NCBI GenBank assembly: GCA_025454925.1
Contig: JALONM010000039.1
Coordinates: forward strand, 1-40,121
Length of the DNA stretch: 40,121 bases
Source: Cytophagaceae bacterium
Lineage (GTDB): Bacteria; Bacteroidota; Bacteroidia; Cytophagales; Cytophagaceae
Direction: 5' to 3'
Shown: one piece after another, positions 1 through 40,121 of the stretch
Layout of the letters: every line of letters starts with the position of its first letter
Numbering within the stretch: position 1 is the first letter of the stretch
The notes under the pieces: generated by a model
What the model was told of the DNA's origin: nothing
Seen by the model: only the letters and a program-made list of their open reading frames with translations
Database searches by the model: none
Program-made: the position numbers and the translations under genes

Positions 1-1
1 G

Positions 2-683
2 GTACAACCTACCTGTGCGGTTCCAACAGGAACAATCACTCTAACTACAGTAGTAGGAGAAGAATATAGTATTGATGGTGGAGCGACCTGGCAGACGACC
101 GCCAGCTTTGCGGGTCTGGCAGCAGGTACTTACACGATAGATGCGCGATTAACAGCCGACAATAGCTGCGTGGTAACATCCGGAGCTACGGCTACGATCA
201 ACGCTGCACCGACAGCACCAACTACTCCGGTAGTTGCTTCGACAGTACAACCTACCTGCGCGGTTCCAACGGGAACCGTCACTATAACCGCAGTAGTCGG
301 AGAAGAATACAGCATCGACGGAGGAGCGACCTGGCAGACGACGGCCAGCTTTGCGGGTCTGGCAGCAAGTACTTACACGATAGATGCGCGATTAACAGCC
401 GACAATAGCTGCGTGGCAACACCCGACAGCACCGGCCACCCCAGTGATCGCCACAATTATACATCCGAGTTGTTTGGTCTCTACTGGAGACTTTACCCTA
501 ACCACAATAGTCGGGGAAGAATATAGCATCGACGGCGGAACAACCTGGCAGACGACTGGAGCTTACACACTGTTGACTCCTGGTACTTACACGGTGGAGG
601 CAAGATTAACGGCAGACAATACCTGTGTGGCTATACCTGCAGCTTCTGTAACCATCAATCCGGTTCCGACAAGCGGTCCAAGT
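2..683 (+). repeat. Tandem 243-bp (81-codon) coding repeats
   Basis: Unit 1 is 2-244 (243 bp). Unit 2 starts at 245 and is only 214 bp long, to 458. Unit 3 starts at 459 and is more diverged, fading near 680. Units 1 and 2 share most bases. Unit 2 lacks exactly 29 bp found in unit 1 just before the Pro/Thr linker, which causes the frame change in the host gene. The right boundary is approximate. Confidence 0.85.
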
Positions 684-2273
684 CTTTTGTTGACAGCGAA
701 CAATGCTTGTGGAACGAATTCGAATGGATCAATATCATTCCCCGCTTCTACAGGAATGGTTTATGGCTATTCAATAGGATCCACCTTTACAGGAACAGCA
801 GCAACACCTGCCACCAATGGAATCAATACGATCAATGCGTTGGATGCCAATACTTATACCGTTCGTCTTATTGATGCATTGAGTTGTATTACCGATGAAA
901 CCATTACGATAGGGTCTGATTTGATTCCTTCGGATTATACCGTAACAGGAAGCCGCACAGTTTGCGCAGGCACGCAAGTTGCCATTAACGTAAGCGGAAG
1001 CGAAGCGGGTGTGACTTATCAGTTATGGTTGAACGGCTTCCCTACCACTTACACAATCCCTGGTTCAACAGAAGATATCGATTTCTTGGTGACCCCTATT
1101 GTTGGAGCAAATGTGTACAGAGTGAGAGCTATTCCCAATAATCCAAGTTGTGAAATAGAGTTAAGTGGAGTGGCTATTGTAAATGTACAACCACGTCCAA
1201 CCGTGTTAACTCCTGCTGTAGATTGTTCTCCCGGTGCTGGTAATGCAACAGTAACCATTAATGCTACAATAAGCACAGGAACGCTTCAGTATTCTGTTGA
1301 TGGAGGAACTTTGTTCCAAACTTCCAGCATATTTACAGGTATGCCCAATGGGATCTATAAAATAGTAGTTAGAGAAATTACCACTTCATGTATTGATTCA
1401 TTACGCGATACTATTACGTGTAACGACCCTCCAATTGGTGTAGAGGATTTTGCATGTTCTAAAATAAATGGAACTATAGGGTTAAATGTTATTGCCAACG
1501 ATTACGATAATGAATCAGATCCGATTAACGCACAAGTTGTAGCTTCAGGAGCTACGATTAGAGGTGGTAGTTTTACCTTGGATGCAGCAGGTAATTTAGT
1601 ATATACGGCTCCGGCGCTTTACACCGGCATGGATACCTTGTATTATCAGGTATGTGATCAGCCCTTCAAATGCTCACAGGGAAGAGTGCTCATTAAAGTT
1701 TCCAACGATAGTGCTTATGCCAACCCGGATACGGCTTCTGTGAATAAAAATAAAGTGTTGGAATCGAATTACAGTGTATTGTTCAACGACTCGACTTCAG
1801 ATGGAGATATATTCACTCTTACACCAGTAAGCAATGGAGTGACACAAAAAGGTGGATCGTATACACTCAATGCAACGGGTAGATTTACGTATACTCCACC
1901 AGTAGATTTTGTAGGTACGGATGTATTTGAGTATATAATTTGTGATCGATGCGGAAGGTGTGATACCGCAGAAGTTCGAATTTCTGTTGAGGAAATATTT
2001 ATTCCAGAAGGATTCTCACCCAATGATGATGGTGTGCACGATCAGTTTGTTATCGAAGGGGGAGAGGGTTATAAAATTGATATCAAAGTGTTCAATCGTT
2101 GGGGAAGCTTGGTGTTTGAACAAGAGGATTATAAAGGACCGGATTGGTGGGATGGAAGTGCCAACCGAGGAATCGCCCTTGGAGAAAGACTTCCAGACGG
2201 TACATATTATTATGTAATTGATCTCAACGATGGCAAAAAACCACGCGTGCGTCATATAACCATCAAACGATAA
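2..2273 (+). CDS. Giant repeat adhesin with gliding-motility-type C-terminal domain (3' part, frameshifted)
   Basis: This is the 3' end of a large cell-surface protein; its start lies outside the window. The reading frame is open from base 2 but shifts at about 422-426: frame 2 runs into a stop at 526, and homologous sequence continues in frame 3 to the TAA at 2271-2273. In order it shows about three 81-residue Cys-containing repeats (each with GEEYSIDGG and TWQTT), Ig-like modules, two bacterial cadherin/Big_9-like modules (about 1450-1720 and 1750-2000, each with a GGS-T-L core and a Y-T-P/A strand), and a CHU_C/TIGR04131-type sorting domain starting near FSPNDDGVHDQF and ending in basic residues. 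Such domains direct export through the type IX system. The PorP/SprF gene 11 nt downstream is the usual partner. Substrate and ligand are unknown. The frameshift may be real or an assembly error. Confidence 0.85.
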
Positions 2274-2284
2274 TAGAAGCGGAT

Positions 2285-3211
2285 ATGAAAAAATTAGCGA
2301 TACTAGCCGTGTTGGTACTTTTCTTTCAAAACATACAATTGAAAGCACAGCAAGATATGGCCTTTTCTCAGTATATGTTTAATATGCTGATGGTAAATCC
2401 CGCTTACGCTGGCAGCAGGGATGTGATAAGTATGACTTCTTTATACAGGAAACAATGGGTAAACTTGCCAGGAACTCCCAGTATTTTGACTTTCTCAGCC
2501 GATGCCCCAATCGCTGCTGAAAAGATGGGTCTCGGTCTCCAGGTATTTAATGATAGGGTAGGACAATTTACTACAACAGGTATATTCACTTCTGGTGCGT
2601 ACCGTTTACGCTTGAAAAAAGGAACTATGGCCATGGGCTTGCAGGCTGGAATTTATCAGTTTCAGGCAGACTTATCGGGAGTGCAATTATCAAGAGATGC
2701 CACATACGACCAGGCATTTGCTGCCAATGTTCGTAAAACACTTCCAAATTTTGGTACCGGAATATATTATAATACAGATAAGTTTTACATCGGTGCCTCC
2801 TTGCCACACTTGGTAAATAATTCTCTCTTTAAGAAAACGGATACCATTGTTTCAAAAGCCCGTCTAAGCAGACACATTTTTTTAATCGGTGGATATGTAA
2901 TTCCGTTATCATTGGATGTTAAACTAAAAACATCAACCCTCATAAAGTTCGTTCAAGGAGCTCCACTACAAGTGGATTTGAATACGAATCTTTGGTTTTT
3001 TGATAAACTAGCATTAGGAACATCCTACAGAACTTCCGGAGCTTTAGTCGGAATGATCGAAATTCAAGCTACTCCTCAAATTAGAATCGGGTATGCCTAC
3101 GATGGAAATTTAGGAAAATCCAGAACTCATTTACGCGGCTCTCATGAGTTCATGCTTCGTTATGAATTCGGATATATCAAAACGAAAATGCTCAGTCCAC
3201 GTTACTTCTAA
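2285..3211 (+). CDS. PorP/SprF family type IX secretion outer-membrane protein
   Basis: This 308-residue protein has a signal peptide (MKKLAILAVLVLFFQN, cleaved near LKAQ) followed by the family hallmark QDMAFSQYMFNMLMVNPAYAG. The rest alternates like a beta barrel (short strands, Gly and aromatic residues) and ends in YEFGYIKTK. Length and features fit the PorP/SprF family (TIGR03519), outer-membrane proteins that work with individual type B (CHU_C) substrates. It begins 11 nt after the adhesin stop, so the two are surely co-transcribed. It probably helps present or anchor that adhesin. The family is certain; the pairing is inferred from position. Confidence 0.93.
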   Translation: MKKLAILAVLVLFFQNIQLKAQQDMAFSQYMFNMLMVNPAYAGSRDVISMTSLYRKQWVNLPGTPSILTFSADAPIAAEKMGLGLQVFNDRVGQFTTTGIFTSGAYRLRLKKGTMAMGLQAGIYQFQADLSGVQLSRDATYDQAFAANVRKTLPNFGTGIYYNTDKFYIGASLPHLVNNSLFKKTDTIVSKARLSRHIFLIGGYVIPLSLDVKLKTSTLIKFVQGAPLQVDLNTNLWFFDKLALGTSYRTSGALVGMIEIQATPQIRIGYAYDGNLGKSRTHLRGSHEFMLRYEFGYIKTKMLSPRYF

Positions 3212-3233
3212 TTCAAATCATACCATCCACTCC

Positions 3234-3265
3234 AAAAGGCATCTTTCAAAGATGTCTTTTTTATT
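3234..3265 (+). terminator. Rho-independent terminator after the PorP/SprF gene
   Basis: An 11-bp stem (one G-U pair) with a three-base loop, AAAGGCATCTT/UCA/AAGATGTCTTT, is followed by a T run. It starts 23 nt after the stop at 3211. Confidence 0.85.
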
Positions 3266-3362
3266 TTAACTGAACTACATTACAATCAGTTATGGCTGCG
3301 ATCACTTCTTTGATTTGATTATTACCGATAGTCGATTCGTTACATTGGTAAATAGGCACTCT

Positions 3363-3518
3363 GGGCGTGTCCCACGCGGCCTGTCGGCCTCTTCGGGCCG
3401 GGCTATTCGCGTGTACTCCTCGTTCTTGGCATGGCATGGCGCTCGCGGCGCCATGCCATGCCACTCCCTGTGGGGTACACGCTGCTATCCCTTACGCCTG
3501 CCGGCGCGGAGCGCCGGC
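3363..3518. repeat. GC-rich, highly folded intergenic element (REP/MITE-like or structured RNA)
   Basis: This GC-rich island sits in AT-rich intergenic DNA. Nested pairings are visible. Outer GGCGT 3364-3368 pairs with ACGCC 3494-3498. GGG 3400-3402 pairs with CCC 3489-3491. GCGTGTAC 3409-3416 pairs with GTACACGC 3475-3482, and a perfect 16-bp stem 3427-3442/3448-3463 has loop TCGCG. A further hairpin follows at 3500-3507/3511-3518 with loop GGA, and CGGCC/GGCCG pair at 3385-3389/3396-3400. From memory, the motif order GGGCGT, CGGGCTATTCGC, hairpin, GCTGCTATCCCT-ACGC recurs in Bacteroidota genomes. That is unverified. No convincing gene covers it. Confidence 0.7.
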
Positions 3519-3802
3519 ACCCATCTAGGTATACTTGATGAGTTCTTGTAATCTTAGTGAAATTTTTATCCTTGGAGGTTTAACAACCAAACTGAGAACT
3601 GGAGCCAATTAATTTATCCTGCTTTTCTCCATAGAAGCGAAGCGCAATATTGAGAAAGTTCCTGGATCGTAGATCCATGGCCGGTAATCCCGACTTAGAA
3701 AATCATGGGCTTAGAAACGAATTTCTTTTATTCGATTCCATCTGAAGCCTTGATTGTATTAGTCGTTTTTCAATAGAGGAATTTCTATTGAAAAATTAGG
3801 GT
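3519..3802. other. Intergenic DNA without a recognisable gene
   Basis: I see no gene here. It holds an 11-base word CCTTGGAGGTT at 3570-3580 that is also the core of the large palindrome at 39388-39444. It also holds an 11-bp inverted repeat TTTTTCAATAG/CTATTGAAAAA (3766-3776 and 3785-3795), close to the 3' end of the minus-strand gene. The orientation of its T and A tracts does not fit a canonical terminator. Confidence 0.5.
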
Positions 3803-5836
3803 TTAATGAACCACAAAAGACTGAGTAGTTTGATACATTTGTTTTCTGCTTTTTAGTTTTATAAAATATATCCCGTGTTCATATTGTTCACATGGAATTT
3901 CAACTTCATTCAATCCAGGTTGCAGCATAATTTCTTCTCGAAACATGGCTTGTCCCATCGCATTTAATATTTCCAGTTCAATACGTTCTTCAGAGTCCGC
4001 CGATAGTCGCAGAATAGCTCTTTCCGGGGCGGGGTTAGGGGATAAGGATAGGATAGAAAAGGACGGTTTGTTTTTTAAATGAATAGTATTCGAGTAATAA
4101 TATCTGCCGTCCAAATCAATTTGTGCCAGGCGATAGAAATAACTTTTTTTCAGAGGATTTGCATCCAGGTGTTGATAATGAATGGTTTGGTCGGAATGTT
4201 GGGCCGCTTTCATGGAATGGATGGTTGAAAAAAGAATTCCATCTTCCGATCGCTGTACCTGAAACGTTTCGCTGTTAATTTCGAAAGTGGTAGACCATCT
4301 CAGCATATTTCCTTCGTGTTGAATTTCACCCACCAGTCCCGATAAATCAACTGGTAAAGGCGTACAGTCCAGGCTGGCACCATTGGAAAGATTCCAGTTA
4401 AAATTAAAGGCAGTGGAAGAGATGCTGTAATTATTGATGTACAGAATGAATAATTCTCCCGCATTGGCATTCAATTCTTCTACCCATTTGTCTCCCGAGG
4501 CCGGTTCGCTGGCATCGGTAGCCCCATTACCCAGTCCAGTCAATCCAAATAATTCTGAGTATGAACACCGCACCGGGGTATGAAAGGTATTCGCAGGACA
4601 TTGCATGGAACTATACGGTCCCCAAATAGCAAAATCATAATCAACACTGGCGCCCGGATCTATCGTAAAACCGATAGTGCCGGAAGTATTTAATCGGAAG
4701 TAAAACCAATTGGCCTGATCCTCTCCTGTAACAGCGCAGGGGATCCATTCACTAAACAATTCATGAATTCCTTCTCCTGTGTTGTTGCCTGTAAAGGCAT
4801 TGTCCGAACAAATAAGTGTGGAATTATAACAATTCCGATTATCGGTAAATACTGGCGGTGTCGCTGCAGCGCCGCAAGAAATTTGTCCAATCCATCCTGC
4901 ATTGTTATCATTGTTCCAATCAGAAACAAATTTAAGCGTCAGGCAACCGCTAGGATTATTTGAAGTAGCGGTAATGGTGGCTGGAATAGAATTTCCATTG
5001 TAGCCTGCCAGCAACGAAGCATTGGTAGAGGTTCCATCGTAAATAAAAAGGAAATCCCTTCTTCCTTCTAAATTAAATGAGGAAAAACTGATGGATACAT
5101 AACTTCCGGGAGTAGATGGTTGAATGGTCAGCACAGAAGTTAAATTGTCGGAATAATTATTGGTTATGCCAGGATCATAAAAACTAGAATTGCAGGTACT
5201 CACCGTCGAACTTCCGGAAGAAGGCATTATAATAGTTGGGGAATAAGAGAGTAGCACATTATCAATTGCCGCAGGCGGTGCAGATCCGGTATTGTTATCG
5301 TTTTGCCAAGAAAATACAAGTCGTGCTGAACTGCCAGCCAAATTCGAATTAAGATAAAAGGATGTATTTGCCCACCCTGTTGATCCTGAATATTCGGTCG
5401 CACCAATTTGTCCTGATGTTAATGCTACTCCGGCTGCAGGAGTGGTAGTCGTAGGGATTAAAAACACTTTCAGATTATCGTAACCGGGTTCACCATTGCT
5501 GATCCAGTCGAAACTTAATTGAAAAATATGCTGCCCTGCCGGAAACGTAACATCACGCCAAAGGTGGGTTACTGAGGCAACATTCGTATTGTAGCTATGG
5601 GCAGTTGATCCCGTATTTAATCGAATGTAGGCTGAGTGGGTTGTGTTGCCACTGGCTAGCGTATTGCACGTCCAACGGTTTGTAGTGGGCAGGGCAGAGC
5701 TCCAACCATTAGCGGCTAACGAATTGGTTCCTGAAAACTCAAAATCACCTCCGTTTGCAGTTCCAATTAGAAATGTTTGAGCACTTGCTTGCAGATTCAT
5801 GACCACAAGCGAAACAACAAGAAATAACTTTCTCAT
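3803..5836 (-). CDS. Secreted CUB-like protein with type A T9SS sorting tail
   Basis: I chose the ATG at 5836 (677 residues) because it gives a clean signal peptide (MRKLFLVVSLVVMNLQASAQ). In-frame starts at 5848 and 5893 exist but put extra residues before it. The N-terminal third is a beta-sandwich-like region. A CUB-like domain follows (from about YDPGITNNYSDN to GWIGQISC, with FLFIYDG), then a region with DYDFAIWGPY typical of Bacteroidota exoproteins. After LPVDL comes a fibronectin-like segment (SETFQVQRSEDG, YYYSNTI) and a final Por-secretion tail (LSPNPAPERAIL, LNAMGQAMF, GIYFIKLKS). It is predicted to be exported by the type IX system and surface-bound or released. No catalytic motif is visible. 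It stands alone between intergenic regions. Confidence 0.85.
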   Translation of the reverse strand: MRKLFLVVSLVVMNLQASAQTFLIGTANGGDFEFSGTNSLAANGWSSALPTTNRWTCNTLASGNTTHSAYIRLNTGSTAHSYNTNVASVTHLWRDVTFPAGQHIFQLSFDWISNGEPGYDNLKVFLIPTTTTPAAGVALTSGQIGATEYSGSTGWANTSFYLNSNLAGSSARLVFSWQNDNNTGSAPPAAIDNVLLSYSPTIIMPSSGSSTVSTCNSSFYDPGITNNYSDNLTSVLTIQPSTPGSYVSISFSSFNLEGRRDFLFIYDGTSTNASLLAGYNGNSIPATITATSNNPSGCLTLKFVSDWNNDNNAGWIGQISCGAAATPPVFTDNRNCYNSTLICSDNAFTGNNTGEGIHELFSEWIPCAVTGEDQANWFYFRLNTSGTIGFTIDPGASVDYDFAIWGPYSSMQCPANTFHTPVRCSYSELFGLTGLGNGATDASEPASGDKWVEELNANAGELFILYINNYSISSTAFNFNWNLSNGASLDCTPLPVDLSGLVGEIQHEGNMLRWSTTFEINSETFQVQRSEDGILFSTIHSMKAAQHSDQTIHYQHLDANPLKKSYFYRLAQIDLDGRYYYSNTIHLKNKPSFSILSLSPNPAPERAILRLSADSEERIELEILNAMGQAMFREEIMLQPGLNEVEIPCEQYEHGIYFIKLKSRKQMYQTTQSFVVH

Positions 5837-6155
5837 AAGCAATTCCATTGAGTTAGAAATGTTTAGTTGACTTCGTTTGGGGAGATAATACAATAGTGAA
5901 GGCTTTACATCATGCGTAAATGCCTATAGCCTAATTCTACTAATCAATAAGGTTTTAGCGGTAATCGTAATCTTGCTGTAATCAGAGATGAATATACTGA
6001 ATTGTAATTAAAACAATAAATTATTTAAATAAAATAATTTATAACCTAAAAAAGTCGTACGAGCACTACATTTTTGACGTAGTTAACGAAATAAAAATTA
6101 GTATTTAAATTTACTTATTTATTGTTAAAGTACAGTTTTGATGCTTTGCAATGGC
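5837..6155. other. AT-rich intergenic region
   Basis: This 319-bp stretch is very AT-rich and has no gene. It carries an 11-bp inverted repeat, ATAAATTATTT (6016-6026) and AAATAATTTAT (6032-6042), with a five-base loop. The promoter of the downstream minus-strand secreted protein should be here, but I could not find a clear TAnnTTTG element on the minus strand. Confidence 0.5.
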
Positions 6156-7463
6156 CTAGTTATTCTTTTTATATGGATTTTCAGTAACTAATTTTATTAC
6201 CAGGGCGGTTTGCTTTGAGGCTTTGGTAACCGTAATCACATAATCGTCCGTAGTGGCTGCGTCGGTTGTGTCTGGAATTTTACCAAACAACATGTTTATG
6301 TAGCCTGCTACTGTTTCATATTCGTCTGCTTCTGGCAGAGGATGTGGCAGGTATTCGTTTACATCGGTGATGGATGATAAGGCGTTCACTAAAAATTCAC
6401 GATCGCTCAAAGCCTCCACGATAGGCGCCTCATCATCGTGTTCGTCTTGAATTTCTCCGATTAGCTCTTCCATAATATCCTCTATCGTTACGATACCACT
6501 AACACTACCATATTCATTCGTAACAATAGCCATATGCAGTCTTCTTCGTTGAAGCTCGCGCAATAGATCATGAACTTTTTTAGTCTCAGGAACAAAGAAA
6601 ACAGGTCGTATGGCACCTTTAAGGTCAACCTTTTCTTTTTTGTGGATCATCCTTAGTAAATCTTTGGTGTACAGGATGCCTTCTATATTGTCAATATCTT
6701 CCCGGTAAACAGGCAGGCGGGAATAACCCTCATCAATAACAATATTTATAATTTCATCGACGGACTTCTCTAAATCAAGGGCATGAATCTTTGGTCGCGG
6801 AAGCATCACTTGGCGGGCAATCAATTGATCAAAACCGAATGCGTTTTTAATAATTTCATGTTCGCCTTCTTCGATTACTCCGGTTTCTTTACCCTGATCA
6901 ATCAAAAGTTCCAGTTCTTCGGCAGAATGCTGTTCATGGCCATGGCTGCTGTAAAGGCCGAGAGCCTTTAAGATCAGATTACTAAAGTAATTCAGAATCC
7001 AAATGGCTGGTTTGCAAATAAAATAGAAAATCTTTACAGGGTAAGAAACAAACAAGGTTGTGGTTTCCGAACGTTGAATAGCTAACATTTTAGGCGCCTG
7101 CTCTCCGAAAACGATATGAAGGAACGTAAGGGTAGAAAATGCTAGAGCAACCGCCGTATATTCCACTACTTTATCGTGCACATTCAGCCCCATTAATTCA
7201 AATAACTTATGCATCAGTGCTTCAATCATAGGTTCGCCTATCCAACCCAGGGCAAGAGAGGCCAAGGTGATACCCAACTGGCAGGCAGAAAGGTACGCAT
7301 CCAGGTTTTTAAGTATTTTTAGAGAGAGTATGGCTCTGGAATCACCATTAGCGGCCATAATTTCTAATTGTGAGCTGCGAATCTTTACCAACGCAAATTC
7401 TGCGGCCACAAAAAAACCATTTAAAAATACGAGGGCCAAAGTGACAATAATGTCGAGAATCAT
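6156..7463 (-). CDS. CNNM/CBS-domain membrane protein (hemolysin C/CorC-like)
   Basis: The protein has 435 residues. The N-terminal CNNM (DUF21) domain, about residues 1-195, has three to four membrane segments and the family signatures NGFFVAAEFALVK and GEQAPKMLAI. A CBS pair follows at about 205-340 (RQVMLPRPKIHALD, GYSRLPVYRED, GILYTKDLL, YGSVSGIVTIEDIMEELIGE). A C-terminal CorC/HlyC domain ends the protein (EFLVNALSSITDVNEYL, ETVAGYI). The family acts in Mg2+/Co2+ efflux or resistance. The old name hemolysin is misleading. A GldE-like role is possible in this phylum but nothing in the context supports it. It is a single gene reading away from nuo. Confidence 0.9.
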   Translation of the reverse strand: MILDIIVTLALVFLNGFFVAAEFALVKIRSSQLEIMAANGDSRAILSLKILKNLDAYLSACQLGITLASLALGWIGEPMIEALMHKLFELMGLNVHDKVVEYTAVALAFSTLTFLHIVFGEQAPKMLAIQRSETTTLFVSYPVKIFYFICKPAIWILNYFSNLILKALGLYSSHGHEQHSAEELELLIDQGKETGVIEEGEHEIIKNAFGFDQLIARQVMLPRPKIHALDLEKSVDEIINIVIDEGYSRLPVYREDIDNIEGILYTKDLLRMIHKKEKVDLKGAIRPVFFVPETKKVHDLLRELQRRRLHMAIVTNEYGSVSGIVTIEDIMEELIGEIQDEHDDEAPIVEALSDREFLVNALSSITDVNEYLPHPLPEADEYETVAGYINMLFGKIPDTTDAATTDDYVITVTKASKQTALVIKLVTENPYKKNN

Positions 7464-7507
7464 GAAGTGGTCAAATCAAGGTATGTTTCTTTGAAAAGAC
7501 ACTATCG

Positions 7508-7515
7508 CAAATATA
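7508..7515 (-). promoter_or_regulatory. Possible -7 element for the CNNM gene
   Basis: On the minus strand this reads TATATTTG, matching the Bacteroidota TAnnTTTG box, 44 nt before the ATG. No clear upstream TTG box is seen. Confidence 0.4.
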
Positions 7516-7606
7516 AAGTGAGAACTGAGAATAAAAAATCGTAAGTCTTTAACTTTTGTTATTATTAAATCAGTATATTGAAGGGGATAAAAAATTTATC
7601 CAAAAA

Positions 7607-7636
7607 TTTGTTTTAGTTATATTTTACCTAATTTTG
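7607..7636 (+). promoter_or_regulatory. Consensus Bacteroidota promoter of the nuo operon
   Basis: TTTG (7607-7610), an 18-bp spacer, then TAATTTTG (7629-7636) match the TTTG / TAnnTTTG pattern of the primary sigma factor in this phylum. Transcription should begin near 7641-7645, just before the 45-codon ORF at 7648 and about 140 nt before nuoA. The rest of the 7464-7781 interval upstream of this promoter holds no gene. Confidence 0.7.
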
Positions 7637-7647
7637 ACCCTCGTCGT

Positions 7648-7785
7648 ATGGCTGGAAAAGTGGTATTTGACATTTATTTCAAATGGGTGACTCAATGGTA
7701 TTCGATTACCATTTATAAAAATCCGTTCAGTATCAACTTTTCTAAGCAACGTTTGCGATACCGAACTGTAGATTCAAAACGATGA
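7648..7785 (+). CDS. Possible 45-residue leader ORF overlapping the nuoA start
   Basis: This ORF runs from ATG 7648 to TGA 7783-7785. The stop overlaps the nuoA start in an ATGA arrangement typical of translational coupling. The peptide starts MAGKVVFDIYFKWVTQWYSI, is rich in aromatic and basic residues, ends RLRYRTVDSKR, and lacks a clear membrane helix. It lies directly downstream of the predicted nuo promoter, so it would be the first translated frame of the transcript with a very short 5' leader. I recognise no family. It may be a regulatory leader peptide, a small accessory protein or a chance ORF. Confidence 0.4.
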   Translation: MAGKVVFDIYFKWVTQWYSITIYKNPFSINFSKQRLRYRTVDSKR

Positions 7786-8156
7786 ACGAAGTTTTTATTT
7801 CCTATTTGCCCATTGGAATCCAGTTTATGGTGGCACTTGGGTTTGTGCTACTTACCATTACCAGTAGCTGGATTTTAGGTCCGAAAGTTAAAACGGCAGA
7901 GAAGCTGGATACATTTGAATCAGGATTAGATGCTGTGGGCAATGCCCGTATGCAATTTTCCATAAAGTATTTTTTAGTAGCTACCTTATTTGTATTGTTC
8001 GATGTAGAAGTAATTTTCTTCTACCCCTGGGCGGTAAATTTCAAAACATTTATTCAGAGCGGATTCGAAGGTTTCGGTAAAATGTTGCTTTTTATGGCTC
8101 CGGTTCTGATAGGATTCTTTTATGTGATCAAAAAAGGTGCCCTGGATTGGGAATAA
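7782..8156 (+). CDS. nuoA: NADH-quinone oxidoreductase subunit A
   Basis: This 124-residue membrane subunit of complex I has three helices (about residues 10-32, 62-82 and 94-115). The conserved loop between helices 1 and 2 reads FESGLDAVGNARMQFSIKYF, and the second helix carries FVLFDVEVIFFYPW with the family Asp/Glu residues. It anchors the peripheral arm next to NuoH, J and K near the quinone site. It is the first standard gene of the cluster. The ATG at 7782 overlaps the stop of the small upstream ORF. Length is normal. Confidence 0.97.
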   Translation: MNEVFISYLPIGIQFMVALGFVLLTITSSWILGPKVKTAEKLDTFESGLDAVGNARMQFSIKYFLVATLFVLFDVEVIFFYPWAVNFKTFIQSGFEGFGKMLLFMAPVLIGFFYVIKKGALDWE

Positions 8157-8226
8157 TCTACGTAAAGTTAGGGTACATTGAACATTGATTTTTTTCAATT
8201 GTTTCAATCTGAAAAATGAGAATGGT

Positions 8227-8763
8227 ATGGTAAAAATTTCGGAAGCACCTCCAGGCGTTGAAGGCCCAGGTTTTTTTGCAACGACTTTAGATAAAGCAGT
8301 AGGATTGGCCCGGAGTAACTCTTTGTGGCCTCTTCCATTTGCTACTTCCTGTTGTGGTATTGAGTTCATGGCAACCATGGCATCTAACTACGATTTGGCT
8401 CGTTTTGGTTCAGAGCGCATTGGATTTTCTCCAAGGCAATCCGACATGCTGATGGTGATGGGGACCATCGCAAAAAAAATGGGTCCGGTGCTGCGGCAGG
8501 TCTACGAGCAAATGGCAGAACCCAAGTGGGTAATCGCCGTAGGCGCATGCGCTTCCAGTGGTGGGGTGTTCGACACATACAGTGTGTTGCAGGGGATCGA
8601 CCGTATTATTCCGGTAGATGTTTATGTGCCAGGTTGTCCTCCTCGTCCGGAGCAAATCATTCAAGGGGTGATGCGTGTTCAGGAACTTGCCGCCACAGAA
8701 TCTTTGAATAGAAGAAATTCAGAAGCATATAGAGAGTTGTTAGCTAAATACGATATCAAATAA
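8227..8763 (+). CDS. nuoB: NADH-quinone oxidoreductase subunit B (cluster N2 subunit)
   Basis: Complex I subunit B holds the terminal 4Fe-4S cluster N2 that passes electrons to quinone. From the ATG at 8227 (178 residues) the four N2 cysteines are visible: the tandem pair C42-C43 (TSCCGIEFMATM), C108 (GACASSGG) and C137 (PGCPPRPEQII). A TTG start at 8185 is in frame but would add an unlikely N-terminus. Homologues begin close to the EAPPGVEGPGFFAT segment. The 70-nt gap after nuoA is the widest at the head of the operon. The stop overlaps the nuoC start by one base (TAATG). Confidence 0.97.
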   Translation: MVKISEAPPGVEGPGFFATTLDKAVGLARSNSLWPLPFATSCCGIEFMATMASNYDLARFGSERIGFSPRQSDMLMVMGTIAKKMGPVLRQVYEQMAEPKWVIAVGACASSGGVFDTYSVLQGIDRIIPVDVYVPGCPPRPEQIIQGVMRVQELAATESLNRRNSEAYRELLAKYDIK

Positions 8764-9278
8764 TGGCGCTGAGCAACGAACGAATCATCGAACGACTGCA
8801 AGAAAAATTCAACACAGAATTGATTTCTTCAGAAATCTCCTACGATCTTCTATCCATTGAGGTGAAGAGAGACGCAGTGCTGGATATCATCCGCTATTTA
8901 AAAGAAGACAAAGAGTTAAACTTTATTTTTCTTACGGATTTAACTGGTGTGCACTATCCTGATTTTCCAGATGGAGAGAAACTTGGGGTGATTTATCATT
9001 TACATAATCTGGTAGATAATGTTCGCCTCCGAGTGAAAGCTTTGTTTCCTAAAGAATCTCCCTTTATCGAATCGCTTACTCCTGTGTATTCTGGAGCTAA
9101 TTGGATGGAGCGGGAAACATATGATTTCTTCGGTATAGAATTTAAACATCATCCGGGGTTAAAGCGCATCTTAAACGTGGATGATTTGGGTTACTTTCCA
9201 CTTCGCAAAGAGTTTGCGTTGGAGGATCCAACACGAGATGATAAAGACGACCGCTTTTTCGGTAGAGGACAATTGTAA
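8763..9278 (+). CDS. nuoC: NADH-quinone oxidoreductase subunit C (30 kDa)
   Basis: This 171-residue hydrophilic subunit of the peripheral arm belongs to the 30-kDa family. Its signature is near ANWMERETYDFFGIEFKHHP, followed by LKRIL and DDLGYFPLRKEF. The N-terminal half has the usual alpha/beta fold with FIFLTDLTGVHYPD. It binds NuoD and NuoB and has no cofactor. It is separate from nuoD, unlike the E. coli nuoCD fusion. It starts inside the nuoB stop, so translation is probably coupled. Confidence 0.96.
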   Translation: MALSNERIIERLQEKFNTELISSEISYDLLSIEVKRDAVLDIIRYLKEDKELNFIFLTDLTGVHYPDFPDGEKLGVIYHLHNLVDNVRLRVKALFPKESPFIESLTPVYSGANWMERETYDFFGIEFKHHPGLKRILNVDDLGYFPLRKEFALEDPTRDDKDDRFFGRGQL

Positions 9279-9299
9279 TACACTTCAAGCATCATTAAC

Positions 9300-10517
9300 A
9301 TGCTAACGCATAAAGAGCCAAAAGAACTTACTGAGCTAGAAGAACAGCACCTGACTACGCTGAACCTGGGGCCTACACACCCTGCTACGCACGGCGTATT
9401 TCAGAATATCGTGCAAATGGATGGCGAACGCATCGTTTCCGCTGAACCTACTGTTGGATATATCCATCGTGCCTTCGAAAAAATTGCTGAACGCAGACCT
9501 TTCTACCAAATAACCCCATTGACCGACCGGTTGAACTATTGTTCTTCCCCACTCAACAATATGGGATGGCACATGACCGTAGAAAAGCTAATTGGTGCTG
9601 AAATTCCTAAGCGTGTGCAATACATGCGCATTGTTGTAATGGAACTCGCCAGGATTGCAGACCATCTTGTGTGCAACAGTATTTTGGGAGTAGACGCAGG
9701 TGCCTTTACTGGATTTACTTACGTATTTCAGGATAGAGAAAAAATTTACGATATATACGAAGAGATTTGCGGAGCCAGACTTACCACGAATATTGGACGC
9801 ATTGGCGGCTTTGAGCGTGATTTTAGTCCCAGGGCTTTTGAACTTATTGAAGCGTTTCTGAAAGAATTTCCTAAGCACATGAAGGAGTTTCAGGCCCTGT
9901 TTGATTCCAATAGAATTTTTATTGATAGAATTAAAGGTGCCGGTCCTATTTCAGCCGAAAGAGCTTTGAACTATAGTTTTACAGGCCCTAATCTTCGCGC
10001 CGCAGGCGTAGATTACGATGTGCGTGTGGCAAAGCCTTACTCCGGATATGAGGATTTTCAATTTGAAATTCCTGTTGGAACCAATGGCGATACGTACGAC
10101 CGTTATGTGGTGCGTAACGAGGAAATTTGGCAAAGCTTAAGTATTATTCAGCAAGCCATGGATAAGCTTAAGAAAATGCCTGCCGGTGAATATCACGCCA
10201 ACATCCCCGATTTTTATCTACCACCGAAACAAGAGGTGTACAGAAATATGGAAGCTCTTATCTATCACTTTAAAATTGTGATGGGAGAGACAGAAATTCC
10301 AAAAGGTGAAGTGTATCATGGAATCGAAGCCGCGAATGGTGAGCTAGGATTCTATTTGGTGAGTGATGGAGGACGTGCTCCTTTCCGTTTGCACTTCCGC
10401 CGACCTTGTTTTATTTATTACCAGGCATATCCGGAAATGATTAAAGGAGCATATTTGTCAGATGCTGTGGTTACCATGAGCAGCCTGAATTTGATTGCCG
10501 GAGAAATGGATGCCTAA
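9300..10517 (+). CDS. nuoD: NADH-quinone oxidoreductase subunit D (49 kDa)
   Basis: The protein has 405 residues and forms much of the quinone-binding pocket with NuoB. It shows the 49-kDa signatures TLNLGPTHPATHG near the N-terminus, PTVGYIHRAFEKIAE, LTDRLNYCSSPLNNMGWHM and RIGGFERDF. The C-terminal part ends GEMDA with the preceding FRPCF-like segment FRRPCFIYYQ. The family derives from hydrogenase large subunits but lacks the Ni-binding cysteines. Length is normal for a stand-alone NuoD. It lies 21 nt after nuoC. Confidence 0.97.
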   Translation: MLTHKEPKELTELEEQHLTTLNLGPTHPATHGVFQNIVQMDGERIVSAEPTVGYIHRAFEKIAERRPFYQITPLTDRLNYCSSPLNNMGWHMTVEKLIGAEIPKRVQYMRIVVMELARIADHLVCNSILGVDAGAFTGFTYVFQDREKIYDIYEEICGARLTTNIGRIGGFERDFSPRAFELIEAFLKEFPKHMKEFQALFDSNRIFIDRIKGAGPISAERALNYSFTGPNLRAAGVDYDVRVAKPYSGYEDFQFEIPVGTNGDTYDRYVVRNEEIWQSLSIIQQAMDKLKKMPAGEYHANIPDFYLPPKQEVYRNMEALIYHFKIVMGETEIPKGEVYHGIEAANGELGFYLVSDGGRAPFRLHFRRPCFIYYQAYPEMIKGAYLSDAVVTMSSLNLIAGEMDA

Positions 10518-10537
10518 AATCTTTTATTGTAATACCC

Positions 10538-11071
10538 ATGAGTACCACCGAGAAAGAGATTAAATTTTCAGAAGCCACCATGGCTCGTGTACACGAGTTG
10601 ATCAGTCATTATCCGGAAGGGCGTCAGAAGTCGGCCTTGTTGCCAGTGCTCCATCTTGCCCAGAATGAATTTGGCGGATGGTTAAGCGTTCCTGTAATGG
10701 ATTACGTGGCTTCTGTATTGCAGTTGGAACCTATTGAGGTTTACGAAGTGGCTACTTTTTATACGATGTATAACCAGGAGCCTGTCGGCCAATGCATGAT
10801 TGAATTTTGCCAGACTGGCCCTTGTTTGTGCGGTGGAGTGGAACCACTCATCGAATACACCGAAAATAAGCTCGGAATAAAATTAGGCGAAACTACTCCG
10901 GATGGTAAATTTACGCTGAAAGGTGTAGAATGTCTCGGAGCTTGTGGTTACGCTCCTATGGCGCAGATTGGCAAATACTACTACGAGCATTTGACCCCTG
11001 CCAAAATCGATAGGATCATCGAAGAGTTTGGAAAGCCAGGTTGGGATCCGCATAAGAAACATGAAATTTGA
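10538..11071 (+). CDS. nuoE: NADH-quinone oxidoreductase subunit E (24 kDa, 2Fe-2S)
   Basis: The protein has 177 residues with an N-terminal helical region and a thioredoxin-like 2Fe-2S domain. Cluster N1a cysteines are visible as C91 and C96 (FCQTGPCLCGG) and C132 and C136 (CLGACGYAPM). It forms the NADH-dehydrogenase module with NuoF and NuoG. It lies 20 nt after nuoD and 18 nt before nuoF. An extra cysteine, C98, sits next to the cluster ligand. Confidence 0.97.
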   Translation: MSTTEKEIKFSEATMARVHELISHYPEGRQKSALLPVLHLAQNEFGGWLSVPVMDYVASVLQLEPIEVYEVATFYTMYNQEPVGQCMIEFCQTGPCLCGGVEPLIEYTENKLGIKLGETTPDGKFTLKGVECLGACGYAPMAQIGKYYYEHLTPAKIDRIIEEFGKPGWDPHKKHEI

Positions 11072-11089
11072 TATTCCTACTAAACGATC

Positions 11090-12433
11090 ATGGGAAGAAA
11101 GTTACTGTTAGAACACGAACATGTGCCAGGCATCGATGGATACGAAGTATATCGTAGCAAAGGTGGTTATCAGGCAGTGGAGAAAGCATTAAAGTCTATG
11201 GGGCCTGAAGCCGTTGTGGAGGAAGTGAAAACTTCCGGACTGCGCGGTAGAGGAGGGGCCGGATTTCCTACAGGAATGAAGTGGAGTTTTATTGCAAAGC
11301 CTGAAGGGAAGCCTCGTTACCTTGTTTGCAATGCCGATGAGAGTGAGCCAGGAACGTTTAAAGACAGATACCTGATGGAGAAAATCCCTCACTTGCTGGT
11401 GGAGGGCTTAATTCTGTCTAGTTTTGCCTTAGGAGCTAATACGGCATACATTTACATTCGCGGGGAGTATAAGTGGTTGGTCGATGTTATGGAGAAAGCC
11501 ATAGGTGAGGCCAAGCACAACGGTTGGATAGGTAAAAACATCTTGAACTCCGGGTTTAATCTGGAGATTTATGTCAATAACGGAGCCGGGGCTTATATCT
11601 GCGGAGAAGAAACTGCTTTAATAGAATCCCTGGAGGGTAAGCGTGGTAATCCACGAATCAAACCACCTTTCCCTGCGGTATCTGGTTTATACAATTGTCC
11701 TACGGTGGTTAATAACGTAGAGTCAATAGCTGCAGTAGTTCCCATTATCAATTTGGGTGGTGCGGAATATGCAAAAATCGGACTTGGGAAATCTACCGGG
11801 ACTAAATTAATTTCTGCTTGCGGACATTTGAAAAAGCCCGGTGTTTACGAAATTGAATTGGGCGTTTCCGTAGAAGAGTTCATCAATTCAGAAGAATATT
11901 GTGGAGGTATTCGCGACGGACATCGCTTGAAGGCCTTGATACCAGGAGGTTCTTCGGTGCCGGTGCTTCCTTACCATCTAATTTATAAAACAGCCAATGG
12001 CGATCAACGTCTTATGACCTATGAATCCTTGGCCGATGGAGGATTTGCAACCGGATCAATGTTAGGTTCCGGAGGATTTATAGCCATGGATGAAACTACT
12101 TGTATTGTTCGCAATACCTGGAGCTTTGCCCGCTTTTACCATCATGAATCTTGTGGGCAATGTTCTCCTTGTCGCGAAGGTACCGGATGGATGGAGAAAG
12201 TATTGCATCGCATCGAGCATGGACATGGTAATATGCACGACATCGACCTACTGGTAGATGTGGCAAAAAAAATCGAAGGGAACACCATCTGTCCGCTTGG
12301 AGATGCTGCGGCTTGGCCTGTAGCAGCTGCGATCAGACATTTCAGAGAAGAATTTGAATATCATATCAAATATCCTGAAAAGGTAAAAGGAATTTACGCA
12401 CATTTGCCAGACTATTCGGCTGTGCCTGTGTAG
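11090..12433 (+). CDS. nuoF: NADH-quinone oxidoreductase subunit F (51 kDa, FMN, 4Fe-4S)
   Basis: This 447-residue subunit oxidises NADH. The NADH/FMN-binding motif GRGGAGFPTGMKW (about residues 54-66), CNADESEPGTFKDR and GAGAYICGEETALIESLEG are all intact. The N3 cluster ligands are C355, C358 and C361 (ESCGQCSPCREG) and C401 (NTICPLGDA). The order in the protein is FMN domain, soluble-ligand-binding (SLBB) domain, then the iron-sulfur helical domain. Length is as in other bacteria. It is followed by 48 nt and nuoG. Confidence 0.98.
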   Translation: MGRKLLLEHEHVPGIDGYEVYRSKGGYQAVEKALKSMGPEAVVEEVKTSGLRGRGGAGFPTGMKWSFIAKPEGKPRYLVCNADESEPGTFKDRYLMEKIPHLLVEGLILSSFALGANTAYIYIRGEYKWLVDVMEKAIGEAKHNGWIGKNILNSGFNLEIYVNNGAGAYICGEETALIESLEGKRGNPRIKPPFPAVSGLYNCPTVVNNVESIAAVVPIINLGGAEYAKIGLGKSTGTKLISACGHLKKPGVYEIELGVSVEEFINSEEYCGGIRDGHRLKALIPGGSSVPVLPYHLIYKTANGDQRLMTYESLADGGFATGSMLGSGGFIAMDETTCIVRNTWSFARFYHHESCGQCSPCREGTGWMEKVLHRIEHGHGNMHDIDLLVDVAKKIEGNTICPLGDAAAWPVAAAIRHFREEFEYHIKYPEKVKGIYAHLPDYSAVPV

Positions 12434-12481
12434 TAAAGTGCTTTCAAGTAGTGAGAAAAGGAAATTAGAACAAATAGCCCT

Positions 12482-13450
12482 ATGAAGGTTACGATAGACG
12501 GACATACTATTGAAGTAGAACCTGGGACAACCATTCTTCAGGCTGCCCGCATGATTGGTGGTGATGTAGTGCCTCCAGCCATGTGCTACTATTCCAAATT
12601 GAAAGATTCGGGTGGGAAATGCCGTACCTGTATTGTGGAGGTCAGCAAAGGATCCGAAAAGGATCCGCGTCCAATGCCGAAGTTGGTAGCCTCTTGCCGC
12701 ACCACAGTAATGGATGGCATGGAGGTGAAAAACTTCACTTCAGAGCGTGTATTGGAAGCCCGCCGGGGAGTTGTGGAATTTCTACTGATCAATCACCCGC
12801 TCGATTGCCCGGTATGTGACCAGGCAGGGGAGTGCCATCTGCAAGACCTTGCCTACGAGCATGGCTCTGCCAAAACCCGCTACGAAGAGGAACGCAGGAA
12901 ATACGACATGGTCGACATTGGCGATAAAATTAAATTGCACATGACGCGATGCATACTGTGCTACCGCTGCGTGTTTACGGCCGACCAAATCACAGACAAA
13001 CGTGTGCACGGAGTGCTTCATCGTGGTGATTCCGCCGAAATTGGAACCTATATTGAAAAAGCTATTGAAAACGATTTCTCCGGAAACGTAATCGATGTCT
13101 GCCCTGTTGGAGCTTTAACAGATAAGACCTTCCGCTTTAAAAGCCGCGTATGGTTTGTGAAACCCATGCTGGCTTCACGCTCTTGCGATAAATGTTGTGG
13201 CAAAGTAGTGCTGTGGACTTCCGGTAAAGATGTACACCGCGTTACTGCCCGCAAAGATCAATTTGGTGAAGTGGAAGAATTCATTTGCAACACCTGTCGT
13301 TTCGATAAAAAACATCTGAACGATTGGACCATCGAAGGTCCGGCACCTATTGAAAAGCAATCGGTAATTTCTGCCAATAAATACAAACAAGGTTTAAAAG
13401 TAACAGCCCCTCAGAAGATAGAATATGGAAACCGCCCTCTTCTTGGATAA
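12482..13450 (+). CDS. nuoG: NADH-quinone oxidoreductase subunit G, short form
   Basis: The protein has 322 residues. An N-terminal ferredoxin domain has 2Fe-2S ligands C35, C47, C50 and C72. Next is the His-Cys3 4Fe-4S motif HPLDCPVCDQAGECHLQDL, then a ferredoxin-like segment with CILCYRC and VCPVGALTDKTFRFKSR, and a molybdopterin-oxidoreductase-type CxxC region (RSCDKCCGK, ICNTCRF). The protein then ends: the long molybdopterin-fold domain of about 900-residue NuoG proteins is missing. The end shows no frameshift, and from memory similar short NuoG proteins occur in Bacteroidota, so I read it as complete. Its last 26 bases overlap nuoH. Confidence 0.92.
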   Translation: MKVTIDGHTIEVEPGTTILQAARMIGGDVVPPAMCYYSKLKDSGGKCRTCIVEVSKGSEKDPRPMPKLVASCRTTVMDGMEVKNFTSERVLEARRGVVEFLLINHPLDCPVCDQAGECHLQDLAYEHGSAKTRYEEERRKYDMVDIGDKIKLHMTRCILCYRCVFTADQITDKRVHGVLHRGDSAEIGTYIEKAIENDFSGNVIDVCPVGALTDKTFRFKSRVWFVKPMLASRSCDKCCGKVVLWTSGKDVHRVTARKDQFGEVEEFICNTCRFDKKHLNDWTIEGPAPIEKQSVISANKYKQGLKVTAPQKIEYGNRPLLG

Positions 13451-14477
13451 ATTAATTCTGGTGGTGAGCGTATTTGGCGCCTCTTTGGGAATTGCCATGT
13501 ACTCAACACTCGCAGAAAGAAAATTTGCCGCTTTTTTTCAAGATCGTTTAGGACCCAACAGAGCTGGTCTCTTTGGAATTTTGCAGCCTGTTGCCGATGG
13601 TGTGAAACTCTTCATGAAAGAAGAAATCATTCCTGCACAGGCCAATAAGTTTCTGTTCATTTTAGGTCCTTCTTTATTCATGATCACAGCACTGATGACT
13701 AGTGCCGTAATTCCCTGGAGTACTCCTTTGGATTTAGGTGACAGAACAATGGAACTTCAGGTGACTGATATTAACATCGGCCTATTGTATGTGTTCGGAG
13801 TAGTATCCATAGGTGTTTATGGAATAATGATCGGTGGTTGGGCTTCCAACAACAAGTACTCCCTAATGGGCGCCCTTAGAGCTTCATCTCAGATGATTTC
13901 CTATGAATTAGCCATGGGCTTTAGTATTATTGCCATCATCATGATCACTGGTTCGATGGGCTTGAAAGATGTGGTGAATGCGCAAAGTACAGAGCTTTTC
14001 GGTATCAGCGGACTCAACTGGAATATTTTTTATCAGCCTTTAGGGTTTTTAATTTTCATCATCTGCGCATTTGCAGAATGTAACAGAACACCTTTCGACT
14101 TACCAGAGTGCGAGGCTGAATTGGTCGGAGGATACCATACCGAATACAGCAGTATGAAACTTGGATTGTTCCTGTTTGCTGAATATGTAAACATGTTTAT
14201 TTCGTCCGCTATGATGGCTGGATTGTATTTTGGTGGTTACAATTTTCCATTTATGTATGAATTAGGCCTATCTCAGAACGCGCTTTCCATACTTGGACTG
14301 GTAGCGTTTATGACTAAGATTTTAGCCTTTATATTTTTCTTCATGTGGATACGCTGGACTATTCCGCGTTTCCGATATGACCAGCTTATGCACTTAGGCT
14401 GGAAAGTGTTGATCCCTTTGGCTATTATGAATTTAATCGCCACGGGTGGAGTAATGACGTTTATGGCAAGTAAATAA
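13425..14477 (+). CDS. nuoH: NADH-quinone oxidoreductase subunit H
   Basis: This 350-residue membrane subunit forms the quinone tunnel at the junction of the two arms. It has about eight membrane helices. Family signatures are AERKFAAFFQDRLGPNRAG, EEIIPAQANKF and the acidic loop ECNRTPFDLPECEAELVGGY followed by HTEYSSMKL. The chosen ATG lies inside nuoG (26-bp overlap). It supplies the expected first helix, and no later start would keep it. nuoI follows after 11 nt. Confidence 0.97.
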   Translation: METALFLDKLILVVSVFGASLGIAMYSTLAERKFAAFFQDRLGPNRAGLFGILQPVADGVKLFMKEEIIPAQANKFLFILGPSLFMITALMTSAVIPWSTPLDLGDRTMELQVTDINIGLLYVFGVVSIGVYGIMIGGWASNNKYSLMGALRASSQMISYELAMGFSIIAIIMITGSMGLKDVVNAQSTELFGISGLNWNIFYQPLGFLIFIICAFAECNRTPFDLPECEAELVGGYHTEYSSMKLGLFLFAEYVNMFISSAMMAGLYFGGYNFPFMYELGLSQNALSILGLVAFMTKILAFIFFFMWIRWTIPRFRYDQLMHLGWKVLIPLAIMNLIATGGVMTFMASK

Positions 14478-14488
14478 AAGAGAGCGGT

Positions 14489-15067
14489 ATGTCAGGAATT
14501 ACACTTACCAATAGAAAAAAAGTTTTAGAAAAGAAAAAGTTAAGCTTTTCGGAAAGTCTGTATTTGCCTGCCATTTTTGGCGGCATGCTGATTACCTTGA
14601 AGCACTTTTTCATGAAAAAAGCTACCATCAGTTATCCGGATGTAAAACGACCTTTCAGTAAAGTATACCGAGGTAAGCATGTGCTGAAGCGTGATGATCA
14701 AGGACGTGAGAATTGTACAGCCTGTGGACTTTGCGCTGTGTCATGTCCGGCGGAAGCAATCACCATCGTTGCCGATGAACGGAAAAAAGGAGAAGAACAT
14801 CTCTATCGTGAAGAGAAGTATGCCTCTGTATACGAAATCAATATGTTGCGTTGTATTTTCTGCGGACTTTGTGAGGAAGCTTGTCCAAAGGATGCAATAT
14901 ACCTAACAGAAGACCTGACTCCTGCCAATTTTACCAGACAGGATTTTATTTATGGCAAAGATAAATTAGTACAACCACTCAATGAGAGTTGCCATCCGAA
15001 AACCAATCAGCCATATATAAAAGATGGCAAACCTTACGAATACAAAAACCCAGTTTATACCAAATAA
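14489..15067 (+). CDS. nuoI: NADH-quinone oxidoreductase subunit I (two 4Fe-4S clusters)
   Basis: This 192-residue ferredoxin-type subunit carries clusters N6a and N6b. Two full CxxCxxCxxxCP motifs are present: CTACGLCAVSCPAEAI and CIFCGLCEEACPKDAI. The N-terminal amphipathic stretch (about residues 20-45, LKHFFMKKATISYPD) contacts the membrane arm. The C-terminal tail (ESCHPKTNQPY and beyond) is longer than in E. coli. nuoJ starts two bases after the stop. Confidence 0.97.
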   Translation: MSGITLTNRKKVLEKKKLSFSESLYLPAIFGGMLITLKHFFMKKATISYPDVKRPFSKVYRGKHVLKRDDQGRENCTACGLCAVSCPAEAITIVADERKKGEEHLYREEKYASVYEINMLRCIFCGLCEEACPKDAIYLTEDLTPANFTRQDFIYGKDKLVQPLNESCHPKTNQPYIKDGKPYEYKNPVYTK

Positions 15068-15069
15068 TA

Positions 15070-15573
15070 ATGGAACAGATCATTTTTATAATACTTTCTG
15101 TTTTAGCGGTAGTTGGCGCGTTGGCAGTAATTTTCTCCAGCAATGCCGTATATAGTGTACTCTTTCTGGTACTTACATTTTTCGCTATAGCAGGTCATTT
15201 TATATTACTCAATGCCCAGTTTCTGGCTATTGTAAACATCATCGTTTACGCCGGAGCCATTATGGTGTTGTTTTTATTCGTCATCATGTTACTTAATCTG
15301 AATAAAGATTCAGAAGCGCCAACTCCCGCGTTGGCCCGCATTGCCGGTGCCATAGCAGCAGGTTTGCTAATGGTGACGATAGTAGGTGCGTTTAAAGGCT
15401 TAAGTCAGGGTTCTGATGTAGCATTGCGCGGGGGGGAAATTGGAACAGTGAGTCGTTTAGGACAAGTGCTTTTTTCCGATTTTTTGCTTCCTTTTGAAAT
15501 TTCATCAGTACTCTTCTTGTCGGCAATGATTGGCGCTGTAATGCTGGGTAAAAAGAATCTTAAAGATAGTTAA
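15070..15573 (+). CDS. nuoJ: NADH-quinone oxidoreductase subunit J
   Basis: From ATG 15070 (167 residues) it has five membrane helices. The family segment FFAIAGHFILLNAQFLAIVN is followed by IIVYAGAIMVLFLFVIMLLN, which includes the pi-bulge helix region. An in-frame TTG at 14989 lies inside nuoI and would add a hydrophilic N-terminus, so I rejected it. It is a core membrane-arm subunit that links the quinone module to the pumps. It lies 9 nt before nuoK. Confidence 0.95.
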   Translation: MEQIIFIILSVLAVVGALAVIFSSNAVYSVLFLVLTFFAIAGHFILLNAQFLAIVNIIVYAGAIMVLFLFVIMLLNLNKDSEAPTPALARIAGAIAAGLLMVTIVGAFKGLSQGSDVALRGGEIGTVSRLGQVLFSDFLLPFEISSVLFLSAMIGAVMLGKKNLKDS

Positions 15574-15582
15574 TACATTTTC

Positions 15583-15900
15583 ATGGAAAATCTTTTTAGT
15601 AATACACTGGATGGATATTTATTTCTGGCTTCTTTGCTTTTTGCCATTGGAGTGCTGGGTATTTTAATCCGGAGAAACATCATCATCATTTTTATGTGCG
15701 TGGAGTTGATGTTAAGTGCGGTAAATCTTTTGTTGACGGCATTTTCCGTGCATCACAACGATCCGAACGGACAAGTATTTGTGTTTTTTATTATGGCAGT
15801 GGCTGCTGCTGAAATCACAATTGGCTTAGCCATTCTGGTAATGATTTACAGAAATACGGGATCGGTAAGCATCGATTCTCTCAAAAAACTTAAGTGGTAA
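15583..15900 (+). CDS. nuoK: NADH-quinone oxidoreductase subunit K
   Basis: The protein has 105 residues and three membrane helices. The conserved Glu residues of the E-channel lie in MCVELMLSAVNLLLTAF and AAAEITIGLAILVMIYR. It is related to MrpC. Length and motifs are typical. It ends just before nuoL. A GTG at 15894 would make the two genes overlap, but the preferred nuoL start is 20 nt downstream of the nuoK stop. Confidence 0.96.
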   Translation: MENLFSNTLDGYLFLASLLFAIGVLGILIRRNIIIIFMCVELMLSAVNLLLTAFSVHHNDPNGQVFVFFIMAVAAAEITIGLAILVMIYRNTGSVSIDSLKKLKW

Positions 15901-15920
15901 AATTAAACGCATTGATTGCG

Positions 15921-17816
15921 ATGTTAAATCTAGTTTTTCTAATTCCCTTACTTCCCTTGATTGGCTTCGTGCTGCTGGGGGTATTCGGATCCAAGCTTCC
16001 TAAATTTGTTTCAGGGGCCATTGCCTGTACCACTGTTTTGGTATCGTTCCTCATTACATTAACCTTGCTCGGCGGCGTGTTGAGCGGAAGTATTGTGTCG
16101 GAAACCATTACCTATTTTGATTGGATCAACACCGATGGCATTTATTTGCCGATGTCTTTTCTGATTGATCCTTTATCTGTTTGGATGATGACCATCATTA
16201 CCGGAGTAGGCTTTTTGATTCATTTGTACTCTGCCGGATACATGTCTCATGACGAAGGATTCGCCAGGTATTTCACCTTTCTGAATTTATTCGTTTTTAG
16301 TATGCTCATGTTGGTCATGGGGTCTAATTTTGTGGTCATGTTTGCAGGCTGGGAAGGTGTAGGTTTTTGTTCGTACATGCTCATCGGTTTCTGGTTTAAA
16401 AACACCAACTACAACAATGCTGCTAAAAAAGCATTCATCATGAACAGGGTAGGTGACCTTGGTTTTTTGATTGGTATGCTTTTAATTTTTGTAAAAGTAG
16501 GTAGTCTGGAATATGCTACGGTATTTGGACAGGCGCCACTTGTTTTTGAATCAGGTACCACCGACATTGTAGTTATTACCTTATGCTTATTTGTAGGTGC
16601 TATGGGTAAATCAGCGCAAATTCCGTTGTATACCTGGCTACCCGATGCGATGGCAGGTCCAACACCTGTTTCAGCGCTTATCCATGCGGCAACCATGGTT
16701 ACAGCTGGTATTTACATGATCGTTCGATCCAATGTGCTTTATACCTTGGCTCCGTTTACGCAGGATTTCATAATGATCATAGGTTTGTGTACTGCTCTTT
16801 TTGCGGCTACTATTGGCTTGGTTCAAAATGATATTAAAAAAGTATTGGCTTACTCTACCGTGAGTCAGCTTGGATATATGTTTTTTGCATTGGGATTGGG
16901 TGCTTACACTACTGGCTTGTTTCACGTCACGACCCATGCTTTCTTCAAGGCCTTGCTATTCCTTGGTTCCGGAAGCGTTATCCATGCCATGAGTGGAGAA
17001 CAAGATATCCGTTCCATGGGAGGTCTTCGTAAAAAATTACCCATCACGTTTTTAACGTTTCTTATTGGAACTATAGCCATTGCCGGAATTCCGCCGTTTG
17101 CCGGATTCTTTTCCAAAGATGAAATCCTAGCTTACGCTTATCAGCGAAGTCCAATTTTGTGGGCTCTCGGTATCTTAGGAGCTTTGATGACGACCTTCTA
17201 CATGTTCCGCATGTTTTTCCTCACCTTTTTTGGAGAGTTCCGTGGTACGGAGCATCAACGCAGCCACCTGCATGAATCTCCATTGATTATGACCCTGCCA
17301 CTTATGATTTTGTCTATATTATCAATTGCCGGTGGATTTTTAGGTGTGCCACATGTATTGGGTGGTCACAACTGGTTTGGGCACTATTTATCGGGCGTTG
17401 CTCCTGTAAAAGAATTAGCACTCGATCATTCTACGGAAATCTTGTTGATGTCGATATCGGTCGCGTTGGTGCTGGTTGTAATCATTATTGCCTACGTCAT
17501 TTATGTTAGTAAAAAACAGGTTCCTGTTTCGGAAGGAAGCACTTTAACCACCCCGCACCGCGTGTTGTATAACAAATACTACATTGATGAATTGTACGAC
17601 GCTTTGTTTTCCAAAACCCTTCGTTGGAAATCGGAATGGTTCTACAAATTGTTGGAGAAGGGCGGCATTGATTCCCTGGTGAATGGAATTGGCAAAGGTG
17701 TTCAATGGAGTGGTAAAACCCTGCGCATGGCTCAAACTGGAAACATCAGTACCTATTTGTTCCTGATGGTGTTGGGTATCATCCTGCTTCTTATAATTAC
17801 TGGATTGTTAGTATAA
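15921..17816 (+). CDS. nuoL: NADH-quinone oxidoreductase subunit L (proton pump)
   Basis: I chose ATG 15921 (631 residues), which begins directly with the first membrane helix (MLNLVFLIPLLPLIGFVLLG). A GTG at 15894 would add nine residues. The antiporter-like core is clear: FAGWEGVGFCSYMLIGFW with the pumping Glu, GAMGKSAQIPLYTWLPDAM with Lys, GPTPVSALIHAATMVTAG, the broken-helix region with VLAYSTVSQLGYM, and FFSKDEILA. The C-terminal part carries the long lateral helix and final anchor helix (YLFLMVLGIILLLIIT). It is the distal pump of the membrane arm and lies 12 nt before nuoM. Confidence 0.97.
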   Translation: MLNLVFLIPLLPLIGFVLLGVFGSKLPKFVSGAIACTTVLVSFLITLTLLGGVLSGSIVSETITYFDWINTDGIYLPMSFLIDPLSVWMMTIITGVGFLIHLYSAGYMSHDEGFARYFTFLNLFVFSMLMLVMGSNFVVMFAGWEGVGFCSYMLIGFWFKNTNYNNAAKKAFIMNRVGDLGFLIGMLLIFVKVGSLEYATVFGQAPLVFESGTTDIVVITLCLFVGAMGKSAQIPLYTWLPDAMAGPTPVSALIHAATMVTAGIYMIVRSNVLYTLAPFTQDFIMIIGLCTALFAATIGLVQNDIKKVLAYSTVSQLGYMFFALGLGAYTTGLFHVTTHAFFKALLFLGSGSVIHAMSGEQDIRSMGGLRKKLPITFLTFLIGTIAIAGIPPFAGFFSKDEILAYAYQRSPILWALGILGALMTTFYMFRMFFLTFFGEFRGTEHQRSHLHESPLIMTLPLMILSILSIAGGFLGVPHVLGGHNWFGHYLSGVAPVKELALDHSTEILLMSISVALVLVVIIIAYVIYVSKKQVPVSEGSTLTTPHRVLYNKYYIDELYDALFSKTLRWKSEWFYKLLEKGGIDSLVNGIGKGVQWSGKTLRMAQTGNISTYLFLMVLGIILLLIITGLLV

Positions 17817-17828
17817 AACGAAATAAAA

Positions 17829-19295
17829 ATGAATCTTCTTTTACTTACCATACTGATTCCTTTTGTAGGCGGCCTGGTATTGCTGTTATTGAAGGGAGAA
17901 GCCGCCAAATGGATTTCATTGGCTTTTTCACTTCTTACGCTCGGCGCTGCCGTGGGTATGTATCAGTTTTTTGAATTAAACGAACAAGTGCAGTTTGTGT
18001 CCAATACCGTCTGGATGGAGGCATTGGGTTTGAACTTCTATTTTGGCGCGGATGGGATTAGTTTAGTGCTGGTATTACTTACCACATTACTTACCCCATT
18101 GATTGTGCTTTCGGCCTTTGGTAGAAATTATTCCGGTGTATTTTTAGGTTTGATTCTTCTCATGGAATCAGCTCTTGTTGGAGTTTTTACAGCACGTGAT
18201 GCGTTTCTGTTTTATGTGTTCTGGGAATTGGCATTAATCCCCATTTATTTTATATGTCTGTATTGGGGAGGAGAAAATCGCGGACGTATTACCTTCAAGT
18301 TTTTTCTATATACCTTGGTAGGAAGTCTTATTATGCTGATGGGAGTTATCTATTTGTATCTTCAAACGGAAGCTCAGTTTGGCATGGCCTCATTCGCCTG
18401 GGAAGACATCAGTCGATTGAAGCTTTCAACCCTCGAACAAAGCTGGTTGTTTTGGTCGTTTTTTGCTGCTTTTGCGATTAAAATGCCTGTGTTCCCTTTG
18501 CATACCTGGCAGCCTGATACCTATACCAATGCTCCGGCGCAAGGTACTATGTTATTGTCTGGTATCATGTTGAAAATGGGGATCTACGGTGTGATTCGCT
18601 GGATGATACCGGTTTTGCCGGAAGCCATGGTAGAGTGGGCGATGCTGGCGGTGGTGCTTTCCGTTGTTGGAATTGTATATGCCAGCGTGATTGCTATTCA
18701 ACAAAAAGAATATAAACGATTGATTGCGTACTCTTCTATTGCACACGTAGGGCTCATAGCCGCTGGAATTTTTACCCATTCCGTACACGGCATCCAAGGG
18801 GCCATGATTCAAATGCTTTCCCATGGGGTATGTGCCGTAGGGATGTTTTTTGTCATCGACATCATCATGCAACGCACTAATACCCAACAATTGGAATCAT
18901 TGGGTGGTATTCGGAATCAAGCGCCTGTACTCACTATTTTCGCGGTTATTGTGATGTTGGGCAGTGTCTCCCTTCCTTTAACCAGTGGTTTTGTGGGTGA
19001 GTTTATCTTATTCGTTTCTGTATTTGAGTTCAATCCATACCTCGCCGCTGTTGCAGGACTGACTATTATTTTAGGAGCTGTTTACATGTTGAATTCGTTT
19101 CAAAAGTCCATGTTAGGTGAACCTAGACCTGAATTCGCCTCTTTCAAAGATTTGAATTGGTCTGAATTTGCCGTCTTGGCAGTTGTGTCGCTCCTAATTT
19201 TATACATTGGTGTTTATCCTAAAACATTTATGGAACTTTCCGAGCCATCTGTAAAATTGATGCTTGGAAAGTATTCCGGTTTTACCCTTAATTGA
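17829..19295 (+). CDS. nuoM: NADH-quinone oxidoreductase subunit M (proton pump)
   Basis: The 488-residue antiporter-like subunit has about 14 helices. Key elements are FYVFWELALIPIYFICLYWG with the functional Glu, FAIKMPVFPLHTWQPDTYTN with Lys, MLLSGIMLKMGIYGVIRW and RLIAYSSIAHVGLIAAG with Lys/His of the central channel. This is NuoM rather than NuoN: it has the M-type LPLHTW-like motif and an N-terminal LGLNFYFGADGISL. The stop TGA overlaps an ATG (TGATG) that opens only an 11-codon frame. The expected nuoN does not follow. Confidence 0.96.
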   Translation: MNLLLLTILIPFVGGLVLLLLKGEAAKWISLAFSLLTLGAAVGMYQFFELNEQVQFVSNTVWMEALGLNFYFGADGISLVLVLLTTLLTPLIVLSAFGRNYSGVFLGLILLMESALVGVFTARDAFLFYVFWELALIPIYFICLYWGGENRGRITFKFFLYTLVGSLIMLMGVIYLYLQTEAQFGMASFAWEDISRLKLSTLEQSWLFWSFFAAFAIKMPVFPLHTWQPDTYTNAPAQGTMLLSGIMLKMGIYGVIRWMIPVLPEAMVEWAMLAVVLSVVGIVYASVIAIQQKEYKRLIAYSSIAHVGLIAAGIFTHSVHGIQGAMIQMLSHGVCAVGMFFVIDIIMQRTNTQQLESLGGIRNQAPVLTIFAVIVMLGSVSLPLTSGFVGEFILFVSVFEFNPYLAAVAGLTIILGAVYMLNSFQKSMLGEPRPEFASFKDLNWSEFAVLAVVSLLILYIGVYPKTFMELSEPSVKLMLGKYSGFTLN

Positions 19296-19319
19296 TGGCT
19301 TTGAAAAAGCCTGAAAAAC

Positions 19320-20342
19320 ATGGCTGCTAGTGCTGAAGACGTATTAAAAGATTTACGGGCCAACAAATTTGCGCCCGTTTATTTTTTGCAAGGTGATGAG
19401 CCTTATTACATCGATGCCATTTCTGAATACATAGAAAAAAAATGTTTACAGGAACACGAGCGTAGCTTTAATCAAACAGTGGTATATGGCAAAGACACAA
19501 ACGTGTCGACCGTGATGCAATACGCCAAGAAATTTCCCATGATGGCAGAACGCCAGGTGGTCATTGTAAAAGAAGCCCAAGATCTCCCAGATCTTGCTAA
19601 AGAAGCCGGAGAAAAACTGCTTACTTCGTATATCCAAAATCCCTTACCTTCTACTGTATTGGTATTTTGTCATAAATACAAAACATTGGATGGTAGAAAA
19701 GCTTTGGGTAAATTGTTTGACAAGCATGCAGTGCTTGTTACCACCAAAAAGCTATACGATAATCAGCTCCCTGATTGGATTCAGAAATTTTTTCAAGAAA
19801 AGGGCATAAAAATAACACCAAGAGCAGCAGGAATGGTCGCTGATTACATTGGAAATGATTTAAGTCGTATTGCCAATGAAAGCGAAAAATTACTGATCAA
19901 CCTCAAAGATAAAAGGGAAGTAGACGAGAGTCATATTGAGAAATTTGTTGGAATCAGTAAGGAATATAATGTATTTGAGTTGCAAAAGGCCTTGGTGGCG
20001 CGCGATCCGCTGAAGGCTCATCGCATCGTCGATTATTTCGAAGCCAATCCCAAGAATAATCCTTTAATACCGACTCTGGCTTCCCTGTTCGGCTTCTTTA
20101 CAAAAATTTTATTGGTGCATGGCTCCGATGATAAGTCGGATACCAATCTGGCTAAAGTTCTGCAGGTGCATCCTTTTTTTGTAAAAGACTATACACAGGC
20201 AGCACGCAGTTATCCTTTGCCCAAAGCCATGAGTGCCATACATCATATTCACCTGGCGGATTTGCAAAGTAAGGGTATTCAGGTGGGTGCTGTTTCTGAG
20301 GGACAAATATTGAAAGAGTTGGTATATAAAATAATGCACTAA
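19320..20342 (+). CDS. holA: DNA polymerase III delta subunit
   Basis: The 340-residue protein matches HolA, the clamp-loader subunit that opens the beta sliding clamp. The N-terminal domain has FAPVYFLQGDEPYYIDAISE, then KFPMMAERQVVIVKEAQDL and a segment like PSTVLVFCHKYKTLDGRK. The middle domain has NDLSRIANESEKL, followed by the helical C-terminal domain with KEYNVFELQKALVARD. Its N-terminal ATP-site-like fold lacks a P-loop, as usual for delta. It starts 24 nt after nuoM, where nuoN would be expected, so it is probably read on the nuo transcript. Confidence 0.93.
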   Translation: MAASAEDVLKDLRANKFAPVYFLQGDEPYYIDAISEYIEKKCLQEHERSFNQTVVYGKDTNVSTVMQYAKKFPMMAERQVVIVKEAQDLPDLAKEAGEKLLTSYIQNPLPSTVLVFCHKYKTLDGRKALGKLFDKHAVLVTTKKLYDNQLPDWIQKFFQEKGIKITPRAAGMVADYIGNDLSRIANESEKLLINLKDKREVDESHIEKFVGISKEYNVFELQKALVARDPLKAHRIVDYFEANPKNNPLIPTLASLFGFFTKILLVHGSDDKSDTNLAKVLQVHPFFVKDYTQAARSYPLPKAMSAIHHIHLADLQSKGIQVGAVSEGQILKELVYKIMH

Positions 20343-20353
20343 GCTTTGTTTTC

Positions 20354-20371
20354 GAAACACCATGGTGTTTC
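20354..20371. repeat. Perfect 18-bp palindrome between holA and the dehydrogenase gene
   Basis: GAAACACCATGGTGTTTC is a perfect dyad (9+9), 11 nt after the holA stop and 28 nt before the next ATG. No T run follows, so it fits an operator or weak hairpin better than a terminator. Confidence 0.6.
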
Positions 20372-20398
20372 CTCCTGGCTTAGTTCCTTCCTATAATC

Positions 20399-21343
20399 AT
20401 GAAAAAAATATTAATAGTAGACGATATGCATCCTTGTGTACAGGAAGAGTTGCAGCGTGCTGGCTTTGAGGTACACTATCGGCCCGATATCGGGAAAGAG
20501 GAAACATTGGCCATCGTTTCAACTTATCAAGGCTTGCTGGTTCGTAGTAAGTTTTTTATTGATGCGGCATTTCTTTCGCATGCGCCTGCCTTGGAGTTTA
20601 TAGGGCGCGCAGGAGCAGGAGTAGATAATGTTGACGAAGCTGCATTGCAACAACAAGGAGTGGCCTTGCTGAATGCACCGGAAGGTAATCGTGATGCAGT
20701 AGCGGAACATGTGCCGGCCATGCTGTTGGCATTGATGAATAATTTCAGAAAAGCAGACCGTCAGGTACGCGAAGGAATTTGGGACAGGGAAGGCAACAGA
20801 GGCTATGAACTCATGGATAAAAAGGTAGGCATCATAGGATTTGGTTATATGGGGCGTGCTGTAGCCAAGAGATTAAGTGGATTTCAATGTACTGTATTGG
20901 CCTACGATAAGTATAAAAAAGATTTCAGTTCCGAATGGGTGCACGAGTGCAGTCTGGATCGGGTGTTGGATGAAGCAGATGTTATAAGTTTGCACATACC
21001 GTTAAACAAAGATACACGGTTCATGGTGGACGATACTTTTTTTAAGAAAATAAAAAAGCCTGTCTGGTTTATCAATTCCTCGCGTGGTGAAATTGTACGG
21101 TTAGCATCTGTCTTGCGTGCATTAGAGCAGGGAATACTCCGTGGCGCTGCATTAGATGTGCTTGAAAATGAAAAATTAAACACACTTAGTCCGGAGCAAA
21201 GGGAGGTAATGCAACAACTTGCTATGCGCGACGATGTGCTCTTTACACCGCATGTGGCTGGCTGGACCTTTGAGTCGTATCAAAAAATCAGCATGGTTTT
21301 GGTAGATAAAATTCGTAACTTCTATTCCAACATGAAAAAATAA
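20399..21343 (+). CDS. D-isomer-specific 2-hydroxyacid dehydrogenase (SerA/PGDH-like)
   Basis: The protein has 314 residues: a substrate domain, an inserted NAD-binding Rossmann domain (KVGIIGFGYMGRAVAKRL, about residues 143-160), and a return to the first domain. The catalytic Arg is R229 (NSSRGEIV) and the His is H285 (TPHVAGWTFES). The Glu lies in the ALDVLENEK segment. An FIGRAGAGVDNVD motif before the Rossmann fold fits phosphoglycerate dehydrogenase-type enzymes, but there is no C-terminal ACT domain. It could make serine precursors or act on another 2-hydroxyacid. No serine gene lies nearby, so the substrate stays open. Confidence 0.88.
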   Translation: MKKILIVDDMHPCVQEELQRAGFEVHYRPDIGKEETLAIVSTYQGLLVRSKFFIDAAFLSHAPALEFIGRAGAGVDNVDEAALQQQGVALLNAPEGNRDAVAEHVPAMLLALMNNFRKADRQVREGIWDREGNRGYELMDKKVGIIGFGYMGRAVAKRLSGFQCTVLAYDKYKKDFSSEWVHECSLDRVLDEADVISLHIPLNKDTRFMVDDTFFKKIKKPVWFINSSRGEIVRLASVLRALEQGILRGAALDVLENEKLNTLSPEQREVMQQLAMRDDVLFTPHVAGWTFESYQKISMVLVDKIRNFYSNMKK

Positions 21344-21352
21344 ATATTGCAT

Positions 21353-21721
21353 ATGAAACGTCTTGGTTTGCTATTCTTTCTTTGTTGGAATCTATCTGTA
21401 TTTGCTCAATTCAATCTCACAGATATTTGTAAATCTTGGAAAATCACTGCTTATGAATCGTTCGGTGTGATTGATTCACCTTCCGCTAGTCAGGTTAATG
21501 ATTCTTTGATTTTTTTATCAAGTAAAAAATTTTTAATTATCGAAAATGGAATCCGGTACGAGTGTGCTTTTTTGTTTAATGGCTCGGTGATTACCTGCAT
21601 GAATGCTGATAAAACGTTTAGCCGTCAATATAAAATTTTAAAATTGCAGAAGGATTCTGCGCTTCTGGAATATCAGGATTCTGATTTAATTAAATTTAAG
21701 TATTATTTATTAGCCGAATAG
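21353..21721 (+). CDS. Small secreted protein of unknown function (lipocalin-like size)
   Basis: From the ATG at 21353 (122 residues) there is a signal peptide (MKRLGLLFFLCWNLSVFAQ). A TTG at 21347 adds only two residues. The mature part is beta-rich: WKITAYESFG near the start, SSKKFLIIENG, CAFLFNG, and LLEYQDSDLIKFKYYLL near the end. This pattern (W near the N-terminus, repeated short strands) resembles small lipocalin-like secreted proteins of Bacteroidota, but I do not recognise a definite family. It lies 9 nt after the dehydrogenase stop and may be co-transcribed with it. Confidence 0.65.
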   Translation: MKRLGLLFFLCWNLSVFAQFNLTDICKSWKITAYESFGVIDSPSASQVNDSLIFLSSKKFLIIENGIRYECAFLFNGSVITCMNADKTFSRQYKILKLQKDSALLEYQDSDLIKFKYYLLAE

Positions 21722-21910
21722 TTCAAGATTAAATATAGTATAAAATTTCAGAGTCCTTGTGGTTGGAAAAGAACCAGGCCATTGTCTTATAATACTAGAA
21801 TAAAATGATTTTTGTATTCTAATGGCATGGTGATAAATACTAAATTTGCTTTCCATACGTTTTTCTTCTTTTGTGAGTAAAAGAGCTCTTGTTGGGGCTA
21901 CTCTAGTACT
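21722..21910. promoter_or_regulatory. Intergenic region with possible hairpin and -7 box
   Basis: A 7-bp inverted repeat TAGAATA/TATTCTA lies around 21796-21822. TAAATTTG at 21841-21848 fits a TAnnTTTG box on the plus strand about 60 nt before the next gene. A correctly spaced TTTG box is not visible. Confidence 0.35.
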
Positions 21911-22672
21911 ATGAATTTGAACTTTAGGTTTTTTATCCCTCTAATTTTATTTGCACTAAATAATTATTCCTTTGTTTTGCATGCCCAGGTGATAGATGGA
22001 ATTGAATTTGGGTGGAAAGTACAAAGTGAACGGTTTAGTCCCAGAGAATACACTGATTATTACCAAAAATTTTATTATCCTAATGAATTAATGGACCCCA
22101 ACTCGTTAGATGAAACAGGTGCTCGCATAGGCCGTACCTCAATTCAACTGGTTACGGTATCGTTTGTATTTGATAGCCTATTATACAAACCCGACAGTGC
22201 ATCACATTCCTTGCATAGACTAAAACTAGGTATAGGAGCAGGTAGAGGAAAGATGCACTACTATAATCTGAAGATTCCGAATACTCAAAAATCAGACTCT
22301 ATGGCACGTTATAAAATCTTTGAAGATGTTTTCAGGATTCAGGCCGAGTATCAATACGTATTTGGAACGCATAAAAGAATACAGGGATTTATCGGTACTT
22401 CAATATATACTGATCTGAAAATCGCTAGTTTATTGGCGAAAGATGGAATTCGAAATTTTGTGTATGATGCAGACCAAAAAGTGATCGTTAAAAAATACGC
22501 CGATCTTGGATTGGCGTTTTCATTTGGTGTACGAATAAAAGTAAACAGACAAACCTATTGGAATCTGGAATGGACTCCTGGTTTTAAAACCGGGAAAGAT
22601 CATTTGGGCGATTCCCGACAAACATTTACCAATGGCTTTCAAACCAGCATATCCGTGAATTTACCCAGATGA
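21911..22672 (+). CDS. Secreted outer-membrane-type protein of unknown function, coupled to a TonB receptor
   Basis: The protein has 253 residues with an N-terminal signal sequence (MNLNFRFFIPLILFALN, cleaved near LHAQ). The mature part is rich in alternating hydrophobic/polar strands and aromatic residues (HRLKLGIGAGRGKMHYYNLK, IQAEYQYVFGTHKRIQGFIG, DLGLAFSFGVRIKVNRQTYW). It ends in a strand-like FQTSISVNLPR, so an 8-10-strand outer-membrane barrel is plausible. I recognise no named family. Its stop overlaps the start of the TonB receptor gene (ATGA), which argues for a shared function, perhaps an accessory barrel or surface partner for that transporter. Confidence 0.75.
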   Translation: MNLNFRFFIPLILFALNNYSFVLHAQVIDGIEFGWKVQSERFSPREYTDYYQKFYYPNELMDPNSLDETGARIGRTSIQLVTVSFVFDSLLYKPDSASHSLHRLKLGIGAGRGKMHYYNLKIPNTQKSDSMARYKIFEDVFRIQAEYQYVFGTHKRIQGFIGTSIYTDLKIASLLAKDGIRNFVYDADQKVIVKKYADLGLAFSFGVRIKVNRQTYWNLEWTPGFKTGKDHLGDSRQTFTNGFQTSISVNLPR

Positions 22673-24987
22673 TACGAGCTTTTTTTTTCATACTTATTAC
22701 AGGGCTTCTTCAGATCAGTGCGGCACAAACCATAACCATTAGCGGTTCTGTAAGCAATGAATTGCATGAACTATCGATTGGTGTTGTAGTCCGCGAAATT
22801 AAGACAGGCAAAACGGTTAAAACTAACGATTATGGTTTTTATTCGCTCAGCTTTATTCCTGCGGATACCATCGAGTTGGTTTTTGCACAATTCGGCTATC
22901 AAAAAGTGAAAAAGATTTTTGTTCCTCCTTTTCCTGCAGAAATAAAGCTGGATATTCAGTTAGAAGAGTCGGCTAAATTGCTGAAGGAAGTGGTGGTAAA
23001 GGGCAAGCGTCCGGTGGATGTAAAAGAAGAAGTGAACAGTACGCAAATGAGCGCTGTTACTATCCAGGCAAAGGAAATTAAAAATATTCCAGTGTTAGGT
23101 GGTGAAAGTGACTTGATAAAGGTAGCACAGCTGATGCCAGGCATAGCAAGAGGTTCAGAAGGCTCTACAGGTATGTATGTGCGGGGAGGAACTGATGATC
23201 AGAATTTAATACTGATGGACGAAGCTACTGTATATAACGTTGGACATTTATTTGGCTTTTTTTCCCTGTTTAATACCGATGCAGTAAAAAACGTTAAAAT
23301 CATTAAAGGTGGTTTTCCTGCGAATTACGGAGGTCGCCTTTCTTCAATTGTCGACGTTCATACCAACGATGGAAGTGATAGTAAATATGCTGTTACGGGT
23401 GGAGTAGGTTTGCTTTCTTCCAGGCTTACGGTGGAGGGACCCATTAAAAAGGAAAAACTTTCGTTTTTAATTGCCGGAAGACGCACTTATATCGATAAGG
23501 TAGCGGGGTTGGTCAATATTCCTTTGCCATATTATTTTTATGATGTGAATTTTAAATTGAAATTCTCTCCCAACGAACGGAATAAATTTTATTTCAGTAA
23601 TTACTTCGGGAATGATGTCATGGAGTTTTCTGATGAACGCCGGTCGGCTGCAATTGGCTTTGGATTTCGGTTGGGGAACATTACCAATACGTTGAGATGG
23701 AATCATATCTACAATAGTAAATTATTTTCGAATATTTCTTTTATCAGCACTCGGTTTTCATACGATATTAATGCTGAATATTCCGGAAGATCGTTTGTTG
23801 ATACTTCATTGAATGAGCTCTCTAAAACCAGTTTATTCGTTCGTTCGAAAATAAATGACTTAGGTATAAAAGCAGATTGGGATTATAATCTTAACAAAAA
23901 GCATCAAATGAAATTTGGTTGGGATTTTATTCATCATAATTTCAGACCCAACCTGGTAAGCACCGCTGGCGATATTTCGGAGTTTATTAATTCTAAAGAC
24001 GCACTTAGATTGAGCACTCAGGAAGCATCTTTGTACATCAACGATGTATATGAACCTAAAAAAATTATTGCTTTTGATTATGGTTTGCGATGGTCAAATG
24101 CGTTTGTTAAAGGAGCCTATTATTCGGGATTAGAACCACGCTTTTCCATTCGGTATTCTCTTACTCCATCCAGTTCCTTTAAAGCTTCTTATACTCGTAT
24201 GCGTCAATATATGCACCGGGTAACATCTTCCAGTATTTCCTTACCAACGGATTTGTGGTATCCTATTTCAGCAAATTTAAAACCTCAAACCGCCAACCAA
24301 GTTGCTTTGGGTTATTACCTTGGCTGGGATAAATTTTTTACCAACTTCTCCGTAGAACTGTATTATAAAGAAATGACAAGGCTTATTGAGTACAGAGAAG
24401 GAGCCAGGCTGTTTTTAAATGAATCGTTTGAACAAGAATTGGTTATTGGAAATGGTCGTTCGTATGGTGCCGAATTTTTACTCCGAAAAAAAGAAGGAAA
24501 ATTTACCGGATGGATAGGTTATACACTCTCCTGGGCGAAAAGGCAGTTTGATGACTTAAACAAATCTATGGAATATTTCGCTAAGTACGATCGACGTCAT
24601 GATATATCGCTGGTAGCAATGTACGATATCAGTAAAAAAGTTTCTGTCTCCGGAGTATGGATCATTTCATCCGGTTCGCGCATTACTCCGATTAAAGGAA
24701 GTTACTTTATGCCCAATACTACTTTTTCAGGCATTGAAATTATTCCTTTGTATGGCAACCGGAATGCCTTGGTATTACAACCAGTGCATAGATTGGATGT
24801 GAACTTTATCATCAAATCAATTAAAGTAAGAAAGTTTCAAGGCGAATGGCATATAGGAGCCTATAACTTTTATAATCGTGCCGCTCCTTACCGTACCAAT
24901 ATTGTGTCTACGGCTAGTGGTTATACCTATCAGCAACAAGGTTTGTTTGGGTTTATCCCTTCCATTGCATATAACTTTAAATTTTAA
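22669..24987 (+). CDS. TonB-dependent outer-membrane receptor
   Basis: The protein has 772 residues. A signal peptide (to about ISAAQ) is followed by a carboxypeptidase-regulatory-like beta-sandwich (about 22-105, ISGSVSNELHELSIGVVVRE). A plug domain follows at about 125-240, with QLMPGIARGSEGSTGMYVRG, GGTDDQNLILMDEATVYN and GGFPANYGGRLSSIVDVHT. A 22-strand barrel ends in GFIPSIAYNFKF with a terminal Phe. This is the TonB receptor type commonly paired with DUF4249 lipoproteins, not the larger SusC type. Energy would come from TonB-ExbBD encoded elsewhere. The substrate cannot be told. It overlaps the gene upstream by four bases and lies 4 nt before the DUF4249 gene. Confidence 0.93.
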   Translation: MIRAFFFILITGLLQISAAQTITISGSVSNELHELSIGVVVREIKTGKTVKTNDYGFYSLSFIPADTIELVFAQFGYQKVKKIFVPPFPAEIKLDIQLEESAKLLKEVVVKGKRPVDVKEEVNSTQMSAVTIQAKEIKNIPVLGGESDLIKVAQLMPGIARGSEGSTGMYVRGGTDDQNLILMDEATVYNVGHLFGFFSLFNTDAVKNVKIIKGGFPANYGGRLSSIVDVHTNDGSDSKYAVTGGVGLLSSRLTVEGPIKKEKLSFLIAGRRTYIDKVAGLVNIPLPYYFYDVNFKLKFSPNERNKFYFSNYFGNDVMEFSDERRSAAIGFGFRLGNITNTLRWNHIYNSKLFSNISFISTRFSYDINAEYSGRSFVDTSLNELSKTSLFVRSKINDLGIKADWDYNLNKKHQMKFGWDFIHHNFRPNLVSTAGDISEFINSKDALRLSTQEASLYINDVYEPKKIIAFDYGLRWSNAFVKGAYYSGLEPRFSIRYSLTPSSSFKASYTRMRQYMHRVTSSSISLPTDLWYPISANLKPQTANQVALGYYLGWDKFFTNFSVELYYKEMTRLIEYREGARLFLNESFEQELVIGNGRSYGAEFLLRKKEGKFTGWIGYTLSWAKRQFDDLNKSMEYFAKYDRRHDISLVAMYDISKKVSVSGVWIISSGSRITPIKGSYFMPNTTFSGIEIIPLYGNRNALVLQPVHRLDVNFIIKSIKVRKFQGEWHIGAYNFYNRAAPYRTNIVSTASGYTYQQQGLFGFIPSIAYNFKF

Positions 24988-24991
24988 CCGG

Positions 24992-25870
24992 ATGAATGGA
25001 ATACGTTTTTTTATCGGTGTTTTGGTGCTCTGTGTGGCAGCAGTGATGCCGTCCTGTAATCCAGCTCCTTTGGAAGTTAATCTTCAGGAGGAAGCTCCCA
25101 AACTGGTTGTTTCCTCTCAAATTATTCCGGGCGATTTTATGCTGGTAACCCTAAGTCGTACTTTCTCACCTTTAAAAGGAGAAGAACAAAAGGACGACAC
25201 CTCTAATGCGTTTTTGCAATCGGTGCTGGTGAATCGGGCTCGCGTAACTATTGAATATAACGGTACTTCAGATACCTTATTTCGCGTTACGTCAGGCGTA
25301 TATATGAGCACCCAGGTATTGCTCAATCCTTATACAGAGATACGGCTCAATGTTTACGATTCACTCAATGGAGATCAGGTGCAAGCGGTTTCATTCATTA
25401 AACCCAGGGTAAGTCTTTCTTCGGTCAATATTGATATAGAAGTTCGGGCTTCAGACACCTTGTATTATCTGGCTTATTCTTTTGATGATCCTTCGGAAGA
25501 CAACTGGTATCTCACTAGTGTGCTGCATATCGATTCATCCAGAACGTTGGCCCAAAACAATGCGGATATTTTTTCTGGAGAAAGTAATTACATTTTTGAA
25601 AAAACAGAGTCCGATCGCTCTTTTGAACAAGTCTCTTCACGCGTGGAAAAGCGCGAACGTCTTCTCGGGGTAAAAAGAGGGGATACATTAGCCCTGGTAT
25701 TTTCTAATATCTCGTTTGAATATTTCGATTTTCTGGAAGCTAGAAATCGAAGTGAAGGACTCATTCCTATCATCACCGGGGAGCCCATTAACTACCCTAC
25801 CAACGTGCAGGGTGGATATGGCTTTTTCAATACCCATAATCCGGATATTCGTTTTTTTCTTGTTCCCTGA
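24992..25870 (+). CDS. DUF4249 family lipoprotein, partner of the TonB receptor
   Basis: I chose ATG 24992 (292 residues), which gives a lipoprotein signal ending in a lipobox (VMPSC, Cys about residue 22). An in-frame start at 24878 lies inside the receptor gene. After the lipobox come the DUF4249 features: EEAPKLVVSSQIIPGDFMLVTLSRTFSPL, VNRARVTIEYNG and GVYMSTQVLLNPYTEIRLNVYD. A C-terminal part ends GGYGFFNTHNPDIRFFLVP. Such proteins sit at the outer membrane beside a TonB receptor, and their role, probably ligand capture, is not established. It is the last gene of the set. Confidence 0.88.
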   Translation: MNGIRFFIGVLVLCVAAVMPSCNPAPLEVNLQEEAPKLVVSSQIIPGDFMLVTLSRTFSPLKGEEQKDDTSNAFLQSVLVNRARVTIEYNGTSDTLFRVTSGVYMSTQVLLNPYTEIRLNVYDSLNGDQVQAVSFIKPRVSLSSVNIDIEVRASDTLYYLAYSFDDPSEDNWYLTSVLHIDSSRTLAQNNADIFSGESNYIFEKTESDRSFEQVSSRVEKRERLLGVKRGDTLALVFSNISFEYFDFLEARNRSEGLIPIITGEPINYPTNVQGGYGFFNTHNPDIRFFLVP

Positions 25871-26073
25871 TTTTCTTTAACGCGTCATTTTAGAATATAA
25901 ATGTTTCTATTCTAAAATGATGAATACAATAAGAGGCGGTAGAAACCATTGTCTCTATTTTTTTTTTCGGGATTACAGTCCATGGATCTGCCATACATGA
26001 ATGTTTTCCATAGTGCACGGTACTTCCATGGTGGAATACTGTTCAAAGATTTTTTTTTTTGGTGCAATAGGAA
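25871..26073. other. Intergenic region between convergent genes, with an AT-rich hairpin
   Basis: A perfect 12-bp inverted repeat, CATTTTAGAATA (25887-25898) and TATTCTAAAATG (25909-25920), stands 16 nt after the DUF4249 stop. No T run follows. Runs of T occur at 25961-25970 and 26050-26060. The hairpin probably ends transcription from one or both sides, but I cannot assign a direction. Confidence 0.45.
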
Positions 26074-27675
26074 TTAGGCAACTTCTGTATTTGATTTTTT
26101 CCAGAGACTAAATTTGCGTAATCCATAATAGCTGAGCCCTATGGCCAGCCAAATTCCAAATCGCATCCAATTGGTAGCATTGAGTTGGGCAATTAGAAAT
26201 AAATTGATAAATAAACCAAGGCTTGGTATCAGAGAATAGCGATGCCATAAACTTAGCAGCGAAATGATGAAGTAGATAGCCCAGGTGATGAGCCAAGGCC
26301 AATCGTTGTTCAACTGAAATGCATGGAGAAAGCCAGTGGCATAAGTGATGTAAATGTACATTACCAGCAGTGGTAAAAGCAGGTATTGAGCATTCATGTA
26401 AGGAACCTGAAATCCTCCTTTTCTTTTTTTAGGTTTCATACATCCAGCGCACACCAAGGCAAATGCAAACAAGGTTCCTATGGAACATAAATCGGTTACG
26501 ATGGTATGGTTTAAAAATAATACAGGAATGCCCACCATAAGGCCGGTAATAAGTGTAGCATTCGTTGGCGTTTTAAAAGTGGGATGCACTTTTGCCAAAG
26601 CAGAGGGTAGTAATCCATCGCGGCTCATGCTCATCAGAATACGGGGTTGGCCTAATTGGAATACCAATAATACAGAAGTCATGGCTACAATAGCGCTGGC
26701 CGACACCAATATAACCATGCCTGGCATATGAATGTAGTCAAATAACAGGGCAAGCGGATCTGCTACGTGGAGCTGATGAAATGGTACAACGCCGGTGAGA
26801 ACCAATGCCAGCGCGATGTATAAAAGGGTACAGATTGCCAGCGAAATGAGCATGGCACGTGGTAAGTCCCGCGAAGGATGCAAGGCTTCTTCTGAAGTCG
26901 TGGAGATGGCATCAAAACCTATATAGGCAAAAAAGACAGCCGAAGTTCCTTTAAAAACTCCTGTCCAACCATTGGGGAGAAAAGGGCTATACTGTTCCCA
27001 TTGTATGTACGAAATGCTAACCAGTACAATCAATATCAACACTAATAGTTTGATATACACCAATAGATTGCCAGTGCTTTTCGATTCTTGAATGCCAATC
27101 CATACCAAAAGCGTAATCACAATATTGATGAGGGAGGCAGGTAAATCCATGATAATCCGCAATGAACCAAGTTGCGGAGCCATGGCGTAAGCTTGGTAGG
27201 CTTCACTTCCTCTTTGACCCGCGGCAAATGCGGCTTGAGCTGAAAAGTAATCGGTGCAAAGCCAGGGAGGAATGTGTAATTGAAATTGATGCAGGAAACG
27301 GGTAAAATAATCCGACCAGGAAATGGCAACTGCAATATTTCCAATGGCATACTCCATTAGTAAATCCCATCCAATAATCCAGGCAATGCCTTCTCCAAAA
27401 CTCAAGTAGGCATAGGTATAAGCACTTCCTGCAAGTGGCACTGCAGAGGCAAATTCAGCATAACATAAAGCCGATAGCAAGCATGCGAAGGCAGCAAATA
27501 AGAATAGCCAGATGACACCGGGACCTCCTTCGTAAGCAGCACTTCCGATGGTGCTGAAAATTCCCGCACCCACTACAGCAGCAATACCCATGAACACCAA
27601 ATCGCGCAAGCTGAGCGTTCGGTGCAACGGAGTCTGTACCGGTAAGTCTGGTTTTTTCTTGGTAAAGAAAGACAT
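26074..27675 (-). CDS. APC-family amino-acid permease
   Basis: This 533-residue inner-membrane transporter has about 12-14 helices. The N-terminal family motif is LVFMGIAAVVGAGIFSTIGSAA (helix 1, unwound GAGIF substrate segment). FACLLSALCYAEFASAVPLAGSAYTY and GWDLLMEYAIGNIAVAISWS follow. The conserved GFDAISTTSEEALHPSRDLPRAM after helix 6 places it near the cationic amino-acid transporter/YfnA branch. The substrate is not certain. It lies nine bases downstream of the dienelactone-hydrolase-like gene on the same strand, probably in one transcript. Confidence 0.9.
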   Translation of the reverse strand: MSFFTKKKPDLPVQTPLHRTLSLRDLVFMGIAAVVGAGIFSTIGSAAYEGGPGVIWLFLFAAFACLLSALCYAEFASAVPLAGSAYTYAYLSFGEGIAWIIGWDLLMEYAIGNIAVAISWSDYFTRFLHQFQLHIPPWLCTDYFSAQAAFAAGQRGSEAYQAYAMAPQLGSLRIIMDLPASLINIVITLLVWIGIQESKSTGNLLVYIKLLVLILIVLVSISYIQWEQYSPFLPNGWTGVFKGTSAVFFAYIGFDAISTTSEEALHPSRDLPRAMLISLAICTLLYIALALVLTGVVPFHQLHVADPLALLFDYIHMPGMVILVSASAIVAMTSVLLVFQLGQPRILMSMSRDGLLPSALAKVHPTFKTPTNATLITGLMVGIPVLFLNHTIVTDLCSIGTLFAFALVCAGCMKPKKRKGGFQVPYMNAQYLLLPLLVMYIYITYATGFLHAFQLNNDWPWLITWAIYFIISLLSLWHRYSLIPSLGLFINLFLIAQLNATNWMRFGIWLAIGLSYYGLRKFSLWKKSNTEVA

Positions 27676-27684
27676 ACGCCGGTA

Positions 27685-28425
27685 TCAGGATTTTAACTTT
27701 TCGTTGAAAAAATCGCGTACCATTGCATAGCAGGTATGCGCCAGGGAAGGATTGTAGCGTTCGCCCTCGTCCCTCATAAACGCGTGCACTGCATTGAACT
27801 CATGCCAGGTAAAGGCTATATTCCGCTGCACCAATTCCTGGTAAATTTTCCATCTGCCTTCCTGCGGCACATGCGGATCTTGTCTACCCCATACCATCAT
27901 AAGGTCGCCATGTATGGATGGTATTTTTTGAAACGTGTCGCACTGTCCAGGAATTCCTAATGTATTGCTGTGTATATCGGTGGCATAAAAACAAGCGGTA
28001 GCTGTCACCGCAGGATGCATTGCTGCACGAAACGCAAGGTGTCCTCCCAAACAAAAGCCAATGCTGCCCATGCTGCCTGAACAGATTGCTGTTGATTTAG
28101 CATATTGTACCATCGCTTCAACTCCTACATCGTAATTTTCGAGAGGTGTTTCTAATTTTAATTGGTTGCCTGCGTTTTTCCCTTCCTCATCGTAAGCGAG
28201 CACAGTACCTGCGGGTAGGTGCTGATAATAAACTTCCGGCATCAGCACCACAAATCCTTGCCCTGCCAACATAGATGCGGAGCGCCGAATGGGCCCCGTT
28301 AACTGGAAGATTTCAGAATATAAAATAATACAAGGAAATGGACCACCCATCGCTGGGGCTAATTGCACTACACGCATAGGGCCTTTAGGGGTACTCAATA
28401 GTACATCGGTTTCATTTAGTATCAT
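27685..28425 (-). CDS. Dienelactone hydrolase family protein
   Basis: This 246-residue alpha/beta hydrolase has the DLH-type Cys nucleophile in GFCLGG (C125), Asp D183 (WGRQDPHVP) and His H214 (AVHAFMRDEG). These form the Cys-Asp-His triad of the family. It lacks a signal peptide and is likely cytosolic. In many bacteria such proteins are general esterases. No catechol or dienelactone pathway gene is near, so the name should not be read as the substrate. It sits between a rhomboid gene (62 nt upstream) and the permease (9 nt downstream), all on the minus strand. Confidence 0.88.
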   Translation of the reverse strand: MILNETDVLLSTPKGPMRVVQLAPAMGGPFPCIILYSEIFQLTGPIRRSASMLAGQGFVVLMPEVYYQHLPAGTVLAYDEEGKNAGNQLKLETPLENYDVGVEAMVQYAKSTAICSGSMGSIGFCLGGHLAFRAAMHPAVTATACFYATDIHSNTLGIPGQCDTFQKIPSIHGDLMMVWGRQDPHVPQEGRWKIYQELVQRNIAFTWHEFNAVHAFMRDEGERYNPSLAHTCYAMVRDFFNEKLKS

Positions 28426-28487
28426 ATGAAGGTAAGGTTCTGCAAGGTTTGTTTTTTTGAATGGTAATCAATGCAAACAAGTATAAA

Positions 28488-29057
28488 TTACCGGTCCGGA
28501 TTTTTTTGATGTTGACGTGCGAAAAGGAAAGCGATTACAACGCCTACCAGGCAACCAATCAGGTGCCCTTCCCAGGAAATGCCTTGGGTGCCCGGCAGAA
28601 TTCCCAAGAGGCTACTTCCGTAAAACAGCAGCACGATGAGCGCAATAAATATGTAGCGTATTTTATTACTAAAAATTCCTGTGGCGATAAAATAGCCGAT
28701 GCAGCCATAGATGAGTATACTGGCGCCAATATGGTAATAAGGGCGTGCCAGTAACCAAATAAAAATATCTGAAATTAAATAAATCAAAATAAATACCACC
28801 CAGGATACCTGACGGTAGAAATTGAATAAAAGAATCAGCAAGGTAAGTAAGGGGACGGTATTGTAAAAAAGATGTCCCATGTTTTCATGCAGGAGCGGAG
28901 CCAGGAAAATACCCCAGAGACCTTCTGAACTGCGCGGCAGAATGCCATACGTGGAGAATGAAATGCCCAATACCTGTTCCGTTAATTTAATTCCCCACAA
29001 GAGCAGGGTAAATAAAAACGGGAACCATAAGTTGTTTTTTCGATCTGGTATGGCCAT
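28488..29057 (-). CDS. Rhomboid-family intramembrane protease
   Basis: The protein has 189 residues and six predicted helices. It shows the rhomboid layout: HENMGHLFYN in helix 2 (H57, H62, N66), the catalytic Ser S113 in HIGASILIYG of helix 4, and the catalytic His H165 in WEGHLIGCLVG of helix 6. The usual GASG motif reads GASI here, one residue off the common form. It has no extra soluble domain. It would cut membrane-protein substrates within the bilayer. A minus-strand CAAAnnTA copy (TAATTTTG on that strand) lies 32 nt upstream at 29090-29097. It is the first gene of a likely rhomboid-hydrolase-permease unit. Confidence 0.88.
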   Translation of the reverse strand: MAIPDRKNNLWFPFLFTLLLWGIKLTEQVLGISFSTYGILPRSSEGLWGIFLAPLLHENMGHLFYNTVPLLTLLILLFNFYRQVSWVVFILIYLISDIFIWLLARPYYHIGASILIYGCIGYFIATGIFSNKIRYIFIALIVLLFYGSSLLGILPGTQGISWEGHLIGCLVGVVIAFLFARQHQKNPDR

Positions 29058-29089
29058 TTGGAAGCTACTGAATTATGAGGTAAATTAAG

Positions 29090-29097
29090 CAAAATTA
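29090..29097 (-). promoter_or_regulatory. Possible -7 element for the rhomboid gene
   Basis: On the minus strand this reads TAATTTTG (TAnnTTTG), 32 nt before the rhomboid start. No clean TTTG box is found at the right spacing. Confidence 0.4.
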
Positions 29098-29134
29098 TAG
29101 AGTGTCCGGTAAAACTTTCATGGCAAATTTTCAA

Positions 29135-29317
29135 ATGAAAAATCTCCTGTTGGTATTTCTGTTATTCTGCTTAGCAGGCAACGTCTATGCCTCGGCTCCC
29201 CCCCGCGATAAAACAGCCAAGCGCATCAAAAAACAAAATAAAAAGAAAAAGAAGAAAGGCGATACAACTTGTCCGAGAATTGATTGTTGGATATCTTGCC
29301 AACCTGATCGTGGTTGA
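29135..29317 (+). CDS. Short secreted Lys-rich peptide of unknown function
   Basis: From ATG 29135 (60 residues; 29120 also possible) the peptide has a classic signal sequence (MKNLLLVFLLFCLAGNVYAS). A very basic middle follows (AKRIKKQNKKKKKKGD), and the tail has three cysteines (TTCPRIDCWISC). After cleavage it would be a periplasmic or secreted cationic peptide of about 40 residues. I know no family. It ends 17 nt before the ferredoxin-reductase start and is probably co-transcribed with it. Its reality rests on the signal peptide and position only. Confidence 0.5.
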   Translation: MKNLLLVFLLFCLAGNVYASAPPRDKTAKRIKKQNKKKKKKGDTTCPRIDCWISCQPDRG

Positions 29318-29334
29318 TCGAATGTACTATTATC

Positions 29335-30342
29335 ATGTCCAAAGAAATTACTTATACGCTTGTTTCGGTTCGTCAAGAAACAGCAGATGCCCTAAGCCTG
29401 GTGTTGCAGCCCAGCGAAGCAATACAGTACCAGGCCGGTCAATACCTTACCTTGTTTGCCAATATTCAAGGGGAGGAGATCCGACGTTGTTATTCTTTTT
29501 CAACGGCTCCTTCAGAGCAACAATTACCAACGGTAACTTTAAAAAAGGTTCCTGGTGGAAAAATGACCACCTGGTTATTTGAACACGCAAAGCCAGGCTT
29601 GACTCTCCAAGGATATACTCCTATGGGTAATTTTGTACTTCCTTCCCAAGCCCCCGAACACTTGGTTTATCTAGGAGGAGGAAGTGGCATTACTCCTTTA
29701 TTTTCTATGATACGCGAGACTCGCTTATCCAACCCTAGAAAACAATATTTATTTTATACCAACCTGAATGAATCATCCACAATTTTCAGAGGTTCATTGC
29801 AGGAAGAAGTGGTGCGTGGAGCGAATGTGCAAGTGCATCATCACTATACCGATGTGCAGGGATTACCAACTGCAACTGCAGTTTCTAACTGGATTCAAGC
29901 GCAGGCTATCGCAGTGCAGGCCTCGGAATTTTTTATTTGTGGACCCCAAGGTCTAATGGCGGTATACGAAGAGGCCTTAAAGGCCTTGCAGGTTCCGGCG
30001 GATCGTATTCACAAAGAAGTATTTCAGTCTGCTCCGGCCCCGCTAGCCAGTAGTTTGGCAGAAGAAAAGGAGTACTCCGTTACCATTCAGTTTCAGAAGA
30101 AAACCTATTCGGTGCTCGTGCCAGTGGGTAAATCCATATTACAATCGGCTCTGGATAATAAAATACGCTTGCCTCATTCGTGTCAGAGCGGTTTGTGCAC
30201 TGCCTGCATGGGACAATGTTTGTCTGGCCAAGTTACTATGACTGATCCGGAAGGCTTATCGGATAATGAGATAAAAAAAGGTTGCGTACTCACTTGTGTA
30301 GGACGCCCAGCTTCGGAAGGAGTGGTAATACGAATAGAATAA
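29335..30342 (+). CDS. PaaE-type flavodoxin/ferredoxin reductase with C-terminal 2Fe-2S domain
   Basis: From ATG 29335 (335 residues; a TTG at 29314 adds seven) the protein has three modules. The FAD domain has RCYSFSTAP (51-59). The NAD(P)-binding domain has YLGGGSGITPLFSMIR and ICGPQGLMAVYEEAL (201-215). A plant-type ferredoxin domain has cluster ligands C283, C288, C291 and C321 in a CX4CX2CX29C pattern. This matches the reductase component of multicomponent oxygenases such as phenylacetyl-CoA epoxidase (PaaE). No paaABCD genes are present here, so it may serve another oxygenase or a different electron route. A strong terminator follows. Confidence 0.88.
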   Translation: MSKEITYTLVSVRQETADALSLVLQPSEAIQYQAGQYLTLFANIQGEEIRRCYSFSTAPSEQQLPTVTLKKVPGGKMTTWLFEHAKPGLTLQGYTPMGNFVLPSQAPEHLVYLGGGSGITPLFSMIRETRLSNPRKQYLFYTNLNESSTIFRGSLQEEVVRGANVQVHHHYTDVQGLPTATAVSNWIQAQAIAVQASEFFICGPQGLMAVYEEALKALQVPADRIHKEVFQSAPAPLASSLAEEKEYSVTIQFQKKTYSVLVPVGKSILQSALDNKIRLPHSCQSGLCTACMGQCLSGQVTMTDPEGLSDNEIKKGCVLTCVGRPASEGVVIRIE

Positions 30343-30346
30343 TGTA

Positions 30347-30394
30347 ACATACCATAAAGGAAATTCTTGACACCTTTATGGTATGTATTTTTTG
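30347..30394 (+). terminator. Rho-independent terminator after the reductase gene
   Basis: A perfect 14-bp stem, ACATACCATAAAGG (30347-30360) and its complement (30373-30386), with a 12-base loop, is followed by a T run. It lies 5 nt after the stop. Confidence 0.85.
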
Positions 30395-30405
30395 TGTTAA
30401 AGAAA

Positions 30406-30433
30406 TACCGTTTATCCAGTAAAAAGTACCGTT
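30406..30433 (+). repeat. Direct repeat TACCGTT spaced 21 bp
   Basis: TACCGTT occurs at 30406-30412 and 30427-30433, exactly 21 bp apart (about two helical turns), upstream of the promoter of the small gene at 30535. It could bind a regulator. This may be chance. Confidence 0.35.
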
Positions 30434-30475
30434 CACAAAATCGTTTTATTTTTTGTAAACAAGTGGTTACTTTTT

Positions 30476-30507
30476 TTTGTCATTTTTAGTAGGATAGGTT
30501 ATATTTA
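30476..30507 (+). promoter_or_regulatory. Promoter of the small gene at 30535
   Basis: TTTG at 30476-30479, a 20-bp spacer and TATATTTA at 30500-30507 fit the phylum's promoter pattern with one mismatch (G to A). The ATG is 27 nt downstream. Confidence 0.5.
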
Positions 30508-30534
30508 ACTACCCCAAAACAAATCTGTGAAGCT

Positions 30535-30798
30535 ATGACTGAACAAGAGCTGAATCATATTTTAGCGCAGTTACAGGAAGGGAAGACCCTGCGTCAATTC
30601 TTTCCAGGGGAACATCGATATTATTTTTACGATACACACAGCGCTCAATATTACTGCAGAAAATTAGATGCCGTAATTAACAGTTACAACTTACTTTTCA
30701 GAATAAGCCGCAGTGAGTTGAAATTTAATCTTCAGCAATTTTCCAGAGAACAATTTCAAAGTCAAGGCTTCGAAGTGGTGCCTGCAATTTCTGCCTAA
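30535..30798 (+). CDS. Small cytosolic protein of unknown function (87 residues)
   Basis: The protein has 87 residues without a signal peptide or membrane segment. It looks mixed alpha/beta: a helical start (MTEQELNHILAQLQEGK), an aromatic patch (HRYYFYDTHSAQYYCRK), and a second helix (REQFQSQGFEVVP). I do not recognise it. It has its own promoter and stands between a terminator and a convergent minus-strand gene, so it is a single-gene unit. The well-formed ORF and promoter support its being real. Confidence 0.6.
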   Translation: MTEQELNHILAQLQEGKTLRQFFPGEHRYYFYDTHSAQYYCRKLDAVINSYNLLFRISRSELKFNLQQFSREQFQSQGFEVVPAISA

Positions 30799-30823
30799 TC
30801 TATCGCAGTCAGCTGTATTAGGA

Positions 30824-32443
30824 TTAACGTTTATTGGTTTTGTGATTAGGAGTTTTGGGTGTGCTAAGTTCACCGTTCTTGTAGTATTCTTTTTTCTCTA
30901 ATTTTCCTGATTCGGAATACCATTTCCACCATCCGGTTTTTTTGTTGCCACTATAATTACCTTCTGTTCTTATTTTTCCATTGGCATACAATTCTTTGCA
31001 TGGACCGTGCAACAAACCTGATTTATACAAGCATTCGCTCTCCACCAATCCGTTTTCGAAATAATTCATCCACTTACCAATTTTGATTCCGAAACTATAC
31101 ATCTGAAAGGATTTTAAATTGCCTTGCTGGAAGTATTCTTTGCGTTCCCCATGAAGTTTTCCATCTTGGTAAAATTCTATCAATTGTATTTTCTTTTTGT
31201 CATCAAAATAGTAGGTCCATTGTCCTTCCGGGGTTTGGGCCTCATCCGGAGCCTCTTTGTTAAAGCGGTAACTACAGGTTTGCTTGATATTCCCGGATTC
31301 ATAAAATCGTTCTTTCTCTATTCGTTCCGGGTCGTAAGAGATTTTTTCAATCTCCATCAATCCTCCGTTTTCATAGTATTGTTTATTCGTTCCTATGCGC
31401 TTTCCTAGTTTGAATTGAAAATCAAATTTTTGTTTTCCGTTTTCATAATATCCAAACGAATTTCCATGCGGCACTCCATTACTTATTTCAGTTGATAAGG
31501 AGATTGCGCCATTGGGATGATATTCTTTGTATGAACCTTCTTTTTTTCCATTTTGAATGGACGCTTCACTTTTGGTTTTGCCATTTTCGTAGAAGGTTTT
31601 AAAATACCCATTCAATTGCCCATCTCGGTAGTATTCTTCAGTAACTTTGTATCCCTTTTCGCTGAAGCGATGTGTGAGTCCGTGCAGTTGATTGTTTTTA
31701 TATTCTGAAATGGTTTTGGGTTTTCCTGAATTATAAAACTCCTGAAGTTTGCCATTTAGTTGCCCTTGTTTGTATTGCGCAATGGTTTTTGGAATGTTTT
31801 TAGGATAGTAATTGGTAATCTCTCCTTGCAAGGAATCGTTCGCATACTGGCCTTTTTGAAGAGTATCGCCGTATTCATTTAAAATATAAAACGAGCCTTG
31901 TAACTGTCCTTTTTTAAAATGTCGTAACGATTGAATTTTTTTATTGGTGCCGTATTCCAGGTATACAGAGTCGAGTAGTTGGTTGGTCATCCAAGATTCT
32001 GCCTTGAGCATTCCATTGGCTTGGTACTGCAGATAATGAGTATGCAAAAGCCCATTTTTCGAAGTGTTTTGGTAGAGTTCCTTAAATCGGATATCACCTG
32101 CAAAACTGAAATAATAGGCGTTGCCCTCTTTATAATCGTCTTTGTATCGACAGGCATATTTTATATGATTATCGCTGTAATACTCAATAGCGGCTCCGTT
32201 TTTTTTCCCATTCAGGTAACGGATGCTGGAAATAGTGTCTCCTTCCGGAGAATATTTAATGTAGTGTCCATGTCGCACGGTACTATCTTCAGCCTTTACT
32301 TCCCATTGTTCCATCAGCGGAATTTTCATTCCTGCCGAATCATATGCGGGGTAGTAGGTATATCTCCAAATACTTTGGGCATCCAGATGCATCCATGCGG
32401 ATGATGCCAGGCAAAATACCATGAAACGAAAACACATCTTCAT
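30824..32443 (-). CDS. Secreted MORN-type repeat protein
   Basis: I chose the ATG at 32443 (539 residues), which gives a signal peptide ending near HLDAQ. The ATG at 32455 adds four residues. The mature protein is almost wholly built of short MORN_2-type repeats, each with G-x-x-x-x-Y/F-x-x-x-G-x-x motifs such as YRDGQLNGYFKTFYENGKT, YYENGKQKF and YKSGLLHGPCKELYANGK. The last repeats end at GWWKWYSESGKLEKKEYYKNGELST. Homologues are often labelled YwqK-like toxin-antitoxin antitoxins, but this long secreted form has no toxin partner. A structural or surface role is more likely. Confidence 0.82.
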   Translation of the reverse strand: MKMCFRFMVFCLASSAWMHLDAQSIWRYTYYPAYDSAGMKIPLMEQWEVKAEDSTVRHGHYIKYSPEGDTISSIRYLNGKKNGAAIEYYSDNHIKYACRYKDDYKEGNAYYFSFAGDIRFKELYQNTSKNGLLHTHYLQYQANGMLKAESWMTNQLLDSVYLEYGTNKKIQSLRHFKKGQLQGSFYILNEYGDTLQKGQYANDSLQGEITNYYPKNIPKTIAQYKQGQLNGKLQEFYNSGKPKTISEYKNNQLHGLTHRFSEKGYKVTEEYYRDGQLNGYFKTFYENGKTKSEASIQNGKKEGSYKEYHPNGAISLSTEISNGVPHGNSFGYYENGKQKFDFQFKLGKRIGTNKQYYENGGLMEIEKISYDPERIEKERFYESGNIKQTCSYRFNKEAPDEAQTPEGQWTYYFDDKKKIQLIEFYQDGKLHGERKEYFQQGNLKSFQMYSFGIKIGKWMNYFENGLVESECLYKSGLLHGPCKELYANGKIRTEGNYSGNKKTGWWKWYSESGKLEKKEYYKNGELSTPKTPNHKTNKR

Positions 32444-32486
32444 ACAATTCACCACCTGTTTAAGATATAACTGGATAGTTAGAAAA

Positions 32487-33425
32487 TTATTTCTGAGGCT
32501 TGAACCATTTAGCCATGTTGGCCTGGTCGGGTTTACTCCATTTGGCTTTTACAATACCATTTTGTACATACATAATTAACGGAAACTCTGGCCCGGTTAC
32601 TTGGAGTAGTTTTTTACTTGTATAAACATGATGGGGAAATTTGGAATGGCTTTCTTTCTGAAAAGCATCTACCAGTTCCTGGCTGCCAATGTACACTGCA
32701 TAAATTGGTGGGAGTGCATATTCTTCCTGAAACAGGCGAAGCTTTCGGGCTGCCTGGATGCAATGGTCGCAACGCAAGCTTAGAAACGCAAGGATATATT
32801 CCCCCTGCTGAAGATTGGGCAGAGTAGAATCTGAAAAGCGCATGGGCCCCAGTGTGGTCACATCCAAGGGATAATCGGTTTGATGCAATGCTGTATTTTC
32901 TCGTTCTTCGAGATAAGGGGAATTCATATAAAATGGCAAGCCAAGGCAGCTTATTAAAAGTATACCGGTAATTATACCAGGAAAAATTTCCCATTCTTCT
33001 TTGGAATAAAAGTGCCAGGCCAGAATGAGTGCGATGATGGGGATGTTTTTGGCCAAAGAAAACGCTGGGCTTAATTCGATAAAGTCTCCGAAGCATCCGC
33101 AATCTCCGGTGTTTCCGTGCATTAGTAATTTGAATAGTAAAAAGATGGAGAAAATTACCATCATGCACACGGAAGTGTAAAAAGTAAATTTTCTAACTAT
33201 GTTAAATAAAAACGTAACGCTGATCAGTAGTTCCAAACCTACTACTATTCGAGAAAGCAAGGAAGCAATAGGCCAGGAAAAGAGACGGGTCTCTACCAAG
33301 GAAATCTCAACAGGTTCGAGGTAATAAATTTTGGTAGCAAAAGAGAAAAAGAAGAAAACTGACAACGCTATTCGCAAGGCTGCTGAATACCAGTTGCTAG
33401 GGAGGGCAAAAGAATTATCGTTCAT
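32487..33425 (-). CDS. MauE/DoxX-like membrane protein fused to a thioredoxin-like domain
   Basis: From ATG 33425 (312 residues; a TTG at 33446 is in frame) it has an N-terminal MauE/DoxX-type domain with about five helices. A Cys motif, GNTGDCGCFGDF, lies at the end of the second or third helix, as in redox-linked MauE proteins. A C-terminal soluble domain of about 120 residues resembles a thioredoxin fold, with LAFLSLRCDHCIQAARKL (a CxxC) and VTGPEFPLIMYV (the cis-Pro region). This suggests thiol oxidation or electron transfer across the membrane, for example disulfide formation. The gene is 43 nt upstream of the MORN protein on the same strand and may be in one transcript. Confidence 0.72.
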   Translation of the reverse strand: MNDNSFALPSNWYSAALRIALSVFFFFSFATKIYYLEPVEISLVETRLFSWPIASLLSRIVVGLELLISVTFLFNIVRKFTFYTSVCMMVIFSIFLLFKLLMHGNTGDCGCFGDFIELSPAFSLAKNIPIIALILAWHFYSKEEWEIFPGIITGILLISCLGLPFYMNSPYLEERENTALHQTDYPLDVTTLGPMRFSDSTLPNLQQGEYILAFLSLRCDHCIQAARKLRLFQEEYALPPIYAVYIGSQELVDAFQKESHSKFPHHVYTSKKLLQVTGPEFPLIMYVQNGIVKAKWSKPDQANMAKWFKPQK

Positions 33426-33501
33426 TACAGAGATTGTTGTGCGCAAAAATACAAATTCAGAATAGGAAAGCGAGTGAATCCGAATATAATGAATTAAGCG
33501 G

Positions 33502-33566
33502 GCAGATTCTGCATGTTTAATTTCTACAGAGAATTAAAGTAGGGGGCCGGGAGCAGAGTCTGCATG
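33502..33566. repeat. Pair of 14-bp near-identical dyads
   Basis: GCAGATTCTGCATG (33502-33515) and GCAGAGTCTGCATG (33553-33566) differ by one base. Each contains a GCAGA-N-TCTGC dyad. They lie between two minus-strand genes, and the second is inside the loop of the next hairpin. Confidence 0.5.
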
Positions 33567-33587
33567 AGAATCTATACCCGGCCTCTA
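33537..33587 (-). terminator. Hairpin after the small lipoprotein gene
   Basis: GGCCGGG (33545-33551) pairs with CCCGGCC (33577-33583), and GTAG with CTAC outside. The 25-base loop contains its own 5-bp hairpin. It lies just beyond the stop at 33596 of the minus-strand lipoprotein gene, but the T run is weak. Confidence 0.45.
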
Positions 33588-33595
33588 CTACCGGT

Positions 33596-33844
33596 TTATT
33601 TTTGCCATTCGCAAACGTCCGCTTTGGCTGCGGCATTCGGATTGTCTACACCGTCTGTTTTGGATTCGTACTTTTTACCCTGACAATTGGCTTTCTGCAA
33701 TTTAGCCCCATAGGTAGTAAGGTCTTCGTATACCGTTACCGTTTCTTTGTTGTCTTCGTCTTTACACACACATTTACCATCTTTTTTACAAGCAGAAAAT
33801 AGTAATGCAGCAGCAATGGTGGCGAAAGCAATCGTCTTTTTCAT
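33596..33844 (-). CDS. Small Cys-rich lipoprotein
   Basis: The protein has 82 residues. The signal MKKTIAFATIAAALLFSAC gives a lipobox with Cys at residue 19. The mature 64 residues are hydrophilic with four more cysteines (KCVCKDED, KANCQGK, DVCEWQK), which could form two disulfides, and an acidic/Thr middle. I know of no defined family; similar tiny lipoproteins are common in Bacteroidota. It lies upstream of the MauE-thioredoxin gene, so that domain could act on its disulfides, but this is a guess from position only. Confidence 0.7.
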   Translation of the reverse strand: MKKTIAFATIAAALLFSACKKDGKCVCKDEDNKETVTVYEDLTTYGAKLQKANCQGKKYESKTDGVDNPNAAAKADVCEWQK

Positions 33845-34115
33845 GATTTATGCAGTTTAAAGTTAATGTTTGAAGGATTGATCAGTAAAAAAATGAAGTG
33901 CAAACTACAAAAGCAAGTTCAATTAATAATACAACTACCCAAAAGAATGAAAAAACTCTAGGTCGAGGGCATTAGTTATTAACTATTTAATAATTAGTAA
34001 ATTATATTAGGTTGATCCTAAATGGAAGAGGCTAGGAGGCCATACGTGCAGAATAAAATGATTGCTGTTGAACCCGGAGTTATAAATCAAAAAAAGCCTT
34101 CCTGCAATTAAATTG
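33845..34115. other. AT-rich intergenic region without a gene
   Basis: Divergent upstream region of the lipoprotein and SPT-like genes. It is AT-rich. I found no TAnnTTTG box for the minus strand and no RNA gene. Confidence 0.5.
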
Positions 34116-34145
34116 TTTGGTTTTGGTTGAATTTTACTACATTTG
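34116..34145 (+). promoter_or_regulatory. Consensus promoter of the SPT-like gene
   Basis: TTTG (34116-34119), an 18-bp spacer and TACATTTG (34138-34145) match the phylum consensus. The start codon lies 82 nt beyond the box, which leaves a leader of about 75 nt. Confidence 0.7.
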
Positions 34146-34227
34146 AAGGTTGTAAGTGGAGCATAACGTGAAGAAAAGGCTTCACACATCAGATTTATAA
34201 TTAATTAACCTATAAACTTTTAATACG

Positions 34228-35401
34228 TTGGATCTTTTTGAAAAACTTCTTTCGAATAGGGGCCCATTAGGGAAACATTCGAGTATGGCGCATGGATATT
34301 TTGCATTCCCCAAGCTGGAAGGAGAAATAGGGCCAAGAATGAAATTCAGAGGAAAAGAGCTTCTCAACTGGAGTTTGAACAACTACATCGGCCTGGCCAA
34401 TCATCCGGAGGTGCGCAAGGCTGATGCCGATGCAGCGCAATCCTATGGTTTAGCGTATCCTATGGGGGCTCGCATGATGTCTGGTAATTCAAACCTGATT
34501 GAGCAATTTGAAAAGCAACTTTCTGAGTTTGTAGGAAAAGAAGATACCATGGTGCTGAACTACGGTTACCAGGGTATTATGTCTGTTATTGATGCGCTTT
34601 GCGATCGTCATGACGTAATTGTGTATGATTCTGAATCGCACGCATGTATTGTTGACGGTGTTCGTTTGCATCAGGGAAAACGTTTTGTATTTCCACACAA
34701 CGATGTAGACAACCTTCGCAAACAATTGGAGCGAGCTACTAAACTGGTAGAAGAAAACAAGCAAGGCTCTATTCTGGTAATCACCGAAGGGGTGTTTGGA
34801 ATGGCTGGCGATATGGGTCGTTTGAAAGACATCGCTGCATTGAAAAAAGATTTCCAATTCCGTTTGCTGATAGATGATGCTCATGGTTTTGGTACCATGG
34901 GACCCACCGGAGCGGGCGCTGCAGAAGCTCAAGGCGTAATGGATCAAGTGGATTTATATTTCTCTACCTTCGCCAAATCGATGGCTTCAGTAGGTGGTTT
35001 TATTTCATCCAACGAGCAAGTAATCGAGTATCTACGTTATAATACTCGTTCTCAGATTTTCGCCAAAACCTTGCCTATGCCGATTGTTATCGGAAATATG
35101 AAGCGTTTGGAATTACTGAGAACTAAGCCTGAACTGCGCGAAAGACTATGGAAAGTAGTAGAAGCGTTGCAATCCGGTTTGAAGGCCAAAGGGTTTGATA
35201 TCGGTAAAACTGAATCTCCGGTGACTCCTGTGTTTTTGAAGGGTGGAGAGTACGAAGCTGCACAATTAACAATGGACCTGAGAGAGAATTACGGGTCATA
35301 CCATGGAAGACGTAGAGATGACTATAAAAGCTTTCACAGAGATAGCTGATAAGTTAAATAAAGGACTATATGCTGGCAAATTGACCAATATTCCTGTTTA
35401 A
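34228..35401 (+). pseudogene. Serine-palmitoyltransferase-like alpha-oxoamine synthase, disrupted near its 3' end
   Basis: This is a PLP enzyme of the alpha-oxoamine synthase family. It matches the Bacteroidota SPT-type proteins that start sphingolipid synthesis from an amino acid and an acyl-CoA. It starts at TTG 34228, the only start in frame at the expected N-terminus (DLFEKLLSNRGPLGKHS). Motifs present are the stacking His H138 (ESHACI), D217-A218-H219 (DDAHGFGTMG) and the PLP Lys K250 (STFAKSM). After LRENY (Y355 at 35290-35292) the frame is lost. One base further on, frame 2 continues GHTMEDVEMTIKAF and ends at 35401. The conserved segment normally in between, about 24-25 residues with the LLRLIPT-type Arg, is missing. 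The frame as read stops at 35349. Confidence 0.85.
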
Positions 35402-35403
35402 AC

Positions 35404-35434
35404 TTTGAAAATAAAAATTTATAATTGTACTTTG
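35404..35434 (+). promoter_or_regulatory. Possible promoter of the Hc1-like gene
   Basis: TTTG at 35404-35407, a 19-bp spacer and GTACTTTG at 35427-35434 resemble TTTG/TAnnTTTG with two mismatches. The ATG is 35 nt downstream. Confidence 0.4.
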
Positions 35435-35469
35435 AAGCACTAAAAACGATAAACCTGAATATTAAAACG

Positions 35470-35652
35470 ATGAAACGTTACGAAGAGCTCAAAAATCTGG
35501 TGGCCAATCTGGAAGCCGATTTTGTAAAGTTTTATGAAAAAGAAAACAGTGCTGCAGGGACCCGTGTACGGAAAGGAATGCAGGAGTTGAAAAACCTTGC
35601 TCAGCAAATCCGGGAAGAAGTGCAGAGTCTAAAGAATGAAAAAGAAGATTAA
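35470..35652 (+). CDS. Histone H1-like protein Hc1 homologue
   Basis: From ATG 35470 (60 residues) the small basic protein reads MKRYEELKNLVANLEADF, then EKENSAAGTRVRKGMQELK, and ends in LKNEKED. This matches the Hc1-like proteins widespread in Bacteroidota (PF07432), about 58-60 residues long. They have a conserved AGTRVRKGMQELK core and are thought to bind DNA. A frame extends upstream to 35425, but that start gives a poor N-terminus. It follows the disrupted SPT-like gene by 68 nt and is closed by a strong terminator. Confidence 0.9.
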   Translation: MKRYEELKNLVANLEADFVKFYEKENSAAGTRVRKGMQELKNLAQQIREEVQSLKNEKED

Positions 35653-35658
35653 ATAAAA

Positions 35659-35681
35659 GAAGCGCCTCTGGCGCTTTTTTT
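35659..35681 (+). terminator. Rho-independent terminator after the Hc1-like gene
   Basis: AGCGCC (35661-35666), loop TCT and GGCGCT (35670-35675) form a GC-rich stem followed by a T run, 8 nt after the stop. Confidence 0.9.
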
Positions 35682-35709
35682 AGCTCCGTAACATTAGCAT
35701 TCCTATTCT

Positions 35710-37065
35710 ATGCACGATCACGAAGATTCTACTCCTCGCAGTCAGTATAATCATTCACCTGTTCATTCATCCCGCAACGACGAGAGTCTGAGAGATTGGT
35801 GGCTCACCTTGAATGATTCCTGGAAACAGGCTTTGTTGAGTGCTGCCGACATACCCTCAAACGATCCAAGTGATTCGGAATTAGATCAAATCGCACGCAT
35901 CGAGAACTTGTACCTCTACGTGGATCAGAATCAAGTAAGCGGTATTACCGATTTAAAGCCGGTGGCTTTGTTGTTGAATTTGAAAACACTCGACGCTACT
36001 TCCACCAAAATTTCGGACATAGAACCGGTGCGTCACCTGAGTCAACTTCAGCAATTTTACTTTAGTGGAACCAATGTGTCGGATTTATCGCCTCTGAAAT
36101 CGCTAACTGCTTTGCAGTATTTGAATTTTGGTAGTACCAAGGTGAAATCACTGGAACCATTAAGGCAACTTTTCGGTTTAAAAAATCTTTTTATGTCGGG
36201 TTGCAAAGCGCGCGACTTGCAAGCGTTGAGTGATTTAAAATCGCTGGAACAACTCGACATCGGAAATATGAAGGTGAGTTCTCTTGATTTCCTGAAGAAC
36301 ATGAGTCGCTTGCATTACCTTAATGCCAGCAATACCAATGTCGAGGATATATCGGGTTTGACGGGTTGTATACGTCTGAAGAATCTTTATTTGAGTTCAA
36401 CTAAAGTATCCGACCTTAGTGCCTTGCAGGCCTGTCTTCAAATGCAAAATCTTGACATTACCTATACTAGAGTAAAAGACGTAAGTCCACTTTCACGTTT
36501 GAAAAATCTTGAACATCTGAATATAGGAAAGACAGATGTAGTAGATCTTTCTCCCTTGAAAGACTTGATGTTTTTGAACAATCTTTATCTATACGATACC
36601 ATGATAGCGGATATTTCGGTTTGTGCCAACATGCCGAAATTAGAAACACTCGATTGTTCCAGATCGGATGTACAGGATTTATCGCCGTTAAAGGAATGTG
36701 TGAACCTGCGCTACCTGTATGCATCCGGGATTGAAATTACCAGCCTGGAGGGAATGGGCCAGTTGTTGAACCTGGATTACCTGTCGGTAAGTCAGACAGA
36801 GGTTTCTGATTTGCGTCCACTAAAGGATTGTGATTTGCTGCGCTCCCTTGATTTGGGTTATACCATGGTGAAAGACCTTAGTCCCTTATCTGAATTGTCG
36901 AATTTGGAATACCTGAACATAGGGTCTACTTCTGTAACGACGTTAAAACCTATTTTCGGATTAAGTAAGCTCAATACCCTTTCGGCTTACTATTGCGCTT
37001 TACCGGCCGAGGAAGTTGAGTCCTTTCGCAGTGCTCATTCCACTTGCTATGTAGATTTCAATTAA
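35710..37065 (+). CDS. Cytosolic leucine-rich-repeat protein
   Basis: The 451-residue protein has no signal peptide or membrane segment. After a polar N-terminus (about 1-60) with WWLTLNDSWKQALL, residues 90-419 form 15 consecutive LRRs of exactly 22 residues. Each has the form x-L-x-x-L-x-(8)-V/I-x-D-L-x-P-L-x-x-L (for example NLEHLNIGKTDVVDLSPLKD). A C-terminal cap (420-451) closes them. A degenerate repeat precedes them at about 63-89. The consensus is of the internalin/SDS22 type. Without a signal it is probably a cytosolic protein-binding scaffold. It lies 28 nt after the terminator of the gene before it, and I found no clear promoter in between. Confidence 0.88.
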   Translation: MHDHEDSTPRSQYNHSPVHSSRNDESLRDWWLTLNDSWKQALLSAADIPSNDPSDSELDQIARIENLYLYVDQNQVSGITDLKPVALLLNLKTLDATSTKISDIEPVRHLSQLQQFYFSGTNVSDLSPLKSLTALQYLNFGSTKVKSLEPLRQLFGLKNLFMSGCKARDLQALSDLKSLEQLDIGNMKVSSLDFLKNMSRLHYLNASNTNVEDISGLTGCIRLKNLYLSSTKVSDLSALQACLQMQNLDITYTRVKDVSPLSRLKNLEHLNIGKTDVVDLSPLKDLMFLNNLYLYDTMIADISVCANMPKLETLDCSRSDVQDLSPLKECVNLRYLYASGIEITSLEGMGQLLNLDYLSVSQTEVSDLRPLKDCDLLRSLDLGYTMVKDLSPLSELSNLEYLNIGSTSVTTLKPIFGLSKLNTLSAYYCALPAEEVESFRSAHSTCYVDFN

Positions 37066-37155
37066 GCACATAACAAAGTCGAAGCTGCGATTTTAGCATG
37101 CCAAAGGGTTCTTTATTCTGTAAGGAATATCAGAAGGAAGAGTAAATGCCGAGCA

Positions 37156-37383
37156 TTAAATATCCCAAATGCTACTTCGTTCTTTTCTAAGATGTTTGTG
37201 AATATTTAGCAAAAACGCCAAAATCAAATAAAGGATGACCGGCGAGCCGAAGGTTAGGCAAGAGGTGTAAATGAAAAAGAGCCGGATACTTGCCGAAGAA
37301 ATACGTAATCTCTCGCCCAGGAAAGTACATACCCCAAAGGCCTGCTTTTCCAGAAAAGTTCGAAAAACGCTGAATAGCTTCAT
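37156..37383 (-). CDS. Small PspC-domain membrane protein
   Basis: The 75-residue protein carries a PspC domain: GVCTFLGERLRISSASIRLFFIY, then one or two membrane helices (TFGSPVILYLILAFLLNI) and a basic tail (HKHLRKERSS). PspC-domain proteins respond to envelope stress in some bacteria, but the short stand-alone Bacteroidota form has no known role. It lies between convergent and divergent plus-strand genes and is a single unit. Confidence 0.85.
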   Translation of the reverse strand: MKLFSVFRTFLEKQAFGVCTFLGERLRISSASIRLFFIYTSCLTFGSPVILYLILAFLLNIHKHLRKERSSIWDI

Positions 37384-37465
37384 ATACCGTTAAAAGCTGA
37401 TTAATACAAATTTATACTTTTTTAAGTAAAATAATACTCTGGATTAAAAAAAAGAAGATTTCCTG

Positions 37466-37496
37466 TTGTTTAAGTTACTTAATAACAATAATTTCG
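37466..37496 (+). promoter_or_regulatory. Probable promoter of the OmpA/TPR lipoprotein gene
   Basis: TTG at 37466-37468, a 20-bp spacer and TAATTTCG at 37489-37496 fit TTG/TAnnTTTG with one mismatch, 36 nt before the ATG. Confidence 0.45.
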
Positions 37497-37532
37497 CCAC
37501 TGAAGTTCTAATAACTAACTTTTACTATCACT

Positions 37533-39305
37533 ATGAGCCTTTTACACAAAAGTTTAATTCCTTCGATGCTCGTGGGTGCGGTGTTACTTTCCTGTAACAA
37601 AGCGTATACCCCTCAGGTTTCTGTGAGTCCTAACCCCCTGGAAGTACACGGAGACAGCGTAGCATTTGATGTTACCGGTACCTTGCCTTTAAAGAAGCTA
37701 AAGAAAAGCCGCGTTTACACGATCTCAGGTGCTTATGAATACGGAGATCAGTCTATAAAGATTCAGGATATCGATTACAAAGGAACTGAATTTCCAAACT
37801 CCAAAACTCAGGCTCCTGTTGTTACCAGACATTTTTCTTTCGCTTACAAACCAGAAATTGGTAATGGCGACTTGAATGCTTTTGGAACAAATTACAATAC
37901 CGCTAAAACTAAAGGGAAAGCAGCTCCTAAAATGTCTATTGCGAAAGGTTTAATTACTACTTCTCGCATGGTGACCAACTACTACCATGTAGTATATGCT
38001 TTCCATGGATATAATGACAAAGAAGAATTGGTAGCTACGAATGTACCTTTCTACTTTGAACAAGGAAAATCAAAACTTAGAAAATCAGAGTCTTCAGGAG
38101 AAAATGGTAAATTCCTGGACGCTTTCATCGCTAAGAAAAACGTAACTCGTACTGTTTCTATCGTAGGTACTCACTCCCCAGAAGGTTCTGAGACTAAAAA
38201 CTCAAACTTGGCAAACGACCGTGCCGCAGTAATTCAGAAGTACTACAAAGAAAGAATGAAGCATTTCAACCAAACAGGTTGGGTGGATTCAATCAAATTC
38301 GTAACCAAAAGTATTATTTTGGATTGGGAACCCCTTAAAGCTGAATTAGAAGCTAACACTGAAATATCTGCCGATGAGAAAGCTTCCGTATTGGCTATTG
38401 TAAACGGACCTGGTTCTTTCGAAAGCAAGCAAGCTCAATTGGCTAAATTGCCTTCTTACAAGAAATTGTTCAGCAAAGTATATCCAAAACTCCGTAACGC
38501 TAAAACTGAAATCCTTACGGTTAAGCCTAAGAAGTCTAGAGCTGAAATTTCTTTGCTTGCCAAAGCTATCACCGAAGGAAAATTGAAAGCTGATACCTTA
38601 ACAGAGGAAGAACTTCTTTACGCGGCTACTCTTACTCCAATCTTAAAAGAGAAAGAAGCAATTTACCAGGCTGCTATCAAGAAAAACGATAGCTGGGTAG
38701 CTCAAAACAACCTAGCTGCTGTTTACCTTGAAATGGCAAAACGCGAAATGGATAAAAACCAAGCTGCTAAATTGGTAGATATGGCTGTAAACGCGCTTAA
38801 TATCTCCGTTAATCGTAAAGATAGCCCAGAAGCCCATTGCAACCTGGCTGCTGCTCAATTAATGAAGAATGTTCGTGTAGATGCTTCTAATGAGGTTAAC
38901 AAATCTCTTGCTATGAATCCTTCAGAAGACATTAAAAAAGGTCTTTATGGAATGCAAGGTGTGGTTAGTATCAAAGAAGGCAAATACGATGTAGCGATCC
39001 AGAATTTAGGGAAATCAAACGATTCTACCCTGGTGCTTTACAACCTGGCATTAGCGAACTTACTGAAGAAAGATTTCAACGCTGCAAAAGCTGGTTTTGC
39101 TTCTGTAATTTCTAAAGATGCATCTTTCGCTCCTGCTTACTATTGTGCTGCTGTAACGGCTGCTCGTCTGCAAGATGAAGGTGGTGTTACTTCTAACTTG
39201 AAAAAAGCTGTAGCAATTCAAAAGAGCTACACAGACAAAGCTCTTTCTGATTTGGAATTTGCTGCTTACTGGAATTCTGAAAACTTCAAGAATGCAGTGA
39301 AGTAA
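37533..39305 (+). CDS. OmpA-like and TPR-containing lipoprotein
   Basis: The 590-residue protein starts with a lipoprotein signal (MSLLHKSLIPSMLVGAVLLSC, Cys 21). A beta-rich region to about residue 170 follows, with PLEVHGDSVAFDVTGTLP. An OmpA-like peptidoglycan-binding part at about 180-240 has VNYY-type strands, VSIVGTHSPEGSE and NSNLANDRAAVIQKYY in place of the NxxLSxRRA motif. The C-terminal third (about 385-590) is helical with TPR-like units (WVAQNNLAAVYLEMAK, EAHCNLAAAQLMKN, LYNLALANLLKKDFNAAKAG). It probably anchors at the outer membrane and holds a protein partner. Codons with GCT, AAA and GTT predominate, which suggests high expression. Confidence 0.8.
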   Translation: MSLLHKSLIPSMLVGAVLLSCNKAYTPQVSVSPNPLEVHGDSVAFDVTGTLPLKKLKKSRVYTISGAYEYGDQSIKIQDIDYKGTEFPNSKTQAPVVTRHFSFAYKPEIGNGDLNAFGTNYNTAKTKGKAAPKMSIAKGLITTSRMVTNYYHVVYAFHGYNDKEELVATNVPFYFEQGKSKLRKSESSGENGKFLDAFIAKKNVTRTVSIVGTHSPEGSETKNSNLANDRAAVIQKYYKERMKHFNQTGWVDSIKFVTKSIILDWEPLKAELEANTEISADEKASVLAIVNGPGSFESKQAQLAKLPSYKKLFSKVYPKLRNAKTEILTVKPKKSRAEISLLAKAITEGKLKADTLTEEELLYAATLTPILKEKEAIYQAAIKKNDSWVAQNNLAAVYLEMAKREMDKNQAAKLVDMAVNALNISVNRKDSPEAHCNLAAAQLMKNVRVDASNEVNKSLAMNPSEDIKKGLYGMQGVVSIKEGKYDVAIQNLGKSNDSTLVLYNLALANLLKKDFNAAKAGFASVISKDASFAPAYYCAAVTAARLQDEGGVTSNLKKAVAIQKSYTDKALSDLEFAAYWNSENFKNAVK

Positions 39306-39326
39306 TTGTATTGAAACATAGAACTT

Positions 39327-39358
39327 AAAAAGTCCCGTGAAAGCGGGACTTTTTTTTT
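39327..39358 (+). terminator. Rho-independent terminator after the OmpA/TPR gene
   Basis: AGTCCCG (39331-39337) pairs with CGGGACT (39344-39350), loop TGAAAG, with A residues before and a long T run after. Stem plus T run lie 22 nt after the stop. Confidence 0.93.
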
Positions 39359-39387
39359 GACTTTGACCGAAGTAAGTGTTCTTTTAT

Positions 39388-39444
39388 CAACCTCCAAGGT
39401 TCAGCATTTTGAATACAATTCAAAATGCTGAACCTTGGAGGTTG
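39388..39444. repeat. Perfect inverted repeat with 27-bp arms and a 3-base loop
   Basis: The left arm is 39388-39414 (starting CAACCTCCAAGGTTCAGC), the loop is ACA (39415-39417) and the right arm is 39418-39444. All 27 pairs match. It lies in the gap between the terminator of the OmpA/TPR gene and the 3' end of the osmC-like gene. The core word CCTTGGAGGTT also occurs at 3570-3580. It resembles a REP-like or MITE-like dyad, or a strong barrier to transcription. Confidence 0.8.
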
Positions 39445-39450
39445 TCAATT

Positions 39451-39909
39451 TTACAAGGCTATAACTTCTACTGGGAAATTAACGGAATTAGCAATAAAGC
39501 ATCGCTGGTGTGCCTTATGATGAATAGAAGGCAGGAGGGAACGCTGATTTTCATCGGTGATTAAGAGGGAAGGATGCAGTTGCACCAAGGTAAATTTGCC
39601 ACCGCCATCTTCAGTTTCGATCATTATTCCGGTGGGTTTATCGGAGTATGCCAATACCTGTATGCCAGCTTCCGCACATAAATGCAAGGTCCATAACATG
39701 TGACAACTGGATAAAGAAGCTAATAGCAATTCTTCGGGATTATACCGTGTTTCATCGCCTCGGAAAGCCTTGTCTGAAGAGCCTTCTATGACAGTCATCT
39801 TTTGAATACCTGATATTTGGTGATCTCTAGAATAGGAGGTATAGGAGGAAGTGCCTTCTCCTTCATTTCCAGTCCACAAAATGCTGAGTTCGTATTGATG
39901 TTGTTTCAT
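39451..39909 (-). CDS. OsmC/Ohr-family peroxiredoxin-like protein
   Basis: The 152-residue protein has the OsmC fold signatures RYNPEELLLASLSSCHMLWTLH (first Cys), then a beta-rich C-terminus with HKAHQRCFIANSV (second Cys). These two Cys are the redox pair that reduces organic hydroperoxides in OsmC/Ohr proteins. An N-terminal stretch with YSRDHQISG precedes them. It is cytosolic. Substrate preference cannot be told. It reads toward the OmpA/TPR gene and is preceded by AT-rich DNA. Confidence 0.9.
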   Translation of the reverse strand: MKQHQYELSILWTGNEGEGTSSYTSYSRDHQISGIQKMTVIEGSSDKAFRGDETRYNPEELLLASLSSCHMLWTLHLCAEAGIQVLAYSDKPTGIMIETEDGGGKFTLVQLHPSLLITDENQRSLLPSIHHKAHQRCFIANSVNFPVEVIAL

Positions 39910-39973
39910 AGCAATGCATATAAAAAATGAAAAGTCAATTAGAGTTTAATCAGTAATATATTACTCTAACAAA

Positions 39974-40000
39974 CAAAAATAGGAACAATATTTTTTACAA
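39974..40000 (-). promoter_or_regulatory. Possible promoter of the OsmC-like gene
   Basis: On the minus strand, TTG (39998-40000) and TATTTTTG (39974-39981) fit TTG/TAnnTTTG, but the spacing is only 16 bp. The ATG is about 64 nt downstream. The rest of 39910-40121 holds no gene. Confidence 0.4.
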
Positions 40001-40121
40001 CGAATGACTAAGATATTACGCAACAGAGTTCCAAGCGTATCGTTCCATCTGATAGAGTAACGACCAACTTAGATTTCCAACTTAAATCTTCAAAATGCAT
40101 TCATTTTTCTGTGATTTCTTT

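Follow-up and report, generated by a model that had tools for sequence, protein, structure and literature searches.

What lies at the locus?

The window that we analysed, the whole stretch of 40,121 nucleotides from a Cytophagaceae bacterium, contains between its genes a GC-rich and strongly folding piece of DNA, some 100 bp downstream of a hairpin that resembles a terminator. A first-pass annotation, made from the letters alone, had described a deeply nested fold in intergenic DNA downstream of a terminator, and every feature that it named is found in its place, including the hairpin and T run at 3234-3260. Folded as RNA, 3340-3540 reaches -104.8 kcal/mol as against -78.1 +/- 4.3 in dinucleotide shuffles (z -6.24), none of the 200 shuffles being as good. 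We name the element by its plus strand (TGGGCGTG...ACGCC), and its parts and immediate surroundings are these:

3234..3260, + strand: terminator-like hairpin with a T run, behind the upstream open reading frame at 2285-3211; outside the element
3362..3498, + strand: dispersed element, a long-armed type-A copy (from BLAST matches, the 3' motif and aligned copies)
3364..3368, + strand: P1 closing stem, 5' arm GGCGT, pairing with 3494-3498 (from the sequence)
3371..3397, + strand: P2 arm (hairpin 1), base CCC..GGG, inner GGCC/GGCC
3400..3405, + strand: P3 base, 5' arm GGGCTA (from covariation helix 4 and the minus-strand fold of the window copy)
3411..3480, + strand: P3 distal arm (hairpin 2), GTGTACTCC/GGGGTACAC, a module that varies between copies
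3486..3491, + strand: P3 base, 3' arm TATCCC (same basis as its 5' arm)
3494..3498, + strand: P1 closing stem, 3' arm ACGCC, pairing with 3364-3368 (from the sequence)
3499..3519, + strand: optional hairpin 3, TGCCGGCGC/GCGCCGGCA, arms 3499-3507/3511-3519; outside the element proper

Pyrimidine positions at 3370 and 3398 border the P2 arm, whose loop in the window copy is TGTC and not of the C(TNC)G type discussed below. Within the P3 base, GGG pairs with CCC at 3489-3491 and TA with TA at 3486-3487, which leaves a C.T and a T.C mismatch, and the internal loop sets CTATTC (3403-3408) opposite TGCTAT (within 3482-3488), with CTAT on both sides. The tip of the distal arm is a perfect 16-bp hairpin (arms 3427-3442/3448-3463). 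The window matches no Rfam family at the gathering score; with a relaxed threshold, the best sub-threshold match, at 3300-3560, has an E value of 0.11.

How often does it occur in its own genome?

A BLAST search with 3355-3525 finds at least 32 matches in the same genome (among the best 40 of 81 candidates, which were scored), and the 3' end motif CTATCCCTCACGC, allowing one mismatch at most, occurs at 89 + 81 = 170 places in 4.52 Mb, whereas the same motif read backwards occurs at 1 + 1. The first-pass annotation had held that a single copy lacking covariation and relatives would amount to a local oddity; copies, covariation and relatives are all present, and the island is one copy of a gene-free dispersed element.

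The element measures about 85-160 bp, with the outline TTT-GGGCGTG...CTCACGC-AA, in which the TTT to the left and the AA to the right are common in all three of our sets of copies. We excised 78 distinct full copies from stretches of the own genome, 29 of them of type A, which resembles the window copy and is marked by GGGCTATNCGC, and 49 of type B, marked by GGGCTATCGC. Type-B copies share longer flanks (...CAAACTCAAGACTTTATTTT on the left, AAAACCAGCCATGT... on the right), so the moving unit of that subfamily may exceed the fold; the window copy differs in its flanks and bears the extra hairpin at 3499-3519, a counterpart of which (a perfect hairpin of at least 7 bp, loop 3-5, at most 32 bases behind the element) follows 9 of the 29 type-A copies and 1 of the 49 of type B. 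Most copies are intergenic, 1 of 52 lying inside a called open reading frame in 0.8 Mb of the own genome and 14 of 133 in the named genomes. Insertion behind terminators, striking by eye, was rejected as a rule by counts against random positions (directly adjacent terminators at 6/130 copies vs 12/1300 random positions, 2/77 vs 6/770 and 0/83 vs 5/830).

Beside the element in the window lies a member of a second repeat family (3618-3815, about 190 bp, GCTTTTCTCCATAGAAGCG...CATGGATC..GATCCATGG...), which occurs at 42 or more places in the own genome; members other than this one are 79-93% identical (best 40 of 245 candidates scored). Of the 42, 20 are found no more than 350 bp from an element end (127 ends being listed) where about one would be expected, an expectation calculated over the whole genome, so that intergenic clustering is included in the excess. 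In two Flavobacterium loci (L100, L152), the element likewise adjoins on its right another repeat-like stretch, TTGTCATTTCGACG..GGAGAAATC....

Is the fold conserved?

The first-pass annotation had called for a test of covarying base pairs, and the answer is clear. Over 95 aligned copies from named genomes, 96.9% of cells pair, and cells in which both sides have changed and still pair number 226, as against 68.1 +/- 5.8 in shuffles, none of 500 of which reaches that count; versions of the structure slid along the alignment give at most 67. P1 is paired in 99.2% of its cells, its inner pair being G-C in 48 and T-A in 45 of the 95 copies. Because the alignment had been fitted to the model and part of P3 and of the 3' end had been fixed by the search pattern, the inner P1 pair, P2 and the distal P3 arm provide the fairer tests; these vary most, and yet they pair. 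The copies thus share a three-way junction held by compensatory change. A C.C combination at the two pyrimidine positions is absent from 47 own copies, and its avoidance as a general rule was rejected, since 8 of 141 minimal hairpins have it.

How far does the element spread?

A structure from RNAalifold gave a first model (R1) few pairs and was replaced by a hand-written one, from which, with 16 own copies, we built covariance model R2. This model, the kind of search of related genomes that had been proposed, finds matches in 15 of the 59 relatives' genomes (a number that includes the own), with 44-52 matches in each of four species of one genus (the best 65 candidates per genome, at most, being scored). 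Across a sample of the phylum at least 36 of 296 genomes match, own included, a lower bound because 13 candidates were scored per genome and the filters were strict. A gapped pattern run over species genomes gives at least 120 stretches, and among the matches listed 79 of 80 are Bacteroidota by record name (Flavobacterium, Aquimarina, Pedobacter, Mucilaginibacter, Niabella, Algoriphagus, Saprospiraceae, Tannerellaceae, Alkaliflexus and others), the remaining one being from Fibrobacterales; gapped exact patterns on complete chromosomes gave too few matches for use. The earlier suggestion of a REP/BIME-like dispersed element of Bacteroidota is thus borne out, and what we have is a non-autonomous, non-coding, REP/MITE-like element, phylum-wide in Bacteroidota, with a branched fold.

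Plasmids carry it too. With a Bacteroides copy as query 83 plasmid records match, all with hosts in Bacteroides, Phocaeicola, Parabacteroides or Butyricimonas, and 48 of them are typed conjugative; a Flavobacterium copy matches 79 plasmid records and the window copy none. Among phages, the Bacteroides copy matches two unannotated records and the Flavobacterium copy none, while the gapped pattern matches four viral contigs. Of the 60 plasmid records listed, 20 show the match in contact with a recombinase family gene (e.g. L365 4414-5087), and these 20 may descend from one ancestor. On plasmid p5482, one copy (L363 6001-6087) lies some 720 bp upstream of a gene for an ArdC-like single-stranded-DNA-binding protein and overlaps a small open reading frame of the opposite strand; a second p5482 copy lies near 18.65 kb (L366 18662).

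Do copies come and go?

Nine joined pairs of flanks were searched for in 150 genomes of one genus. At the site of one Flavobacterium copy (L100) the element is present in G428, with flanks 100% identical, and, judged by the spacing of flank matches together with an element match there, in G283 and G091; it is missing from G439, G410, G232 and G442, and also from G460, G361 and G396, where other sequence stands. What is missing at the empty site comprises the element together with some 30 bases of 3' tail. The flanks, 74-83% identical over the joined query, are too diverged for a clear target duplication to be seen, and the filled and empty states fit gain or loss alike. In genus g5, flanks were too diverged for any empty site to be resolved.

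At another Flavobacterium site, behind one gene, 11 of the 13 loci with the left flank hold the element, in some cases degraded or altered, and two (L325, L329) are without it. Here the distal arm reads CAAGTCC..GGGCTTT in some species and ATATCTTTT..AAAAGGAT in L323, L327 and L331, whose left flanks are 91-94% and right flanks 77-87% identical to those of L172: arms differ between orthologous copies while the junction stays. In Algoriphagus (L115, L145, L165, L167) and in one stretch of the own genome, the element adjoins the same gene family, which we take to be ileS-like, and the four Algoriphagus copies carry different arms.

Which strand folds?

With DNA parameters, 274 of 292 copies (74/78, 75/83 and 125/131) fold more stably as the minus strand, and with RNA parameters 67/78, 61/83 and 87/131 do so. 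P1 and the P3 base occur together in the predicted fold of 164 minus and 66 plus strands of the 292 with DNA parameters, and of 125 and 55 with RNA parameters. Seen from the minus strand, moreover, the C.T and T.C mismatches, which are conserved, turn into G.A and A.G. A C-G pair closes a TNC loop in 100 of 141 minimal P2 hairpins (a number that includes orthologous copies) and in 25 of 65 three-base loops of own copies; read on the minus strand this is c(GNA)g, a loop that is very stable in DNA, but on the plus strand it is also the RNA UNCG tetraloop. Counting against the minus strand, and favouring folding of the plus strand, is an excess of G.T over A.C on the latter, 76 vs 12, although 38 of the 76 come from one pair (38 vs 12 remain without it) and G.U is rewarded by the model to which the alignment was fitted.

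The orientation of copies may be related to replication. In 4-kb windows, 162 of 258 copies (162:96, p 5e-5) have the C-rich strand as their plus strand, and hence the G-rich one, which is commonly the lagging-strand template, as their minus strand. The bias is strongest beside the element, at 1.5 kb (35:17, 54:27 and 93:38), and weaker at 8 kb (own 33:19, g5 45:35), and such fading with window size means that gene context may contribute; in the own genome, 34 of 48 copies have a right-hand gene that points at them, which may cause part of the bias. A clear two-arc order of strands is seen in two of six complete chromosomes, G396 and G460, with 2 and 14 of 300 permutations as good, as against 33 in G232, 52 in G410, 178 in G487 and 283 in G454. 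Agreement with the sampled skew holds for 11 of 15 copies in G396 (7/7 on the positive arc, 4/8 on the negative) and for 9 of 14 in G460. Taken together, the minus-strand fold and the G-rich minus strand suggest a folded single-stranded DNA, on evidence that is mixed.

What might move the element?

The reading that we prefer, tentatively and at a probability of about 0.45, is that of a REP/MITE-like element whose minus strand (TTGCGTGAGGGATAG...) is recognised as folded single-stranded DNA and moved in trans by a putative enzyme. The folded minus strand would be exposed mainly on the lagging-strand template, where a putative nuclease or transposase acting on single-stranded DNA, with HUH/Y1 as the most plausible class, would cut and paste it; the ends and the junction would be kept because the enzyme reads them, and arms might lengthen or be swapped by recombination or template switching between copies. 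A bolder proposal, which we regard as doubtful, is a single-stranded-DNA system found across Bacteroidota, which would form a third class next to REP/RAYT and IS200/IS605 and might be linked to conjugation or lagging-strand replication, and in which a minus-strand three-way junction would be read in trans by a putative enzyme and arms exchanged freely; that this junction would be stabilised by its conserved G.A mismatches, and often by c(GNA)g loops, is just as doubtful.

Where the first-pass annotation had suggested mobilisation by a RAYT-type transposase, the counts give no support. On this account the element would be a classical RAYT-mobilised REP/REPIN, namely the 'atypical secondary structure' beside subclass 2.6 TnpA-REP genes of Bacteroidetes, and PMC6006769 does report atypical structures that lack GT[AG]G, flank such genes and have copies elsewhere. 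RAYT genes are present in 46 of the 59 relatives' genomes, and all 15 element-bearing relatives have a RAYT match (Fisher p 0.013), an association that is not significant outside the own family (p 0.19), while the copy numbers of element and RAYT give a Spearman coefficient of 0.15 (p 0.59). Among 32 RAYT neighbourhoods (30 from relatives, 2 own) a single one has a clear element, the own fragment L022 with a copy about 260 bp away; a weak match (E 0.18) stands at the L084 locus, and none of the 12 relatives' loci from element-bearing genomes has the element. In four element-rich relatives, by the listed coordinates of RAYT matches and of elements, 1 of 25 RAYT matches (in G014, at 1.1 kb) has an element within 1.5 kb where 0.42 are expected, and 2 of 25 within 3 kb where 0.78 are, so that adjacency, in what is a modest test, is not above chance. 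Three RAYT-centred stretches of 17.7-20 kb contain no element, RAYT flanks examined by eye show other, short palindromes, and the GT[AG]G foot is absent from the element's ends, the reverse strand of which begins TTGCGTGAGGG or GCGTTAGGG. The two own Y1 reading frames, of 100 and 147 aa, score over the Pfam cut-off but under that of NCBIfam. We consider RAYT an unlikely mobiliser and have rejected it as our explanation.

Two side observations concern these own genes. In L022 (G000:C54, 19-641) the RAYT-like reading frame stops right at a second-repeat copy (C54:452-641), as though truncated by it, and in L021 (G000:C61, 880-1460) the 100-aa RAYT-like frame has GTTGATGC..GCATCAAC palindromes on both sides, looking, from the sequence, like a REP family of its own.

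Other explanations deserve consideration. That the element is a MITE mobilised via its ends by a DDE transposase fits a non-coding, dispersed unit whose ends, TTT-GGGCGTG and CACGC-AA, are conserved in three sets and partly complementary; the complementarity, however, is short (about 5-7 bp) and imperfect, the one site examined in detail has no clear target duplication, and no parent transposon was found. Among 877 open reading frames within 1.2 kb of 279 element places, the 25 largest clusters, inspected by eye, include no recognisable transposase or mobiliser, and a gene recurring beside copies was rejected as a candidate, the top two clusters reaching only five loci each. Nor did 10 orphan 5' and 32 orphan 3' modules yield a long autonomous form, with the two modules 0.2-6 kb apart. 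We therefore hold a DDE transposase to be decidedly improbable, if less so than the single-strand site discussed below. A repeated structured RNA, whether a cis element or a small RNA, would account for the covariation, the plus-strand excess of G.T, the UNCG-like loops and the long retention at orthologous sites. Against it, copies show no settled orientation to genes, as 32 of 101 flanking pairs in the named genomes run in the element's direction and 30 in the opposite one (22 convergent, 17 divergent), the figures for the own genome being 8 and 16 of 48 (18 convergent, 6 divergent); furthermore, no Rfam family matches, the junction is predicted mainly on the minus strand, and one site is both filled and empty. 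An RNA is thus quite unlikely, though a shade more plausible than the DDE transposase. Finally, a host or plasmid single-strand site, such as a single-stranded-DNA promoter or priming site, might have spread, as the many plasmid records of Bacteroides and its relatives, over half of them typed conjugative, the p5482 copy upstream of the ArdC-like gene and the minus-strand fold could suggest; yet a third of the plasmid matches listed abut a recombinase family gene and could go back to a single ancestor, and the chromosomal copies examined stand outside any such context, which makes this the least probable explanation.

How does it compare with known systems?

The element stands close to several familiar families. 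Like REP/REPIN sequences with their RAYT (TnpA-REP) partners it is intergenic, dispersed, present in more than 100 copies and hairpin-forming, with a proposed single-stranded-DNA substrate; REPs, however, are 20-40 bp hairpins with a GT[AG]G foot, whereas the element is a three-way junction of 85-160 bp that lacks the foot and shows no excess beside the RAYT genes examined here. BOX, RUP, ERIC and Correia elements are non-coding, modular or palindromic intergenic repeats of about 100 bp, thought to move in trans, and our element is likewise about 100 bp, non-coding and MITE-like, but differs from them in its phylum-wide spread, in the compensatory change of its fold and in having no known parent transposon. 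The ends of IS200/IS605 carry subterminal hairpins on one strand and show a lagging-strand preference; the element resembles them in the former respect, may do so in the latter, and differs in lacking a transposase gene and a known insertion tetranucleotide.

Also close by description are the 'atypical secondary structures' reported to flank RAYT subclass 2.6 / group 5 genes of Bacteroidetes (PMC6006769), which likewise lack GT[AG]G and have copies elsewhere in the genome. The element may be the same thing, although its position, with such flanking not seen here, gives no support. GTAG- and CGTC-tagged repeats, the latter reported in Bacteroidetes, are palindromic and dispersed too (PMC3733652, in part), and neither tag stands at the element's ends. 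REPs have been counted in Flavobacterium genomes (PMC12306157, in part), and the available portions of these two papers and of PMC2864571 contain no description of the element. Consensus stretches of the element, used as text, were absent from any related paper in the literature searched, and the titles and abstract openings listed there gave no description of it.

Why does it matter?

The element is present in many genomes of a major phylum, and at about 170 places in one of them. With a covariance model, hundreds of copies and a site that is filled in some genomes and empty in others, whether an enzyme reads a branched fold of single-stranded DNA becomes a testable question. The orthologous copies that have been kept for long could, for their part, mean a function for the host, and if that were true, the element would add a new type of intergenic signal to those of Bacteroidota.
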